Source of the DNA: Actinomycetes bacterium
GTDB taxonomy: Bacteria > Actinomycetota > Acidimicrobiia > Acidimicrobiales > RAAP-2
DNA length: 64,000 nucleotides
Assembly: GCA_021827705.1 (NCBI GenBank)
Contig: JAKAUQ010000004.1
Span: forward strand, 62,001-126,000
Reading direction: 5' to 3'
A model generated the notes under the pieces. The model made no database searches and was not told the DNA's origin. It worked only from the letters and a program-made list of their open reading frames with translations. The first letter of the stretch is position 1, and every line of letters begins with the position of its first letter. Positions 1 to 64,000 of the stretch are shown piece by piece. A program made the position numbers and the translations under genes.

Positions 1-1618
<1,618 letters not shown>

Positions 1619-1620
1619 CG

Positions 1621-2058
1621 GTGGCATCCCTGGTCGTCGAGCTGGTCACGCCCGAGGCGGTCCTCTTCTCCGGGGACGCGCAGGCGCTCATGCTGCGCTC
1701 CACCGAAGGAGAGTTCACGGTCCTGCCCGAGCACGCCGAGACCATCGGGGACATCGTCGCGGGCGTCGTCACCGTCGCGACCGAGGGCGGGGCGCTGGCC
1801 TTCGCGGTCCACGGCGGCTTCTTCGAGGTGGTCACCTCGGGGACCGAGCGCGACACGCGCGCGACGCTGCTGGCCGGAGTCGCCGAGCGCACCGTGGACA
1901 TCGACGTGCCCCGTGCCCAGGCCGCCAAGGAGCGGCGCGAGGCGGACGCCGCGGCCGCGCGCAGCGCCGACGATCACGCCAGCCTCGCGCTGGCCACCGA
2001 GGGCCTCGCGCGGGCCGAGCTGCGCCTACGCGCCGCGCACGACGTCAGCGCGCGTTGA
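1621..2058 (+). CDS. atpC: ATP synthase F1 epsilon subunit
   Basis: 145 residues with a GTG start two bases after atpD, so translation is probably coupled. The N-terminal beta-sandwich is recognisable (VELVTPEAVLFSGDAQ, then LPEHAETIGDI and the GGFFEV strand). An alanine/arginine-rich helical tail follows (KERREADAAAARS). The subunit joins gamma to the c-ring and can inhibit ATP hydrolysis. It is the last gene of the atp operon; its 3' end overlaps the convergent CBS-domain gene by 14 bases. Confidence 0.96.
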   Translation: MASLVVELVTPEAVLFSGDAQALMLRSTEGEFTVLPEHAETIGDIVAGVVTVATEGGALAFAVHGGFFEVVTSGTERDTRATLLAGVAERTVDIDVPRAQAAKERREADAAAARSADDHASLALATEGLARAELRLRAAHDVSAR

Positions 2059-2476
2059 CGTAGTCGAGCAGCTCGCGGCGCGCGATCTCGAGCTCGGTGA
2101 CCCGAGCCTTGACCACGTCGCCGATGGAGACCAGCCCGACCAGCCGACCCTCCGCGACGACCGGCACGTGCCGGATCCGCCGCTCGGTCATCGTCGCCAT
2201 GAGCTCGTCGACGGTGGTGGCCTCGGTGCAGGTCACGACGTCGCGGGACATCGCGGTCTCCACGGCGCGCTCCATCACCTCCACGCCGTCCACGGCGAGG
2301 GCGCGCACGACGTCGCGCTCGCTGATCATGCCCAGCGGGCGCTGATCGGCACTGGCCACCACGAGGGCGCCGATGCCGCGCTCGCGCAGCAGCGCGACCG
2401 CTTCGTGCAGCGTTTGGGTCCGGTCGATGGTCGCCACGTCGCGACCCTTGACCGCCAGCAGATGGGTGACGTTCAT
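2045..2476 (-). CDS. Two-CBS-domain protein
   Basis: 143 residues made almost entirely of two CBS domains (about residues 8-62 and 72-130). The motifs are typical: GALVVASADQRPLGMISERDVV and RIRHVPVVAEGRLVGLVSIGDVV. Stand-alone CBS pairs bind adenine nucleotides and act as regulatory modules; the partner is unknown here. It is convergent with atpC. Upstream on its own strand a short GC hairpin (C5/G5 arms at 2481-2495) overlaps the probable ribosome site, which might modulate translation (inference). TAGGGT further upstream is a possible -10 element. Confidence 0.9.
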   Translation of the reverse strand: MNVTHLLAVKGRDVATIDRTQTLHEAVALLRERGIGALVVASADQRPLGMISERDVVRALAVDGVEVMERAVETAMSRDVVTCTEATTVDELMATMTERRIRHVPVVAEGRLVGLVSIGDVVKARVTELEIARRELLDYVNAR

Positions 2477-2542
2477 ACAACCCCCTCTCAGGGGGGACCC
2501 TAGCGGGCAGGGGGTCGGCGTGTCACGAGGCTCCGGGGGTCC

Positions 2543-3532
2543 CTAGAAGCCCGCGGTCGTGAACTCCTGGAGCTTGTTGTGCCGGTGGAAGGTCTCGATC
2601 GTGCGCACCGTGCCCGAGCGCGAGCGCACGACCAGGGACTGGGTTGTGGCCCCGAACTCGGTGAAGCGCACACCCTTGAGGAAGTCGCCGTCGGTGACCG
2701 CGGTGGCCGAGAAGTAGCAGTTGTCGCCGGTCACCAGGTCGTCGGTGGACAAGACGCGCTCGAGGTCGTAGCCCATCGCGAGGGCGCGGTCGCGCTCGGA
2801 GTCGTCGCGCGGGTACAAGACTCCCTGGATCTCGCCGCCCAGCCCCTGGAGGGCGGCGGCGGCGATCACGCCCTCGGGCGTGCCGCCGATGCCGAAGAGG
2901 ATGTCGGCGCCCGAGTTGGGCCAGGCGGTGGCGATGGCCCCGGTGACGTCGCCGTCCGAGATGAGCAGGACGCGGGCCCCGGCCTCGCGCACCTCGGCGA
3001 TCAGGTCGGCGTGGCGCGGCCGGTCGAGCACCACGACGCCGAGCTCCTGGATGGGCTTGCCGAGGCGCTTGGAGAGCTCGCGCAGGTTGTCGGTGGGCGA
3101 GGCGTTGATGTCGACGGCGCCGCGCCCGCGAGGCCCGACGGCCACCTTGCGCATGTAGACGCAGGGCCCGGGGTTGAACATCGTGTCGCGCTCGGACAGG
3201 GCGATCACCGACACGGCTCCCTTGCGCCCCATGGCGGTCAGCGTGGTGCCGTCGATGGGGTCGACGGCGACGTCGACCTGGGGGGCGCGGCCGTCGCCGA
3301 GGTGCTCGCCGTTGTAGAGCATGGGCGCCTCGTCCTTCTCGCCCTCGCCGATGACCACGATGCCGTCCATGGCCACGCCCGACAGGACGAAGCGCATGGC
3401 GTCCACGGCCGCGCCGTCGGCGGCCATCTTGTCGCCCCGCCCGGCCCAGCGGGCCGCCGCGATGGCGGCCGCCTCGGTGACGCGGATCATCTCCAGGGCC
3501 AGGTTGCGGTCGGGCTTGTCAGGTGCGCGCAC
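2543..3532 (-). CDS. glpX: Class II fructose-1,6-bisphosphatase
   Basis: 329 residues, the usual GlpX length. It removes the 1-phosphate of fructose-1,6-bisphosphate in gluconeogenesis, in the cytoplasm. The metal and phosphate site motifs are clear: GEGEKDEAPML at residues 63-73 and VDPIDGTTLTAMG with DPIDGTT at 91-97. GlpX is the main FBPase type in actinobacteria. GTG at 3532 is chosen because TACGCT lies exactly 6 bases upstream, matching a leaderless start seen at several genes in this window. Divergent from murA, with 67 bases between the two start codons. Confidence 0.97.
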   Translation of the reverse strand: MRAPDKPDRNLALEMIRVTEAAAIAAARWAGRGDKMAADGAAVDAMRFVLSGVAMDGIVVIGEGEKDEAPMLYNGEHLGDGRAPQVDVAVDPIDGTTLTAMGRKGAVSVIALSERDTMFNPGPCVYMRKVAVGPRGRGAVDINASPTDNLRELSKRLGKPIQELGVVVLDRPRHADLIAEVREAGARVLLISDGDVTGAIATAWPNSGADILFGIGGTPEGVIAAAALQGLGGEIQGVLYPRDDSERDRALAMGYDLERVLSTDDLVTGDNCYFSATAVTDGDFLKGVRFTEFGATTQSLVVRSRSGTVRTIETFHRHNKLQEFTTAGF

Positions 3533-3538
3533 GGTCGA

Positions 3539-3544
3539 AGCGTA
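3539..3544 (-). promoter_or_regulatory. -10 element of glpX, leaderless type
   Basis: TACGCT on the minus strand, 6 bases before the GTG of glpX. Transcription would start at or next to the start codon. Confidence 0.6.
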
Positions 3545-3587
3545 CCGCTCGGGCGGCGAGGCCGTCGAGGCCCGCTGCGCCAGCGGC

Positions 3588-3593
3588 CATACT
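3588..3593 (+). promoter_or_regulatory. -10 element of murA, leaderless type
   Basis: CATACT, 6 bases before the GTG of murA at 3600. No Shine-Dalgarno sequence is present between it and the start, which supports a leaderless transcript. Confidence 0.6.
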
Positions 3594-3599
3594 TGCTGG

Positions 3600-4865
3600 G
3601 TGGACTACGTGGTCGTCAAGCCAGCGGGACCCCTCACGGGCGCGGTGACCGCGCGGGGTGCGAAGAACGCGGTCCTCAAGCAGATCGCCGCGTGCCTCCT
3701 GGCCTCGGGCACGCATCGCCTGCGCAATGTCCCGGACATCTCGGACGTGGCGGTCATGTCCAGACTGCTCGAGGCCTTGGGCTGCTCGGTGCGCCGCACC
3801 GCACCGGCCGAGCTGGTCATCGACGTGCCGGCGGCCGCCGACCTGGTGCCGCTGGCGCCGGCCCACCTCTTCGAGGCGATGCGGGCCTCGATCGTGGTAC
3901 TCGGCCCGATGCTGGCTCGCTGCGGGCAGGTGCACATGGCCCTGCCCGGGGGTGACGACTTCGGGGGGCGCCCGATCAACTTCCACACCGAGGGCCTGGG
4001 GGCGATGGGGGCAACCTTCGCCAACGAGCGCGGGGCGATCCACGCCCGCGTCGAGGGCGGCCGCCTCCGGGCGACGCGCTTCACGCTGGAGTACCCGAGC
4101 CACACGGCGACCGACAACCTGCTCATGGCTGCCGTCTTGGCCGAGGGGCGCACCGTGATCGACAACGCGGCGCGCGAGCCCGAGGTCGAGGACCTGGGGC
4201 GCCAGCTCATCGCCATGGGGGCCCGCATCGAGGGCCTGGGCACCTCGCGCCTCACCATCGACGGCGTTGGCGAGCTGCACGCGGCCAACCACGAGGTCAT
4301 CCCCGACCGGGTCGTGGCGGCCACCTACCTGGCGGCCGGCCTGATCACCGGGGGCGCCGTGCGCGTCAGCGACGCGCGCCCGGACCATATGGAGATGCTC
4401 TTGCGCAAGCTCACGGCCATGGGCGCGCACGTCGACCTGTCGGGTCCCGGCGTGGCGGTCGAGGGGCCCGCGCGGATCCGCGCGTGCGACGTGGCCACGC
4501 TGCCCTATCCGGGCGTCGCCACCGACTACAAGCCCCTCATCACGACGGTCCTGTCGGTGGCCAGTGGCGTCTCGGTCGTCAGCGAGAACCTGTTCGTGGG
4601 GCGCTTCCGCTACGTCGACGAGCTGATCCGCCTCGGCGCCGACATCACCACTGAGGGGCACCACGCCCTCATCCGGGGCGTCGACCACCTCGAGGGCACC
4701 TCGGTGCACGGCACCGACATCCGGGCCGCGGCGGCCCTGGTGCTGGCCGGGCTGGTGGCCGACGGGGAGACCCGCGTGGCGGGCCTCGACCACCTCGAGC
4801 GGGGCTACGAAGACCTGGTGGGCCGCCTGGCCAGCCTGGGTGCCAGCATCGAGCGCGCGTCGTGA
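3600..4865 (+). CDS. murA: UDP-N-acetylglucosamine 1-carboxyvinyltransferase, Cys-to-Asp type
   Basis: 421 residues. It adds enolpyruvate from PEP to UDP-GlcNAc, the first committed step of peptidoglycan synthesis in the cytoplasm. The N-terminus shows GAKNAVLKQIAACLL with the active-site Lys-Asn pair. The catalytic loop reads LPGGDDFGGRPINFH: Asp119 takes the place of the Cys that fosfomycin alkylates in the E. coli enzyme. Mycobacterial MurA carries the same exchange and is naturally fosfomycin-resistant, so resistance is expected here. The reading frame is open upstream to 3321, but homology begins at the GTG at 3600. It overlaps meaB by 4 bases (GTGA). Confidence 0.96.
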   Translation: MDYVVVKPAGPLTGAVTARGAKNAVLKQIAACLLASGTHRLRNVPDISDVAVMSRLLEALGCSVRRTAPAELVIDVPAAADLVPLAPAHLFEAMRASIVVLGPMLARCGQVHMALPGGDDFGGRPINFHTEGLGAMGATFANERGAIHARVEGGRLRATRFTLEYPSHTATDNLLMAAVLAEGRTVIDNAAREPEVEDLGRQLIAMGARIEGLGTSRLTIDGVGELHAANHEVIPDRVVAATYLAAGLITGGAVRVSDARPDHMEMLLRKLTAMGAHVDLSGPGVAVEGPARIRACDVATLPYPGVATDYKPLITTVLSVASGVSVVSENLFVGRFRYVDELIRLGADITTEGHHALIRGVDHLEGTSVHGTDIRAAAALVLAGLVADGETRVAGLDHLERGYEDLVGRLASLGASIERAS

Positions 4866-5818
4866 CCCGCGACCCGGCCGAGTTGCTGAGCGAGGCGAGC
4901 GGCGGCTCCCGGGCCGCCCTGGCCCGCCTGATCACCTACGTCGAGTCGGGCGGGCCCACCCAGCGCGACGTCGTCGCCCGGGCCTACCGCGCTGCGCCGC
5001 CCTACGTCGTGGGCCTGACGGGGCCCCCGGGGGCGGGCAAGTCCACGCTCACCGACCAGCTGATCGCCGTGGCCCTGGAGCAAGGGACCCTGGGGTCGAC
5101 ACCGCTCGGCGAGGTCGGCGTCTTGTGCGTGGACCCGAGCTCCCCCTTCACCGGCGGGGCGATTCTCGGGGACCGCGTGCGCATGCAGGACCACGCCACC
5201 GACGATCGCGTCTACATCCGCTCCCTGGCCACGCGGGGCCACCTCGGCGGCCTCTCCCTGGCCGTCCCCGACGCCGTGCGGGTTCTGGGCGCGGTCGGCT
5301 TCCCAGTGGTCTTCGTCGAGACCGTCGGCGTGGGCCAGATGGAGGTGGACATCGCCTCGGCGGCCGACACGACCGTGGTCGTCACCAACCCGGGCTGGGG
5401 CGACGCGATGCAGGCCAACAAGGCGGGGCTGCTCGAGGTCGCCGACATCTTCGTCATCAACAAGGCCGATCGCGCGGGCCTGGCCGAGACCCGCCGCGAC
5501 CTCGAGCAGATGTTGGACCTCGGGGTGGTGCGCGAGCCACGGCCGCCCATCGTGGAGACGGTGGCCTCCACGGGATCGGGCACCGCCGAGTTGTGGGACG
5601 CCATCGGCGCCCACCACGACCACCTGCTCGGCGACGGCGTGCTGGCGCACCGGCGCCGCCAAGCCCGCGCCGACCTGGACCGCGTGCTCGAGGTGACCGT
5701 GCGGGCTCGCGTGGGCGCCCTGGCCGGCATGGCCGCCTACGACGAGCAGGTGGCGCGCCTGGCCGCGGGCGAGACCGACCCGTACCGGGCGGCCGAGACG
5801 CTGCTGGCCGAGCCGTGA
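4862..5818 (+). CDS. meaB: MeaB/ArgK-family GTPase (methylmalonyl-CoA mutase chaperone)
   Basis: 318 residues. G3E-type GTPase of the MeaB family, which loads and protects the adenosylcobalamin cofactor of methylmalonyl-CoA mutase or related acyl-CoA mutases. The P-loop GPPGAGKST is at residues 54-62; also visible are VCVDPSSPFTGGAILGDRVRM, VETVGVGQ and the NKADR guanine-recognition motif. The GTG start overlaps the murA stop. No mutase gene is in the window, so the client is not visible. Coupling to murA looks like operon packing rather than shared function. Confidence 0.93.
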   Translation: MTRDPAELLSEASGGSRAALARLITYVESGGPTQRDVVARAYRAAPPYVVGLTGPPGAGKSTLTDQLIAVALEQGTLGSTPLGEVGVLCVDPSSPFTGGAILGDRVRMQDHATDDRVYIRSLATRGHLGGLSLAVPDAVRVLGAVGFPVVFVETVGVGQMEVDIASAADTTVVVTNPGWGDAMQANKAGLLEVADIFVINKADRAGLAETRRDLEQMLDLGVVREPRPPIVETVASTGSGTAELWDAIGAHHDHLLGDGVLAHRRRQARADLDRVLEVTVRARVGALAGMAAYDEQVARLAAGETDPYRAAETLLAEP

Positions 5819-6267
5819 TCGCCGCCACGGTGGCCTTCGACCTCCTGTTCGTGGCCCACATCGTGGTCGCCGTGGCCAGCGTGGTGGTGCTGGTGGCCCT
5901 GCGCACCGCGGCGGCCGCCCTGGCGCGCGGGGCCGATCTGGCCGATCAGCGTCGGCACTTCCCGGATCGGCGCGACTGGGCCGCGCGCGTGGTGCACCTC
6001 CTGCCCATCACCGGGCTGGCCCTCGTGGCCACCGGCGGGCCCACGGTCGGTCTGACGCGGCCGTGGGTCCTCGTCGGTCTGGCCTGCTACGTGGCCCTGG
6101 CCGGCCACCTCGAGGCCCGCACCCTGCCCCAGGAGCGCGCGGTCGCCCGGGCCGCCGCCGGTCCCGGCGGCGCGCCGCCGGCGTTGGGCCGGGCCCTGGC
6201 CCGGTCGGTCGACGTGCTGGTGAGCCTGCTGGCCGTGGCCCTGGTGGCGATGATCGTTCAGTTCTGA
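5815..6267 (+). CDS. Small integral membrane protein, about four TM segments (DUF2269-like)
   Basis: 150 residues, GTG start overlapping the meaB stop by 4 bases. Hydrophobic stretches at about residues 3-28, 58-74, 80-96 and 130-150 suggest four membrane helices. An RRHFPDRRDW loop and a PQERA-type basic loop lie between them. The pattern resembles small DUF2269-type membrane proteins, but this is a weak match by eye and the function is unknown. The 3' end overlaps the convergent cysN by 10 bases. Confidence 0.75.
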   Translation: MIAATVAFDLLFVAHIVVAVASVVVLVALRTAAAALARGADLADQRRHFPDRRDWAARVVHLLPITGLALVATGGPTVGLTRPWVLVGLACYVALAGHLEARTLPQERAVARAAAGPGGAPPALGRALARSVDVLVSLLAVALVAMIVQF

Positions 6268-7520
6268 GGGGACGCCACGAACCCGGGGTACCCCACCATG
6301 CCGGCGGCGACCGTGGCGTTGGTGGCCTCGTCGATCAAGATGAAGCTCCCGGTGACGCGGTTCTCGCGGTAGTCGTCGACCACCAGGTCGTCGGCGGCCG
6401 TCAGGGTGAGGATGCCGATGTCGTTGGCGCGCAGCTCGTCGCCCGGGGTCACGCGCAAGGTGTCCACGTCGACGACCCCGGTAACGGTGTCGATGCGCAC
6501 AGGCGTCGTGCGGGTGGTGTGCTTGAGGCGCAGCCGGGAGCCAGCGCCGAGCGCGCGGTCGGCGAACCAGCACACCGTCGCCTCCAGCGTGCGCGTGACC
6601 CGGGGCAGCGGGGCGGCGGCCAGCAGGTCGCCGCGGCCCGCGTCGGTCTCGTCGGCCAGGGCCACGTCGATGGAGAGCCCGGGTACGGCGCTGGCCACGG
6701 ACCCGGCGTGCAACGTGTTCAACTCGGTGATCCTCGTCACGATGCCGGCCGGCAGCAGGGTCACCAGGTCACCGGTCCCCAGGGTCGCCCCGGCCACCAT
6801 GCCCGCGTAGGTGCGCCCGCCGCCGGGCTGGCGCAGGACCCACTGGATGGGCAGGCGGGCTCCGCGGGCGCTGGCCCACGAGCTGGCCGGGGCCTCCTCG
6901 AGTGCGGCCAGCACCGTGGGCCCGTGATACCAGGTGGTGTTGTCGGAGGTCTCGACCACGTTGTCGCCCAGCAGCGCGGAGGTCGGCACCGCGACCACCG
7001 TCGCGAAGTCCAGATCACCGGCCAGCGTCTCAATCTCGTCGGCCACGCTGCGAAAGGCCGTGGGCGACCAGCGCACCACGTCCATCTTGTTGACCGCCAC
7101 GACTAGGTGGCGCACCCCGAGCAGGGCGGCGATGCACAGGTGACGGCGCGTCTGCTCGCGCAGCCCGTGGGTCACGTCGACCACCGCCAGGGCCAGGTCG
7201 GCCGTCGAGGCACCGGTCGCCATGTTGCGCGTGTACTGCACGTGGCCCGGGCAGTCGGCGACGATGAACTTGCGGGTGGGGGTCGCCGCGTAGCGGTAGG
7301 CGACGTCGATGGTGATGCCCTGCTCGCGCTCGGCGCGCAGGCCATCGGTCACGAAGGCGAGATCCAGATCCCCGATGCCCCGGCGCTCCGAGGCGTTGAC
7401 GACGGCGTCGAGCTGATCGTCGAAGAGCTGGCGGGTGTCGACCAGCAGGCGGCCCACCAGGGTGGACTTGCCGTCGTCGACCGAGCCGATGGTCGCCAGG
7501 CGCAGCAGGTCGCTGACCAC
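6258..7520 (-). CDS. cysN: Sulfate adenylyltransferase subunit 1 (GTPase)
   Basis: 420 residues. With CysD it forms ATP sulfurylase, coupling GTP hydrolysis to formation of adenylylsulfate (APS). It has an EF-Tu-like GTPase domain: GSVDDGKS at residues 12-19, then DCPGHVQY and NKMD. Two beta-barrel domains follow. There is no C-terminal APS kinase, so this is CysN and not a CysNC fusion. The frame is open further upstream, but homology begins at the GTG at 7520, which overlaps the last base of cysD (TAGTG). Confidence 0.95.
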   Translation of the reverse strand: MVSDLLRLATIGSVDDGKSTLVGRLLVDTRQLFDDQLDAVVNASERRGIGDLDLAFVTDGLRAEREQGITIDVAYRYAATPTRKFIVADCPGHVQYTRNMATGASTADLALAVVDVTHGLREQTRRHLCIAALLGVRHLVVAVNKMDVVRWSPTAFRSVADEIETLAGDLDFATVVAVPTSALLGDNVVETSDNTTWYHGPTVLAALEEAPASSWASARGARLPIQWVLRQPGGGRTYAGMVAGATLGTGDLVTLLPAGIVTRITELNTLHAGSVASAVPGLSIDVALADETDAGRGDLLAAAPLPRVTRTLEATVCWFADRALGAGSRLRLKHTTRTTPVRIDTVTGVVDVDTLRVTPGDELRANDIGILTLTAADDLVVDDYRENRVTGSFILIDEATNATVAAGMVGYPGFVASPQN

Positions 7521-8455
7521 TAGAAGTACCCCTCGCGCTTGCGGTCCTCCATGGCGGTCTCGGAGAAGCGGTCGTCGGCGCGGGTGGCCCCGCGCTCGGA
7601 GACCGTCGCCGTGGCCACCTCGCGCACCACCTCCGCCACGGTGACGGCGCTCGACTCGACGGCGCCCGTGCAGGTGGCGTCGCCGACGGTCCGGTAGCGC
7701 ACCTGGCGGCGCTGGGGCCGCTCGTGGTCCTGGGGGGCGACGAACTCGTTGACCGCCAGCCACATGCCGTCGCGGCGCACCACCGCGCGCTCGTGGGCGA
7801 AGTAGATGCTCGGCAGGGCGACGTCCTCGCGCTCGATGTAGCGCCACACGTCGAGCTCGGTCCAGTCCGACAGGGGGAAGGCCCGCAGGTGCTCACCGGC
7901 GTTCACCCGACCCTGGTAGAGGTTCCACAGCTCGGGGCGCTGGCGGCGCGGGTCCCACTGGCCGAAGGCGTCGCGGAACGAGAGGACCCGTTCCTTGGCT
8001 CGGGCCTTGTCCTCGTCGCGGCGCGCCCCGCCGAAGGCCGCGTCGAAGCCGTTCTCGGCGATGGCGTCGAGCAGGGCGGTCGTCTGGAGCCGGTTGCGCG
8101 AGCCCAGGGGGCCCGGGTCGGCCACCCGGCCCCGGGCGATGGCGTCGGGGACGCTGGCCACCACCAGGCGGGCCCCGAGCCTGGTCACCGTGGCGTCACG
8201 AAAGGCCAGCACTTCGGGGAAGTTCTGTCCGGTGTCGACGTGCATGACGGGAAAGGGGAGCCGGCCTGGGGCGAACGCCTTGACCGCGATGTGCAAGAGC
8301 ACGGCCGAGTCCTTGCCGCCCGAGAAGAGCAGGACGGGCCGCTCACACTCGGCGGCGACCTCCCGAATGACGAAGGCGGCGTGGGACTCGAGCAGGTCGA
8401 GGTGGCTGGTCTCGGGAGCGACGGGGCGGGTTGTGGTCACGGTCAAGGGGTCCAT
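7520..8455 (-). CDS. cysD: Sulfate adenylyltransferase subunit 2
   Basis: 311 residues. ATP-binding subunit of ATP sulfurylase in assimilatory sulfate reduction. The PP-loop SGGKDS is at residues 45-50, followed by FPVMHVDTGQNFPEV and FGGARRDEDKARAKER. The C-terminus MEDRKREGYF is typical of CysD. It is the first gene of cysDN and is divergent from cysH with 55 bases between them, so the two sides of the pathway may share control. Confidence 0.97.
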   Translation of the reverse strand: MDPLTVTTTRPVAPETSHLDLLESHAAFVIREVAAECERPVLLFSGGKDSAVLLHIAVKAFAPGRLPFPVMHVDTGQNFPEVLAFRDATVTRLGARLVVASVPDAIARGRVADPGPLGSRNRLQTTALLDAIAENGFDAAFGGARRDEDKARAKERVLSFRDAFGQWDPRRQRPELWNLYQGRVNAGEHLRAFPLSDWTELDVWRYIEREDVALPSIYFAHERAVVRRDGMWLAVNEFVAPQDHERPQRRQVRYRTVGDATCTGAVESSAVTVAEVVREVATATVSERGATRADDRFSETAMEDRKREGYF

Positions 8456-8462
8456 CCGAAAT

Positions 8463-8468
8463 AGCCTA
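8463..8468 (-). promoter_or_regulatory. -10 element of cysDN, leaderless type
   Basis: TAGGCT on the minus strand, 7 bases before the cysD ATG. The surrounding 8456-8495 stretch is markedly AT-richer than the genes on either side. Confidence 0.55.
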
Positions 8469-8510
8469 CAATACCACTAGAAAAAGATTGGCATCCCGAG
8501 GTGGCACACC

Positions 8511-9191
8511 ATGGTACCGACAACACCGGCAGCGTCGACGTGGACGGTCCAGGAGCTCGACGAAGTCGCCGCGCGCCTGGAGTGGGCGGACCCCACCGAG
8601 ATCCTGGCCTGGGCCGTGGCCAGCCTGCCCGACGTCGTGGTGGCCGCATCCTTCGAGGACCTCGTACTGGTGCACCTGGTGCACGAGAGCTTCCCCGAGG
8701 TCCCCATCGCGTTCTTGGACACCGGGGGCCACTTCCCCGAGACGCTCGCCTTCGTCGAGGACGCGCGGACCGCCTGGCACCTGCCCCTGGTGCGCGTGAG
8801 GCCGGGTCCCGAGGCCGCCGCGCATCCCTGTGGCACCGAGGGATGCTGCCAGGCGCGCAAGGTCGCGCCGCTCGAGGGGCTGCTCGCCGGTCGCGCCGGC
8901 TGGATCACGGGGGTCAAGCGTGTGGACGCGCCCACGCGCGCGACGACGCCGGTCGTGGGCCGCGATGAGAAGTTCGGCGTCGTCAAGGTGAACCCGCTGG
9001 CCACGTGGAGCGACGAGGACGTCCTGGCGTACCTGGAGCATCACGGCCTGGCCCACCACCCGCTGTGGGCGCAGGGCTACACCTCGATCGGCTGCGCGGC
9101 CGTCACGGCGCCACCCACCACGCCGGGTGACCGGCGCTCGGGCCGGTGGGCGGGCAGCGGCAAGGTGGAATGCGGGCTCCACGAGCTCTAA
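8511..9191 (+). CDS. cysH: CysH-type adenylylsulfate reductase, one cluster ligand replaced
   Basis: 226 residues. It reduces APS (or PAPS) to sulfite with thioredoxin-like donors. It has the expected CCQARKV motif (Cys112-Cys113) and the catalytic C-terminal ECGLH (Cys221). APS reductases bind a [4Fe-4S] cluster through CC plus CxxC; here the second pair reads GCAAVT, so Cys195 is present but the fourth ligand is Val198. No cysC is visible, so direct APS reduction is expected. ATG 8511 follows a GAGGTGG ribosome site. Divergent from cysDN. Confidence 0.92.
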   Translation: MVPTTPAASTWTVQELDEVAARLEWADPTEILAWAVASLPDVVVAASFEDLVLVHLVHESFPEVPIAFLDTGGHFPETLAFVEDARTAWHLPLVRVRPGPEAAAHPCGTEGCCQARKVAPLEGLLAGRAGWITGVKRVDAPTRATTPVVGRDEKFGVVKVNPLATWSDEDVLAYLEHHGLAHHPLWAQGYTSIGCAAVTAPPTTPGDRRSGRWAGSGKVECGLHEL

Positions 9192-9274
9192 TATCCACCA
9201 TTTTCCGGAATGACCCTTGTACCCTGGTCACCAATGCGTAACGCAGAGGTCGCGATGACGAGGACGCCAGCGGC

Positions 9275-10093
9275 ATGCTTCTTGTAGTCATCGCTCTCTT
9301 GTGGGCCGCTTTCCTCATCCCCCTGGCGGTGCGTCACCTGCGCGAGTGGCGCGGTGAGCGCGCCATCGACCACTTCAGCGTCGAGACCGCCCCGCGCCTG
9401 TACCCCGTGGCGGTCCCGGCCCCGCGCGTGGCCCCACCGCGTCCGCGCCTGCGCGTCGTGCACGAGGGCGACACGTACCAGTCGCTCGAGGCCGAGCGCT
9501 CCTGGGACGAGTGGGTGAGTGACTACGAGTTCGACGAGGCCGCCGCGCCGGTGGCCCGCCACCGCCCCGCCGAGCGCCTCAACAGCGCGCCGGCTCCGCG
9601 CGTGCTGCCGGTACCCGGACGCCAGCCAATGCGTCGGCGCCGCCGCGTCGTGTTCACCCGGCTAGCCGCGCTGTGCGTGGTGGCGACCGTCCTGGCGTGG
9701 CTGACGCACGCCTCGGTGATCTGGGACCTCACCTTCACCGCGTGGAGCGTCCTGGTCGTCTTCGTGGCCCTGGCCATCTACGCGGTGGGCAAGGGCTACC
9801 TCGACGAGTCGTCGGTCGGCCTGGGCTTCCTCGGTCGGCGTGGCTACCTCGAGCCGGTGGAGACGTACGGGGCCCGGCACGCGGGGACCGCTGCGCGCGT
9901 CGACGCCTGGGGCCAGCCCGAGCCGGCCGCGTGGTACGGCGACGAGGCGCGCTACGCCGATGACGACGGTTTCGACGATGACGCGGGTGCCGGTCCCTTC
10001 GCCGGCGCGGGTGCGTCGACTCGCTGGCCCACCGCTCGGGCTGCGGGGGCTGCGGGCTGGTCTGGCCGCGAGAGCCGCTACGCGATCGGGTAA
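9275..10093 (+). CDS. SepX/GlpR-like membrane protein
   Basis: 272 residues. One membrane helix at the very N-terminus (about 1-18: VVIALLWAAFLIPLAVRH) is followed by a basic WRGER and DHFSVETA segment. A long polar linker follows, then two further helices at about 127-166. The tail is rich in Gly, Ala and Asp. The N-terminal WAAFLIP..R...RGERAIDHFS pattern resembles actinobacterial SepX (once called GlpR), a division-associated membrane protein of Streptomyces. That assignment rests on the N-terminal pattern and topology only. Confidence 0.6.
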   Translation: MLLVVIALLWAAFLIPLAVRHLREWRGERAIDHFSVETAPRLYPVAVPAPRVAPPRPRLRVVHEGDTYQSLEAERSWDEWVSDYEFDEAAAPVARHRPAERLNSAPAPRVLPVPGRQPMRRRRRVVFTRLAALCVVATVLAWLTHASVIWDLTFTAWSVLVVFVALAIYAVGKGYLDESSVGLGFLGRRGYLEPVETYGARHAGTAARVDAWGQPEPAAWYGDEARYADDDGFDDDAGAGPFAGAGASTRWPTARAAGAAGWSGRESRYAIG

Positions 10094-10106
10094 ACTGACC
10101 CTTCGC

Positions 10107-10179
10107 GGGGGTGTAGCTCAATTGGTAGAGCGCTACGTTCGCAATGTAGAGGCAGTGGGTTCGAATCCCATCACCTCCA
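10107..10179 (+). tRNA. tRNA-Ala (anticodon CGC)
   Basis: A full cloverleaf can be drawn: acceptor arms 10107-10113 and 10172-10178, D stem GCTC/GAGC, anticodon stem CTACG/TGTAG with loop TTCGCAA, and T stem GTGGG/CCCAT around TTCGAAT. The anticodon 10140-10142 is CGC, reading GCG. Pair 3-70 is G-T, the G3-U70 identity element of alanine tRNA. The discriminator is A; CCA is not encoded in full (ACC then C). Its 3' end is repeated at 11614-11627. Confidence 0.95.
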
Positions 10180-10181
10180 CC
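10168..10181 (+). repeat. attL-like copy: tRNA-Ala 3' end
   Basis: CCATCACCTCCACC, the last bases of the tRNA gene. An exact 14-base direct repeat lies at 11614-11627. Tyrosine-recombinase elements insert at such tRNA 3' ends and leave this type of duplication. Confidence 0.65.
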
Positions 10182-10202
10182 CGTTGACCTGAGTCCCCTG
10201 TA

Positions 10203-10415
10203 GTGGACGATGGTCGGTCGCAACCGGTCTGGGGCTTGCGCGCAGTGCCGACGGTCGGAGTCCTCCGGGGAGAGATGGCTGAGACGGCGGTGGAGGCCAG
10301 CGAGGTGGCAGCCCTCCCGCCAGTCCGCGAGTGCGCTCGCGAGCTCGACGAGCGTCGTCCAGCCCGGGTGATCGAGCAGTTCGATCGGGACCGAGCCCCC
10401 AGAGGCTTCCGGGGA
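10203..10415 (-). pseudogene. IS3-family transposase C-terminal relic
   Basis: On the minus strand, about 65 codons read IELLDHPGWTTLVELASAL, ADWREGCHLAGLHRR and LSHLSPEDSDRRH. This follows, almost position by position, the end of IS3-type orfB transposases (ELLxRxxWxTxxEL..AIFxWIE..YN..RRHSxxGxLSPxDFE). The tyrosine, asparagine and last catalytic region are eroded. Upstream, the ExFWGS-like segment is split between frames (SGGS in one, SLWG in the next), indicating a frameshift. No inverted repeats are recognisable. It lies just inside the tRNA-Ala repeat. Confidence 0.5.
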
Positions 10416-10688
10416 GGATCGTCGTGGCGGGCCCCGAGGTGTCCACGGAGCCAACCACGTCGCGGTCGCCCGCTCTCGTGTCCTGACCGCTGCGCCTCGG
10501 CTCGCCGTTGTTCGGCGCAGGTCGGCTGGGTGGTGTGGGACGTGCGAGTCTGCGAGCACGGCCCAGCTGTCCCGTGGGTGTTTTTCTGACCCGGAACAGG
10601 TCAGGTCGGCCCTGATCGCCCACCAGCCGGTGAGGCCCCTAGGCTGGGGTGAGACTTCGGAAGTTGGTGCGTCCTCAGGGGGCTTGGA

Positions 10689-11333
10689 GTGCCACAAGTG
10701 GTCCGTGTGCACAATTTCATGGTGTCGAGCGATGGCTACGGCTCCGGTGTCGGGCAGAGTCTGGAGCACCCCTTCGGTCACGCGAACCCGGACGATCTCT
10801 TTGCGTGGGCTGAAGCGACCGCGCACTGGGTCAACCGGACTGAACCCGGGGGAACCTACGGTCTGGACGACTTCTGCACTCGCGACTTCACCTGGAACAT
10901 CGGTGCCGAAATCATGGGGCGCAACAAGTTTGGCCCCCAGCGCGGACCGTGGGAAGACCTTGACTGGGAAGGGTGGTGGGGCGAGGACACGCCGTTCCAT
11001 ACGCCGGTGTTTGTCCTCACCCATCACGTCCGCCCTTCCCTAACCTTGGGGGACACCACGTTCCACTTTCGCAATGCGTCCCCTCAGGACGTGCTCGCGG
11101 AGGCGTTGGAGGCAGCCGATGGCAAAGATGTCCGCATCGGCGGTGGTGTGGCCACGGTGCGCGAGTTTCTCGATGCCGATCTCATCGACCAGATGCAATT
11201 CACGCTCACGCCCGTCGAGCTCGGTCGCGGCGAAAGGCTCTGGAACAGTCCCGAAGATCTCGTCGACCGCTTCTTCTTGGAGAAGGTACCCAGCCCCAGT
11301 GGCGTGATGCATCTGTTCTTCTGGCGGCGCTAA
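10689..11333 (+). CDS. Dihydrofolate reductase-fold (RibD C-terminal type) protein
   Basis: 214 residues with a DHFR/RibD-C fold signature: an N-terminal VVRVHNFMVSSDGYGSG strand-loop, IMGRNKFGPQRGPW, PVFVLTHHVRP, FHFRNASPQDVLAEA, then VRIGGGVATVREFLDADLIDQ and FTLTPVELGRGERLW. Members are NADPH-dependent reductases of unknown substrate. The sequence is visibly less GC-rich than its neighbours. It lies between two copies of the tRNA-Ala 3' end, so it was probably acquired horizontally. The start is GTG 10689 after a GGA-rich site; GTG 10701 is an alternative. Confidence 0.82.
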   Translation: MPQVVRVHNFMVSSDGYGSGVGQSLEHPFGHANPDDLFAWAEATAHWVNRTEPGGTYGLDDFCTRDFTWNIGAEIMGRNKFGPQRGPWEDLDWEGWWGEDTPFHTPVFVLTHHVRPSLTLGDTTFHFRNASPQDVLAEALEAADGKDVRIGGGVATVREFLDADLIDQMQFTLTPVELGRGERLWNSPEDLVDRFFLEKVPSPSGVMHLFFWRR

Positions 11334-11686
11334 GCGTCCAGGCGGTGAGACCACGGTTCACAGCGTTGAGGGGCCACCCAACACCCTCCGGCTTGCCGAC
11401 GGGGGACGGGTTTCTCGGCGAGAGTCAACCGCAGTCACCTGCGACCTCGCACCGTGGGATGAGCAGTCTTGCCCAACCCCGTCACGGCAATCCTGGGCAC
11501 CCTCGAGGGTTCCCGGGGTCGCCTCATGGCGTTGTCGATGAGGCCTAACCGCTCGGCTGCATCGAGCAACGGAACCCTCCGAAAAGACGAACTCGCAGCG
11601 TGAAGGCGAAGTTCCATCACCTCCACCACGCGTCCGGCCATCTCGCAGTGGCCCCCGGGCGCCGTCGTCGGCGACCTGCGTCGGCT
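11334..11686. other. Gene-free remnant with attR-like repeat
   Basis: No convincing open frame on either strand. The stretch holds the second copy of the tRNA-Ala 3' end at 11614-11627 and otherwise looks like decayed sequence of the small islet. Confidence 0.5.
11614..11627 (+). repeat. attR-like copy of tRNA-Ala 3' end
   Basis: Exact repeat of 10168-10181, followed by A so that this copy continues into a full CCA. It marks the probable distal border of a ~1.45 kb inserted segment. Confidence 0.6.
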
Positions 11687-12247
11687 TCAGGGCGTGTCGT
11701 CGAGCCACTGGACGATCGCGCGCGTGACGTCCACGTGTACCTCAGCCGTGCGCACGGCGTCGGGCACGAACATGCCGTGGTCGGCGCCATAGATCTGGAC
11801 GACGTCGCCGCCAGTGGCGCGCGCGGTCTCGAGGTCCCAGGCGGGATCGCTGCTGCCGCCCACGAGCAGCTGGCGCCCCGTGCTGCGGGTCATCGCCTCG
11901 ACGACGTCGGGTCGGTGCAGGAGCGGCGTCAGCCAGATCGCGTCGTAGCCGTGTCGGGTCGCGTAGTCCGCGCTGCAGGTGCCCAGGGACTTGCCGATGA
12001 CCAGCACCCGGCCGTCGAACCCTCCCACCGCCTCGCGCAACTGGGCTCCCACCCAGCCCGTCGTGGCGCGGTGGTCGAGGACCGGTACCTGCCACGACAC
12101 CGCGCGCACGCGCCACCCGCGCTGGCGCACCGCATGACCCGCGAAGGTGAGCAGCGGCATGGTGGTCGGGTAGTTCTGGCCGGGCAGCAGCACGGCGAGC
12201 CCGATGGGGTGGCGCGTGTCGTCGGGCCAGTCGGTGTACTCGCTCAT
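11687..12247 (-). CDS. Alpha/beta-hydrolase-fold protein
   Basis: 186 residues. Hydrolase-fold features: VLLPGQNYPTTMPLL after the first strand, the nucleophile-elbow-like VIGKSLGTCSADYA (Ser in GKSLG), a late LVGGSSDPAWD with Asp, and YGADHGMFVP with the candidate catalytic His. It looks like a short dienelactone-hydrolase or KANL3/Tex30-type enzyme, substrate unknown. The frame is open upstream to 12457, but that part is the antisense/other-frame shadow of the next small gene. ATG 12247 is preferred, with a GGAAGG-like site upstream. Confidence 0.8.
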   Translation of the reverse strand: MSEYTDWPDDTRHPIGLAVLLPGQNYPTTMPLLTFAGHAVRQRGWRVRAVSWQVPVLDHRATTGWVGAQLREAVGGFDGRVLVIGKSLGTCSADYATRHGYDAIWLTPLLHRPDVVEAMTRSTGRQLLVGGSSDPAWDLETARATGGDVVQIYGADHGMFVPDAVRTAEVHVDVTRAIVQWLDDTP

Positions 12248-12323
12248 TTTGGGAGCCTTCCCTCGGCGCCGCCAGCCTACGTACCTGCGCGCTGGCACCC
12301 CCGATGCGCCCGCCCCGGTTGTG

Positions 12324-12479
12324 CTAGCGCCGGTGACGCCTCTGGTGACGCAGACGCAGGTTCGTGAACAGGTCGGCGACCGCCGCGAAGAGGAGCGCGA
12401 GCCCAAAGATGAAGCCGATAGCCAAGAGGAATCGGATCTGCGAGACGAAGCTCGCACCGTAGTACGAGGTGGGGTCCAC
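12324..12479 (-). CDS. Small single-pass membrane protein, 51 residues
   Basis: Small frame not overlapping any better gene. It starts with GTG at 12479 (MDPTSYYGASFVSQ) and ends with TAG at 12324. Residues about 17-41 form one clear membrane helix (IRFLLAIGFIFGLALLFAA), followed by a very basic tail (LRLRHQRRHRR), so N-out/C-in by the positive-inside rule. AAGGA lies immediately upstream of GTG, closer than usual. It precedes the hydrolase gene on the same strand by 76 bases and could share a transcript. Function unknown. Confidence 0.6.
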   Translation of the reverse strand: MDPTSYYGASFVSQIRFLLAIGFIFGLALLFAAVADLFTNLRLRHQRRHRR

Positions 12480-12626
12480 GTCCTTGTTCTAGCAGCGTGC
12501 CCCGGTCCGCGCGCCCACGTACTGGCCTGAGGGGCAGGCCCCCACGCCCCCGTCGCGCCGGGCGGGTGTCGTGCAGGGGCCGGGGACCTTTATGTTGGGC
12601 GGTGGACTCACCCCGAGAGGAGCACC

Positions 12627-13193
12627 ATGACCACGACCAACCTGCCCTCGAGCCTCACGGGCGCCTACACGCTCGACCCGGCGCACACCCGGATCGGGTT
12701 CGTGGCGCGTCACGCCATGGTGACCAAGGTGCGTGGATCGTTCAACGAGTTCACGGGCTCGGGCTACCTCGACGCCGAGAACCCGGGGAACTCCCACGTG
12801 GAGCTGACGATCACCGCGGCGAGCATCGACACCCGCAACGCGGACCGAGATGCCCACCTGCGCTCCAACGACTTCTTCGACATGGAGACCTATCCCCAGA
12901 TCACGTTCTCCTCGACGGCGATCGTGCAGACCGCCGACGCGACCTTCCAGGTGACCGGTGACTTGACCATCAAGGGCGTCACGCGACCCGTCACGATCGA
13001 CTTCGACTACAGCGGTGCCGCCGTGGACCCCTACGGCAACCAGCGCATCGGCTTCGAGGGCTCGACGAGTGTCAATCGCAAGGACTGGGGGGTCAACTGG
13101 AACGCGGCGCTCGAGGCCGGCGGCGTGCTGGTCAGCGAGAACGTCACCTTGGAGTTCGAGGTCTCCGCGATCCGCAACGCCACGACCGCCTGA
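12627..13193 (+). CDS. YceI-family lipid-binding protein
   Basis: 188 residues. A lipocalin-like beta-barrel family that binds polyisoprenoids or other amphiphiles. The pattern is complete: GAYTLDPAHTRIGFVARHAMVTKVRGSF at the start, then SHVELTITAASIDTRNADRDAHLRSNDFFD, FSSTAI and GDLTIKGVTRPVTIDFD. No signal peptide is visible, so it is probably cytoplasmic. A GAGAGGAGC ribosome site precedes the ATG. Confidence 0.93.
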   Translation: MTTTNLPSSLTGAYTLDPAHTRIGFVARHAMVTKVRGSFNEFTGSGYLDAENPGNSHVELTITAASIDTRNADRDAHLRSNDFFDMETYPQITFSSTAIVQTADATFQVTGDLTIKGVTRPVTIDFDYSGAAVDPYGNQRIGFEGSTSVNRKDWGVNWNAALEAGGVLVSENVTLEFEVSAIRNATTA

Positions 13194-13308
13194 GCGAGTC
13201 GCTCGTCGCACCGGCCCCCGCGGCCCGGCAGGGCGTCCCTAGGCTGGACGCGCCGGGTGATCGGGTCAGCCCGCCCGGCGCCGCGCAGACCACGAGAGGA
13301 GGCGAGCC

Positions 13309-13737
13309 ATGAGTTCACCTGAGGAGCGGGCCAACGAGTCGAATCGGCACGTCATCGAGGAGTTTCGCGCCTCGCGAGGCGAGGTGGGCGGCAGCTTCGC
13401 GGGGGCGCCCCTGCTCTTGCTCCACACGACGGGTGCACGCAGCGGCGAGGAGTGGATCACCCCCGTGATGTACCAGCGCGTCAGCGAGGGCCGAGTGGCG
13501 ATCTTCGCGTCCAAGGGGGGAGCGCCGACCCACCCGGACTGGTACCACAACGTGGTCGCCCACCCCGAGGTCGTCGTGGAGATCGGGGCACAGACCCGAC
13601 CCGCCCGGGCCCGCATCGCACCGCCCGAGGAGCGAGCGGTCATCTGGTCCCGTCAAAAGGAGGACTTCCCGAACTTTGCCGACTACGAGGCGCGAACCGA
13701 CCGGGAGATTCCCGTCGTCATCCTCGAGCTGGCCTGA
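13309..13737 (+). CDS. Deazaflavin (F420)-dependent nitroreductase-family protein (Ddn-like)
   Basis: 142 residues. Split-barrel family of F420H2-dependent reductases. Typical segments are FRASRGEVGGSFAGAPLLLL, HTTGARSGEEWITPVMY, FASKGGAPTHPDWYHNVVAHPEVVVEIG and a C-terminal FADYEARTDREIPVVIL. Family members use reduced F420 to reduce quinones or nitroimidazoles and are confined mostly to F420-making actinobacteria. That supports the taxonomic guess. AGAGGAGG lies just before the ATG. Confidence 0.92.
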   Translation: MSSPEERANESNRHVIEEFRASRGEVGGSFAGAPLLLLHTTGARSGEEWITPVMYQRVSEGRVAIFASKGGAPTHPDWYHNVVAHPEVVVEIGAQTRPARARIAPPEERAVIWSRQKEDFPNFADYEARTDREIPVVILELA

Positions 13738-13803
13738 CGCACCGGGCTGACCGTGAGGGCTATGTCCCCGCCGTCACCAGTTACTGACTAGTTTTGGGGT
13801 CCA

Positions 13804-14580
13804 ATGCACGCCGAATCACCCGCAGCGCTCCTGCGCCTCGATGCCGTCTCGGTGGACTTCGGGGGCCTGCACGCGCTGCGCGACGTGTCGTTCTCGGTCG
13901 AGCCCGGAGAGATCGTGGGGCTCATCGGTCCCAACGGGGCGGGCAAGACGACGGTGTTCAATGTGATCTGCGGGTTCGTCAAGCCGACCCGGGGTCGGGT
14001 CGCGTTCCCCAGATCGGGCCTCCATGACCTGCGACCGAGCCAACTGGCTCGAGCGGGTGTGGCGCGCACCCTGCAGGGGGTGGGCCTCTTTCCCCACTGC
14101 AGCGTGCTCGAGAACGTGATGGCCGGCGGTCACCTGCGCCCCGGGGGAACCTTCGGAGACGCTCTGGTGGCCACCTCGCGCGGCGTGCGCTCGGAGCGCC
14201 AGTTGCGCCAGGACGCCCTGGCGCTGCTCGAGCGCCTGGGGGTCGCCGACCACGCGGCCCGCTTCCCGAGCGCCATACCCTACGGCGTGGCCAAGAAGGT
14301 GTCGCTGGCGCGTGCCCTGATGAGCAACCCGCAGCTCCTGCTGCTCGACGAGCCCGCCTCCGGCCTCGACGAGGCCGAGCTGGAGCAGTTCGCCGCCGAG
14401 ATCACCTCGCTGCGCGCGCAGATGGGCATCCTGCTGGTCGAGCACGACATGGAGTTCGTCATGCCGCTGGTGGACCGCCTGGTGGTGCTGAACTTCGGCG
14501 AGGTGATCGCCGCGGGCCCGCCGGCCGAGGTGCGCCACCACGCCCAGGTGGTCGCCGCGTATCTGGGAGTGGACGAGTGA
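13804..14580 (+). CDS. livG: Branched-chain amino acid-type ABC transporter, ATPase (LivG)
   Basis: 258 residues. First ATPase of a HAAT-family importer. Walker A GPNGAGKTT is at residues 42-50; Walker B is LLLLDEPASGLDEAE. The signature region reads IPYGVAKKVSLARAL, normal for LivG-type subunits, which lack a classic LSGGQ. It heads a five-gene operon with 4-, 1- and 1-base overlaps between its first four genes. A TAGTTT -10 candidate lies at 13789-13794. True substrates of such systems range from Leu/Ile/Val to amides, urea and aromatic compounds. Confidence 0.93.
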   Translation: MHAESPAALLRLDAVSVDFGGLHALRDVSFSVEPGEIVGLIGPNGAGKTTVFNVICGFVKPTRGRVAFPRSGLHDLRPSQLARAGVARTLQGVGLFPHCSVLENVMAGGHLRPGGTFGDALVATSRGVRSERQLRQDALALLERLGVADHAARFPSAIPYGVAKKVSLARALMSNPQLLLLDEPASGLDEAELEQFAAEITSLRAQMGILLVEHDMEFVMPLVDRLVVLNFGEVIAAGPPAEVRHHAQVVAAYLGVDE

Positions 14581-15293
14581 TCGGGGTGTCGGGGCTCTCG
14601 GTCGCCTACGGCGCCGTGCAGGCCCTGCGCGACGTGACCTTCGAGGCCGAGCCCGGCAAGATCACTGCCGTCTTGGGCGCGAACGGTGCTGGAAAGACCA
14701 CCTTGCTGCGCACGATCAGCGGACTGGTCAAGCCGCGCGCGGGCGTGGTGACGCTCGAGGGCCAGACCCTTACGGGCACCCACGCCGAGGACATCGTGCG
14801 CCGCGGGGTGGGCCACGTCCCCGAGGGCCGCGGCGTCATCGGCGAGTTCAGTGTCGAGGAGAACCTGCGCCTCGGGGCGCTCATCGCCCACCGGGGCCGC
14901 AGCGGGCGCCGCGAGGCGCTCGAGCGCCAGTACACGCTGTTCCCCGTGCTCGGCGAGCGCCGGCGCCAGCCGGCGGCGACCCTCTCGGGCGGCGAGCGCC
15001 AGATGCTGGCCATGGCCCGCGCCCTGATCGCCCAGCCGCGCGTCCTGCTGCTCGACGAGCCCTCCCTCGGTCTGGCCCCGCTGGTGACCGCGGACCTGAT
15101 GCACACGATCAGCGAGCTGTGTGCGGCCTCGGGCCTGACCGTGATCCTGGTCGAGCAGAACGCCAAGTCCGCGCTGCGCATCGCCGACCACGCCGTCGTC
15201 CTCTACGTGGGCCGCGTGGTGGCCAACGACCGCGCCGCCGTGGTGGCGGGCGACGAGCGGCTGCGCCAGTACTACCTCGGGCTGGTGGAGTAG
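14577..15293 (+). CDS. livF: Branched-chain amino acid-type ABC transporter, ATPase (LivF)
   Basis: 238 residues. Second ATPase of the same importer. Walker A GANGAGKTT, signature LSGGERQMLAMARAL, Walker B VLLLDEPSLGLAPLV and the H-loop region VILVEQNAKSALRIAD are all intact. The GTG start overlaps the livG stop by 4 bases, so the two ATPases are probably made in equal amounts and form a heterodimer. Confidence 0.93.
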   Translation: MIGVSGLSVAYGAVQALRDVTFEAEPGKITAVLGANGAGKTTLLRTISGLVKPRAGVVTLEGQTLTGTHAEDIVRRGVGHVPEGRGVIGEFSVEENLRLGALIAHRGRSGRREALERQYTLFPVLGERRRQPAATLSGGERQMLAMARALIAQPRVLLLDEPSLGLAPLVTADLMHTISELCAASGLTVILVEQNAKSALRIADHAVVLYVGRVVANDRAAVVAGDERLRQYYLGLVE

Positions 15294-16192
15294 TGGACGC
15301 CTTCTGGACCTCGCGCGTGATGTCCGACATCCTGGGCGGGCTGACCAACGGGGTCATCTACGCGCTGGTTGCCCTCAGCCTGGTGCTGATCTGGCGCTCG
15401 ACGCGCATCTTGAACTTCGCCCAAGGCGCCATGGCCATGCTGGCCGCGTACGTGGGGTTCGCGGTGCTGGCGCCCTCGACCAACTACTGGGTGTCCATGG
15501 CGGTGGCCATCGTGGCGGGCGTCGTGCTCGGTGGGCTGACCGAGCGCACCGTCGTGCGCACGCTCTACGGCAAGCCCGAGATCAACCCGGTGGTCGCGAT
15601 GGTGGGATTCTTGCTGGTGCTCGAGTCGGTGGCCGCCGCGATCTGGTCGACGACCGAGCGGAGCCTGCCCACACCCTTCTCGATCATCGACTGGCAGCTG
15701 GCGGGCCGGCCCGTGGCGATGTCGCCCTTCGCCCTCTACGAGGTCGTTACCGCGATCGTGGTGATGGCCGTCGTGGCGATCGTCTTCCAGTTCACCTCCC
15801 TCGGGCTCCAACTGCGCGCCGCGGCCCTGAACCCGGAGGTGTCGCGCCTGCTCGGGGTGCGCGTCACGCGGATGTTGACCCTGGGCTGGATGCTGGCCTC
15901 GGGGGTGGGTGCGGTCACCGCCGTGCTGGTGGCGTCCAACTACTTCACCGGGCTGACTCCCACCACCATGGACGGGGTCTTCGCCTTCGGATTCATCGCC
16001 GCCGCGGTGGGCGGTCTCGACAGCCCGGTTGGCGCGCTGGTGGCCGGCGTACTGCTCGGCGTGGCCTTCCAGTTCGTGGGCGACTTCATCAACTCGAACG
16101 CCATCATCCTGGTGGCGCTGGGCCTGCTGATCGTGTCGCTGATGGTCCGCCCGAGCGGGCTGTTTACCCGGCGCACGGAACGGAGGGTCTGA
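15293..16192 (+). CDS. livH: Branched-chain amino acid-type ABC transporter, permease (LivH)
   Basis: 299 residues, about eight membrane segments. The N-terminal LGGLTNGVIYALVALSLVLIWRSTRILNFAQGAMAMLAAY is the LivH hallmark, and LLGVRVTRMLTLGWMLASG near the C-terminus is the coupling loop. GTG 15293 overlaps the last base of livF (TAGTG). The frame is open 174 bases further upstream inside livF, but the family N-terminus begins here. Confidence 0.93.
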   Translation: MDAFWTSRVMSDILGGLTNGVIYALVALSLVLIWRSTRILNFAQGAMAMLAAYVGFAVLAPSTNYWVSMAVAIVAGVVLGGLTERTVVRTLYGKPEINPVVAMVGFLLVLESVAAAIWSTTERSLPTPFSIIDWQLAGRPVAMSPFALYEVVTAIVVMAVVAIVFQFTSLGLQLRAAALNPEVSRLLGVRVTRMLTLGWMLASGVGAVTAVLVASNYFTGLTPTTMDGVFAFGFIAAAVGGLDSPVGALVAGVLLGVAFQFVGDFINSNAIILVALGLLIVSLMVRPSGLFTRRTERRV

Positions 16193-17367
16193 TGGCGGCG
16201 CGCATCTCGGCGATCGCGGTGGCGCTGGTCGCGGCGGTGGCGGTCGTCGCCCTGGGCGTGCCGACGGCGGGTCTGCGCGTCGTCCTGGCCGTGATCGCCG
16301 CCCTCGGCGTGGCGGCCGTGGCCGCCCTGACCAGCGCGCGGGTTCGCCGCGAGCACCCGGTCGTGGCGCGAACGCTGATCACCGTGGTCGTCGTCGCGGT
16401 GTCCCTGATCGGCACGGCGCGACTCGGCTCGAATGTGGATACCGACCTGTCCCTCGGTGCGGCCATGACGATCGTGCTGCTCGGCCTCTCCTTCCTCACG
16501 GGGTCCTCGGGGCAGATCTCGCTCGGCAACGGGGCCTTCATGGGTGTGGGTGCCTTCACGGTGGCGATCTGGGCCAACCATCATCACTCCAGCCCCCTGA
16601 TCCTCGTCCTGGTGCTGGCCGTGATGGCCGGCGCGGCCGTCGGATTCCTGCTCGGCCTGCCCGCCACGCGGCTGCGCGGTCCCTACCTGGCCGGGATGAC
16701 CCTGGCCTTCGCCGTGGCCTTCAGCGCGATCCTCAACGTCTTTGGCTCCTGGACCGGGGGCGACTCCGGTCTCCAGCTGCCCAACGCCGAGAACGCCCCG
16801 CCCTGGCTGACCCGTCTGTACCCGGCGAGCACGGCGTCGCTCAGCGTCAACAGCGTGTGGCTGGCCAGCCTGACGGTCGTGGCCGCGGGCATCGCCCTGT
16901 TCTTCATGTCCAACCTGTTCGCCTCCCGCTTCGGTCGCGCGATGCGCCTGGTGCGCGACAACGACGTCGCCGCTGAGCTGGTGGGCATCTCGCTCCCGCG
17001 CGCCCGCGTCACGGCCTTCGTGATCTCGGCCGCCTACGCCGCCCTCGGGGGAGGCCTGTGGACCATCGTCAACAACGCCGTGACGCCGTCGACCTACGGG
17101 TTCGCCCTGTCGGTGACCATCTTGTCCCTGGTCGTGATCGGCGGCATCGGCACGATTCCGGGCGCCATCATCGGCGGTCTGATCTACGCCTTCTCCAACA
17201 GCGCCATCGGCTGGATCACCGCGCACACCGGGCTGAGCCCCCAGGGCAACGTCGCCAGCCAGCTCAACGGCATCATCTTCGGGGCGCTGCTGGTGCTGAC
17301 CATCATCTTCGCGCCGCTCGGCATCAGCGGGGCGCTGCGGCGCCTGTGGGCTCGGCGCACCTGGTGA
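16192..17367 (+). CDS. livM: Branched-chain amino acid-type ABC transporter, permease (LivM)
   Basis: 391 residues, about ten membrane segments. LivM hallmarks: GLSFLTGSSGQISLGNGAFMGVGAF, GLPATRLRGPYLAGMTLAFA and a C-terminal coupling loop (VRDNDVAAELVGISLPRARVTAFVISAAYA). Compared with many LivM proteins it carries an extra N-terminal pair of hydrophobic helices (about residues 5-40). ATG overlaps the livH stop by one base. Confidence 0.93.
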   Translation: MAARISAIAVALVAAVAVVALGVPTAGLRVVLAVIAALGVAAVAALTSARVRREHPVVARTLITVVVVAVSLIGTARLGSNVDTDLSLGAAMTIVLLGLSFLTGSSGQISLGNGAFMGVGAFTVAIWANHHHSSPLILVLVLAVMAGAAVGFLLGLPATRLRGPYLAGMTLAFAVAFSAILNVFGSWTGGDSGLQLPNAENAPPWLTRLYPASTASLSVNSVWLASLTVVAAGIALFFMSNLFASRFGRAMRLVRDNDVAAELVGISLPRARVTAFVISAAYAALGGGLWTIVNNAVTPSTYGFALSVTILSLVVIGGIGTIPGAIIGGLIYAFSNSAIGWITAHTGLSPQGNVASQLNGIIFGALLVLTIIFAPLGISGALRRLWARRTW

Positions 17368-17462
17368 CTTGCCACGTCCCGGCGGTGCGGTTAGGGTCAC
17401 GTCGAAGGCTTACGCGACAGTAAGGCGGACAACGGCCACCACGTGGCCAGGGGGGAGTAACT

Positions 17463-18800
17463 GTGGTGAGAACTCGTCGCATCACGATCGGGGGCGCCGT
17501 GGTGTCCCTCGTTCTGGGCATGGTGATGGCCAGCGGGGGACTGGCTCAGGGGGCACCGCCGAAGGTGCCCGGCGTCACGGCCAAGCAGGTCACGATTGGC
17601 GCGACCGTTCCCCTCACGGGCATCGCGGCGCAGGGCTACAGCGAGGTCGCCAAGGCGGCCAACGCCGTGTTCACCTGGGTCAACCAGCACGGCGGGGTCA
17701 ACGGACGCCACATCAAGTACGTCATCAAGGACGACTGCTACGGCACGCCGGGATTCGGCTGCACGGGCAATCCCAACACCGTCGCCCTGACCAAGCAGCT
17801 GATCGCCCTGCCCGTGTTCGCCACGGTCGGGTCGCTCGGCACGCCGACCCAGGACTCGGTACGCGCGCTGCTCAAGGCGAACCACGTGCCCCAGCTGTTC
17901 GTGAACTCGGGCTCCAAGGACTGGAACAACCCGAAGGTCTACCCGGGCCTGTTCGGGTGGCAGACGAGCTACACCGTCGAGAGCAAGATCCTGGGCCAGT
18001 ACATGCTGGCGCACTTCTCGGGCCAGAAGGTCTGCTTCCTCGGCCAGCACGATGACTTTGGCGCTGACGGGCTGCTCGGCCTCCAAGACGTCGGCGTCAA
18101 CCCGATCGACTCGGTCATGTACGACGTCGCGAGCCTGGTGACGGGCGGCGCGGGCTACTTCACGCCCTTCATCGCCAAGTTCCAGGCCGAGGGCTGCAAG
18201 GTCGTCTACCTGGACACGATCCCCGGAGCCACCGATGCGGCGCTCGGCAACGCCCTCGCGCTGGGCTACCACCCCCAGTGGGTGATCTCGAGCGTGGGCG
18301 CTGACGCGGTCACCGTGGACGCGGCCTTTGCCGGCAAGCCGTTCCCGGACCCCGAGATCGGGGCCATCTCCTTTAGCTACCTGCCCGCCAGCCTCGACAC
18401 CAACGTGTGGAACGGCTGGATGCGCGAGATCCTGCTCAATGACAAGGCGGACTTCCCGAACTTCACCGCCACGTCGCCCATCGACGGCAACATGGCCTAC
18501 GGCATCGGCTGGGGCGTCGCCTTCGTCGAGGCGCTGCGGGCGGCGGGGAGGAACTTCACGCGCGCCAGCTTCCTGCACACGCTGATCACGACGTCCTTCC
18601 AGACTCCGGCCCTCGTCCCGCTGCGCTACACGGCGACCAACCACCAAGGCCTCCTGGGCGGCTACATCATCCAGGTGCGCAGCGCCAGCTCGACGGGCGT
18701 GCTGGACAAGACCGTCTTCGTGACGACGTCGGCGGCCAAGTCACCAGTCACCATCACCTCGAAGTTGAGCACCAGCATTCCCAACTGGCTGCTCCATTAG
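17463..18800 (+). CDS. livK: Branched-chain amino acid-type ABC transporter, substrate-binding protein
   Basis: 445 residues. Periplasmic-binding-protein fold type I. A Sec signal covers residues 1-31 (basic MVRTRR, then VVSLVLGMVMASGG), with no lipobox Cys, so the protein is released or held another way. The mature part opens with PGVTAKQVTIGATVPLTGIAAQGYSEVAKAANAVFTWVNQHGGVNGR, the HAAT pattern. The large size suits amide/urea/aromatic binding as well as amino acids. A 95-base gap after livM holds a 6-bp hairpin (GGCCAC/GTGGCC) just before a GGGGGGAG ribosome site, which could allow separate expression. Confidence 0.9.
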   Translation: MVRTRRITIGGAVVSLVLGMVMASGGLAQGAPPKVPGVTAKQVTIGATVPLTGIAAQGYSEVAKAANAVFTWVNQHGGVNGRHIKYVIKDDCYGTPGFGCTGNPNTVALTKQLIALPVFATVGSLGTPTQDSVRALLKANHVPQLFVNSGSKDWNNPKVYPGLFGWQTSYTVESKILGQYMLAHFSGQKVCFLGQHDDFGADGLLGLQDVGVNPIDSVMYDVASLVTGGAGYFTPFIAKFQAEGCKVVYLDTIPGATDAALGNALALGYHPQWVISSVGADAVTVDAAFAGKPFPDPEIGAISFSYLPASLDTNVWNGWMREILLNDKADFPNFTATSPIDGNMAYGIGWGVAFVEALRAAGRNFTRASFLHTLITTSFQTPALVPLRYTATNHQGLLGGYIIQVRSASSTGVLDKTVFVTTSAAKSPVTITSKLSTSIPNWLLH

Positions 18801-18814
18801 AGCCACGCGGTACG

Positions 18815-18844
18815 TCACGGCGGGGCCTGCGGGCCCCGCCGTGA
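18815..18844 (+). terminator. Terminator hairpin after the liv operon
   Basis: Perfect 13-bp stem (18815-18827 with 18832-18844) around TGCG, 14 bases after the livK stop. It has no T-run, as is usual in very GC-rich actinobacteria. Confidence 0.65.
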
Positions 18845-18858
18845 CGCGTCTGGGGGAT

Positions 18859-19348
18859 GCTGGGGACCTGTTGGGAACCTGTGGACCAGCCCCCTTCGGC
18901 GGTGGCAAACACCGCCGCCGCGGTCGATAAGCCCGGCTGTTCTGGGGACAAGCTCTGGATTTGGCCCCGCCGGGCCGCTCGGCCTTGCGCGAGGTCGCGC
19001 GGCGTGCAAGAACAGGGATCGTAGTTCGCACCTCGAGGAGGGTGTCCGTCCCGCAAGGGAGGGGCGCTCACCGGGACGGGGCCCCGCAAGGGGTGCCTCC
19101 CCACCGAGGCGGGGCAACCCGCCCAGGCGTCGAAGCGGGCCACACGCAGCACACGTCGGACCGCCCTGTGCGGACCGGCGGGTGAGGCGGCTTCGGAGAC
19201 CCCGAGGGGCTGGTGTTTCACCGGTCACTCGGGGTCTTCGGCTGTCTGGGCCCGGCTCGGGGACCCGACGGGTCCACCTCGTCGATGAGCGTCGCATGTC
19301 GTGGCGCGCCGACCCCACCGCCGCGCTGACCGAGCGGTGCGTCAGCGA
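18859..19348. repeat. Tandem hairpin-rich unit, copy A
   Basis: First of two direct tandem copies with a 490-base period, about 98% identical. No convincing coding frame. It is full of short perfect stems: GGCGGTG/CACCGCC around GCAAA at 18899-18917, GGCCC/GGGCC, CCC-GCAA-GGG, CCCC-GCAA-GGGG, GCCTC/GAGGC, GGCGGG-GCAA-CCCGCC, and CCGTCCC pairing with GGGACGG. Several loops are GNRA tetraloops, as in structured RNAs. Its last ~90 bases are a dead copy of the SRAP gene 3' end. Confidence 0.85.
19257..19348 (-). pseudogene. Duplicated 3' fragment of the SRAP gene
   Basis: Matches the 3' end of the SRAP gene in copy B (LIDEVDPSGP tail region), but one base is missing (GCATGTCG against GCATCGTCG), so the frame is lost. 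It shows that the duplication began or ended inside the SRAP coding sequence. Confidence 0.75.
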
Positions 19349-19839
19349 GCTGGGTACCTGTCGGGAACCTGTGGACCAGCCCCCTTCGGCGGTGGCAAAC
19401 ACCGCCGCCGCGGTCGATAAGCCCGGCTGTTTTGGGGACAAGCTCTGGATTTGGCCCCGCCGGGCCGCTCGGCCTTGCGCGAGGTCGCGCGGCGTGCAAG
19501 AACAGGGATCGTAGTTCGCACCTCGAGGAGGGTGTCCGTCCCGCAAGGGAGGGGCGCTCACCGGGACGGGGCCCCGCAAGGGGTGCCTCCCCACCGAGGC
19601 GGGGCAACCCGCCCAGGCGTCGAAGCGGGCCACACGCAGCACACGACGGACCGTCCGACACGGACCGGCGGGTGAGGCGGCTTCGGAGACCCCGAGGGGC
19701 TGGTGTTTCACCGGTCACTCGGGGTCTTCGGCTGTCTGGGCCCGGCTCAGGGACCCGACGGGTCCACCTCGTCGATGAGCGTCGCATCGTCGTGGCGCAC
19801 CGACCCCACCGCCGCGCTGACCGGGTGGTGCACCAGCGT
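19349..19839. repeat. Tandem hairpin-rich unit, copy B
   Basis: Second copy. Differences from copy A are few and cluster at 19646-19660, where six of 15 bases differ. There the stem CCGC/GCGG of copy A (19161-19164 with 19170-19173) becomes CCGT/ACGG: a C-G pair turned into T-A by two compensating changes, while the loop changes freely. The final ~93 bases overlap the intact SRAP gene end. Confidence 0.85.
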
Positions 19840-20415
19840 GCCGGGCGCCGCGGGCCGCATCAGCGCGCTGCGGATCGCGGGGCCCGCGTCGCCGGCAGCC
19901 AGCCAGGCGTCGACGTCACCGAGCTCGAGGATGACCGGCATCCGGTCGTGGAGCCCGTCGAGGTCCACGCTCGGCGTCGTCGTGATCACGGTGCAGGCTG
20001 GCCCTTCGGATCCCGCGGGGTCGAGAAGGCCGGCCAGCGCCAGCGGCTGGCCGTCGGCGCGGTGGAAGTAGTGGGGCGTCCGCCGGCCTCCGGGTCGGTG
20101 GTCCCACTCGTAGAAGCCGTCCACGGGCACGACGCCGGGATGGTCGCGGAAGGCGCTGCGGAAGGAGGGCTTGTCGACCACCGTCTCGGCTCGGGCGTTG
20201 AACAGGACCTGGTGCGCCCCGCTCCAGCGGGGCGTCAGCCCCCAGCGGTAGCGGCCGAGGACCCGCTGGGTGCCGGTGTCGGCGACAGCGAGCAGCAGCT
20301 GGCTCGGTGCGAGGTTCCAGCGCGGCGGCACGTCGGTGGCGTCCGCGGCGAGGTCCGCGGCGAGCAGCCGGGCCAGCCGGGCCGGTGGGCTAAAGAGCGC
20401 AACGCGTCCGCACAC
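19747..20415 (-). CDS. SRAP/HMCES-family protein (SOS response-associated, abasic-site crosslinker)
   Basis: 222 residues. SRAP proteins crosslink through Cys2 to abasic sites in single-stranded DNA and shield them. Start MCGRV supplies Cys2; further conserved pieces are NLAPSQ, RWGLTPRW, NARAETV (catalytic Asn), GFYEW (Glu) and DRMPVIL with the active-site His in LHDRMP. GTG 20415 has AGGAGG upstream. The gene faces the mutasome across a 66-base region that contains the LexA box, so both arms are probably SOS-induced. Its 3' end is part of repeat copy B. Confidence 0.95.
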   Translation of the reverse strand: MCGRVALFSPPARLARLLAADLAADATDVPPRWNLAPSQLLLAVADTGTQRVLGRYRWGLTPRWSGAHQVLFNARAETVVDKPSFRSAFRDHPGVVPVDGFYEWDHRPGGRRTPHYFHRADGQPLALAGLLDPAGSEGPACTVITTTPSVDLDGLHDRMPVILELGDVDAWLAAGDAGPAIRSALMRPAAPGTLVHHPVSAAVGSVRHDDATLIDEVDPSGP

Positions 20416-20467
20416 GGGGACCTCCTGGGTTGAGACTAGGGCTCTGGCGACCGGGATCGGGACTGGC

Positions 20468-20473
20468 TACGCT
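20468..20473 (+). promoter_or_regulatory. -10 element of imuA, leaderless type
   Basis: TACGCT, 8 bases before the imuA ATG. The LexA box lies immediately downstream and covers the expected transcription start. Confidence 0.5.
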
Positions 20474-20474
20474 A

Positions 20475-20488
20475 CGAACATATGTTCG
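20475..20488. promoter_or_regulatory. LexA (SOS) box overlapping the imuA start codon
   Basis: CGAACATATGTTCG, a perfect 14-base palindrome matching the Gram-positive/actinobacterial LexA site CGAAC-N4-GTTCG. The imuA ATG (20482-20484) is inside it. Bound LexA would block both imuA transcription start and, 60 bases away, possibly the divergent SRAP promoter. Confidence 0.93.
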
Positions 20489-21147
20489 CTTTTCCCCCCT
20501 CACGCCCACCGCTTCCCGAGGAGCTGGTCGCCAAGATCCGGCCGGTGAGCCTGGCCGGCGATCGGCGGGTCGCGCTGGCGGCACCCTGGTCCGCGCTGCT
20601 GCCGGAGATGAGCCTGCGGCGCGGCTCGACGCTCGTGGTGGCAGGTGCGCCGGGCACGGGCAGCCTCACGCTGGCGCTGGGTCTCCTCGCGGGAGCCACG
20701 GCGGCGGGGTCCTGGGGGGCGGTGGTGGGCATCGACAACCCGGGCGTGGTGGCCATGGCCGATCTCGGCGTCGACCTGGCGCACACGCTGCTCGTCCCGC
20801 GTCCGCGGGGCCTGTGGGCGCAGGTCGTGGGAGACCTGATCGACGGGATCGACGTCATCGTGCTGCGCCCGCCGGGGCGGGTGCCGCCCCGACTGGCCCG
20901 CCGGGTGGCCGACCGGGTGCGCGAGCGCGGGGCCGTCCTGGTCCCCGTGGTCGACGCGGGGGGGTGGCCGGTGCCGCCCGACCTCGCCCTCGGGATCACC
21001 GAGGCGCGCTGGCGGGGCACGTCGCGCCTCGAGAGCCGGGCGATGACGCTCCAGCTGACCGGCCGCGGTGGGGTCCGCCCCCGCGCGCGCACCGTGGAGA
21101 TGCCCGACCGCCACGGCCGGCTTCGAGGTGCTCCGTGGAGCGACTGA
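20482..21147 (+). CDS. imuA: ImuA-like mutasome protein (RecA-fold, no Walker lysine)
   Basis: 221 residues. RecA-like fold: SLRRGSTLVVAGAPGTGSLTLALGLLAGA, then VVGIDNPGVVAMADLGVDLAHTLLVPRP and VIVLRPP. The P-loop position reads GAPGTGSLT, with Ser replacing the catalytic Lys, so ATP hydrolysis is unlikely. In actinobacteria ImuA-type proteins work with ImuB and DnaE2 in error-prone bypass of DNA damage. The ATG lies within the LexA box and has no ribosome site, consistent with a leaderless transcript. It overlaps imuB by 13 bases. Confidence 0.85.
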   Translation: MFAFPPSRPPLPEELVAKIRPVSLAGDRRVALAAPWSALLPEMSLRRGSTLVVAGAPGTGSLTLALGLLAGATAAGSWGAVVGIDNPGVVAMADLGVDLAHTLLVPRPRGLWAQVVGDLIDGIDVIVLRPPGRVPPRLARRVADRVRERGAVLVPVVDAGGWPVPPDLALGITEARWRGTSRLESRAMTLQLTGRGGVRPRARTVEMPDRHGRLRGAPWSD

Positions 21148-22217
21148 TCGGGGTGTGGGTCGAGGAACTGAGCGTCGAATCCGTCGACGGGACGACGCTG
21201 CGTGTCGCCCAGCGCCTCCTCGAGGCCCTCAGCGTGCTGTGCCCGTTCACCGAGCTGGTGCGCCTCGGGCTCTACGTCCTGCCCGCGCGCGGGCCGAGCC
21301 GCTTCTTCGGAGGCGAGGAGCGGGTCCGGGCCCTCCTGGCGTCCACGGTGCGCGAGATCACCGGGCACGAGCCGCGCCTCGGGGCGGGCGACGGGCTCTT
21401 CGTGGCCGAGCTCGCCGCCCGCGCGGGGGTCGTCGTGGCGCCGGGGGCCAGCGACGACTACCGGCGCCGCCAGCCCCTGGCCGTGCTGGGCCGGCCCGAC
21501 CTGGCCGCCACCGGTCGCCGGCTGGGACTGGTGACGGTGGGGGACTTCGCCGACCTGGATCCCGCGCGCGTCGCCGAGCGCTTCCCGGCCGCCGTGGGGC
21601 CCCTGCACCGCCTGGCGCGGGGGGAGCGGGCCGAGGCGCCCGGCCAGCGCGACGCGCGCCTGGCGGCCCGCCTGGCCCGCCTGACGCGGGCGCCCCAGCG
21701 TGACGAGCAGCGGGGCTTCTTCGGCCAGCGCGGGGCCGCCGAGGAGCGGGCGCACGCGGCGGCTCTGCGGGTGCGCCGGCGCCTGGGGGACGACGCGGTG
21801 GTCGTGGCCGGACTGCGCGCAGGACGCGTGCCCCAGGATCGTGCGGTGCTGGTGCCCTGGGGGTCGCTCGCCGCCCCCGCGGGGAGCGACGCGGCGGCCC
21901 CGTGGCCCGGGCACCTGCGCCCGCCCGCCCCCGCGGTGGTGTTCGCGCACCCGGTGGAAATCGACCTGGTCGACGCGACGGCCCGACCGGTGCGCGTCGA
22001 CGGTCGTGGCCGGTGGAGCGCCGCGCCGGTGGCGGTCATCCTGGCACCCGGTGTGCGACGGGCGGTCGTGTGGTCCGCGGGGCCCTGGCCCAGCGTCGAG
22101 CGCTGGTGGGTGGCGCCGCGCCGCCGCGCCCACGCCCAGGTCGTGCTCGAGGGCGGGGAGGCCCTGCTGGTGGCCGCGGAGTCGCGCCGCTGGTGGCTCG
22201 CGGGGGTCTACGACTGA
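21135..22217 (+). CDS. imuB: ImuB-like, inactive Y-family polymerase adaptor
   Basis: 360 residues, shorter than the ~500 usual for ImuB. Y-family-like order remains: palm-like N-terminus (LIGVWVEELSVESVDGTTLRVAQRLLEAL), then FGGEERVRALLAS, a little-finger-like part (LGLVTVGDFADLDPARVAERFP) and a C-terminal beta-rich tail (WWVAPRRRAHAQVVLEGG). The catalytic acidic residues of active Y polymerases are not recognisable. ImuB tethers DnaE2 to the sliding clamp. GTG 21135 sits inside imuA, and the stop overlaps the dnaE2 ATG (ATGA). Confidence 0.85.
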   Translation: MERLIGVWVEELSVESVDGTTLRVAQRLLEALSVLCPFTELVRLGLYVLPARGPSRFFGGEERVRALLASTVREITGHEPRLGAGDGLFVAELAARAGVVVAPGASDDYRRRQPLAVLGRPDLAATGRRLGLVTVGDFADLDPARVAERFPAAVGPLHRLARGERAEAPGQRDARLAARLARLTRAPQRDEQRGFFGQRGAAEERAHAAALRVRRRLGDDAVVVAGLRAGRVPQDRAVLVPWGSLAAPAGSDAAAPWPGHLRPPAPAVVFAHPVEIDLVDATARPVRVDGRGRWSAAPVAVILAPGVRRAVVWSAGPWPSVERWWVAPRRRAHAQVVLEGGEALLVAAESRRWWLAGVYD

Positions 22218-25200
22218 TGGCGGGCTACGTCGAGCTGCACGCGCACTCGGGGTTCAGTTTCCTGGACGGGGCGAGCGATCCCGAGGAGCTGGTGGCCGAG
22301 GCGGCCCGGCTGCACCTGGCGGGGTTGGCCCTGACGGATCATCACGGCCTCTACGGGGTGGTGCGCTTCGCCGAGGCGGCGCGCGCGGCCGGGCTCCCCA
22401 CGGTCTTTGGGGCCGAGCTCACCTTGGACGGGACCGACGACCGCGTCGGGGTGCCCGATCCCGACGGGAGCCACGTGGTCGTCCTGGCGCGCTCGCCGGA
22501 GGGCTACCGGCAGCTCTCAGTATCGCTGGGGGAGGCCTTCTTGGCCCGCGCGGGCAAGGGGGCGCCGCGCTTCACCCTCGAGGACCTGACGGCGCGGTCG
22601 TGGCTGGTGCTGAGCGGCTGCCGCAAGGGCCCGCTCACCCGGGCGCTGCTCACGGCGGGACCGCGGGCCGCGCGCCGCGAGCTCGACCGGATGATCGAGG
22701 TCGTCGGACGCGACGGGATCGCCGTCGAGCTGTGGGACCACGGGGAGCCCGACGACGGGGCGCGCAACGATGCGCTGGCCGAGCTGGCCCTCAGTGCGGG
22801 CGTCGAGGTGGTGGCCACCGGCAACGTGCACTACGCCACCCCGGCGGGCTTCCCGCGCGCCGCGGTGCTGGCGGCCACCCGAGCACGCCGCCCGCTGGCT
22901 GCGCTGGAGGGGTGGCTGCCCGCGAGCCCCGGTGCCCACCTGCGCAGCGACGCCGAGCAGCGCCGCCGCTTCGCTCGCTGGCCGGGGGTGGTGGACCGGG
23001 CCGGTGAGCTGGGTCGGGCTCTGGCCTTCGACTTGCGCCTGGTGGCCCCGGACCTGCCGAGGTTCGCCACTCCCGATGGGTCCTCGGAGCAGGCCTACCT
23101 GGTGGAGCTCGTGGAGCAGGGGGGGACCGCGCGCTACGGCCCGCGCGACGCCGAGCGGGTCCCGGGCGCCTGGCGCCAGATCGACCACGAGCTGCGCGTC
23201 ATCGACGCCGTGGGCTTTGCTGGCTACTTCCTGACGGTGTGGGACATCACCCAGTTCTGCCGGCGCCAGGACATCTACTGCCAGGGCCGGGGCTCGGCGG
23301 CGAACTCGGCGGTCTGCTACGCGCTGGGGATCACCAACGCGGACGCCGTGTCGCTCAACCTCTTCTTCGAACGCTTCTTGTCCCCGGCCCGCGACGGCCC
23401 GCCCGACATCGACGTCGACATCGAGGCGGGCCGTCGCGAGGAGGTGATCCAGTACGTCTTCGCGCGCTACGGACGCCGCCACGCGGCCCAGGTGGCTGCC
23501 GTCATCACCTACCGGTCCCGCTCGGCCCGCCGCGACGTGGCGCGCGCCTTCGGCCTCGACGAGGCCGCGGTCACGGCGTGGAGACAGGATCCCGCTGCGG
23601 CCGTGGTGACGCCCCCGGTGGCGGCCCGGATGGAGGCGCTGGTCACCGAGCTGCTGGACCGCCCCCGTCACCTGGGGCTGCACGCGGCCGGGGTGGTGCT
23701 GTGCGACCGCCCGGTGCTCGAGGTCTGCCCGGTCGAGTGGGCGCGCACGCCCGCGCGGTCGGTGCTGCAGTGGGACAAGGACGACTGCGCCGCCATCGGG
23801 CTGGTCAAGTTCGACCTGCTCGGCCTGGGCATGCTCGAGGCGCTCCATCGCGCCGTCGACGTGGTGGAGGCCTTCCACGGCGTCCACCTCGATCTGGGGA
23901 GCCTGCCCCAGGAGCCCGCCGTCTACGACCTGCTGTGCGAGGCCGACACGGTCGGGGTCTTCCAGGTCGAGTCACGCGCCCAGATGGCCACCCTGCCCCG
24001 GATGCGCCCGCGCTGCTTCTACGACCTGGTGATCGAGGTGGCCCTGATCCGCCCCGGCCCGATCCAGGGCCGCGCCGTCAACCCCTACCTGCGCCGCCGC
24101 CGCGGCGCCGAGCCGGTCACCTACCTGCATCCCCGGCTCGAGCCCATCCTGGCGCGCACCCTGGGGGTCCCGCTGTTCCAGGAGCAGCTCATGGAGATGG
24201 CCGTGGCGGTGGCCGGCTTCTCGCCCACCGAGTCCGACGAGTTGCGCCAGGCCATGGCCGCCAAGCGCTCGGCGCTGCGCATGCTCAACCTGAAGAGCCG
24301 CTTCTACGCGGGCATGGCCACCTACGGCATCACCGGGGAGGTGGCCGACCAGCTCTTCGACGCGCTGGCGGCCTTCGCCAACTTCGGCTTCCCCGAGTCC
24401 CACGCGGTGTCCTTCGCCCACCTCGTCTACTGCTCGGCGTGGATCAAGCACCACTACCCGGCGGCCTTCCTGGTCTCCCTGCTCAACGCCCAGCCCCTGG
24501 GCTTCTGGTCGCCCCAGAGCCTGGTGGCCGACGCGCGCCGCCACCGAGTCGAGGTGCGTCGTCCCGACGTCAACGCCTCGGGCGTCGAGGCGACGCTGGA
24601 GGGCCCCGCCGCGCACCCCGCGGTGCGCCTCGGGCTCGGGTCGGTGCGCGGCATCGGTGCGGCCCGCGCCGCCGCCCTGGTGGCCGGCGCCCCGTGGCCG
24701 GACCTCGAGGCGCTGGCGCGCGCGGGCTGCTCGCAGGCCGACCTCGAGGCGCTGGCCGCCGCCGGCGCCCTGGACGCCTTCGGCCCCTCGCGTCGGGCAC
24801 TGACGTGGCTGGCCGCGGCGGCGGCCCAGTCGACGCCCGATCGCCTGCCCGGGGTCGTCACCGGGCAGGTCGTGCCGCCCCTGACGCCCACGACACCCTC
24901 CGAGCGCCTGGCCGACGACCTCTGGTCGCTGGGGCTGACCACCGAGGCCACGGCCCTCGAGATGCTGCGCCCGCAGCTGCGCGCGCAGGGCGTGGTCACG
25001 GCGGCCTCGCTGCCCGCGGCCGAGGCGACGCGCGTGCGGGTGGCTGGCGTGGTCACGCACCGCCAGCACCCCGAGACCGCCCGCGGTGCGGTCTTCGTGA
25101 ATCTCGAGGACGAGACCGGCCACGTCAACGTGATCTTCTCGTGCGGGGCCTGGGCGCGCTTCGCCCGCGTGGCGCAGCACGCACCCGCGCTCATCGTGGG

Positions 25201-25297
25201 CGGCTCGCTGGAGCGCGGCTCGGGCACCGTGGCGCTGATCGCCGAGCGGGTCGAGCGCCTCGAGGCGCTGGCCGCACCGGCGCGCGACTGGCGCTAG
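22217..25297 (+). CDS. dnaE2: Error-prone DNA polymerase DnaE2
   Basis: 1026 residues. C-family polymerase alpha paralogue used for translesion synthesis. The PHP domain opens with YVELHAHSGFSFLDGAS; polymerase motifs are CQGRGSAANSAVCY and PDIDVDIEAGRREEVIQYV with the two active-site Asp. Later parts are KFDLLGLGMLEALH, GVFQVESRAQM, IRPGPIQG, PLFQEQLMEMA and FGFPESHAVSFAHLVY. A C-terminal OB domain follows (GVVTHRQHPETARGAVFVNLED). SOS induction is expected from the operon's LexA box. The stop overlaps the convergent nucleotidyltransferase gene by 4 bases. Confidence 0.96.
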   Translation: MAGYVELHAHSGFSFLDGASDPEELVAEAARLHLAGLALTDHHGLYGVVRFAEAARAAGLPTVFGAELTLDGTDDRVGVPDPDGSHVVVLARSPEGYRQLSVSLGEAFLARAGKGAPRFTLEDLTARSWLVLSGCRKGPLTRALLTAGPRAARRELDRMIEVVGRDGIAVELWDHGEPDDGARNDALAELALSAGVEVVATGNVHYATPAGFPRAAVLAATRARRPLAALEGWLPASPGAHLRSDAEQRRRFARWPGVVDRAGELGRALAFDLRLVAPDLPRFATPDGSSEQAYLVELVEQGGTARYGPRDAERVPGAWRQIDHELRVIDAVGFAGYFLTVWDITQFCRRQDIYCQGRGSAANSAVCYALGITNADAVSLNLFFERFLSPARDGPPDIDVDIEAGRREEVIQYVFARYGRRHAAQVAAVITYRSRSARRDVARAFGLDEAAVTAWRQDPAAAVVTPPVAARMEALVTELLDRPRHLGLHAAGVVLCDRPVLEVCPVEWARTPARSVLQWDKDDCAAIGLVKFDLLGLGMLEALHRAVDVVEAFHGVHLDLGSLPQEPAVYDLLCEADTVGVFQVESRAQMATLPRMRPRCFYDLVIEVALIRPGPIQGRAVNPYLRRRRGAEPVTYLHPRLEPILARTLGVPLFQEQLMEMAVAVAGFSPTESDELRQAMAAKRSALRMLNLKSRFYAGMATYGITGEVADQLFDALAAFANFGFPESHAVSFAHLVYCSAWIKHHYPAAFLVSLLNAQPLGFWSPQSLVADARRHRVEVRRPDVNASGVEATLEGPAAHPAVRLGLGSVRGIGAARAAALVAGAPWPDLEALARAGCSQADLEALAAAGALDAFGPSRRALTWLAAAAAQSTPDRLPGVVTGQVVPPLTPTTPSERLADDLWSLGLTTEATALEMLRPQLRAQGVVTAASLPAAEATRVRVAGVVTHRQHPETARGAVFVNLEDETGHVNVIFSCGAWARFARVAQHAPALIVGGSLERGSGTVALIAERVERLEALAAPARDWR

Positions 25298-26136
25298 CGC
25301 TCGACGAAGACGTGCTCGGGCCGCTCGCCGAGCTCGACCTGCAGGCGCACGTCCATCTGCACCAGGGCCAGGTCGTCGGGGTGCGTGACGCCCACGCAGC
25401 GCGAGGTCGTGGGCACCACGTCGAAGCGCAGCGGGTAGTGGTGCAGGATCGAGCCCACGAAGACCGGCAGCAGCGCCTCGGTGCTGGCAGCGAAGTCGAA
25501 GGTGGCCAGGTACTGCTCGAGCAGGGGCCGCACCGGTGCCTGGAAGCCCCAGAGGTTCATCGACACGATCGTGTCGGGCTCGAGGAAGACCGGGGACAGG
25601 CCGTCCTCGGCCACGAAGCCGTCGGGTGAGTCGTGGACCTGGCGCCGCTCGACGATGTCGGTGAGGTGCCCGTTGACCACGTTGCACACGCCGCGCGACA
25701 CCGGCAGGTCGCCCACGACGGCACGGTCCAGATGGAACCCGATCAGGCAGCTGGTCGACCGGGTGCCCAGGTGCTGGGCCAGCAGGCTCAGGGCCTCGCG
25801 GCCGTAGAGGTCGTCGGCGTTGGCTACCGCGAAGGGATCGCCCGGCTCCAGGGCGTCGAAGGCGGCGCAGGTTGCCGACACCGTCCCGAGGGCCCGCTCC
25901 TGGACGACGAACTCGACGGGCCAGCTCGTAGGCCACGCGGCGCGCACGTGCGCGCGCACCTCGTCGCCCGTCGTCGGGTTGACCACGACGACCAGGCGCG
26001 TGAAACCGGCGGCCAAGGCGTCCGAGGCGATGAGGTCGATGACGGCCTCGCCGTGGACGCCGACGGGCGCGAGGGGCTTGAGACCGCCGTAGCGGCGGGC
26101 ACGGCCGGCGGCCAGGACGATCAGGGGGAGCGTCAT
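25294..26136 (-). CDS. Nucleotidyltransferase family protein (sugar-phosphate type)
   Basis: 280 residues. GT-A fold with IVLAAGRARRYGGLKPLAPV at the start (nucleotide-binding loop and Lys), GFTRLVVVVNPTTGDEV, LGTVSATCAAF and the NADDLYG metal-binding Asp motif. No left-handed beta-helix follows, so it is a stand-alone NTP transferase of unknown sugar. ATG 26136 overlaps the fabH stop by 4 bases. Pairing with a FabH-type enzyme is unusual and hints at a lipid- or capsule-like product (inference). Confidence 0.85.
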   Translation of the reverse strand: MTLPLIVLAAGRARRYGGLKPLAPVGVHGEAVIDLIASDALAAGFTRLVVVVNPTTGDEVRAHVRAAWPTSWPVEFVVQERALGTVSATCAAFDALEPGDPFAVANADDLYGREALSLLAQHLGTRSTSCLIGFHLDRAVVGDLPVSRGVCNVVNGHLTDIVERRQVHDSPDGFVAEDGLSPVFLEPDTIVSMNLWGFQAPVRPLLEQYLATFDFAASTEALLPVFVGSILHHYPLRFDVVPTTSRCVGVTHPDDLALVQMDVRLQVELGERPEHVFVER

Positions 26137-27053
26137 GACCAGCGCACCACCGCACTGGCCCACGTCATGCCGGCCCCGAAGCCCGTGATCAGCGCGTAGT
26201 CGCCGGTGTGCACCCGGCCCGACTCGATGGCGTCGACCATCGCCAGGGGGATCGAGGAGCTCGAGGTGTTGCCGTAGCGGTCCAAGACGACGACGGCCCG
26301 CTCCATCTCGATCCCCAGGCGCTGGGTCGCGGCCTGGATGATCCGGATGTTGGCCTGGTGGGGCACGACCAGGCTGATCTGGTCGGCCTTGACGTCGGCG
26401 TCGGCCAGGGCCTGCTCGGCCGACTGCACCACGACGCGCACGGCGCGGCGGAACACCTCGCGGCCGTCCATCTGGAAGTAGCCGTCGTGCTCGCAGGTCA
26501 GCAGGTCGGCCGCCGTCCCGTCGGCCCCCAGGGCGAAGGAGAGCAGGTCGGTGCCGGTGGCGTCGTACTCCAGCACCACGGCGCCCGCGCCGTCGCCGAG
26601 CAGGACGGCCATGTTGCGGTCCGACCAGTCGACCCAGCGCGTCAGGTTCTCCGAGCCGATGACCAGGATGCGGCGCTGGCCGGTCTCCAGCAGCCCGTGC
26701 GCCGTGCGCAGGGCGTAGACGAACCCGCTGCAGGCGGCGTTGAGGTCCATCGCCGGGCAGGTCAACCCCATCTCGGCCGCGATCAGGGGCGCGGTGGCCG
26801 GCGTGATGCGATCCGGCGTGGTGGTGGCCACGACCAGGAAGTCGATGTCGCCCACGCCGACGTGGGACGCGGCCAGGGCGCGCTGGCCCGCCAGCACGCC
26901 CAGGGACTTGGCGCTGCCGCCCACGCGCCGCTCGCGGATGCCGGTGCGCTCGGTGATCCAGGCGTCGGAGGTGTCCAAGGTCAGCGACAGCTCGTCGTTG
27001 GTGACGACGCGGTCGGGAACGGCCGATCCCCACCCGCGAAAGCGCACGCCCAT
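26133..27053 (-). CDS. fabH: 3-oxoacyl-ACP synthase III (FabH-type)
   Basis: 306 residues. Starter condensing enzyme: acyl-CoA plus malonyl-ACP to 3-oxoacyl-ACP. The catalytic triad is complete: Cys108 in LNAACSGF, His232 in VPHQANIRI and Asn262 in RYGNTSSSS. The N-terminus has DSDAW-like [16 protein letters not shown]. No other fatty-acid synthesis genes are nearby; the only partner is the overlapping nucleotidyltransferase gene. It may be housekeeping FabH or a specialised KAS III. Confidence 0.93.
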
Positions 27054-27103
27054 GCGACAGCCCCAATCTCTCGACGCTTGATCGGGACCAGTCTAGGCGG
27101 GCC

Positions 27104-27508
27104 TCACCCGCGACCGGGGACGGGGAGGACCTGCAACGTGCAGCGGGCCACGCTGATCAGGCGGTTCTCGTCGTCACGCAGCTCGATGCCCCAGACGTGC
27201 ACGCGGCGGCCCTTGCGGATCGGCGTGGCGGTCGCCGTGAGGGTGCCGGCGGTCATGGAGCGCAGGTGCGAGCAGTTCAGGTCGGTGCCCACGACCAGCT
27301 CGTCGGAGCCCACGCTCAGGCCCCCGCCGAAGGATGCGGCACCCTCGGCCAGCAGGGCCGACACCCCGCCGTGGAGCAGGCCGTAGGGCTGGTGGAGACG
27401 CTCGGTGACCTCCACGCGCAAGACGACGCGTTCAGGGGAGGCCTCGACGACCTCGACGCCGAGCAGGTCGTGGACGGTGGGGCGCTGGGTGAAGGCGGGC
27501 AGGTCCAT
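27104..27508 (-). CDS. PaaI-type hotdog thioesterase
   Basis: 134 residues. Hotdog fold with the PaaI helix motif [17 protein letters not shown] after RLHQPYGLL, and [33 protein letters not shown]. Likely hydrolyses an acyl- or aryl-CoA; the substrate is not visible. The promoter is TAGGAT 6 bases before the ATG (leaderless type). It faces the threonine aldolase gene across 36 bases. Confidence 0.93.
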
Positions 27509-27514
27509 CGACCC

Positions 27515-27520
27515 ATCCTA
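27515..27520 (-). promoter_or_regulatory. -10 element of the PaaI gene, leaderless type
   Basis: TAGGAT on the minus strand, 6 bases before the ATG. Confidence 0.6.
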
Positions 27521-27531
27521 CGAGGGGTGAC

Positions 27532-27537
27532 TAGCCT
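27532..27537 (+). promoter_or_regulatory. -10 element of the threonine aldolase gene, leaderless type
   Basis: TAGCCT, 7 bases before the GTG at 27545. It lies only 11 bases from the opposing -10, so the two promoters share nearly all of their DNA and should compete. Confidence 0.6.
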
Positions 27538-27544
27538 GCCTTCG

Positions 27545-28558
27545 GTGAGGCGCGTCGACCTGCGCAGTGACACCGTGACCCGTCCGACCTCGGCCATGCG
27601 CGCCGCCATGGCGGCCGCCGCGGTCGGTGACGACGGCTACGGCGAGGACCCCACCGTCAACGCCCTGGAGGCCCGGGCGGCCGCGATCCTGGGCAAGCCG
27701 GCCGCGGTCTTCGTGCCCTCGGGGGTGATGGCCAACCAGATGGCGGTGCGCGTCTTGACCCAGCCCGGTGACGTGATCGTGGCCGGCGCCAATCAGCACC
27801 TGGTCGACTTCGAGATGGGGGCGAGCGCTCGCAACTCGTCGGTCCAGTTCGCCCTCGTCGAGGACGCCACGGGTCAGCTGGACCTGGATCGGGTCGTCGA
27901 CATCATCGCGTCCGAGGCCGATCACCGGGCCCACGTCGGCGCGGTCGCCCTCGAGAACACGCACATGCCCTCGGGGGGCACGCCGTGGCCGCTGGAGCAG
28001 TTCGCGGCGCTGGCGCGAGCCGTCGAGCGGCCCGTGCACCTCGACGGGGCCCGGCTCTTCAACGCCGCCGTGGCCACGGCTACGCCGGCCGCGGCCCTGG
28101 CGGCGCCGGCGACGACGGTGATGGTGTGCCTGTCCAAGGGCCTCGCGGCCCCGGTCGGCTCGCTGCTGGCGGGCCCGGCCGACCTGATGGCGCGGGCCCG
28201 CGTGGAGCGCAAGCGACTCGGCGGCGCGATGCGCCAGGCGGGTGTGCTCGCCGCGGCCGGGATCGTCGCCCTCGAGACGATGGTCGACCGGCTGGCCGAG
28301 GACCATCGCCGGGCTCACCGCCTGGCCGAGCTGGTGTCGGCGGCCTTCCCCGAGGCCCACTACGATCCCGCGACCTGTCGCACCAACATCGTCGCCTTCG
28401 ACCATCCCGAGGCGCGGGCCCTGGTGGCTGAGTTGGCCGAGGTCGGCGTGCTCGGGGGAACGCTGGGGCCGCGGCGCGTGCGGCTGGTCACCCACCTCGA
28501 CGTCGACGATGACGATCTGGACTACGTGGCCGCGGTGCTCGCGCGACGAGCCCGCTGA
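27545..28558 (+). CDS. ltaE: Low-specificity L-threonine aldolase
   Basis: 337 residues. PLP enzyme splitting L-threonine or allo-threonine into glycine and acetaldehyde. [11 protein letters not shown] at the start, [46 protein letters not shown] with the PLP-binding Asp167, and the Schiff-base Lys198 in [11 protein letters not shown]. The frame is open upstream, but homology and a leaderless-type -10 both point to the GTG at 27545. Confidence 0.94.
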
Positions 28559-28621
28559 CACCAAGAGATCACCTCGCGGCCCCGATCTTGCGCGAGGGGA
28601 GCGGGTAGCCTGGGGAACGCA

Positions 28622-29890
28622 GTGGTAGGCACCGTGACCGACATCTTCCACCTCTCGACGTTCCTGCACCGACCGATCTTTGATCGCGAAGGTGACCGGA
28701 TTGGCCGCGTCCAGGACCTGGTCGCGAGGCTCGGCGACGACCCCCACCCCCCCGTGGTCGGCGCGGTCATCCGCATCGAGGGTCGTGACCTGTTCGTGCC
28801 GATTCGCAAGATCGGCGGCCTCGACCGGGGCCGGGTCACCTTCGAGGGGCGGCGCGTGGACCTGCGTCGCTTCGAGCGGCGTCCCGGGGAGCTGCTGCTG
28901 GCCGAGGACCTGCTCGCGCGGCACTCGATCAACCTGGTGCGCGGGCGGCTGATCAGCGCCAACGAGATCGAGCTGGCCCAACTGGACGGGTCCTGGCAGG
29001 TGGTCGGCGTCGACCCGGGCCGCCGCCCGCTGCTGCGGCGCCTGCTGGGCCCGACCTTCGGCCAGCGCGTGAAGGCCGAGACCATCGTGGACTTCGCCTC
29101 CATCGAGCCGTTCGTCGGCCACGTGCCCACGGCGCGCCTGCGCATCCCGTACCGCAAGCTCGCCAAGCTCCATCCGGCCCAGATCGCCGACCTGGTCGAG
29201 CAGGCGAGCCACGAGGAAGGCGAGGAGATCATCGAAGTCGTCGGGCTCGATCGCGAGCTCGAGGCCGACGTGTTCGAAGAGCTCGACACGACCCACCAGC
29301 TCGAGTTTCTCGAGGACCGCAGTGACGCCGACGCCGCGCGCCTCCTGGCGCGCATGGAGCCCGACAGCGCCGCCGACCTGATCACCGAGATCGATCAGGA
29401 GCGCCGCTCGGAGATCCTGGACCTGCTCCCGTCCGAGCAGCAGGCCAAGGTCCGCATCCTGCTCACCTATAACGCCGACACCGCGGGGGGGCTGATGAGC
29501 CCGGACTTTCTCTCGGTGCCGGCCACCGCAACGGTGGACGAGGCGCTCGAAGCCGTGCGCGCGTCGCGTCTGCCCGTGGCGTCCCTGCACGCCGTCTTCG
29601 TCCTCGACGACGGCCGACCGGTGGGCGTGGCCTCGATCGCGGCGCTGGTGCGCGCCCACGGCGGTGACCCGGCCCTCGGGGTGGCGCGAACCGACCTCAC
29701 CCACGCCCACCCCGAGTGGGACGTCCACCAGGTGGCGCGCACCATGAGCGACTTCAACTTGACGGTCCTGCCGGTGGCCACCGACGAGGACGGCCGGATG
29801 GTGGGCGTGGTCACGGTCGACGACCTCTTGGACGAACTGCTGCCCCACGGGTGGCGTCGCGACTTCGGCATGTCGACGGTGGAGGAGTGA
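28622..29890 (+). CDS. PRC-barrel/MgtE N-terminal/CBS domain protein without a membrane domain
   Basis: 422 residues. Domains in order: PRC-barrel-like (about 10-75: HRPIFDREGDRIGRVQDLVAR), a second barrel-like stretch with LLLAEDLLARHSINL, MgtE intracellular helical domain (about 190-290: MEPDSAADLITEIDQERRSEILDLL), and two CBS domains (about 300-415, ending VVTVDDLLDEL). The membrane channel of MgtE is absent. In MgtE these cytosolic domains sense Mg2+. Together with the following Nramp-type transporter it probably forms a metal transport/regulation pair. GTG start, with TAGCCT 10 bases upstream. Confidence 0.88.
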   Translation: MVGTVTDIFHLSTFLHRPIFDREGDRIGRVQDLVARLGDDPHPPVVGAVIRIEGRDLFVPIRKIGGLDRGRVTFEGRRVDLRRFERRPGELLLAEDLLARHSINLVRGRLISANEIELAQLDGSWQVVGVDPGRRPLLRRLLGPTFGQRVKAETIVDFASIEPFVGHVPTARLRIPYRKLAKLHPAQIADLVEQASHEEGEEIIEVVGLDRELEADVFEELDTTHQLEFLEDRSDADAARLLARMEPDSAADLITEIDQERRSEILDLLPSEQQAKVRILLTYNADTAGGLMSPDFLSVPATATVDEALEAVRASRLPVASLHAVFVLDDGRPVGVASIAALVRAHGGDPALGVARTDLTHAHPEWDVHQVARTMSDFNLTVLPVATDEDGRMVGVVTVDDLLDELLPHGWRRDFGMSTVEE

Positions 29891-29917
29891 TGGCGGCTCC
29901 CCGGCGTCCCGTTCAAA

Positions 29918-29938
29918 GGGGGTCTTTCTGAAACCCCC
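29918..29938 (+). terminator. Hairpin after the MgtE_N/CBS gene
   Basis: GGGGGT/ACCCCC stem with a 9-base AT-rich loop, 28 bases after the stop. Could be a weak terminator or a processing site before the Nramp gene. Confidence 0.4.
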
Positions 29939-30063
29939 CAGTACCACCCTGGCCGATGAGCACCTAGGGTCGCACCGTCGCGAATCGATTCTGGCAGTTT
30001 GCTGAGTCCGGTCTCGTGGCGGTTGCCGGTACCCGACCACCACGAACGAACGGGAGACGAACT

Positions 30064-30189
30064 GTGCAGTATCGAGGAGACCACCAGGGGCCCGGGGCCC
30101 GCTGGCTCACGCGCACCGGCGCACCGCCCGGATCGCGGGCGCGGTCGCGCCAGGATCGCGCGGCGTCGTACGGGCTGGGGGGTCGCTGA
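30064..30189 (+). CDS. Possible 41-residue leader ORF coupled to the Nramp gene
   Basis: GTG 30064 opens a frame of 41 codons (MQYRGDHQGPGARWL..., Arg- and Gly-rich) whose TGA overlaps the ATG of the transporter gene (TGATG). A GGGAGACG stretch precedes it. The position suggests translational coupling or a regulatory upstream frame. The composition is uninformative and it may not be a real gene. The rest of 29939-30063 shows no gene; it contains a CGTGG/CCACG stem at about 30024-30050. Confidence 0.3.
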   Translation: MQYRGDHQGPGARWLTRTGAPPGSRARSRQDRAASYGLGGR

Positions 30190-31826
30190 TGGCGACGCCG
30201 AACCCGAGCCCGAACGAGGCCACTGCGGTGCTGGACAGCGCGCACACCGGCGACATCCGGGGGGCCTTCGGCACCATCGGTCAGCACGACGTCGGGGCGC
30301 GCTCCTCGCTCAAGGCGCGGCTGCTCACGCTGCTGGCGATCATGGGGCCGGGCCTCATCGTGATGATCGGGGACAACGACGCCGGTGGCGTGTCGACCTA
30401 CGCCCAGGCGGGCCAGAACTTCGGCCTGTCGCTCCTGTGGACGCTGCCGCTGCTCATCCCGGTGCTGGTCGTGAACCAGGAGATGGTGGTGCGTCTCGGC
30501 GCGGTCACCGGCGTCGGTCACGCCAGGCTCATCAACGAGCGCTTCGGGCGGTTCTGGGGCGCGTTCTCGGTCGGTGACCTGTTCATCTTGAACTTCCTCA
30601 CCATCGCCACCGAGTTCATCGGGGTGAGCCTCTCGCTGGGCTACCTCGGCGTCAGCCAGTACATCTCGGTGCCGGTCGCGGCGCTGGCACTGATCCTCAT
30701 GACCGCGACCGGCAGCTTCCGCCGGTGGGAACGCTTCATGTTCGTCTTCGTCTTCGCCAACTTCCTGGTGATCCCGCTCCTGATCATGCGCCACCCCGCC
30801 GTGGGGCCGGTGGTGCACGGCTTCGTGACTCCCGGGGTGCGCGGCGGCTTCAACTCGACGTCGGTGCTCTTGATCATGGCGATCGTGGGCACGACGGTCG
30901 CGCCCTGGCAGCTCTTCTTCCAGCAGTCCAACATCGTCGACAAGCGCATCACGCCGCGCTGGATCAACTACGAGCGCGCCGACACGGTGCTCGGCTCGTT
31001 CATCACGGTGTTCGCGGCGGCCATCCTCGTGGTCGTCGTGGCCACGGCCCTTGGCCCCTCCCCCCTGGCCGGCCACTTTCAAAACGGCGCCGCCGTGGCC
31101 GCCGGGCTGCGTCACTACGTCGGGCGGGCCGCCGGCGTCATCTTCGCGATCATCTTGTTGAACGCGTCCATCATCGGTGCGGCCTCGGTGACCTTGGCCA
31201 CCTCGTACGCCTTCGGCGACATGTTCGGCACGAAGCACTCGCTGCACCGGCACTGGCGCGACGCCAAGTTCTTCTACGGTGTCTTCACGGCGATGGTCGT
31301 CTTGGCCGCGGGCATCGTCGTCATCCCCGGCGCGCCCCTGGGACTCATCACGACCAGTGTCCAGGCCCTGGCCGGCGTCCTGCTGCCGAGCGCCACCGTG
31401 TTCTTGCTGCTGCTGTGCAACGACCGCGAGGTGCTCGGGCCCTGGGTCAACCGGACGTGGCTGAACGTGGTGGCGAGCCTCATCGTGGGGGTTCTGCTGA
31501 TGATGTCGCTGGTGCTGATGATCACGACGCTGTTCCCCACCATCGACGTGGCCAAGCTCGCCGTGGTGCTCGGGATCATCTTCGCGGCGGTCTTCACGGG
31601 AGCCGGCGTGGTGCTGGTCGTACGACGACACGGTGCGCCCGCGGCGCCCGAGCCGGCCCTCGGGCACCGCGCCACCTGGCGGATGCCACCGATCAACCTG
31701 CTCCACCGGCCCCGCTGGTCGCGAGGGACCCTCGCGGGCATGTACGTGCTGCGCGGCTACCTGGTCGTCGCGGTGGCCATGCTCCTGGTCAAGGCCATCG
31801 AGCTCGGTGTGCACCATCACTCCTGA
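30189..31826 (+). CDS. Nramp-family divalent cation transporter with atypical metal site
   Basis: 545 residues with about 11 membrane segments. The alignment with Nramp is gap-free around TM1 (GPGLIVMIGDNDAGGVSTYAQAGQNFG). The canonical DPGN becomes DAGG: Asp64 stays, Asn becomes Gly67. In TM6 the canonical MPHN is APWQ (Ala238-Gln241), losing the metal-binding Met that favours transition metals over Ca2+/Mg2+. Nramp-related Mg2+ transporters also lack this Met. With the upstream MgtE-like sensor domains, a Mg2+ (or Mn2+) transporter is the best inference. Confidence 0.88.
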   Translation: MATPNPSPNEATAVLDSAHTGDIRGAFGTIGQHDVGARSSLKARLLTLLAIMGPGLIVMIGDNDAGGVSTYAQAGQNFGLSLLWTLPLLIPVLVVNQEMVVRLGAVTGVGHARLINERFGRFWGAFSVGDLFILNFLTIATEFIGVSLSLGYLGVSQYISVPVAALALILMTATGSFRRWERFMFVFVFANFLVIPLLIMRHPAVGPVVHGFVTPGVRGGFNSTSVLLIMAIVGTTVAPWQLFFQQSNIVDKRITPRWINYERADTVLGSFITVFAAAILVVVVATALGPSPLAGHFQNGAAVAAGLRHYVGRAAGVIFAIILLNASIIGAASVTLATSYAFGDMFGTKHSLHRHWRDAKFFYGVFTAMVVLAAGIVVIPGAPLGLITTSVQALAGVLLPSATVFLLLLCNDREVLGPWVNRTWLNVVASLIVGVLLMMSLVLMITTLFPTIDVAKLAVVLGIIFAAVFTGAGVVLVVRRHGAPAAPEPALGHRATWRMPPINLLHRPRWSRGTLAGMYVLRGYLVVAVAMLLVKAIELGVHHHS

Positions 31827-31869
31827 GCGGCGGGCGACGTCGCTCGGGAGCAGCCGGGCTCGCGCCAAT

Positions 31870-31875
31870 TAGTCT
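31870..31875 (+). promoter_or_regulatory. -10 element of first PIG-L gene, leaderless type
   Basis: TAGTCT, exactly 6 bases before the GTG at 31882. Confidence 0.6.
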
Positions 31876-31881
31876 CGGGTC

Positions 31882-32703
31882 GTGACCGCCCGAGCGACCC
31901 TGGTGTGCGTCCACGCCCACCCCGACGACGAGGCGCTGTTCACCGCGGGGGCGTCGCTGCTGGCCGCTCGCCGGGGGATGGCGACGGTGCTGGTGACCTG
32001 CACCGACGGTCGCTACGGCTTCGACCCGGCGGGTCGCGCCGGCGACGACCCGGACCACGACGCCGCCGCCACGGCCGAGCGACGCGCGGCCGAGCTGGAC
32101 CGGGCCGCTCGCCGGGCCGGCTTCACGCGCCGGGTGAGCCTCGGCTACGCGGACTCGGGGATGGCCGGGTGGGCCAGCGCGACGGCGCCCGGGGCCTTCG
32201 CGCGTGCCGACGTGGCCGCGGTCGCAGCGACACTGGCCGCGCTCTTCGACGAGGTGGGAGCGACCGTGGTGCTCACCTACGACGAGCGGGGCTTCTACGA
32301 CCACCCCGACCACATCGCGGCCAATGCCGTGACCCGGGCGGCCGTGGCCCGCTCGGGTAGCGTCGAGCGTCTCTACTATCGCGTGGTGCCCACCAGCGTC
32401 CTGTCCCGCTTCGTGCCCGACGCGCACGCGCTGGAGGTCTTCTTGCCCGCGTGGGTCCTCGACGCCGGGATCGGCGTGGCCGACGAGCGCGTGACCACGG
32501 CGCTGGACACCACCACGGTGCTCGACGAGCAGCGCGCCGCCATGATGTGCCACGCCAGCCAGGTCGACAACGCCGAGCTGATCGGGCTGAACGCCGAAAT
32601 GTTCACGCGGCTCTTTGGCACCGAGTACTACGAGCGGGCCTGGAGTCGGCGGGCGGTGGCCGGTGACCGTGACGACCTGTTCGGGGGGCTGGGGTGGGGC
32701 TGA
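31882..32703 (+). CDS. PIG-L (LmbE) family deacetylase, first of two
   Basis: 273 residues. Zn-dependent N-acetylglucosaminyl deacetylase family. The metal motif HAHPDDEALF is near the start and the distal HPDHIAANAV supplies another His; CTDGRYGFDPAGR is typical of the actinobacterial mycothiol branch (MshB/Mca). Exact substrate is undecided: MshB cuts GlcNAc-inositol, Mca cuts mycothiol S-conjugates. It overlaps its paralogue by 10 bases, and the two are about half identical by eye, so they arose by tandem duplication. Confidence 0.9.
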   Translation: MTARATLVCVHAHPDDEALFTAGASLLAARRGMATVLVTCTDGRYGFDPAGRAGDDPDHDAAATAERRAAELDRAARRAGFTRRVSLGYADSGMAGWASATAPGAFARADVAAVAATLAALFDEVGATVVLTYDERGFYDHPDHIAANAVTRAAVARSGSVERLYYRVVPTSVLSRFVPDAHALEVFLPAWVLDAGIGVADERVTTALDTTTVLDEQRAAMMCHASQVDNAELIGLNAEMFTRLFGTEYYERAWSRRAVAGDRDDLFGGLGWG

Positions 32704-33518
32704 CGGTTCTCGCGGTCCACGCACATCCCGACGACGAGGTCCTGGCCACCGGCGGCGCCCTGCGGCTCCTGGCCGACCAGGGGGTGCGCACGGTGCTGGT
32801 GACCTGCACCGACGGCCGCTACGGCGACGCGCCCGGCGGGGTCAAGCCGGGGGCGCCGGGCCACGACCCCGACGCCGTGGCCGCCCTGCGGGCCCGCGAG
32901 CTCGACGCGTCGGCGGCGGCCCTCGGCATCGCGCGCGTTATCCGACTGGGCTACGGCGACTCGGGGATGATGGGCTGGGACCACAACGACGAGCCCGGCT
33001 CGTTCTGGTCGACGCGGGTCGACGAGGCCGCCGACCGCCTGGGCGCGATCCTGCGCGCCGAGGCGCCCCAGGTCGTCGTGACCTACAACGAGATCGGCTT
33101 CTACGGCCACCCCGATCACATCCAGGCGCACCGGGCCACCCGGGCGGCCCTGGCCGCGCTGGCCGCGCCCCCCACCCTCTACTACAACGCCCTGCCGCTG
33201 TCGGCGGCTCGCCGCTGGCGCGAGCAGGCCACCGCCGACCCCGACGCGGCCGCGAGCGCCGAGGAGGGGGAGGGCTTCGACCCGGTGGCCCTGGCGGTGC
33301 CCGACGAGGAGATCGCCGTCGCGATCGACGCGCGGGCGGTCGTGGGGGCCAAGCGGGCCGCGATGGCGGCCCACGCCTCCCAGATGGCCGACTCGCCGTG
33401 GCTGAGCCTGGACGACGACGCGTTCGCGGCGGCCATGGGCTGGGAGTGGTTCGTGCGCGCCGTCAACCCGCGCGGCCTCACCGGCACCTCGAGCGACCTC
33501 CTAGCTGGCTACCGCTGA
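32694..33518 (+). CDS. PIG-L (LmbE) family deacetylase, second of two
   Basis: 274 residues. VLAVHAHPDDEVLATGG gives the Zn motif, CTDGRYGDAPGG follows, and YNEIGFYGHPDHIQAHRATRAAL is the distal metal/catalytic segment. The latter is close to the MshB/Mca pattern. The pair suggests that this organism handles mycothiol or a similar aminosugar thiol, one copy perhaps for synthesis and the other for detoxification (inference). Confidence 0.9.
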   Translation: MGLTVLAVHAHPDDEVLATGGALRLLADQGVRTVLVTCTDGRYGDAPGGVKPGAPGHDPDAVAALRARELDASAAALGIARVIRLGYGDSGMMGWDHNDEPGSFWSTRVDEAADRLGAILRAEAPQVVVTYNEIGFYGHPDHIQAHRATRAALAALAAPPTLYYNALPLSAARRWREQATADPDAAASAEEGEGFDPVALAVPDEEIAVAIDARAVVGAKRAAMAAHASQMADSPWLSLDDDAFAAAMGWEWFVRAVNPRGLTGTSSDLLAGYR

Positions 33519-33522
33519 CCAG

Positions 33523-33528
33523 TACGAT
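33523..33528 (+). promoter_or_regulatory. -10 element of the nucleoside/NMT1-type ABC operon, leaderless type
   Basis: TACGAT, 6 bases before the GTG at 33535. Confidence 0.6.
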
Positions 33529-33534
33529 GGCCGA

Positions 33535-34290
33535 GTGACCGACGCGCTGCTGGCGCTGCGTGAGGTCGCCAAGTCCTTTGGCGACACCGTGGCGCTCTCG
33601 CCCACGACGCTCGACATCGCCGAGGGCTCCTTCGTCGCCATCGTTGGGCCCTCCGGGTGCGGCAAGTCGACGCTGTTCAACGTCATCGCCGGCCTGCTGG
33701 CGCCCGACGCGGGTGCCGTGCTGCTGTCCCAGCGCGACGTCACCGGCACGACCGGCCACGTCGGCTACATGCTCCAAAAGGACCTTCTGGTGCCCTGGCG
33801 TACCGTCGAGGACAACATCACGATGGCCAAGCGCCTCACCGGGCGCGTGACCACCGAGGACCGCTCGGAGGCCCGCCGCATGGCGCGCGCCTACGGCCTG
33901 GGTGAGTTCCTGCGCCACTACCCGTCGGCGTTGTCGGGTGGCATGCGCCAGCGCGTGGCCTTCATGCGAACGCTGATGACCCACCAGCGACTCCTGCTGC
34001 TCGACGAGCCCTTCGGGGCTCTGGACGCCCAGACGCGTCTGGAGATGCAGCAGTGGCTCCTCCAGGTGTGGCGCGACGCCGAGCGCACGGTGCTCTTCAT
34101 CACCCACGATGTCGACGAGTCGATCTTCCTGGCCGACCGGGTCATCGTCATGTCCCCACGCCCGGGCCGCGTGGTGGCGGACTTCGCCAACCCGCTGGCG
34201 CGCCCGCGCACCCTCGAGATGCTCACCGAGCCGGACTTCATCGCCCTCAAGGGCCAGATCATGCACCTGCTCCACGGGGGCGCGGCGTGA
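33535..34290 (+). CDS. ABC transporter ATPase (nitrate/sulfonate/pyrimidine-precursor class)
   Basis: 251 residues. SsuB/TauB/ThiZ-like ATPase: Walker A GPSGCGKST at 38-46, Q-loop YMLQKDLLVPWRTVEDNI, signature LSGGMRQRVAFMRTL, Walker B LLLLDEPFGALDAQTR, and H-loop FITHDVDESIFLADR. It energises the permease that follows with a 4-base overlap. The genes downstream (sugar kinase, nucleoside hydrolase) suggest that the cargo is a nucleoside or base rather than a sulfonate. Confidence 0.92.
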   Translation: MTDALLALREVAKSFGDTVALSPTTLDIAEGSFVAIVGPSGCGKSTLFNVIAGLLAPDAGAVLLSQRDVTGTTGHVGYMLQKDLLVPWRTVEDNITMAKRLTGRVTTEDRSEARRMARAYGLGEFLRHYPSALSGGMRQRVAFMRTLMTHQRLLLLDEPFGALDAQTRLEMQQWLLQVWRDAERTVLFITHDVDESIFLADRVIVMSPRPGRVVADFANPLARPRTLEMLTEPDFIALKGQIMHLLHGGAA

Positions 34291-35114
34291 GGGCGACCCG
34301 TCGGCGCCTGGGGCTGGTCGCGCGCAACGTCGGGATCCCGATCCTGTCGCTGGTCCTGGTCCTGGTGCTCTGGCAGCTCATCGTGGTGGGCTTTCACGTG
34401 GCCAGCTACGTGGCCCCGCGACCGCGCGCGGCCATCGACGCGGTGACCCAGAACTGGTCGGTGCTGTGGCCCCTGGTGCTCGGGACGATCCGCGAGACGG
34501 TCTACGGCTTCGTGGTGGGTGCGGCCCTCGGGTTCTTCCTCGGCGTGATCATGGCCAAGGTGTCCTTCCTCCAGGGCCTCGTCTACCCGGTGCTGGTCCT
34601 GTCCCAGGCCATCCCGATCATCGCTCTGGCCGCGCCCCTGGTGCTCATCCTCGGGTTCTCCACGGCGCCCAAGATCGTGATCGTCGCCTGGATCGTCTTC
34701 TTCCCGGTCACCGTCAACGTCATCGACGGTCTCAGCCACGTGGACCGCGACCTCGTCAACCTGGCCAAGGTCTACGGCGCCTCGCGCTGGCGCACCTTCT
34801 GGCAGATCGAGATCCCGGCCACCTCGACGCCCCTGTTCTCGGGCCTCAAGATCGGCGCGACCTACGCGGTGACCGGGGCGATCATCGGGGAGCTGGCCGC
34901 CTCGGACGGCTCGTCCCTGGCGCTCTACCAGGAGCACGCCAACTCCAACTTGAACACCGCGGCCGTCTACGGCACCACCATGGTCATGACCGCGATCGGG
35001 ATCAGCTGGTTCTTGCTCGTGGTGGGCGTCGAGGTGTTCGCGACGCCGTGGCGGCGCCGCACGGTGGCGCGGCGCTGGCCGTGGCGACGGGGACGCGACC
35101 TCGCCGATCGCTAG
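34287..35114 (+). CDS. ABC transporter permease (NMT1/SsuC class)
   Basis: 275 residues, about six membrane segments. The BPD permease coupling loop is EAA-like: HVDRDLVNLAKVYGASRWRTFWQIEIPATSTPLFSGLKIGATYA. GTG 34287 overlaps the ATPase stop (GTGA). The frame is open upstream but there it lies inside the ATPase gene. Confidence 0.92.
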   Translation: MRATRRRLGLVARNVGIPILSLVLVLVLWQLIVVGFHVASYVAPRPRAAIDAVTQNWSVLWPLVLGTIRETVYGFVVGAALGFFLGVIMAKVSFLQGLVYPVLVLSQAIPIIALAAPLVLILGFSTAPKIVIVAWIVFFPVTVNVIDGLSHVDRDLVNLAKVYGASRWRTFWQIEIPATSTPLFSGLKIGATYAVTGAIIGELAASDGSSLALYQEHANSNLNTAAVYGTTMVMTAIGISWFLLVVGVEVFATPWRRRTVARRWPWRRGRDLADR

Positions 35115-35145
35115 GATTCCCACCAGACTCGTGAAGGAGGGCGCG

Positions 35146-36162
35146 ATGCGCAAGACCCGGTTCGCACTGAGCGCGGCGGCGATCGCCGCGTTGATGGCCA
35201 CCTCGGCCCTGACCGCGGTGGGCTCCGCGGGCGCGACCGCGACCACCTCGGTCACCTTCGCCTACGACTTCCCCGGCCCCGACTTCGAGCTGGTCCCCGT
35301 CGTCGTGGCCCAGGACCGGGGCTACTTCGCGGCTCACGGCCTCAACGTCAAGGTGGTGTTCCCGCCCGACACGTCGACCACGACCAAGATGCTGACCACG
35401 GGGGCGGCCAACATCGGCTTCCTCACCACGACCGACATGGGTGTGGCCATCAACGCCGGAGCTCCCGTGGTGTCGATCGCCAACTACTCGATGCGTAACA
35501 ACTGGGCGCTGTTCGCCAAGCCCGGGACCAAGCTCACGCCGCAGAACCTGACCGCGGCGCTGCGGGGCAAGCGGATCTTCTCCTACGGCGACACCTGGAC
35601 CGAGTCAATGCTGCCCTTCGTCCTGCGCCGAGCGCACCTGACGACCAGTCAGGTCAAGATCATCACGGACCCCACGGGCAACGACCTGACCGACCTGCTG
35701 GCCGGCAAGGTGGACATCTCGACCTCGACGACCAACTACGAGATCCCCGGGTTCGTGGGCTCCCACGTCAAGGGCCAGGAGGTGACCCTGCTCGGCACGC
35801 GGGTGGGCGCCCCCGACATCCCGATCTGGGTGTACGCGGTCACGCGCAGCTACGCGGCCGCGCACGGTGCCACGGTGCGGGCGTTCCTGGCGGCGGTGAA
35901 GTCCGCGACCGTGTGGGCGGTGGCCCACCCGGCAGCCGCAGCGATCGACTTCGACCACGCCTACCCGACCTCGGGCTACACCAACGCCTACAACGCCCTG
36001 GGCTGGAAGCTGACGATCCCCTTCCTGCGCGATACCCACGGCCAGTACTTCGTGCAGTCCAACGCCCAGTGGCTGACGCTGGCCCGGGCCCTCAAGTCGA
36101 TCAAGCTGATCTCGAAGGTGCCCGCGCCCACCACCTACTACACGAACAAGTTCCTGCCCTAG
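35146..36162 (+). CDS. NMT1/THI5-like substrate-binding protein
   Basis: 338 residues. A Sec signal peptide at 1-30 ends in a GSAGATA region without a lipobox Cys. The mature part begins TTSVTFAYDFPGPDFELVPVVVAQDRGYFAAHGLNVKVVFPPD, the SsuA/THI5 hallmark, and continues with GAANIGFLTTTDMGVAINAGAPVVSIANY. Family ligands include pyrimidine thiamine precursors, riboflavin, sulfonates and nucleobases. ATG 35146 follows AAGGAGGG; an upstream GTG at 35131 lies within that ribosome site and is less likely. Confidence 0.9.
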   Translation: MRKTRFALSAAAIAALMATSALTAVGSAGATATTSVTFAYDFPGPDFELVPVVVAQDRGYFAAHGLNVKVVFPPDTSTTTKMLTTGAANIGFLTTTDMGVAINAGAPVVSIANYSMRNNWALFAKPGTKLTPQNLTAALRGKRIFSYGDTWTESMLPFVLRRAHLTTSQVKIITDPTGNDLTDLLAGKVDISTSTTNYEIPGFVGSHVKGQEVTLLGTRVGAPDIPIWVYAVTRSYAAAHGATVRAFLAAVKSATVWAVAHPAAAAIDFDHAYPTSGYTNAYNALGWKLTIPFLRDTHGQYFVQSNAQWLTLARALKSIKLISKVPAPTTYYTNKFLP

Positions 36163-36166
36163 CGCC

Positions 36167-37006
36167 ATGACGGTCTCGGTCGGCGTGGTGGGCAGCGCCA
36201 ACGTCGACCTGGTCGTGCGCGTCGCCGCCCTGCCGCGGCGGGGGCAGACCGTGCTCGGCGGCGATCTGGAGCGCGCCAGCGGCGGCAAGGGGGCCAACCA
36301 GGCCGTGGCGGCGGCCGCGGCCGGGGCCGACGTGGTGCTCTTCGCGCGCCTGGGCGACGACGACTCGGGACGCTGGCTGGCCGGCCAGCTCGCGGCCCGG
36401 GGCGTGGCCCTCGGCGGGATTGGCCCGTCGGCGCTCCCGACCGGGGTGGCCCTCATCACGGTCGAGGAGGGCGGGGAGAACACCATCGTGGTCGCCCCGG
36501 GGGCCAACGCCGAGCTCGACCTGCGCGGGATCGACCTGGGCGCCTTCGACGTGGTCATCGCCCAGCTGGAGGTGGGAGACGACGCGCTGCTCCAGGCGAC
36601 CTCGGCGCGCCGGCTGGTGCTCAACGTCGCCCCGTGGCGCCCGGTGCCCCCCGAGGTGCTGGCGGCCGCGGCGGTGGTGGTGGCCAACGAGACCGAGGCC
36701 GAGGCCCTCGACCTGGTGGCACTGCCCAGCGCCGTCGTCACGCACGGCGCCGCCGGCGCCGTGCACTACCGGCACGGACGCGAGGTGGCGCGCTCCCGCC
36801 CGCCGGCCGTCGAGGTGGTCGACACGGTGGGGGCCGGCGACGTCTTCTGCGCCGCCTACGCCGTGCGCCTGTCGGTCGGCGACGACGACGCGGCCGCCCT
36901 GCGCTACGCGGTGACCGCCGGGGCGCTGGCCACCCGGGCCCGCGGGGCCCAGGGGGCCGTCCCCACGACCGAGGAGGTGCACGCGTGGCTCGCACGCGCA
37001 TCGTGA
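36167..37006 (+). CDS. PfkB-family sugar kinase (ribokinase-like)
   Basis: 279 residues. SANVDLVVRVAALPRRGQT, GGKGANQAVAAAAAGADV and ARLGDDDSG at the N-terminus match ribokinase; the anion hole and catalytic Asp are in VVDTVGAGDVFCAAYAV. Next to a nucleoside hydrolase it would phosphorylate the ribose that is released. It begins 4 bases after the binding-protein stop and overlaps the hydrolase gene by 22 bases. Confidence 0.93.
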   Translation: MTVSVGVVGSANVDLVVRVAALPRRGQTVLGGDLERASGGKGANQAVAAAAAGADVVLFARLGDDDSGRWLAGQLAARGVALGGIGPSALPTGVALITVEEGGENTIVVAPGANAELDLRGIDLGAFDVVIAQLEVGDDALLQATSARRLVLNVAPWRPVPPEVLAAAAVVVANETEAEALDLVALPSAVVTHGAAGAVHYRHGREVARSRPPAVEVVDTVGAGDVFCAAYAVRLSVGDDDAAALRYAVTAGALATRARGAQGAVPTTEEVHAWLARAS

Positions 37007-37916
37007 TCGACACGGATCCTGGCGTCGACGACGCGGTGGCCATCTTGCTGGCCCTGGCCAGCGAGGAGCTCGACGTGCTGGCGCTGACCAGCGTGGCCGG
37101 CAACGTCGACGTCGACCAGACGACGCGCAACGCGCGCCGGCTGGTCGATCTGGCCGGGCGACCCGACGTCCCGGTGGCCCGGGGGGCGGCCGGACCGCTG
37201 GTGCACGCCGCACGCTTCGAGGACGGCCACGTGCACGGTCACGACGGCCTGGGCGACCTGACCTGGGCCGACCCGACGGCACCGGAGGCCGGCGAGCACG
37301 CCGTCGACCTGATCGCACGCCGGGCCAGCGAAGCGCCCCTGACGATCGTGGCCATCGGCCCCCTGACCAACCTGGCCCTGCTGCGTGCGCGCTACCCGGG
37401 CATCGAGTCGGCTATCGAGCGCGTGGTCATCATGGGCGGCGCGTCCTTTGCGGGCAACGTCACCGCGGCCGCCGAGTTCAACGTCTGGTTCGATCCCGAG
37501 GCGGCCGCCAGTGTGCTGGCCGGACCCTGGCCCATCACCCTGCTGCCCCTGGACCTGACCCACCAGGCCACCCTCACCGACGTCGACCTGGCATACTTCG
37601 CGGGGCTCGGCACCGAGGTGGGCACGCGGGTGGCCGGCATGCTCGAGCCCTACGCCGCCTACCACGAGCGCTGGCACGGCAACCGTGACGTCATCATGCA
37701 CGACGCGACCGCGGTCTACGAGGTCCTGGTCCCCGGGGCCATCGCGACGCGGGGTGCCCACCTGGCCGTCGAGACGGGCGGGGCGCTCACGCGCGGGATG
37801 ACCGTGATCGACCGGCGCCGCGCCCACGCGGAGCGTCCCACCAGGGTGGGCGAGCACCTGGACCGCGAGCACTTCGTGGCCCTGGTGCGTGAGCGCCTGG
37901 CCCGCTACCCGCTGAG

Positions 37917-37920
<4 letters not shown>
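36985..37920 (+). CDS. Inosine/uridine-type nucleoside hydrolase
   Basis: 311 residues. Cleaves ribonucleosides to base and ribose. The Ca2+-binding motif [17 protein letters not shown] is at residues 7-23; [48 protein letters not shown] and the C-terminal [10 protein letters not shown] complete the family pattern. GTG 36985 lies inside the kinase gene. Its stop overlaps ahcY on the other strand. Confidence 0.94.
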
Positions 37921-39362
<1,442 letters not shown>

Positions 39363-39429
39363 GGGGTCTCCTTGGTGAGTGGGGCGACGCACGGCCCCGA
39401 CGTGGTCTCCATGCTAGGGCCGCTCGGGG

Positions 39430-40506
39430 CTAGACCCCGACGCGGAAGTCGACGACGTCGCCGTCGCGCATCTGGTAGTCGCGCCCCTCGATGCGCGCCC
39501 GGCCGGCGGCGCGAGCGGCCACCACCGAGCCCAGCTCGATCAGGTCGTCGTAGGAGACGACCTCGGCCTTGATGAAGTGGGTGGCGAAGTCCGAGTGGAT
39601 CACCCCGGCCGCCTCGGGCGCCGTCGCCCCCTGGCGGATGGTCCAGGCGCGCGCCTCCTTGGGACCGGCCGTGAGGAACGTCTGGAGCCCCAGGGTGGCG
39701 AATCCCACGCGGGCCAGCTGGGCCAGCCCCGGCTCGTGCTGGCCGTAGGAGGCGAGCAGCTCGGCGGCGTCGGCCGCCGCCAAGTCGACCAGCTCGGCCT
39801 CGAGTTTGGCGCACAGCACCACCGCGGGCGCCGGAGCCACCGAGGCGATCAGCTCGTGGTGACGGGCAATGTCGCCCAAGGTGGCCTCGTCGACGTTGAA
39901 GACGTAGATGAAGGGCTTGGCGGTGAGCAGGTGCAGCTCGGCCAGGGCCGCCGGGTCGAGGTCCGGGACCGCCGAGGCCACCTGGCCCGCGTCGAGCACT
40001 TCGCGCACCCGCTGGACCGCGGCCAGGCGCGTGCGCGCCTCGCCGCCGCGCTTGGCCTCGCGCTCCAGGCGCGCCAGCACCCGGTCGACCGTCTGGAGGT
40101 CGGCCAGGATCAGCTCGGTCTCGATGGTGGCGACGTCACCGGGAGGGTCGACCCGGCCGTCGACGTGGACGACGTCGTCGTCGACGAAGACGCGCACCAC
40201 CTCGCAGATCGCGTCGGCCTCGCGGATGGCGGCCAGGAACTGGTTGCCCAGCCCCTCACCCTCCGAGGCGCCCCGCACGATGCCGGCGATATCGACGAAG
40301 GTCACCGTCGCCGGGACGACGCGCGCGGCGTGGACCAGCTCGGCCAGCGTGTCCAGGCGGGCGTCGGGCACGGCCACCACGCCGACGTTGGGTTCGATGG
40401 TGGCGAAGGGGTAGTTGGCCGCCAGGACCGCGTTGCGCGTCAGCGCGTTGAAGAGCGTCGACTTGCCGACGTTGGGCAGCCCGACGATGCCGATGGAGAG
40501 GGCCAT
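39430..40506 (-). CDS. ychF: YchF/Obg-like ribosome-associated ATPase
   Basis: 358 residues. Universally conserved P-loop NTPase: GLPNVGKST at residues 9-17, [42 protein letters not shown], and the C-terminal TGS-type domain ending [11 protein letters not shown]. Members bind ribosomes and hydrolyse ATP rather than GTP. GGAGGG precedes the ATG, and TAGCCT upstream is a possible -10. Confidence 0.97.
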
Positions 40507-40634
40507 GGGCCCTCCAGGCTAGCGGGACGGCCACGCGCGCCTCGGGCCGCGGCGGGCCGAGGGCGCGGTGAGCTCTCGGAAAACTCCCAGCCAACTCCCA
40601 CCTGGCGCCCAGCACAGCCTGGTAGACGGGGGAG

Positions 40635-40895
40635 ATGCGCACCAGTCGGCGGGGATCTTCGGCGTGGTCCTGGGTTCTCACCAGCGTGGTCACGGCCGGG
40701 GCCGCCCTCGGCATCGTGGCCGCGACGAGCAGCCACCACGGCGTTGCGGCCACGACGCGGCCGAGCGTGGCGGTGACCCCATCGACGGCGTCGGCGGGGG
40801 CCAGTGCGCCTCCAACGTTCGTGATCCACCCCGCTGGCGACGACGGGTCGCCGGGCGGGGGTGAGGGTTCCTACGGCAGTAGCGGGGACAGCTAG
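40635..40895 (+). CDS. Small secreted or anchored Ser/Gly-rich protein
   Basis: 86 residues. The N-terminal basic segment MRTSRRGSS and helix WVLTSVVTAGAALGIVAATSS form a signal or anchor. The rest is Ala/Thr/Ser/Pro-rich with a Gly-rich end. GGGGGAG lies directly before the ATG. No family recognised. It is convergent with the secreted repeat protein (4-base overlap). Confidence 0.55.
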   Translation: MRTSRRGSSAWSWVLTSVVTAGAALGIVAATSSHHGVAATTRPSVAVTPSTASAGASAPPTFVIHPAGDDGSPGGGEGSYGSSGDS

Positions 40896-42349
40896 CCTCC
40901 CGGCGCGCGTAGCACCACCGCCAGGGGCGCGGCGGACTGGGCTGAGCCACTGACCCGCGCGCCCACCGCGAGGCAGGTCTGGCTCGGGCAGGCGAGCGCG
41001 AGCAGCTCCAGCGTGCGGTTGAACGGGGGCGCGGTGGCATCCCACGTGGTCCCGCCCCAGTGGAGGGCTCCGCCGTAGCCAGCGGCCCAGCAGGAGGCGG
41101 CGGCCACGCACGCGATGGCCACCGGACCCACGCCGCTGGAGGCGCCGGGCTCGGCGGTGGCCCGCCAGGTCCCGGCGCGCAGCTGGAGGAGGGCCGTGGA
41201 GCGCGCCTCGCCCGCGCTGATCCAGCAGCCCGAGGCCCCGGTGCACCACAGGCTGTTGACGACGCCGGGTCCCGCGGGCGCCGATCGCACCCACGTCGAC
41301 CCCGTCCAGCGCTGGACGAAGAGCTGGCCGAGGAGCGGGTAGGCGTCAGTGGCCCCGGCGACCCAGCAACTGTGGACCGTGGCGCACGCGACGGCGTTGA
41401 GCATCGTGTCGGGAGGGGTGGGGTCGGTGACCAGGCTCCACGCCTGGCCGTTCCAGTGCTCGAGAAGTCCGCGCATCCCGGGGGAGGCCCCGTCGGTGTA
41501 GCCCGCGGCCCAGCAGTCCCGGGTGCTCACGCAGGTCACGGATCGCAGGATGTCGCCGTTGGGCGTGGGCGGGCTCGGCGCGGGCACGACGCGCCACGCG
41601 TGGCCGCGCAGCTGGGCGGCGTAGACCCGCGGGGCGTCGCGCCCGACGGCCAGGCAGTCGCCCGGGGCGGGGCAGGCGATGGCGTACAGGGAGGCGCCCA
41701 CGGTCGTGGGCGCGGGGGCGTCGACCCACGACGAGCCGGTCCAGCGCTCGACCAGGGGCCGCAGGGTCCCCGGCCCCCGGTCCTGGTACCCCACGGCGAG
41801 GCACGTGCCGCCCGCGCAGGCGACGCCGCTCAGCCCGCCCCAGGTGCTCGGCGACGCCGTCGCGACGACGCGGAGGGTGCCACTGGTGCTCCCCGCGGTG
41901 CCCGAGCCGGGCGCTGGAGAGCCGGCGGGCCCCACCGCTGTGGTGAACGTGAGGAGGCCCGACGTTGCCGAGCCCGCGCTGTTGGTCGCCACAGCGCGCG
42001 CGTGGTAGGTCGTCGCGGGGGTGAGCCCGCCAATCGTGATGCTGAGGGCCGTGGGCACCGCCGCCGTCGTGCCGGGGCTGGCCGGCGGGGTCACCTCGCC
42101 GAGCGCGCTGGTACGGCCGTACTGGACAACGACGTTGGTCGGCAGTCCGTCGGGGTTGATCTGGAGGAAGACGACGGCGTCGGTGGGCTGGGGCGGGCCC
42201 ACGCTCACCGACACGATCGTGGGTGGTCCGCTCGCGTGGGCCCGTGGAGCAGAGCCCGCCGGGCTGGTCGCCGCCCCGGCAGCGGCCGCCGTCAGCACCC
42301 CGACGGCGGCCGCGCGCCACATCCCCCGTGCGCGCGTCCCCACCAGCAC
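40892..42349 (-). CDS. Secreted FN3 plus seven-repeat (probable beta-propeller) protein
   Basis: 485 residues. A signal peptide at about 1-38 (VGVLTAAAAGAATSPAGSAP) is followed by a fibronectin type III-like domain at about 40-130 (TYHARAVATNSAGSATSG). Then come seven units of about 45 residues, each with a Cys-x5-6-Cys pair (CAGGTCLAVG, CPAPGDCLAVG, CVSTRDCWAAG, CATVHSCWVAG, CTGASGCWISAG, CVAAASCWAAG, CPSQTCLAVG) followed by W-G-W strands. Seven such units fit a seven-bladed propeller with one disulfide per blade. Function unknown; probably exposed or secreted. Confidence 0.8.
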   Translation of the reverse strand: MLVGTRARGMWRAAAVGVLTAAAAGAATSPAGSAPRAHASGPPTIVSVSVGPPQPTDAVVFLQINPDGLPTNVVVQYGRTSALGEVTPPASPGTTAAVPTALSITIGGLTPATTYHARAVATNSAGSATSGLLTFTTAVGPAGSPAPGSGTAGSTSGTLRVVATASPSTWGGLSGVACAGGTCLAVGYQDRGPGTLRPLVERWTGSSWVDAPAPTTVGASLYAIACPAPGDCLAVGRDAPRVYAAQLRGHAWRVVPAPSPPTPNGDILRSVTCVSTRDCWAAGYTDGASPGMRGLLEHWNGQAWSLVTDPTPPDTMLNAVACATVHSCWVAGATDAYPLLGQLFVQRWTGSTWVRSAPAGPGVVNSLWCTGASGCWISAGEARSTALLQLRAGTWRATAEPGASSGVGPVAIACVAAASCWAAGYGGALHWGGTTWDATAPPFNRTLELLALACPSQTCLAVGARVSGSAQSAAPLAVVLRAPGG

Positions 42350-42373
42350 CCCCTGAGAAGTGATCCTGTCGGG

Positions 42374-42952
42374 TCAGCGTACCGGCGCGGCCGGCGTGCG
42401 GGGAGGCACCCCCGACCCCGCAGCGGCCTCGTCGACGAGCACGCCAGCCAGCCGAGCCGCCTCGCGCACCGCGTCGGTCCCGGGCGAGACCCGCAGGGCT
42501 GCCATGGCGCCCCAGTAGCACAGCAGGAGGCGTTCGCCGAGCTCGCGTCCTGCGCCCAAATCGTGGGCGAAGAAGATCGCCAGGTGCTCAGCGAAGGCGG
42601 CGACGACCCGTCGGGCGGGCGCGTCGGGCGCCAGCTCGACGGCCGCGTTGAGGAAGGGGCAGCCCACGAAGCCGGGTCGCGCGGTGAGGACGGCCAGGTC
42701 CTCGAAAAAGGCCAGCGTCGCGCGCCCCGGCGCGGCGCGCCCCAGGGCCTCGAGGCGCTCGTCCACGCGGACCAGCGCGGCGGCCAGGTAGGCGGCCACC
42801 AGGTCGTCCTTGCCGGCGAAGTTGTTGTAGAGGCTGGCCTTGGCCACGCCCGCGCGCGCGATCACCCGGTCGATGCCGGTAGCCGCGATGCCCTCGTGGT
42901 AGAAGAGGTCGCTGGCCGCCTCCAGGAGGCGCTCGCGCGCCGAGCCGCTCAC
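42374..42952 (-). CDS. TetR/AcrR-family regulator
   Basis: 192 residues. The N-terminal HTH (LLEAASDLFYHEGIAATGIDRVIARAGVAKASLYNNFAGKDDLVAAYL) is typical. The C-terminal ligand domain is Ala-rich and contains PGFVGCPFLNAAVELA with a Cys that could sense electrophiles. GTG 42952 has TATCCT 6 bases upstream (leaderless type). It is divergent from the glutaredoxin-thioredoxin reductase gene and probably represses both through the shared operator. Confidence 0.92.
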   Translation of the reverse strand: MSGSARERLLEAASDLFYHEGIAATGIDRVIARAGVAKASLYNNFAGKDDLVAAYLAAALVRVDERLEALGRAAPGRATLAFFEDLAVLTARPGFVGCPFLNAAVELAPDAPARRVVAAFAEHLAIFFAHDLGAGRELGERLLLCYWGAMAALRVSPGTDAVREAARLAGVLVDEAAAGSGVPPRTPAAPVR

Positions 42953-42958
42953 TGAGCC

Positions 42959-42983
42959 AGGATACCAGACAGACCGGTATACT
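42959..42983. promoter_or_regulatory. Shared operator and back-to-back -10 elements of the TetR and reductase genes
   Basis: Inverted repeat ATACC-N9-GGTAT at 42962-42980. Its left arm overlaps the TetR -10 (TATCCT, minus strand, 42964-42959) and its right arm overlaps a perfect -10 TATACT (42978-42983) of the reductase gene. A protein bound here would shut both promoters. Confidence 0.65.
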
Positions 42984-43010
42984 CAGTACACCGACTCGGA
43001 GAGGAGCCCC

Positions 43011-44225
43011 GTGGAGACGACCGCCCTGCTCGTGATTGGCGCCAGCTGGTGCCCGGACTGCCGACGGGCCAAGACCTTCCTCGGCGACCACCACATTGCC
43101 TACGAGTGGGTGGACCTCGACGAGCACCCCGAGCACCGTGCTCGCGTCGAGGAGCTCAACGGCGGCGCCCGGGTGATCCCGACCATCATCTTTCCCGACG
43201 GGTCGCATCTGGCCGAGCCCTCCAACGACCAGCTCGCCGACAAGCTCGGGCTGGTGCGAGTCGCTCGCGAGCGCGCCTACGACGTGGTCGTCGTCGGCGG
43301 CGGCCCGGCCGGGCTGACGGCGTCCCTGTACCTGGCGCGCGAGGGCGCCTCGACCCTGGTCGTGGAGCGCTCCGCGGTCGGGGGCCAGGTGGCCGTCACC
43401 GAGCGCCTGGACAACTATCCCGGCTTCCCCGACGGGATCGCCGGCCAGGACCTGGCCACCCGCATGCGTCTCCAGGCCGAGCGCGCCGGCGTCGAGATCC
43501 TCGAGGCCGTGGCGGTCTCGGCGATCGCCGCGCGCGACGACGGCGCTCTCGACGTGGTCACGCCCACAGCGACCTACCGCGCCCGGGCCGTCGTCGTGGC
43601 CACCGGCTCGACCTACCGGCGCACCGGCGCCGACGGTGAGGCCGACCTCATCGGGGCGGGCGTGCACTTCTGTGCGACCTGCGACGGGCCCTTCTACCGC
43701 GGAGCGCCCGAGGTGGTCGTGGTCGGAGGGGGCAACAGCGGCCTCGAAGAGGGGCTCTACCTGACCCAGTTCGCCGAGCACGTCACCGTCGTGGAGGCGG
43801 CCCCGGCCCTCACCGCGGGCCGCCTGGCCCAGGACCGGGTGGTCGCGCACCCGGCGATGGACGTGCTCACCTCGACGGCGGTGGCCGCCTTCGAGGGCGA
43901 CGCCAGCGGCAAGCTGACGGCCGTCGTCCTGGAGGACCGCCCCACCGGAGAGCGTCGCCGGCATCCGGCGTCGGCCGCCTTCGTGTTCATCGGGCTCGAT
44001 CCCAATACCGAGGTCCTTCGCGGACAGGTCGACCTCGACGACGCGGGCTTCGTCGTGAGCGACCAGTACCTGGCGACGACCGTGCCCGGCGTCTTCGTGG
44101 CCGGCGACGTCCGCCACGGCTCGACCAAGCAGCTGGCCTCGGCGGCCGGTGAGGGCGCGACGGTCGCGCTGGCCGTGCGCCACCACCTCGAGCGCGTGGT
44201 GGCCGCGGCGGTCGCGGGGTCCTAG
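43011..44225 (+). CDS. Glutaredoxin (mycoredoxin-like)-thioredoxin reductase fusion
   Basis: 404 residues. Residues 1-80 are a glutaredoxin/mycoredoxin fold with CPDC at 14-17 and VIPTIIFPDGS. Residues 88-400 are thioredoxin reductase: FAD motif GGGPAG at 96-101, redox-active CATC at 221-224, NADPH motif VVVGGGNSGLEE, and C-terminal GVFVAGDVRHGSTKQLASAAGEGA. The fusion could pass electrons from NADPH directly to the built-in CPDC. GTG start after GAGAGGAG. It is controlled by the adjacent TetR gene (inferred). Confidence 0.93.
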   Translation: METTALLVIGASWCPDCRRAKTFLGDHHIAYEWVDLDEHPEHRARVEELNGGARVIPTIIFPDGSHLAEPSNDQLADKLGLVRVARERAYDVVVVGGGPAGLTASLYLAREGASTLVVERSAVGGQVAVTERLDNYPGFPDGIAGQDLATRMRLQAERAGVEILEAVAVSAIAARDDGALDVVTPTATYRARAVVVATGSTYRRTGADGEADLIGAGVHFCATCDGPFYRGAPEVVVVGGGNSGLEEGLYLTQFAEHVTVVEAAPALTAGRLAQDRVVAHPAMDVLTSTAVAAFEGDASGKLTAVVLEDRPTGERRRHPASAAFVFIGLDPNTEVLRGQVDLDDAGFVVSDQYLATTVPGVFVAGDVRHGSTKQLASAAGEGATVALAVRHHLERVVAAAVAGS

Positions 44226-45340
44226 ACCGCCGCCAGGGCGTCGGCCAAGATGGCGCCCACCTGGGCAGTCTCCAGGAGGAACCCGTCGTGGCCCGCCGGC
44301 GAGCTGATGATGCGCGTGGGACCCGCACGGGGGATGAGGCGGGCCAGTTCGTCTTGGAGCTCGCGCGGGTAGAGGCGGTCCGAGGCGATGCCGGCCACCG
44401 TGACGGGCACCCGCACCGACTTGAGGGCCGCGACCACGCCGCCGCGTCCGCGCCCCACGTCGTGGTGGTTCATGGCCTCGGAGAGCACGATGTAGCTGTT
44501 GGGGTCGAAGCGCGCTACCAACTTGTCGCCGGCGTGGCGGAGATAGGACTCGATCGCGTAGCGCCCGCCGTCCAGGACCGCGCGGTCGTCTTGAGCCTCG
44601 CGCCCGAAGCGGTCCTCGAACTCGGTCCACGTGCGGTAGCTGAACTGGCCAATGCCCCGGGCGATGGCCAGGCCGGTCACGGGCGCGTCCCCGTCGTAGT
44701 AGTCGCCCCCGCGGAAGTTGGCATCGGCCTCGATGGCCCGAACCTGCAGCGAACACAGGGCGATCTGATCGGCGGTGCCGGCGGCCCCGGCCGCGAGCAC
44801 TACGGCGCGCCCGACCCGTTCGGGCAGGCTGACCGCCCACTCCAGGGCGCGCATCGCGCCCATGGACCCACCCACGACGGCGGCGAAGCGGTCGATGCCC
44901 AGCTGGTCGGCCAGGCGGGCCTCGATCGCCACCTGGTCCCGGATCGTGACCACGGGGAAGCGCGAGCCGTAGGGGCGGCCCGCGGGGTCCAGGCTCGAGG
45001 GACCGGTAGTGCCCTGGCAGCCGCCCAGGACGTTCGGGCACACCAGAAAGAACCGGTCGGTGTCGAGGGGCTGGCCCGGACCGACCAGGTCATCCCACCA
45101 GCCCGGGGACGGGTGCCCCGGCCCGGCCGGGCCGGCGAGGTGGGAGTCACCGGTCAGCGCGTGCAGTACCAGCACCGCGTTGGTGCGGTGCGCATTGAGG
45201 TGGCCCCAGGTCTCGTAGGCGACACTCACCTCGTCGAGGTGCCCGCCGCCCTCCAGGTCGACGCCCCCCGGTGCGTCGAGCTGCGCCAGGATCCGCCCGC
45301 CCGGGTCATCGCCCGGGCGCCAGTAGGTGGCCGGGCTCAC
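44222..45340 (-). CDS. metX: Homoserine O-acetyltransferase
   Basis: 372 residues. Acyl transfer to homoserine in methionine synthesis. Alpha/beta hydrolase fold with LVLHALTGDSHLAG, CPNVLGGCQGTTGPSS and the nucleophile Ser159 in VGGSMGAMRALEW. The C-terminal segment with SPAGHDGFL holds the catalytic His. Acetyl versus succinyl specificity cannot be proved by eye. GTG overlaps the metY stop by 4 bases. Confidence 0.94.
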   Translation of the reverse strand: MSPATYWRPGDDPGGRILAQLDAPGGVDLEGGGHLDEVSVAYETWGHLNAHRTNAVLVLHALTGDSHLAGPAGPGHPSPGWWDDLVGPGQPLDTDRFFLVCPNVLGGCQGTTGPSSLDPAGRPYGSRFPVVTIRDQVAIEARLADQLGIDRFAAVVGGSMGAMRALEWAVSLPERVGRAVVLAAGAAGTADQIALCSLQVRAIEADANFRGGDYYDGDAPVTGLAIARGIGQFSYRTWTEFEDRFGREAQDDRAVLDGGRYAIESYLRHAGDKLVARFDPNSYIVLSEAMNHHDVGRGRGGVVAALKSVRVPVTVAGIASDRLYPRELQDELARLIPRAGPTRIISSPAGHDGFLLETAQVGAILADALAAV

Positions 45341-46635
45341 CGACCCGAGGCGGCCGCGAACCCTCGAGCGAGGTCGGCCACCAGGTCCGCGAGGGACTCG
45401 AGGCCCACCGACAGCCGGATCAGGTCGGGTGACACCCCCGAGCTGCGCTGCTCGTCGGGCGTCAGCTGGGAGTGCGTGGTCGAGGCCGGGTGGATCGCGA
45501 GGCTCCGCACGTCACCGACGTTAGCCAAGTGGCTGAACAGCGTGAGGCCCTCGATGAAGCGACGTCCCGCCTGGGCGTCCCCGTGGATGCCGAAGGAGAC
45601 GATGGCCCCCGCCCCGCGGGGCAGGTCGCGCTGCTGGCGCTCGTGCCAGGGGCTCGACGCCAGGCCGGCGTAGGCGACCCAGGCGACATCGGCGCGTGCC
45701 TCGAGCCAGCTGGCGATCGCGGTCGCGTTGGCCACGTGGCGCTCCATGCGCAAGCTCAGGGTCTCGATGCCCTGGAGGATCAGGAAGGCGTTGAAGGGCG
45801 AGATGGCCGCGCCCATGTCCCGCAGGTACTGCAGGCGGGCCTTGAGCACGAAGCGCGCCGCGCGCAACGGCTCGGGCAGCTCGGCCAGCACCAGCCCGTG
45901 GTAGCTGGGGTCGGGCTCGGAGAAGGCCGGGAAGCGCCCGCTGGCCTCGTAGTCGAAGCGCCCGCCGTCCACGATGAGACCGCCGATGGAGGTCCCGTGG
46001 CCCCCGAGGAACTTGGTGGCCGAATGCACGACGATGTCGGCGCCCGCGTCGAGCGGACGCGCGAGGTAGGGCGTGGCCAGCGTGTTGTCCACGACCAGGG
46101 GGACGCCCGCCGCGTGGGCCACGCCCGCGACGGTGGCCACGTCGAGCACGTCACCTCGGGGATTGCCCAGCATCTCGGCGTAGAAGGCGCGGGTGCGCGG
46201 CGTGACGGCCCGCGCCCAGGCGGCCGGGTCGTCGGGCTCGGTGACGAAGGTGACGTCGATGCCGAATTTGGGCAGCGTGTGGCGCAGCAGGGAGTACGTG
46301 CCCCCGTACAGCGAGCTCGAGGCCACGACGTGGCCGCCGCGCTCGGCCAGGGTCAGCAGGGTCACGGTCTCGGCGGCCTGACCCGACGCCACGGCCAGCG
46401 CGGCCACGCCGTGCTCCAGGGCGGCGATGCGCTCTTCGAGCACGGCCTGGGTCGGGTTCATGATGCGGGTGTAGATGTTGCCGCTCTCGCGCAGGTCGAA
46501 GAGCGCGGCGGCGTGCTCGGTGTCGCGGAACACGAAGCTGCTGGTCTGGTAGATGGGCACGGCGCGCGCCCCGGTCGCCGGGTCGGGCACCGCGCCCGCG
46601 TGGATCTGCTGCGTCTCGAAGCCCCAGTCGCTCAT
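45337..46635 (-). CDS. metY: O-acetylhomoserine sulfhydrylase
   Basis: 432 residues. PLP enzyme that makes homocysteine from O-acetylhomoserine and sulfide, linking the cys genes to methionine. [33 protein letters not shown] at the start, [22 protein letters not shown], and the PLP lysine in [18 protein letters not shown]. The size and the loop after the PLP motif fit MetY rather than MetB. ATG 46635 has GAGGAGG upstream; the frame extends to a GTG inside that ribosome site. Confidence 0.94.
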
Positions 46636-46663
46636 GCTCGCCTCCTCGGCCACTCGCTGTGGT

Positions 46664-46712
46664 CGGACAATCTAGATAAATCCGAGTGAAGTAATCAATA
46701 ATAGGTGTCAGG
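46664..46712 (-). promoter_or_regulatory. AT-rich control region of metYX
   Basis: A conspicuously AT-rich island between metY and the ABC-F gene. On the minus strand TTATTG and TATCTA stand 17 bases apart (candidate -35 and -10), with ACTTCACTCGGATT filling the spacer. A repressor bound to the spacer would control methionine synthesis. No SAM riboswitch core is recognised. Confidence 0.45.
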
Positions 46713-46727
46713 GCCTCCCGTCCCCGT

Positions 46728-48401
46728 CTAGTCGGCCAGGGAAAGCCACGTGTCTTCGGCCTCGGCCAGCTCGGCCAGGGCCGCGGCCAGCTCGTGGCCG
46801 AGGCGCGCGTGCTCGGCGGGGTCGAGGGTCGCGGCCAGTTGCGTGCTCAGGCGCTGGGTGCGACGCTCGAGGCTGGTCATGCGGCGCTCGGCATCGCGCA
46901 GCGCGCGCCCGCGCGATGGACCGGCCGTCGCGCTCGGGGGTGGCGCGGGCACCCAGGCCGTGATGTCGCCAGGCACCTCGCGCAGCGTCCCGTTCGACGT
47001 GATGGTGTAGACCCGCTCAGTGCTGCGGCGCAGGAAGAAGCGGTCGTGCGAGGCGACCACCAGGGTGCCGGCCCACTGGTCCAGGTAGTCCTCCAGGGCG
47101 CGAATCGTCTCGAGGTCCAGGTCATTGGTCGGCTCGTCGAGGAGCAGCACGTTGGGGCGCTGGGCCAGGGTCACCAGCAGCTGGAGCCGCCGGCGCTCGC
47201 CGCCCGAGAGGCGCTCGACGGGCGAGCGGGCCAGGGCCCCGTTGAACCAGAACCGCTGGAGCAGGTCGCGATCGTGGGGCGAGCCCGGCAGGCCCGAGGC
47301 GCCGGCGACCACCTCCTCGACGGTCCGGCTCGCCGCGAGCTCGGTGCTGTGCTGGCGGAACAGGACTGGTCGCGTGGCCGCGCCGCGTCGCACCGCGCCC
47401 GCGCTGGGCTCTCGCTCGCCCGCCAACAGCTCCAGGAGCGTCGTCTTGCCAGCGCCGTTGGCTCCCACGATGCCGAGGTGGTCGCCGGGTCCGATCTCGA
47501 GGGTGATCTCGGATAGGACCCGTCGCCCGGCGACGTCGGCACTGGCTCCCGCCAGGCTGAAGACGCGCCGTCCGAGTCGGGGAGGGGGGCCGCCGTGCAG
47601 GTCGAGCGCGCCCGCCCGCGCCGGGTCGGGTGGCCCCGCCGCCAGCAGCTGGGTCGCCGCGGCGATGCGCGCGCGGGGCTTGCGCGAGCGCGCGGGCGCC
47701 CCGCGGCGCAGCCAGGCCAGCTCGTGGCGCGCTGCGTTGCGGCGAGCCTGCTCGGCCTCGAGGGCGGACCGAGCGCGCTCGGCCAGGTCGGTGACGTAGG
47801 CGGCGTACCCGCCGCGGTGCTCGTGCAGGGCGCCGCGATCGACCTCGATGAGGCGTGTCGAGACCGCGTCGAGGAGCGTGCGGTCGTGGCTGACCAGGAC
47901 CACCGTGGCGCGCGTGGCTCGCAGGTGGGCCTCGAGCCAGGTCACCGTCTCCAAGTCGAGGTGGTTGGTCGGCTCGTCCAGGATGAGCAGGTCGACCTCA
48001 CTGGCCAAGGGGCGCACCAGGGCGACGCGCTTGGCCAGTCCCCCCGACAGGGACGCCACCGGGCGGGACATGACAGCGGCTAGTCCCAGGCGGTCGGCCA
48101 GGGCCACCGCGGCCACGTCGTCGCCGACGGCCTCAGCGACGCTCGCCGACGGCCCGACGGCGGGATCCTGGGGCAGGTGGGCCAGGCGGAGATGGCGCCT
48201 TTGGCGCACGGTGCCCGCGCTGGGCGCCAGCTCGCCGGCCACCAGGGCCAGCAGGGCCGACTTGCCCGCGCCGTTGATCCCGACGACGCCGACGCGCTCG
48301 CCGGCCGAGATGGTCAGGCGGACCCGGTCGAGGATGGGGCCATCGGGCCCGGCGAGCACGACGTCCTCGAGGTCGACGAGGACGTCACTGGATCGGGCCA
48401 C
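46728..48401 (-). CDS. ABC-F family ATPase (Uup-like)
   Basis: 557 residues, two ATPase cassettes and no membrane part. First cassette: GINGAGKSA, LSGGLAKRVALVRPL, LLILDEPTNHLDLETVTWLEAHL. Second: GANGAGKTT, LSGGERRRLQLLVTL, VLLLDEPTNDLDLETIRALEDYL. A charged C-terminal coiled coil (RRMTSLERRTQRLSTQLAATLDPAEHARLG) resembles Uup. ABC-F proteins act on stalled ribosomes or DNA junctions. GTG 48401 is preferred (VARSSDVLVDLEDV); a GTG at 48479 would add 26 residues of unlikely sequence. Confidence 0.9.
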   Translation of the reverse strand: MARSSDVLVDLEDVVLAGPDGPILDRVRLTISAGERVGVVGINGAGKSALLALVAGELAPSAGTVRQRRHLRLAHLPQDPAVGPSASVAEAVGDDVAAVALADRLGLAAVMSRPVASLSGGLAKRVALVRPLASEVDLLILDEPTNHLDLETVTWLEAHLRATRATVVLVSHDRTLLDAVSTRLIEVDRGALHEHRGGYAAYVTDLAERARSALEAEQARRNAARHELAWLRRGAPARSRKPRARIAAATQLLAAGPPDPARAGALDLHGGPPPRLGRRVFSLAGASADVAGRRVLSEITLEIGPGDHLGIVGANGAGKTTLLELLAGEREPSAGAVRRGAATRPVLFRQHSTELAASRTVEEVVAGASGLPGSPHDRDLLQRFWFNGALARSPVERLSGGERRRLQLLVTLAQRPNVLLLDEPTNDLDLETIRALEDYLDQWAGTLVVASHDRFFLRRSTERVYTITSNGTLREVPGDITAWVPAPPPSATAGPSRGRALRDAERRMTSLERRTQRLSTQLAATLDPAEHARLGHELAAALAELAEAEDTWLSLAD

Positions 48402-48566
48402 GGTCCTGGGGCGGCGGCTCCGGACGCGCGACGGTCGCCGAGGCGGCGCCCCGTCGAGCGTGGGTCCCAGACATGGCACTCACGGTAGCGGGCCGGGATC
48501 GGGGCGGGTGCTGTGACGGCCCCTGCGGGCCTTGCTAGCCTGCCAGGAGTTTCGAGAGGGGGCTTC

Positions 48567-49388
48567 ATGCTGGGTGTGCGAGAGCAGTGGCGTCGGGCTC
48601 GACGCCCCAGGGTGCTCGGGGGAGTGCGACGAGCAGCCGTTGTCGTGGTCGCGACCTTCCTGGCCGTGGGCCTGACACCGCTGAGCGCCTCGGCGGCGAC
48701 GACGACGAACGTGTACGGCGGGTCGGGCTACGACGTGTCGTACCCGAACTGCACCGATTCGGTGCCGACGGGATCGAGCTTCGGCATCGTCGGAATGACG
48801 GGCGGGCGTCCCTTCTCGACCAACGGGTGCGCGGCCACCGAGTGGAACGGGGCGTTGGGCTTGTCCACGGGGCCCTCGGCGTACTTCAACACCGGCTACG
48901 CCGGCGCCTACGCCAAGTCGATCACCAGCACCTGCTCGTCGGCGTCGCAGAAGGCCGGTGTCTACGGCACCCTGGCCAAGCACGCTCTCGCCCAAGCCGA
49001 GCAGGCCTGGGCTGTCGGCTGCAGCGAGGTCGACTGGGCTCGCTCGGTGCTCTCTACCGTGACATCGGGAGCGCCGGCGATGTGGTGGGCCGACATCGAG
49101 ACGGGCAACAGCTGGTCGTTGACGACGAGCCTCAACCGCTTCACGATCGACGGGATCAGCTTCGAGATGCAGCAGGGGTCCTTGACCCTGGGCGGCGTCT
49201 ACTCGACGTCGGCCTCGTGGATCAAGATCACCGGCAACGCGTCGTGGACGCCAACGCCCGTGCCCACGGCCAACTGGGTCGCTGGCGCAGCGGGGTGCCC
49301 GAGTTCGTCCCCCTTCAACCCCGGCAGTCCCACCTGGCTCGCCCAGACGGGCCAGACCGGGGGGGTCGACATGGACACCGCCTGCTGA
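48567..49388 (+). CDS. Secreted DUF1906/GH25-like protein
   Basis: 273 residues. A long signal peptide at about 1-45 (RRAAVVVVATFLAVGLTPLSASA) is followed by a single domain: SGYDVSYPNCTDSVPTGSSFGIVGMTGGRPFSTNGC, YFNTGYAGAYAKS, WWADIETGNSW and GGVYSTSASW. The acidic WADIETG strand and barrel-like layout recall the GH25/DUF1906 family, which acts on cell-wall glycans, though activity is unproven. Six Cys suggest disulfides. A TAGCCT -10 candidate lies at 48536-48541. Confidence 0.75.
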   Translation: MLGVREQWRRARRPRVLGGVRRAAVVVVATFLAVGLTPLSASAATTTNVYGGSGYDVSYPNCTDSVPTGSSFGIVGMTGGRPFSTNGCAATEWNGALGLSTGPSAYFNTGYAGAYAKSITSTCSSASQKAGVYGTLAKHALAQAEQAWAVGCSEVDWARSVLSTVTSGAPAMWWADIETGNSWSLTTSLNRFTIDGISFEMQQGSLTLGGVYSTSASWIKITGNASWTPTPVPTANWVAGAAGCPSSSPFNPGSPTWLAQTGQTGGVDMDTAC

Positions 49389-49482
49389 GGCGCATCGGCC
49401 CGCGCTGGCGCGCCGGACCCAGTGATCGCACTAGCGTGAGCCACGAGGCCGCGACTCCGAGGGCGCGGCGGGGGAGTCCACC

Positions 49483-49716
49483 GTGAGCGACGCCGAAGAC
49501 CTGGTCGAGCGCTTCATCCACCAGGATCCCGCTGCCCCTGACAGCGATCCCGTACTCGGTGCGACTGACCACGCTCCGGCACGCCCTCGGCGCGGGTGGC
49601 TGACGCGCTTCCTCTTCGAGAAGCGGGCCAGCCCCTACAGCTCGATCGCCCCACGGCGCGCCGACGGGACGCGAACCAAGCCGTTCTTCTTCAACGGCAG
49701 CGGTCGCGGGCGCTGA
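49483..49716 (+). CDS. Small hypothetical protein, 77 residues
   Basis: GTG start after CGGGGGAG. Acidic N-terminus (SDAEDLVERFIHQDPAAPDSDP), basic C-terminal half with WLTRFLFEKRASPYSSIAPRR and a final FFFNGSGRGR. No family recognised; no signal or membrane helix. A small actinobacterial-type adaptor is possible but unsupported. Confidence 0.5.
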   Translation: MSDAEDLVERFIHQDPAAPDSDPVLGATDHAPARPRRGWLTRFLFEKRASPYSSIAPRRADGTRTKPFFFNGSGRGR

Positions 49717-49739
49717 GCCCCGGGCACGAAGCGGCGAGC

Positions 49740-50921
49740 TCAGCTGGCCCGCAGCGTCGCGACGTACTGCCCGAGCCGGGCGATGCCTTCGCGCAACTCC
49801 TCGCGCGAGACCGCGTAGGACAGGCGCACGTGGGTGTGGGCGGTCGCGGTGCCAAAGTCGCGCCCCGGGGTCAGCGCGACGTGGGCGCGCGCGAGAGCGT
49901 CCTCGCAGAACTGCCACGCGTCTTGTCCGGTGCTCGACACGTCGAAGTAGGCGTAGAAGGCACCATCGGGGGCGACTGTGACGGGGAGGTCGAGGCGTGC
50001 GAGTCCGTCCAGGACGATGCGTCGGCGCTCGACCAGGTCCCGGCGGCGCTCCTCGCTGAGGGCCAGCGAGGCCGGCGTGAAGCAGGCCCGTGCGGCCATC
50101 TGGGCGGGTGCCGACGCGCACAGGAAGTAGTTCATGGCCAGGCGCTCGATCGGCTCGACGAGCGCGTCGGGCAGGACGCTCCAGCCCAGTCGCCACCCGG
50201 TCATGCCGAAGTACTTCGAGAAGCTGTTGATGACGATGGCCTCCGGGTCACTGGCCAGGATCGTGGGCACGACGCCACCGCTGGGCTCGGGATCGGCGAG
50301 GTTCAGATAGATCTCGTCGACGATGCGCCACGCGCCACGGGCCCGCGCCAGCGCGCAGATGGCGGTCAGCTCGTCGGACGCGATGCGCGTGCCCGTCGGG
50401 TTCGCGGGGCTGGCCATCATCACGGCGCTGGTGCGCGCGCTCCAGGCGTCGGCCACGGCGGCCGCACTCAGCTGGAGGCGGGTGGCCCGCGACGTGGGCA
50501 CATCGACGACGCGCCCGCCAAAGGACGCCACCAGTTGACGGTTGCAGGGGTAGGTGGGATCGGCCAGCAGGACCTCGTCGCCGGGCTCGGTCGTCGCGGC
50601 GATGACCAGGAGGAGGGCCGAAGAGGCCCCCGAGGTGATCGCGATGCGCGCGGGATCGACGTCCACGCCGTGGCGATCTCGGTAGAAGGCGGCGATCGCC
50701 TGGCGCAGCGCGGGCAGCCCGAGAGCCGGCGTGTAGGGAAGGGGGCGGCCGTCCATGACCTCGCGCATCGCCTCGCGCACGGCGGGCGGGGCGCCGTAGT
50801 CGGGCTCGCCCAGGCTGAGTTTCACCACATCGTGCCCGGCGGCCTCCAGCTGGGCGGCGCGCTGCCCGAAGGACATGGCGTAGAAGGGCTCGACGGTCTG
50901 GGCGCGCTGCGCGATCTTCAT
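49740..50921 (-). CDS. Class I/II aminotransferase
   Basis: 393 residues. PLP fold type I: LSLGEPDYGAPPAVREAM, ITSGASSALLLVIAAT, ANPTGTRI, and the PLP-binding Lys in VINSFSKYFGMTGWRLGW. The C-terminal Arg region is VRLSYAVSREELREGIARL. Aspartate/aromatic aminotransferase group, precise substrate not clear. ATG 50921 with AAGGAGGG upstream is chosen over an in-frame start 48 bases earlier. Confidence 0.92.
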   Translation of the reverse strand: MKIAQRAQTVEPFYAMSFGQRAAQLEAAGHDVVKLSLGEPDYGAPPAVREAMREVMDGRPLPYTPALGLPALRQAIAAFYRDRHGVDVDPARIAITSGASSALLLVIAATTEPGDEVLLADPTYPCNRQLVASFGGRVVDVPTSRATRLQLSAAAVADAWSARTSAVMMASPANPTGTRIASDELTAICALARARGAWRIVDEIYLNLADPEPSGGVVPTILASDPEAIVINSFSKYFGMTGWRLGWSVLPDALVEPIERLAMNYFLCASAPAQMAARACFTPASLALSEERRRDLVERRRIVLDGLARLDLPVTVAPDGAFYAYFDVSSTGQDAWQFCEDALARAHVALTPGRDFGTATAHTHVRLSYAVSREELREGIARLGQYVATLRAS

Positions 50922-51044
50922 GGGCCCTCCTTGGGTCGGGGACGCGGAGGCCACCAACTCCCGTCCCACTCATCGTGGCACGTGGTCGGGTTGACGCGTG
51001 GCGGGTCGGGACCTCGGGGGGGCGGGCCGTTGGCCACGGGGCTG

Positions 51045-51867
51045 GTGACTACCGTGGAGCTCTTCGAGGAAGGACGGATCGTGGTGGACGGGCCACGGGG
51101 TGCGGCGGCCTCCTTCGAGCGTGAGTCCGCCAGGCGATTGCGCCCGACCCCGCACGTGGGGGGAGGCTGGAATCCTGACGAACAGCACATCGCGCCCGCC
51201 ATCGGCCTGCTCGCCCACATGATCGAGCAGGACTGCGACCAGCGCCGCGGGGACGACCTAGCCATCTCCCGCTTGTCCTGCGACATCCTGGGCACCCTGC
51301 CGCTGGAGAGCATCGAGATCGAGATCGCCCTCCTGGGTCCCGGGCGCACCATCGAGCTCGTCGAGGCGCGGCTGGTCCACGGCGACCGCTGCGCGGCGCT
51401 GGCGCGGGCGTGGCTCGTGGGCCGCCACGGCACGCGGGACTACGCGGGCCCGCCGCTGGTGCGCATCGCTGCCCCTGACGACCTGCCGTCGCGGGACCCG
51501 GGCCGCCGGTGGCTTCGTCCGCTCCGTCCAAGCCCGGGGCGCACGGGACGAGCCCGGTCGCGCGACGTTCTGGATCCGCACCAATGTCGAGCTGGTCGCC
51601 GGCGAGGTCGCCAGCCCCACTGCCCGGATGCTCGGCTTGGTCGACATCGCCAACGGGGCCACGCCCCGGGTCTCGGCCGAGCAGGTCTTCTGCCCCAATC
51701 TCGATCTCACCGCGCACATCTTCCGCGAGCCCCGTGGCGATTGGGTGGGCTCGGACACCTACGTGTCCTGTGGACCCGACGGCCTCGGGCTCACGCCCAG
51801 TGTGCTGCACGGCACCACGAGACCCTGGGGGCCAGTCGAGCAGACGCTCACGGTGCGTCCCCGGTGA
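51045..51867 (+). pseudogene. Acyl-CoA thioesterase-like gene with a frameshift
   Basis: A double-hotdog thioesterase-like protein split across two frames. From GTG 51045: VTTVELFEEGRIVVDGP, HIAPAIGLLAHMIEQDC, SRLSCDILGTLPLESIEIEIALL, down to APDDLPSRD. Around 51495-51515 homology jumps to the next frame (GGFVRSVQARGARDEPGRATFWIR, MLGLVDIANGATPRVSAEQV) and ends at TGA 51867. One extra base in the GC-rich stretch explains it. It may be a true pseudogene or a sequencing error. 51868-52107 shows no gene. Confidence 0.75.
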
Positions 51868-52107
51868 GTGGCGGGGGTCGGGCGACTCGCTGACGCGAAG
51901 GGGTCGGGAACTGCCTACCGACGCCGGCGTCGCACCGGCACGCCGGCCCACGCCGCGCCACGGTGGCGCACCCCCTCAGCCAACCGTGCTCCAGGAGCCG
52001 AGGTCGCGCCGCTGCTGCTCAGCGACCACCCGCCTCGATCCGTCAGCGGGTAGCCCTGTCCCGTGACACCCGCTCCGATGCCGCTCCCAGTCAGGAACGG
52101 CCCGGGG

Positions 52108-53847
52108 TCAAGAGTCCATGACGACGCGGTTGCGCCCCTCCTGCTTGGCGCGGTAGAGGGCCGCGTCCGCACGAGCGAGGAGGGCGTCGAGCGGTTCGTG
52201 GCTCTGTCGCAGCGCCACGCCGATGCTCCCGGTAACCCGGGGCAGGTCGACGGTCCCCGCAGCGATGCGCTCGCGAATGCGCTCGGCGGCAGCGAGCGCG
52301 GACGATGCGCCGACGTTGGAGACCAGAGCGAGAAACTCCTCACCGCCCAGTCGAAAGGTGGGATCGCTGGGTCGCACGCTCTCGACCAGATCGCGTGCGA
52401 TGCGTTGCAGCAACCGGTCACCCGCGGGGTGTCCGAAGGTGTCGTTCACGCTCTTGAACAGGTCGATGTCGATCATGAGGGCCGCCATCTGGGGCCCGTG
52501 GGATCGGTCGTCGAAGCTGGCCAACTGGTGGTAGGTGTCGGCGAGAGAGAGCCGATTGCGCAGACCGGTGAGCGGATCGTAGATCGCCCGCGAATGCCAG
52601 TTCGAGATCTCGATGTCCGCACTGCGCCGCAGCACCTCGCGCTCGAGGCCCACGTCGACCAGCTCGATGATCTCGTTGAGGACGGCCCGCGTGGCGTCGC
52701 TGGGAATCCACCGCTCCCGGAATCCCCAGACCATGACACCATCAATGGCACCGGTGCTCGGAGATCGCGTGGGCAGCACCAGCCGACGTTCGGGGGGGAC
52801 CTCGATGCCGCGCAAGACGAGGCGGACGTCGTCAGGGGGATCGTCGGGGTGTCCGGCAAAGTTGTCGGACTGCTCGAAGCGCCAAAGGACCCCATTGGTC
52901 TCGGCCCAGATCTCGAAGTACGCCGCGCCGAGCGTCTTGGTGGCCAGGTTCGAGAGATACGCGGCGACAGTCGAGAAGTTCTGCTCCTTCACCATCGTGT
53001 TGATGATGCTGTGAATCGTTCGATTCGCCGTGTAGAGAAACGCGAGGCGAGGGCTGTCGGCAGTGAGCAGGAGGGAGCCACACTCCAAGTCCTTGAGAAC
53101 CTCGTAGGCACTGGGGATCAGCTCTCCCGAGATCAGGTGTCCGTGCTGGGGGGCGATGATCTCGGGTGCCAGGGCCTTGACCGTCAGAACGGCGTGCGAG
53201 AGGATCTCCGGACTGGCAATGGCGTGTTCGTGAAAGCGTCGTACAACGTCCAGGTCGTCGCGGGACGTGGCAAAGAGGGTGCGCTCGGCCTCGTAGCTGC
53301 CGAAGAGGTCAGAGCTGAAGACCGTTCGGGTCTTCTCGTCGACGCTGCAGAAGGCACCTGTCGCTCGTACGTAGGGCGTGGGCACGAAGCGAAGCATCCG
53401 ATCGGCAAGCTCGAGACGCTGGTGGATGTCGTCGATGTTCACGAAGGGCAGATCGATACCGGCGCGCCGCAGAGACGACTCGGTGCGCCAATGGGTGACG
53501 ACGGTGACCTCCGCGTGGAGCCCTTGCTCGAGTAGGTAGTCGAGTCCCGCCACCTTGTCGACATCGGGCTGCGAGCAGATGACCCATCGGATAGTACGAA
53601 GAGGCGTCACGGCGCGAATCTTGTGGGCCGTGTTGGCGACGCCGAGCGACGACCCGGGATCGATGAGGACCGACTCGTCTCCCTGCTCGATCAGGTACAC
53701 GTTGCTCTCGAGGGTGCCGTTCGCCATGGTGGAGCCCACCCACCAAACGCGATCGGCGATCTCCACGCCGCGGTCACTATCGAGAACGTCCACTCGTTCT
53801 TTCTCCCGATGAAGCCTCTCGTCGTGGAAAAGCAGTGTGCTGATCAT
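52108..53847 (-). CDS. Diguanylate cyclase with degenerate flavodiiron-like (ODP/MBL) sensor
   Basis: 579 residues. Residues 20-245 are a metallo-beta-lactamase/ODP-type fold (SNVYLIEQGDESVLIDPG, VICSQPDVDKVAGL, FSSDLFG, IIAPQHGHLISG). The canonical HxExDH is QPDVDK (93-98) and the next ligand His is Arg161, while Asp97, Asp180 and His235 remain. A helical/GAF-like linker follows, then a GGDEF domain (YDPLTGLRNR, GGEEF at 501-505) with the inhibitory RxxD site RPSD at 492-495. It should make cyclic di-GMP. ATG 53847 chosen at the start of the fold. Confidence 0.9.
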   Translation of the reverse strand: MISTLLFHDERLHREKERVDVLDSDRGVEIADRVWWVGSTMANGTLESNVYLIEQGDESVLIDPGSSLGVANTAHKIRAVTPLRTIRWVICSQPDVDKVAGLDYLLEQGLHAEVTVVTHWRTESSLRRAGIDLPFVNIDDIHQRLELADRMLRFVPTPYVRATGAFCSVDEKTRTVFSSDLFGSYEAERTLFATSRDDLDVVRRFHEHAIASPEILSHAVLTVKALAPEIIAPQHGHLISGELIPSAYEVLKDLECGSLLLTADSPRLAFLYTANRTIHSIINTMVKEQNFSTVAAYLSNLATKTLGAAYFEIWAETNGVLWRFEQSDNFAGHPDDPPDDVRLVLRGIEVPPERRLVLPTRSPSTGAIDGVMVWGFRERWIPSDATRAVLNEIIELVDVGLEREVLRRSADIEISNWHSRAIYDPLTGLRNRLSLADTYHQLASFDDRSHGPQMAALMIDIDLFKSVNDTFGHPAGDRLLQRIARDLVESVRPSDPTFRLGGEEFLALVSNVGASSALAAAERIRERIAAGTVDLPRVTGSIGVALRQSHEPLDALLARADAALYRAKQEGRNRVVMDS

Positions 53848-54915
53848 GTCACGAGATCGCCGACGCGTGCCGCCCGTGCCACGCGCGAGGTGTACGGGTC
53901 GGGACCGCCCATGACCGCGTGCGCGGGTTCTGCGCAGCGGGACGGTGATCTGGGGCGCTCGCCGTCGAGCACTCGATGCTGACTGGCAGGCTCCGGCTCG
54001 CCCCGTGAAGGTCGTCTTCTCCAACTGCGTCCTCGGCTACGCCATCCGCACTCGCCCAATCGCGGACCTGGCCGGTAGCACAGTGCGCGGCGCGATGGAC
54101 ACGGACGCTCTTGGCGGGGCCAGGACTGCTTCTGCCGGTTCAACCCATTCCCCCGGGGTCGCGGTCACGGGTAAGACCGCCTTCGATCAACGAGCGTGCG
54201 GGATCGATCCCGCCGATCACCTTGGCTGCCGACCCCGCCGCCCGGTGCCCTCTGCGCGCTGAGGCTGAAGGGGACCTTCGCCAGCGACGAGTCGGGGCGA
54301 GCCGCGAGCAGTGCCACCTCGCTAATGTGACGCGGACCTTGAGCACCCCCGCCGGCCCCTGCCGCCCGCGGCGCCCCGGCATGCTCAGGCCGATCGCGTT
54401 CGAATTGTCACGGACCAACCACGCAGCCTCGATGCCAGAGCCACGGCGGCATGGAACCCCGGGGCGAGCGCGCCGACGGTGACCACGACCCGGCCACGCT
54501 CGCCTCGGCTTTCCGGGCTAGCCACGAGCGTGGGCACAGCTGCCGGGGCGACGGGTCACCGGACGAGTTCCGGCCGCCTCCCGTGACGACGCCAGCATCA
54601 TCACCGGGTGGGGGGGAGATCTCAGCCTGAGAACCCTCTTCGGACCTAGGGAGCTGCCAACGGGGTGGCACACCGTCTCGATGCGGTCAGTGAGATCGGA
54701 CGCCTGGCACCACGACTACCGCGATTTGCGGCGGTATTGCGGCACCGGGCGCTGGTGGGACGTGAGGAAGGTTGACGCGCGTCGCCCTGTCCGGTCTCTC
54801 CCATCGAGAGGTCGGGGGAGGTCGACGTCGGGTCGAAGAAGCCTCTCAGCGATGACCCTTGCGCATCGCGGCGTAGGAGAAATACGTTCACGCCGCGACG
54901 GGGAGCGGGGGACAC
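53848..54915. other. 1.07 kb without a confident gene
   Basis: Several frames are open on both strands, but none shows a family pattern or a convincing start. The codon-position bias expected of this genome is not evident. Possibly decayed coding sequence. The only clear element is the hairpin at 54866-54898, just before the giant exoprotein gene. Confidence 0.5.
54866..54898 (+). promoter_or_regulatory. Perfect 9-bp hairpin in the leader of the giant exoprotein gene
   Basis: TCGCGGCGT and ACGCCGCGA form a perfect stem around a 15-base, AT-richer loop that contains AGGAGA. It lies 17 bases before the GTG and close to the GGGGAG ribosome site, so it could act on translation. Confidence 0.45.
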
Positions 54916-57900
54916 GTGAAACGCTGGTCGGTGGAAGAGGTGGCCGGGCTGTCGCGATTACCGAGGCGGTTCGGGGATCCGCGGTGGCTCCGGTTGGCCC
55001 TTTCGGTCACGCTCGTGGCGAGCGTCGCCTCGTTGGCCGCGGTCGGGTCCCCGTCCAGCGCGGGTGCCGCGCCTGGCTCTCACGTCGCGGCGCCCCCGGT
55101 CCGGGGCGACTCGTCCACGGTCTCCACCCCGACCTCGCCCGAGCTCGGCCCGAGCGCTGCTGGTGCCGCAGGGATCTCCTCGATCGTGGGACGGCCGGGC
55201 TCGAGCGGCCTCCACCTGGTGCGGGTGCCGTCGCGGCACGGCCGGCCGGGCACAATCTCTCTGGTTGTGGCCCCCGGCCAGTCCGTGATGCCACTTCGGA
55301 TCTCGTCGCCGGCGAGCACCCGGGCTCCTGGGGCGCGGGCCTTCCCCGTCCCCACGACCACGGCGCTGCGCGTGCTCGGAGGCAGACGCGAGGTCGTCGT
55401 GCCAGCGGGAGGGCGGGTCCCCTACGGCGAGCCGCTCACGATCGTGGCCACCGTCGCTGCCACGTCGGGCCACATGGTGGTCAACGGGGGAACGGTGCAC
55501 TTCACCGAGAACGGAGGCTCCGTCTACGGTGCGGGCTCCCGCGTCGCCTCGTGTCAGAGCGTGAAGGTCACCGCGGGAACGGCCACCTGCGTGCTGAGCG
55601 CCCTGGCACCCAGCACGACGCCCTACAGGTTCGGCGCCTCCTACCTCCCACCAACGAAATCGTTGATTCCCAGCAGCGTCCCGGTGGCGCACGAGGGCCG
55701 CGTCGGGGTGTCACCGGCCATCGCTCGTCTGCGTGCTCGCACGGGCCCCGACCCGCTGCTGGCGGGCGACCGGGTGCTCACGGCCATCGTGACCGACGCG
55801 TCGCGCGGCTCGAGCCTGCCACCCACCGGCACGGTGGATTTCGCCCTGGGGGGCGTGCCCGTGACCTGTGCGCAGGGCCCCGCCGACCTGGTCGAGCAGA
55901 CGGCCCGGTCGTCCACCGCGAGTTGCGAGGTACCCACGCCGGCCAGCACCAGCACCTACAGCGCCAACTACGTGCCCAGCGCTGAAGGCTTCACGGTACC
56001 GGTTCCGGCCTCCGTCACCGTGACCAGCACGGCTCAGCCCCCATCGGCGCCAGCCCTCTCGGGATCAGCGCGCCGGCCCATGACCACGGGGTGCTCGACC
56101 ACGTTCGCCACATTGTGGGGCGACAGCGGGACGCTGACCTTCTCGCCCTTTACCAGCCTCGGGGGCAATCTGGCCAGCCTCTCGGTCACCACGCCGGCGT
56201 CAACGGGCACGTGCTCGCCGACGTCGTCCATCAGCTTCACTTCGGGGAACGTGTCCCTGTTCGGTGCCAACGTGACCGGGTCGGGGCTCTCGGGGTATAT
56301 CGCCGACGGGTCGCCCGAGCCGCAACTGTGCTTCACGAGCGGCAACCTCAGTGTCTACTCTTCGACCGCCAGCCTGAGCGGCGCGGCGGATCTGTGCTTC
56401 TCCATCTCCAGCGCGTCCCTGACGGGTGGTGTCGTCGACCAGCTCAGCAGCGCGACGTTCACGACCAGCGCGACGGTGGCCATCGGGTCCGACGTGAGCC
56501 TGTCGTTGTCATCCATCCAGTTCGGCACGGGAGGAACGCTTCCGACCTCGTGCACCCTCAACGCGCCCAGTGACGTGTGGCTCTACGTGGACGGCTCGCT
56601 GGGCCTGTCTCTGAGCGGGTACAACGGGAGCGTGGCCGCCTCGGGCTGCTACGACTTCACCGCGAAGAGCCTCAGCCTGAGTGCGACGATCACCGGCTTG
56701 TCGTACTCCGCGGGCGCCAACGGCCCGACCCTGAGCGCGCCGACGGTGACGGTCTCGGCAACGGAGTCGGGGGGAACGTGGAGCTACAGTGCCGCCGTCA
56801 CGGCGACGCTGACGGCCGTCATGCCCAGTGGCTCGAACCTCTCGGTGTTGGCGAGCCTCACGGCGGTCAACGGGGGATTCGTGGTGGGCGTCGTGGCCGA
56901 TCTCCAAGACTGGCTGGGATCTGACGCGGCGAGCGCTTGGGTCGGCTATGCCTCGACGGCGGTTTCGAGCTTCGACACCGGAGTGACGGGCGTGGGGACG
57001 GTCTCCCTCAACCAGGGCATCAACTTCGCCTTCGCCCTGACCCTCTCGTCGGGGGTGGAGACCGCGCTCGCGGACGTGGGGCTCACCGGGATAACGACGG
57101 TCGTGGCCTCGGGATCCCTCTCCTCGAGCACCGTGACGATCAACATCTCCCTCAGCGCCCCGGCGGGCACCACCCTGTTCAGCACCGGTGGCACCACTCT
57201 GGTGCTGAACTCGCTGTCCTTGGACCTGACGCTGTCAGAGACCGCTGACACCGTCTCGTTCTCCTTGAACGCCACCTTGAACACGCCGTCGGATGGCCAG
57301 TCAGGAGACGGGAGCGGAAGCGTGGCACTGTCGGGAACCTTGAGCGCGGGGGAGACCGGCGGCGTGTTTGGCGCGTCACTCAGCTTGTCGGTCAATCCCT
57401 CGTGCCAAGGTGACGGCTGGACGAACGCCTTCGGTATCACCGGGCTCGACGTGCAGTGCGCCACGCTGGCCGGAGGAGTATCGGAGACCGGCCCGAACGT
57501 GGCGTTTTCGGGAACGATCCTGTCCCTGCCGAGCGCCTTGCAGAACGTGATCGGCCTCCAAAGCGGCGCTGTCATCTCTTTCGCCTTCGAGTTGGACCCC
57601 TTTGTGCTGAGCTTCTCGATCACCGGGAGCTGCCCTACGTGCGTGGCACTGGAGCCCTTGACCCTTGCGGGCTCCGGGGCAGCCCAACTCATCCAGGTGG
57701 ACTCCGCCTCGATCTACATCGCGCCCACGGGTGGCACCATTGGGCAAACGACCTATCCGGCGGGGTACAGCCTGGCCTTTAGCGTGGTGCTGGGCAGCCC
57801 GCTCAACGTCACCGTCAACGTCGCCGCCAGCATCTCGTTCAGTCCCCTGAGTTTCTCCTTCACTGGCACCATCTCCGAGATCAACCTGGGTGGAGTGCTG

Positions 57901-60153
57901 GCCGTGGGCCCGGTGACCATTGACCTCAGCGCCAGCAGCTCGGGCTTCACGTTCCAGTTCACCGCCTCCCTGTCGCTCAGCGGGTCGTGGAGCGACAGTC
58001 TCACACGGGTGAGCGGATCGCTGAGCGCCACGCTGAGTGCCAACGTGTCCATCTCCACGAGCGGGGCATTTCAGGTGGGCCTCTCGTTCTCGGGATCCGT
58101 GCAGGGCACTCTGGAGGAGTGGGTCGGTAGCACGTGCCCGTGGTACGAGGCCGGTGTACCAGCGTGTGACCCCTGGTACTGGGACACCCTGGTCAACGCC
58201 AGCGTCTCGGTGGGTGGGGCCCTCTCGCTGAGCAATAGCGGACTCACCGTGTCAGTCACACTGGATGGCTCGACCTACTCGGTGACGCTGCCCTTCAGCA
58301 GTGCCCCCACGCCTCCGGGGGCCCCCACGCCACCCACGCCCTCCGTCCAGCTCACGGCCTCGGTGAACCCCTCCAGCTGGGCCCAGCAGGTCACGTTCAC
58401 CGCAACGGTCAGTGCGACAAGCTTCGACGGCAATGGCACCGTCGCCTTCACCGACAACGGAGCAGACATCGTGGGCTGTGCCAGCCAGGCGCTCTCGGGG
58501 TCGACTGGCAGCTACAGCGCGACGTGCACGGTCTCCCAGCCGGGCACGACTGCGCACCTGCCGGTGGGTTCGGACTCGGTCCAAGCCCTCTACAGCGGCG
58601 ACTCCAACTTCGGATCGGCCAGCTCCTCTTCGGTTGCCGAGACCGTGAATGCCGCCACCCCCACCGTCGCGGTGAACCTCTCGAGCAGCTCTGTCACCTA
58701 CGGTCAGTCGGTCACCTTCACGGCTCAGGTGAGTCCGACCGACGGTGGGGGCACCGTGGACTTCCGCCAGAACGGCACGGACATCCCAGGATGCACTGCT
58801 GTCTCGCTCTCCCAGCCCACGGGGCTCGGCTTTTCGACCTATAGCGCCGCAGCGACCTGCACGGTGTCAACGTTCCCGGCCGGCAGTTACGGGGTGGAGG
58901 CCGTCTACAGCGGTGACAGCGGGTCAACGGGTGGGAGCGTCAACGGCGCCAGCTCCTCGGCGGCGAACCTGACCATCACTCCGGCCCCGCTCACCGTCAC
59001 CTCGAACGATGCGTCGATGACCTACGGCGGCGCGTACCCCGCGCTCTCGGCCAGTTACAGCGGTCTGGTGAACGGTGACACCCCGACGACCGAGAGCGCC
59101 TTCACCACCTGCACGTCGGTCGCGGCGTCGTCGGACGCGGGCAGCTACCCCATCACCTGTCGTGACACGGACCCCAATTACCGCGTCACCTACGACCAGA
59201 CCGGGACCCTGACCATCACTCCGGCCCCGCTCACCGTCACCTCGAACGATGCGTCGATGACCTACGGCGGCGCGTACCCCGCGCTCTCGGCCAGTTACAG
59301 CGGTCTGGTGAACGGTGACACCCCGACGACCGAGAGCGCCTTCACCACCTGCACGTCGGTCGCGGCGTCGTCGGACGCGGGCAGCTACCCCATCACCTGT
59401 CGTGACACGGACCCCAATTACCGCGTCACCTACGACCAGACCGGGACCTTGACCATCAAGCCTTCCGCGACGTCGACGTCGCTGACATCCTCGCTCGATC
59501 CGGCCAGCATCACTCAGACCGTCATCTACACCGCCACGGTGTCACCGGTGGCACCCGGGGGAGGCACTCCCACCGGCACGGTCGAGTTTCTCGACAACGG
59601 AACGCTGATCGGCGCTTGCAACGGGACGAAGGGGGAGACGCTCAACGGCTCGTCGCCAGACGAGGCGACCTGCACGATCACCTACCCCGCTACTGGCAAT
59701 CACTCCATCACCGTTGACTACCTGCGCACCCGTGACTACCTGGCCTCGAGCGCCGGGCCCCTCGGTGAGACCGTCGACCGGTGCCACGGCTCCACCGAGA
59801 ACTGCAACCTGAAGGGGGCTGACCTGCAGAACGCCGACCTGCAAGGTAAGAACCTGCAGGGCTCCAACCTGAAGGACGCCAACGTGGCGGGGGCCAATCT
59901 GCGTGGAGACAACCTGCAGGAGGTCAACCTGCTGGGAAGCACTGCCACGGGGGCCGACTTCCAGGGGGCCGACCTGCAGGGGGACAACCTCTTGAACGCT
60001 GCCTTCAGCGACGTGAACTTCCGGGGAGCCAACCTCACCGGTGCGAACCTGAAGGGCGCCGACCTGAACGGCGTCACCTGGTCTAACACGACATGCCCGG
60101 ACGGTACCAACAGCAACGATGACGGTGGGACGTGCGTGAACAACCTGACGTAA
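54916..60153 (+). CDS. Giant secreted surface protein: Ig-like, MBG and pentapeptide repeats
   Basis: 1745 residues. A long signal region at 1-52 (WLRLALSVTLVASVASLAAVG) is followed by Ig-like domains at about 140-375, a ~780-residue Ser/Thr/Gly-rich beta-solenoid-like stretch (about 390-1130, very low in Lys), and two Big_3-type Ig domains at about 1135-1355 (SGDSNFGS, YSGDSGSTGG). Two nearly identical 80-residue MBG domains lie at about 1356-1515, then another Ig domain, and at about 1631-1720 some 18 pentapeptide repeats (ADLQG, ANLKG type). It ends CPDGTNSNDDGGTC. No LPXTG or anchor helix is visible. It is probably a surface or matrix adhesin. GTG start after GGGGAG. Confidence 0.88.
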   Translation: MKRWSVEEVAGLSRLPRRFGDPRWLRLALSVTLVASVASLAAVGSPSSAGAAPGSHVAAPPVRGDSSTVSTPTSPELGPSAAGAAGISSIVGRPGSSGLHLVRVPSRHGRPGTISLVVAPGQSVMPLRISSPASTRAPGARAFPVPTTTALRVLGGRREVVVPAGGRVPYGEPLTIVATVAATSGHMVVNGGTVHFTENGGSVYGAGSRVASCQSVKVTAGTATCVLSALAPSTTPYRFGASYLPPTKSLIPSSVPVAHEGRVGVSPAIARLRARTGPDPLLAGDRVLTAIVTDASRGSSLPPTGTVDFALGGVPVTCAQGPADLVEQTARSSTASCEVPTPASTSTYSANYVPSAEGFTVPVPASVTVTSTAQPPSAPALSGSARRPMTTGCSTTFATLWGDSGTLTFSPFTSLGGNLASLSVTTPASTGTCSPTSSISFTSGNVSLFGANVTGSGLSGYIADGSPEPQLCFTSGNLSVYSSTASLSGAADLCFSISSASLTGGVVDQLSSATFTTSATVAIGSDVSLSLSSIQFGTGGTLPTSCTLNAPSDVWLYVDGSLGLSLSGYNGSVAASGCYDFTAKSLSLSATITGLSYSAGANGPTLSAPTVTVSATESGGTWSYSAAVTATLTAVMPSGSNLSVLASLTAVNGGFVVGVVADLQDWLGSDAASAWVGYASTAVSSFDTGVTGVGTVSLNQGINFAFALTLSSGVETALADVGLTGITTVVASGSLSSSTVTINISLSAPAGTTLFSTGGTTLVLNSLSLDLTLSETADTVSFSLNATLNTPSDGQSGDGSGSVALSGTLSAGETGGVFGASLSLSVNPSCQGDGWTNAFGITGLDVQCATLAGGVSETGPNVAFSGTILSLPSALQNVIGLQSGAVISFAFELDPFVLSFSITGSCPTCVALEPLTLAGSGAAQLIQVDSASIYIAPTGGTIGQTTYPAGYSLAFSVVLGSPLNVTVNVAASISFSPLSFSFTGTISEINLGGVLAVGPVTIDLSASSSGFTFQFTASLSLSGSWSDSLTRVSGSLSATLSANVSISTSGAFQVGLSFSGSVQGTLEEWVGSTCPWYEAGVPACDPWYWDTLVNASVSVGGALSLSNSGLTVSVTLDGSTYSVTLPFSSAPTPPGAPTPPTPSVQLTASVNPSSWAQQVTFTATVSATSFDGNGTVAFTDNGADIVGCASQALSGSTGSYSATCTVSQPGTTAHLPVGSDSVQALYSGDSNFGSASSSSVAETVNAATPTVAVNLSSSSVTYGQSVTFTAQVSPTDGGGTVDFRQNGTDIPGCTAVSLSQPTGLGFSTYSAAATCTVSTFPAGSYGVEAVYSGDSGSTGGSVNGASSSAANLTITPAPLTVTSNDASMTYGGAYPALSASYSGLVNGDTPTTESAFTTCTSVAASSDAGSYPITCRDTDPNYRVTYDQTGTLTITPAPLTVTSNDASMTYGGAYPALSASYSGLVNGDTPTTESAFTTCTSVAASSDAGSYPITCRDTDPNYRVTYDQTGTLTIKPSATSTSLTSSLDPASITQTVIYTATVSPVAPGGGTPTGTVEFLDNGTLIGACNGTKGETLNGSSPDEATCTITYPATGNHSITVDYLRTRDYLASSAGPLGETVDRCHGSTENCNLKGADLQNADLQGKNLQGSNLKDANVAGANLRGDNLQEVNLLGSTATGADFQGADLQGDNLLNAAFSDVNFRGANLTGANLKGADLNGVTWSNTTCPDGTNSNDDGGTCVNNLT
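58981..59460 (+). repeat. Tandem 240-base repeat encoding two MBG domains
   Basis: Units 58981-59220 and 59221-59460 differ at only about three bases, all at the 3' end. Each encodes 80 residues starting PAPLTVTSNDASMTYGG. Near-identity at the DNA level means a recent duplication or ongoing conversion; copy number may vary between strains. Confidence 0.97.
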
Positions 60154-60288
60154 CCCTGCTGTTGTCAACGGAGGCTGTGGCTTCACGCCGTTGAGCGCGG
60201 TGAACGGTGCCGGTCGTCTGTGGCGGATGTCGATTGCGAGGCAGGAGTCTCGATCATGGTCGGCATGCCCTGGGGTCTCCTCCACCTC

Positions 60289-60323
60289 TTCGGCCATCCC
60301 TACTGCGGGTGGGATGGCCGAAG
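60289..60323. terminator. Bidirectional terminator hairpin
   Basis: Perfect 12-bp stem CTTCGGCCATCC/GGATGGCCGAAG with an 11-base loop. It sits between the 3' ends of the giant exoprotein gene and the opposing secreted-protein gene. Nothing else is seen in 60154-60438. Confidence 0.75.
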
Positions 60324-60438
60324 GGGCGCGACGACGACTGCGGAGCGCCGATGTCGGGTGTCGCAGCGGATCGCATCGTGTGGTGGTCCGAGGCCGTCCC
60401 CAACCGCTCGGGTGGGGCGCCGGTCGTCTCGGGCGAGC

Positions 60439-61320
60439 CTACGGCACGGCGAAGCTCAGCGGCGCCGTCGCGAACACACTGCCCAGGCCCCCCGTGGCAA
60501 CGAGGACGCACCCTCTGTGACAGGGAAGGAAATCAGTCACGTCGTACGCCTTGGTGCCGGCTCGAGACGACAGGACGAAGGTGATGCGCCCCGCGCCCGT
60601 GACGTCGGTGATGCCGAAGGGCTGGGCGGCCAACTGCTCACCACAGCCGCCCTGGTTGGCGTCGGCCGAACGCGCGCACTCCGACAGGAAGAACTTCGCG
60701 CCGATATCGAAGCCGCGTACCCGCACGGTCACGGTCTGGCCGTTGTGCAGGTTGGTGGCTGGGGTGACCTGCAGCACCGGGGTGCGGCCCGAGATTCCCC
60801 GCGGACCGAACTTGCGCACGACGTCGACCGCGATCCGACTCCCCGGCCCGCGGCGACACGCCGGTGGGCGGAACATTGAGGGCGCGAACGACGACGCTCC
60901 CACCGAGAGGGGGCGACGCCACCCCGGAAAGTCGATCTCCATGCGACGCGGAGCCCGCGGGAAGCCGCACCACGCCATCTCGACGATCGCCCACGGTTCG
61001 CTGGGCGTCAGGACGACGGGGCGACGCGGATTCGCGAGCACGGGCGTCCACCGGTAGGGCGTCTCGGCGAAGGCCAGCGGACCTCGTGCCGCGCGAAAGA
61101 GGTGGATCGTCGGGCGTCCCGACAGGGCGCACGAGTGTGACGCCGCGGTGGTGACGGAGAGCTCGGCCAGGGGGTTGCCGGGGCCATTGAACACGAGCAT
61201 CGTCTGCAGGTCCGCCGGCGTACAGTCCGGGGTAGCGGCGCCAGTGCCGGACGACGCGACGCTCGCGCTGAGGGGAAGCGGGGAGAGTGCCATGGCGGCC
61301 CCCACGAGCACAGCGCGCAT
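60439..61320 (-). CDS. Secreted DUF4232-like plus neocarzinostatin-like protein
   Basis: 293 residues from ATG 61320. Signal peptide about 1-25 (VLVGAAMALSPLPLSASVA). The N-terminal domain (CTPADLQTMLVFNGPGNPLAELSVTT, CALSGRPTIHLF) resembles DUF4232. The C-terminal ~110 residues (LQVTPATNLHNGQTVTVRVRGFDIGAKFFLSECA, CHRGCVLVATGGLG) match the neocarzinostatin/macromomycin fold with its disulfide pairs. In Streptomyces that fold carries enediyne chromophores, but here it is probably a generic exoprotein module. The start is uncertain: ATG 61416 would give an Arg-rich longer leader. Confidence 0.7.
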   Translation of the reverse strand: MRAVLVGAAMALSPLPLSASVASSGTGAATPDCTPADLQTMLVFNGPGNPLAELSVTTAASHSCALSGRPTIHLFRAARGPLAFAETPYRWTPVLANPRRPVVLTPSEPWAIVEMAWCGFPRAPRRMEIDFPGWRRPLSVGASSFAPSMFRPPACRRGPGSRIAVDVVRKFGPRGISGRTPVLQVTPATNLHNGQTVTVRVRGFDIGAKFFLSECARSADANQGGCGEQLAAQPFGITDVTGAGRITFVLSSRAGTKAYDVTDFLPCHRGCVLVATGGLGSVFATAPLSFAVP

Positions 61321-61451
61321 TGTGGTGCGCCATCGGGCACGACGTGAGGGCGCCGACGCCCAGGACGTCGCGCCGTGATCGCGGAGCTTGGCTGCGACCG
61401 GTGCGCGACCGCGCATTTGGGAGGAACGCACTTCCGGCGGTCGACTTCGCC

Positions 61452-62456
61452 TCACGGCAGCACCCCCCGCGGCGGCAGTACCCTGATCGCACGTCCGAAG
61501 AAGGGCCCGCTGCCCGTGTCGAGCGCCCAGGCGAACTTCGCCTGGGTCCGGTGCAGCGACCGGGGTATCTTCAGCTCCATCGCGAAGCGCTCCGTGCCGT
61601 GGGGCGCCACGGGTGCCGCGTCGGCGCAGTTGAGCGCGAACGTCCGGACGTCGGGTCGCGCCCCCTTGGCACTGGGCGCCAGGAAGATCTCCTCGGTGAC
61701 GTTCGGACACGGAGCGAACGCCACGGCCGTCGCGCTCGGATTGTGCAGGGCCACCACGTAGGAGAGGGTCGTCAGCGAGCGCAGCGCCGTGGGCAAGGAG
61801 ACCGAGGCGCTCAGTGTCGCGACGGTGCCGGGACGTGGCGGGGCGGTAGAAGACTGCGGCGGACGAGCGCCGAGATGGCTCTCGTCGAGTCCGCACGCCA
61901 CGTCGAGGCTGATACGGGTCACGCTGACAGTGCCCTGGTGGCCGGGCAGCATGATGCGAATCGCGCGGTACGTGAAAGCGCGTTCATGGGCCGCCACCCG
62001 GGACTGCGAGGGCGCGTTCAACGCGTTGCACGTCACTGAGGTGCCCAGCAGCAGGAGCCCACTGCGTCCCGGAGCGACGTTGGTCGCGTTGAGATCACCA
62101 AAGTAGGTGCCGATCTTGCGAACGCGTATCGGTCGCCACCGGGGGCTCGTCGTCTGACCCTCGAGGTCGGGATAGCCACTGAGCCGACAGAGCGGCCCCA
62201 CATTGGTCAGTACGACGACCGTCTCCTCGTTTCCCAGACCCGCTTCGCCCCGGCCGAGGCGCGCTCGCAGCTGCCTTGCGCGACACGGCGGCGCCTTGGG
62301 CGCGGTGGTCGTGCTCGAGGTCGTGGCGGTCGTCGGCGATGGCGCGAGCGCGGCCCACGGGACGACGCCGCCCGAGCCTCTCGTGGCTCCACATGCGCTG
62401 AGCGCGACCGAGGTGACCGCGACCATCGTCATCCGAGAAAGCCAAGGGACCCCCAC
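61452..62456 (-). CDS. DUF4232-type lipoprotein
   Basis: 334 residues. Lipobox VALSAC with the lipidated Cys at about residue 22, then a Thr-rich spacer (SPTTATTSSTTTAPKAPP). The first domain (ARLGRGEAGLGNEETVVVLTNVGPLCRLSGYPDLEG) is DUF4232-like, and a second beta-sandwich (about 200-330) has CPNVTEEIF and FALNCADAAP. Anchored outside the membrane, function unknown. It is followed on the same strand by the neocarzinostatin-like gene. The GTG start has TAGTGT 6 bases upstream (leaderless type). Confidence 0.82.
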   Translation of the reverse strand: MGVPWLSRMTMVAVTSVALSACGATRGSGGVVPWAALAPSPTTATTSSTTTAPKAPPCRARQLRARLGRGEAGLGNEETVVVLTNVGPLCRLSGYPDLEGQTTSPRWRPIRVRKIGTYFGDLNATNVAPGRSGLLLLGTSVTCNALNAPSQSRVAAHERAFTYRAIRIMLPGHQGTVSVTRISLDVACGLDESHLGARPPQSSTAPPRPGTVATLSASVSLPTALRSLTTLSYVVALHNPSATAVAFAPCPNVTEEIFLAPSAKGARPDVRTFALNCADAAPVAPHGTERFAMELKIPRSLHRTQAKFAWALDTGSGPFFGRAIRVLPPRGVLP

Positions 62457-62875
62457 GGTCGAACACTACGCACCCGTCGTTACCGATACGCAGCCTCGCG
62501 GCGGACGTCGCCACGACGTCCGCCGGCGTCAATCGCCGCCGGGTGGCCCCCGTCGATCGGCCAGACCCGGAGCGTCCCTGCGGCTCCCGGGACCGGGCGC
62601 GGCCATCGGGGGCCAGTCCCCTCGTGGCGACTCCCGCGTCGCCTCGAGAACCGCGTCGGCGTCATTGCCGAAGGGCGCCCGCCGGACTTCGTCAGTGGCG
62701 CAGGCGTTGGACCAGCCCACCCGGCCCGACGCTCGTGGGAGTTGGGGTCGCCGCCTGGCCGACGAGAGCGGTTCGCTCTTGGGCGCCCGGTGTCCGCTTC
62801 AGATCGCGGCGAGCTGAGGGCTCGACGTCCTCGCGACCCGACCACGACGATGGCGGGTCGCGAGGCGCCGACGCC
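62457..62875. other. 419-base intergenic region
   Basis: No convincing gene on either strand. It contains the lipoprotein promoter at 62463-62468 (minus strand) and otherwise low-information GC-rich sequence. Confidence 0.5.
62463..62468 (-). promoter_or_regulatory. -10 element of the lipoprotein gene, leaderless type
   Basis: TAGTGT on the minus strand, 6 bases before the GTG at 62456. Confidence 0.55.
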
Positions 62876-63529
62876 TCACGGGGTGGCCGTGGTCACCGCC
62901 CACACGATCGGCTGGAAGGTCTCGAAGGTGAGCACGCCATCACTGGACGTGCTTGGCAGCAGGACCGGATAGGCCTTCGCGGTGGTCGTCGCGATGGGGT
63001 TGTAGATGTAGACCTGAGATCCGCCGGTGTCGACCGTGACGGTGACGAGCTTATTGGTGGCGCTGCCAAAGGTGATGCCGGGGCCACCGGTGGTCGCGTT
63101 CTTGACGTAGGGGCCGTAGCTCAGGGTGCGGCCATCGACGCGCTCGGTGCCGCCGGTGGTCGCGTTGGGGTAGTTGCCCATGACGCTCGAGCACATTCCC
63201 ACCGCCCCCGTCGACGTCACCGGACAGATCTGCAGCCCGAAGGTCTTAAGGACGGGTCCGGCGGGCGACGCGACGTCCAGACCACCCGGCCAGCTGGTGA
63301 TGATCGCGAGGGCCGTCCCCTGGATCGCTCCCTCCCGGAACTTTGCGGTGACGCCGAAGCCGCTCACCATACCGCCATTGGGGCCGATCAGCGCACTGGC
63401 GTAGGCCGTCGGTCCGGTGGGCGCCATAGCACCGGCCGGAGCGATGGGCGCGACGATCAGGGCACCCGTGCCCAGGGCGCCGAACGCTAGTGCGCGCACG
63501 GAGTGGTGGGTAAGGAAGTTGCGTCTCAC
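62876..63529 (-). CDS. Secreted hypothetical protein
   Basis: 217 residues. Signal peptide about 1-34 (RRNFLTHHSVRALAFGALGTGALIVAPIAPAGA). The mature part is beta-rich with two Cys (LQICPVTS, VGMCSSV), repeated NATTGG segments and VTVTVDTGGSQVYIYNP. No family recognised. GTG start with AAAGG upstream. Its 5' end faces an ECF sigma factor gene 140 bases away. Confidence 0.7.
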   Translation of the reverse strand: MRRNFLTHHSVRALAFGALGTGALIVAPIAPAGAMAPTGPTAYASALIGPNGGMVSGFGVTAKFREGAIQGTALAIITSWPGGLDVASPAGPVLKTFGLQICPVTSTGAVGMCSSVMGNYPNATTGGTERVDGRTLSYGPYVKNATTGGPGITFGSATNKLVTVTVDTGGSQVYIYNPIATTTAKAYPVLLPSTSSDGVLTFETFQPIVWAVTTATP

Positions 63530-63669
63530 AAGTGAGCCTTTCTGTTGGTGGTATCTGGTTCAACGCAGCGCGAGGCGTAGTGGTTCAACGGTGCTGGGGC
63601 GATGAACCACAAGGGCTGGCGCTGCGTTCTACTGGTGAGGCAGTCATGGACCACGGAGGAGGTGCGGAG

Positions 63670-64000
63670 GTGAGGAGGCGGACGCACTGGCCCCCGCGCG
63701 GCTCCGCGGCCCCCGATCCCGACGTCGCTGTGGCGGGCGACGAGGTGGTGGAGGCGCTTTACGACGAGTGGGCGGCGCCCCTCTTCGCCTACGCGCTGCG
63801 CCGCGGCGCGAGCCGCGAGCGCGCCGAGGAGGTCGTCCAGGATGCCCTGGTGCGGGCCTGGCGTCACCCCGAGGTGCTCGACGAGTCGCGCGAGGCGCGC
63901 CGCGCGTGGCTCTACACCGTGGTGCGCAACGCGCTCACCGACGCCTGGCGGCGCGATGGCGCGCGCCCGGCCGTCGTCTCTTCAGACGTGGAAGACGTCG
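63670..64000 (+). CDS. ECF-type RNA polymerase sigma factor, N-terminal part (cut by window end)
   Basis: 110 codons visible. Sigma-70 region 2 is clear: VEALYDEWAAPLFAYALRRGASRERAEEVVQDALVRAWRHPEVL, then RRAWLYTVVRNALTDAWRR (regions 2.3-2.4). GTG 63670 is preferred because GGAGGAGG stands 7 bases upstream; ATG 63646 is the alternative. An anti-sigma gene would be expected just beyond the window. It might control the neighbouring exoprotein genes (inference). Confidence 0.9.
   Translation, partial: MRRRTHWPPRGSAAPDPDVAVAGDEVVEALYDEWAAPLFAYALRRGASRERAEEVVQDALVRAWRHPEVLDESREARRAWLYTVVRNALTDAWRRDGARPAVVSSDVEDV

Follow-up and report, generated by a model that had tools for sequence, protein, structure and literature searches.

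Tandem copies of a repeat in an acidimicrobial genome probably carry two genes for one structured noncoding RNA, differing at a single hairpin loop

What does an actinobacterial genome encode in a sequence that it carries twice, side by side, and almost without difference? In the window (the whole stretch of 64,000 nucleotides that was analysed), the preliminary description had reported two nearly identical direct copies of a unit of about 490 bases and proposed the unit as a structured RNA. The repeat was recovered as 300 nt at 18859-19158 and 19349-19648, 99% identical at a spacing of 490. The proposal stands for the inner part of the unit, which contains the RNA; by sequence comparison, the unit also takes in an upstream promoter region and a decayed duplicate of the end of a SRAP gene, to which the proposal does not extend. 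Each unit thus runs from a short direct-repeat array through promoter-like hexamers and an RNA of ~225 nt to ~90 bases of SRAP gene end (Table 1). Our best explanation overall, with a probability of roughly 0.6, is that the locus encodes one structured noncoding RNA of ~225 nt twice, in a tandem pair of genes, that this RNA is recognized through the loop of its hairpin P5, and that one of the two is a diverged sibling. That a real structured noncoding RNA gene lies here is almost certain.

Table 1 Features of the repeat locus, in positions of the window
Feature	Position	Strand	Details
Copy A, upstream direct-repeat array	18869..18951	+	TGTTGGGAA at 18869, TGTGGACCA at 18880, GGTCGATAA at 18922, TGGGGACAA at 18943; steps 11, 42, 21 nt; aligned with the genus-wide boxes TGTGGAAAA / GGTGGATAA / TGGGCAAAA
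Copy A, putative promoter	18985..19013	+	-35 TTGCGC 18985-18990, 17-nt spacer, -10 AAGAAC 19008-19013; aligned with the TGGCACAGT -10 region of relatives
Copy A, RNA (sibling, P5 loop altered)	19021..19247	+	R1 match 19021-19245, 114 bits; exact ends predicted
Copy A, P5 tip	19161..19173	+	derived loop CCTGT on stem CCGC/GCGG
Copy A, P6, terminator-like 3' hairpin	19193..19241	+	terminator role putative
Decayed duplicate of SRAP gene 3' end	19257..19348		from tandem duplication, by sequence comparison
Copy B, upstream direct-repeat array	19359..19441	+	upstream regions of copies A and B differ at 1/144 positions
Copy B, putative promoter	19475..19503	+	TTGCGC 19475-19480, AAGAAC 19498-19503; aligned as for copy A
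Copy B, RNA (ancestral loop)	19511..19737	+	R1 match 19511-19735, 123 bits; exact ends predicted
Copy B, P5 tip	19651..19663	+	stem CCGT/ACGG, loop CCGAC
Copy B, P6, terminator-like 3' hairpin	19683..19731	+	from the covariation alignment; terminator role putative
SRAP-domain gene, convergent with the RNA	19747..20415	-	PF02586, 6e-54

Over the stretches matched by the covariance model R1, the two RNA copies are identical at 219 of 225 positions, and all six differences fall into one hairpin (6/24 hairpin columns vs 0/197 in the body), which bears out the earlier observation that the differences cluster there; the two hairpin tips that it had written out are present exactly as given. The 100 nt that follow the RNA are 93/101 identical between the copies with one indel, and the piece of SRAP gene in copy A is a remnant. 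The genome itself (1.78 Mb in 38 contigs, 97.33% complete) carries only these two RNA copies, at a single locus. A separate tandem repeat, with two copies of a 240-base unit and 99% matches, lies elsewhere in the window at 58968-59458.

Both copies fold far better than expected from their composition, with z-scores of -5.56 for copy A and -5.05 for copy B, each beating all 200 dinucleotide shuffles. The GCAA (GNRA) loops on perfect stems noted from the sequence alone were recovered too: in copy B, three GNRA loops cap perfect stems of at least 4 pairs, compared with a mean of 0.15 GNRA plus UNCG caps in shuffles. To compare the strands, antisense folds were scored against sense shuffles; on that scale copy B gives -4.90 in sense vs -0.41 in antisense, and a related locus (L090) gives -4.02 vs +3.15. 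Sense z-scores ranged from -2.06 to -5.56 among the 12 sequences tested for strand, and at the distant locus L217 the antisense folds better (-4.36) than the sense (-2.50).

The structure was then derived by comparison. Pattern matches to the RNA numbered 88, from which removal of 11 without a recognised start, 1 truncated and 7 exact duplicates left 69; 47 of these were under 95% identical. Leaving out L152 (wrong coordinates) and L119 (misplaced start) from these 47, and adding the two window copies together with L061, L063, L064, L065 and L067, we obtained an alignment of 52 rows (A2), made with MAFFT without use of structure, and its consensus fold was computed with RNAalifold. L069, which has a large deletion, is likewise not in A2. 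The RNA measures 222 to 258 nt across these relatives. In the consensus, the long-range helix P1, which pairs columns 1-13 with 144-154, and an inner helix between columns 20-24 and 134-138 enclose three hairpins, P2, P3 and P4; 3' of this domain come the P5 hairpin and a long 3' hairpin, P6. The structure has 83 pairs, which we count as 10 helices. Pairing is possible in 91.7% of 4163 cells and drops to 37-44% when partners are slid by 1-3 columns, a comparison that favours the structure because it was derived from the same alignment on which it is counted. P6 (helix 10, 23 pairs) has 98.8% of cells paired and a conserved interior of GAGRGGC / GGUCACUC, and helices 2, 3 and 5 are paired in only 77-78%. 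The loops of P2 and P3 are GNRA in 50/52 rows each, and that of P4 is GUUCGG in 41/52. Upstream of the 3' hairpin, two loci of other genomes, L225 (G356) and L217 (G220), carry a hairpin unit in several near-repeats, as if their RNA had grown through internal duplication.

Homologues with further paired changes, to which the preliminary description had looked for support, are plentiful. In A2, 51 of the 83 pairs are changed on both sides, compared with 29.2 in shuffles, as are 358 cells vs 113; the covariation score is 0.295 vs 0.159, and none of 500 shuffles came as high on any of five measures. An earlier alignment of 30 sequences had 30/68 pairs changed on both sides. The single C-G to T-A replacement between the window copies, first read as compensatory, is upheld as well: the pair, at columns 178/184, is U-A in 49 rows and C-G in 3. 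The initial account had left open whether selection acts on RNA or on a cruciform. RNA is favoured, since copy B and L090 fold well only in sense and since 52/52 rows retain a G-U pair (columns 223/246), which DNA could not form without a mismatch. The molecule under selection is thus most likely the + strand RNA, and by comparison it is a structured RNA in which P1 encloses three hairpins and is followed by P5 and P6.

The loop of P5 is nearly invariant. It reads UCCGACA (TCCGACA in DNA) in 48/52 rows; the remaining four rows are upstream copies of tandem pairs, from the window and three close relatives. Among all 88 pattern matches, CCGAC was found in context in 82 (81 by script over the match plus the 420 bases before it, and L084 by eye); the other six comprise two chance hits, a locus with the 3' hairpin only (L121) and three upstream copies of tandem pairs. 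The motif is kept also in the more distant loci L100, L104, L108, L133 and L134. Judged from the relatives, therefore, the loop of copy B is the nearly invariant form and that of copy A is derived, and the initial impression that the 5-base loop had simply drifted is to be given up. We looked at a kissing contact in which the P5 loop (CCGA) would pair with the P4 loop (UCGG) and abandoned it, because P4 is capped by GCAA in the window group and yet its downstream copy keeps CCGAC. The conservation itself does not tell RNA-RNA from RNA-protein recognition.

How far does the RNA reach? A blastn search with the repeat unit gave matches in 33/61 genomes: its own, 29/36 of the same genus (28/36 after inspection, G032 with locus L031 being without the 3' hairpin) and 3/24 of other families, these short and partial. 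R1 matched 13/298 genomes of the order; nine belong to the same genus and span the model, and four belong to other genera and match in the 3' hairpin only. A second model, R2, built on the 3' part, matched 13 same-genus genomes including two missed by blastn (G016, G019), and no same-genus genome appeared among the non-matching genomes listed, which start with other genera. At E <= 0.01 per genome, R2 matched 42/397 genomes of the order and 21/396 of the phylum, with ~4 chance hits expected per search. A pattern scan of named species genomes returned 82 stretches, and 73 of the 80 listed titles bear actinobacterial labels; clear chance hits among the 88 pattern matches are those in Myxococcus (L096) and Rhodopirellula (L131). 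Among 26 R2 relatives whose loci were printed, CCGAC occupies the place of the P5 loop only in L218 (G440) and, weakly, in L248 of the window's own genome; L222, L223, L227 and L228, misplaced or empty, fall outside that inspection. Since few of the class-wide R2 loci have CCGAC, we limit the claim to genus g1, a genus of Acidimicrobiaceae, and make it more weakly for G440, G228 (L133), G251 (L108), L100, L104 and L134. A peat habitat is suggested by isolate labels, among them bog, palsa and fen.

Several further loci were seen in these searches. L248 (G000 C28:42907-42995, minus strand; R2 27.5 bits) is another site of the own genome that carries CCGTCCGACACGG; it lies ~280 bases after an RNase P RNA match and may be inside a gene. 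Two genomes of the same class, G808 (L235, L246, L249) and G502 (L230, L247), have hairpin-rich stretches with two or three neighbouring R2 matches and no CCGAC loop, with CGCGAAA boxes upstream of L230, L247 and L249; these are possibly a wider family, or look-alikes. The RNA also occurs on contigs labelled Saccharibacteria, Burkholderiales or Acidobacteria (L106, L128, L092, L139, L143), which are probably mislabelled or mixed bins.

The gene is usually single and is paired in two groups of genomes. In the first, the copies lie 490 (window), 499 (G333), 511 (G335) and 2,056 (G334) apart; in the second (G336-G339), 486-601 apart. All downstream copies of the first group carry CCGAC. In the upstream copies the loop is CCTGT in the window and G333, TCCG in G335 and, across the loop columns, TCTTCGA in G334, with the stem pairable. 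The RNA bodies of each pair are closer to each other (0, 3, 10 and 19 differences of 197) than to any body of the other genomes (4-33). The hairpin, by contrast, sorts by position: copy A of the window equals copy 1 of G333 (0/24) and copy B equals copy 2 (0/24), while A and B differ at 6/24. Because the hairpin type follows copy position and not genome, at least the duplication shared by the window and G333 predates the split of their lineages, and the bodies appear to have been homogenised after the split, the loop excepted. Upstream regions differ within pairs at 1/144 positions in the window, 13/144 in G333, 39/144 in G335 and 48/144 in G334; those of the window are homogenised, those of G333 in part, and those of G335 and G334 are not, between-genome distances being sometimes smaller. 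In G336-G339 the paired RNAs are identical (250/250) and the next 100 nt are 46-76% identical, so that these RNA genes were homogenised or recently doubled.

We read the persisting loop difference as selection for two loops. Alternatively, it could be the slow loss of one loop, as an early stage of decay of the upstream copy; the changed loop occurs in four related genomes only, two of which share the same derived loop. Near-identical copies that differ at one hairpin loop suggest two RNAs with different partners. That the P5 loop is the recognition element and that the sibling is functionally distinct is an evenly balanced proposition.

Upstream of the RNA, 72 unique regions were compared with 100 rounds of single-base shuffles. 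The TGGCACAGT -10 region is present in 43/72, and three boxes precede it: TGTGNAWAA at -150..-136 (38/72), GGTGGAWAA at -98..-84 (36/72) and TGGGYAWAA at -76..-60 (52/72), motifs that the shuffles contain at most once. Their spacings of 53-55 and 21-22 are near whole helical turns, and the boxes may form a genuine array that controls the RNA gene. In reverse complement they fit TTWTNCACA in 38/72 regions, and in the other orientation this motif was found in none of the 72. Since the same kind of 9-mer (TTATCCACA or TTTTCCACA) stands just before the dnaA match in 11/11 loci, DnaA is a candidate binder and regulator; the window's own boxes are degenerate. At another relative, L221 (G198), the upstream region shows a clear direct-repeat array of three 11-base steps, TGGGGATGTCG / TGGGGACGACG / TGGGGATGACG.

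The gene upstream of the RNA varies between genomes and encodes a periplasmic binding protein in the window. The convergent SRAP gene (cluster C0) is present in 26/30 locus entries, up to 3.5 kb from the RNA and not always as the next gene. Clusters C2 and C1 follow SRAP in 21 loci each; the window's C1 encodes an error-prone DNA polymerase (NF004225), with ImuA' (NF058630) before it, and C2 (20430-22217), for which no model matched, would be ImuB by position only. SRAP is probably a matter of conserved synteny and not part of the RNA system. Just before imuA', at 20475-20488, lies the palindrome CGAACATATGTTCG, which resembles what we take to be the actinobacterial LexA (SOS) box.

With respect to known RNAs, the preliminary description had recognised no family, and our searches agree with it. 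Rfam 15 at the gathering score found one tRNA only in the whole window, leaving the RNA unmatched; the 11 matches in 18780-19900 at E up to 10 were all below the gathering score; and a search of 13 related loci with E extended to 0.5 gave two tRNAs and two sub-gathering hits outside the RNA, sX6 (E 0.0098, upstream of the RNA at L171) and tmRNA (E 0.27, L070). No earlier description of the RNA was among the papers listed in searches of the open-licence literature. A divergent RNase P, SRP RNA or tmRNA was discarded, as the genome has separate above-cut-off matches for each elsewhere. The 6C RNA of actinobacteria exposes two C-rich loops; the RNA here resembles it as an actinobacterial sRNA with an exposed C-containing loop, but has one UCCGACA loop and no Rfam match. 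As adjacent, highly similar RNA genes, the pair resembles PrrF1/PrrF2 of Pseudomonas aeruginosa, with trans-acting regulation here only proposed; unlike those, the present siblings differ at one otherwise near-invariant hairpin loop and are homogenised in the rest, and we claim no relation in sequence or structure. The genes are adjacent and near-identical, as expected of tandem sibling sRNAs, each with a putative working promoter.

Might the RNA instead bind RNA polymerase, as a divergent RNA of the 6S or Ms1 type, taking the place of 6S in this lineage? The gene is standalone and genus-wide with an aligned promoter, and the 6S covariance model (RF00013) found no match in the one genome searched, its own, with controls matched in 5/14. 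6S RNA forms a single long hairpin with a large central bubble; the RNA here is a branched set of hairpins, without any Rfam match. Ms1 reportedly occurs in 824 actinobacterial species, where 6S is said to be lacking (PMC9130861), and like it and 6S, our RNA is a standalone actinobacterial structured RNA of similar size. It departs from Ms1 in its branched fold, its UCCGACA loop and its neighbours: HAD hydrolase, Fic, oxidoreductase or CpaE genes are listed next to Ms1 (PMC9130861), none of which is at the window locus with its periplasmic binding protein, SRAP, ImuA' and error-prone polymerase; upstream neighbours in the relatives are only partly named. We regard a polymerase-binding RNA as unlikely. 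A riboswitch, attenuator or 3'-UTR structure of a neighbouring gene would agree with the intergenic position and the terminator-like hairpin at the end, but SRAP is convergent in 26/26 entries that have it, the upstream gene changes from genome to genome, and the RNA gene has a conserved promoter region of its own; such a cis element is very unlikely, and the RNA very probably acts in trans.

Protein sponges of the CsrB/RsmZ type consist of several hairpins joined by GGA-containing linkers, and the present RNA shares both traits, with 8.1 GGA per RNA in sense vs 3.2 in antisense over the 52 sequences. CsrA (PF02599), however, was found in 1/10 family genomes with the RNA and in 4/18 searched, not in the own genome, and the hairpin loops are GNRA, GUUCGG and UCCGACA, which do not present GGA; with CsrA missing in most carriers, a CsrA sponge is largely refuted and the GGA-linker reading highly improbable, and a sponge for a protein other than CsrA is possible. 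The upstream boxes would also suit an element acting as DNA, be it a cruciform, a replication origin or a site that titrates DnaA. Against this, G-U pairs are conserved and the antisense fold of the window copy stays at shuffle level. Moreover, in six printed dnaA loci the gap after dnaA holds a CCTACTACTAC stretch and ATCCACA-type boxes, an arrangement that we take to be that of an ordinary replication origin; strict boxes are few there (1-4 per 4.3-kb locus). The origin more likely lies after dnaA than at the RNA locus, where it was rejected, and a DNA-level role of any kind is extremely improbable. Finally, long open frames do run through this stretch (298 aa, - strand) and the sequence is a repeat, as a coding or mobile element might be. 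The RNA is not coding, because no frame is open through it in more than 18/52 sequences, and its length varies as given above; the own genome has two copies at one locus, each of 17 genomes has at most 2 matches over 100 nt, and no matches were found in viral contigs (by pattern), plasmids or phages. A protein or small-peptide gene or a mobile repeat thus has next to no probability.

Returning to the two tandem RNA genes, we propose that each would be transcribed alone from its own upstream promoter and end at P6, and that the RNA would act in trans, with P1-P4 and P6 as a stable scaffold presenting the P5 loop to its partner, which may be a protein or an mRNA that contains GUCGG(A). The upstream sibling would have lost or exchanged this partner, with selection keeping both kinds. 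Tentatively, and with somewhat less than even confidence, we regard the RNA as a new family of Acidimicrobiia whose defining features are the UCCGACA loop and the conserved interior of its 3' hairpin, reaching other genera of Acidimicrobiaceae (G228, G251 and G440) and possibly further families with hairpin-rich, sometimes tandem relatives; the doubled gene of the window and its close relatives would be a two-RNA system in which gene conversion equalises the scaffolds and selection separates the loops. Most knowledge of Acidimicrobiia comes from metagenome bins. The RNA family can be found easily, and its single conserved loop is an obvious site for tests. Sibling pairs with one exchanged loop are a natural experiment on loop recognition and bear also on how paralogous RNAs escape homogenisation.
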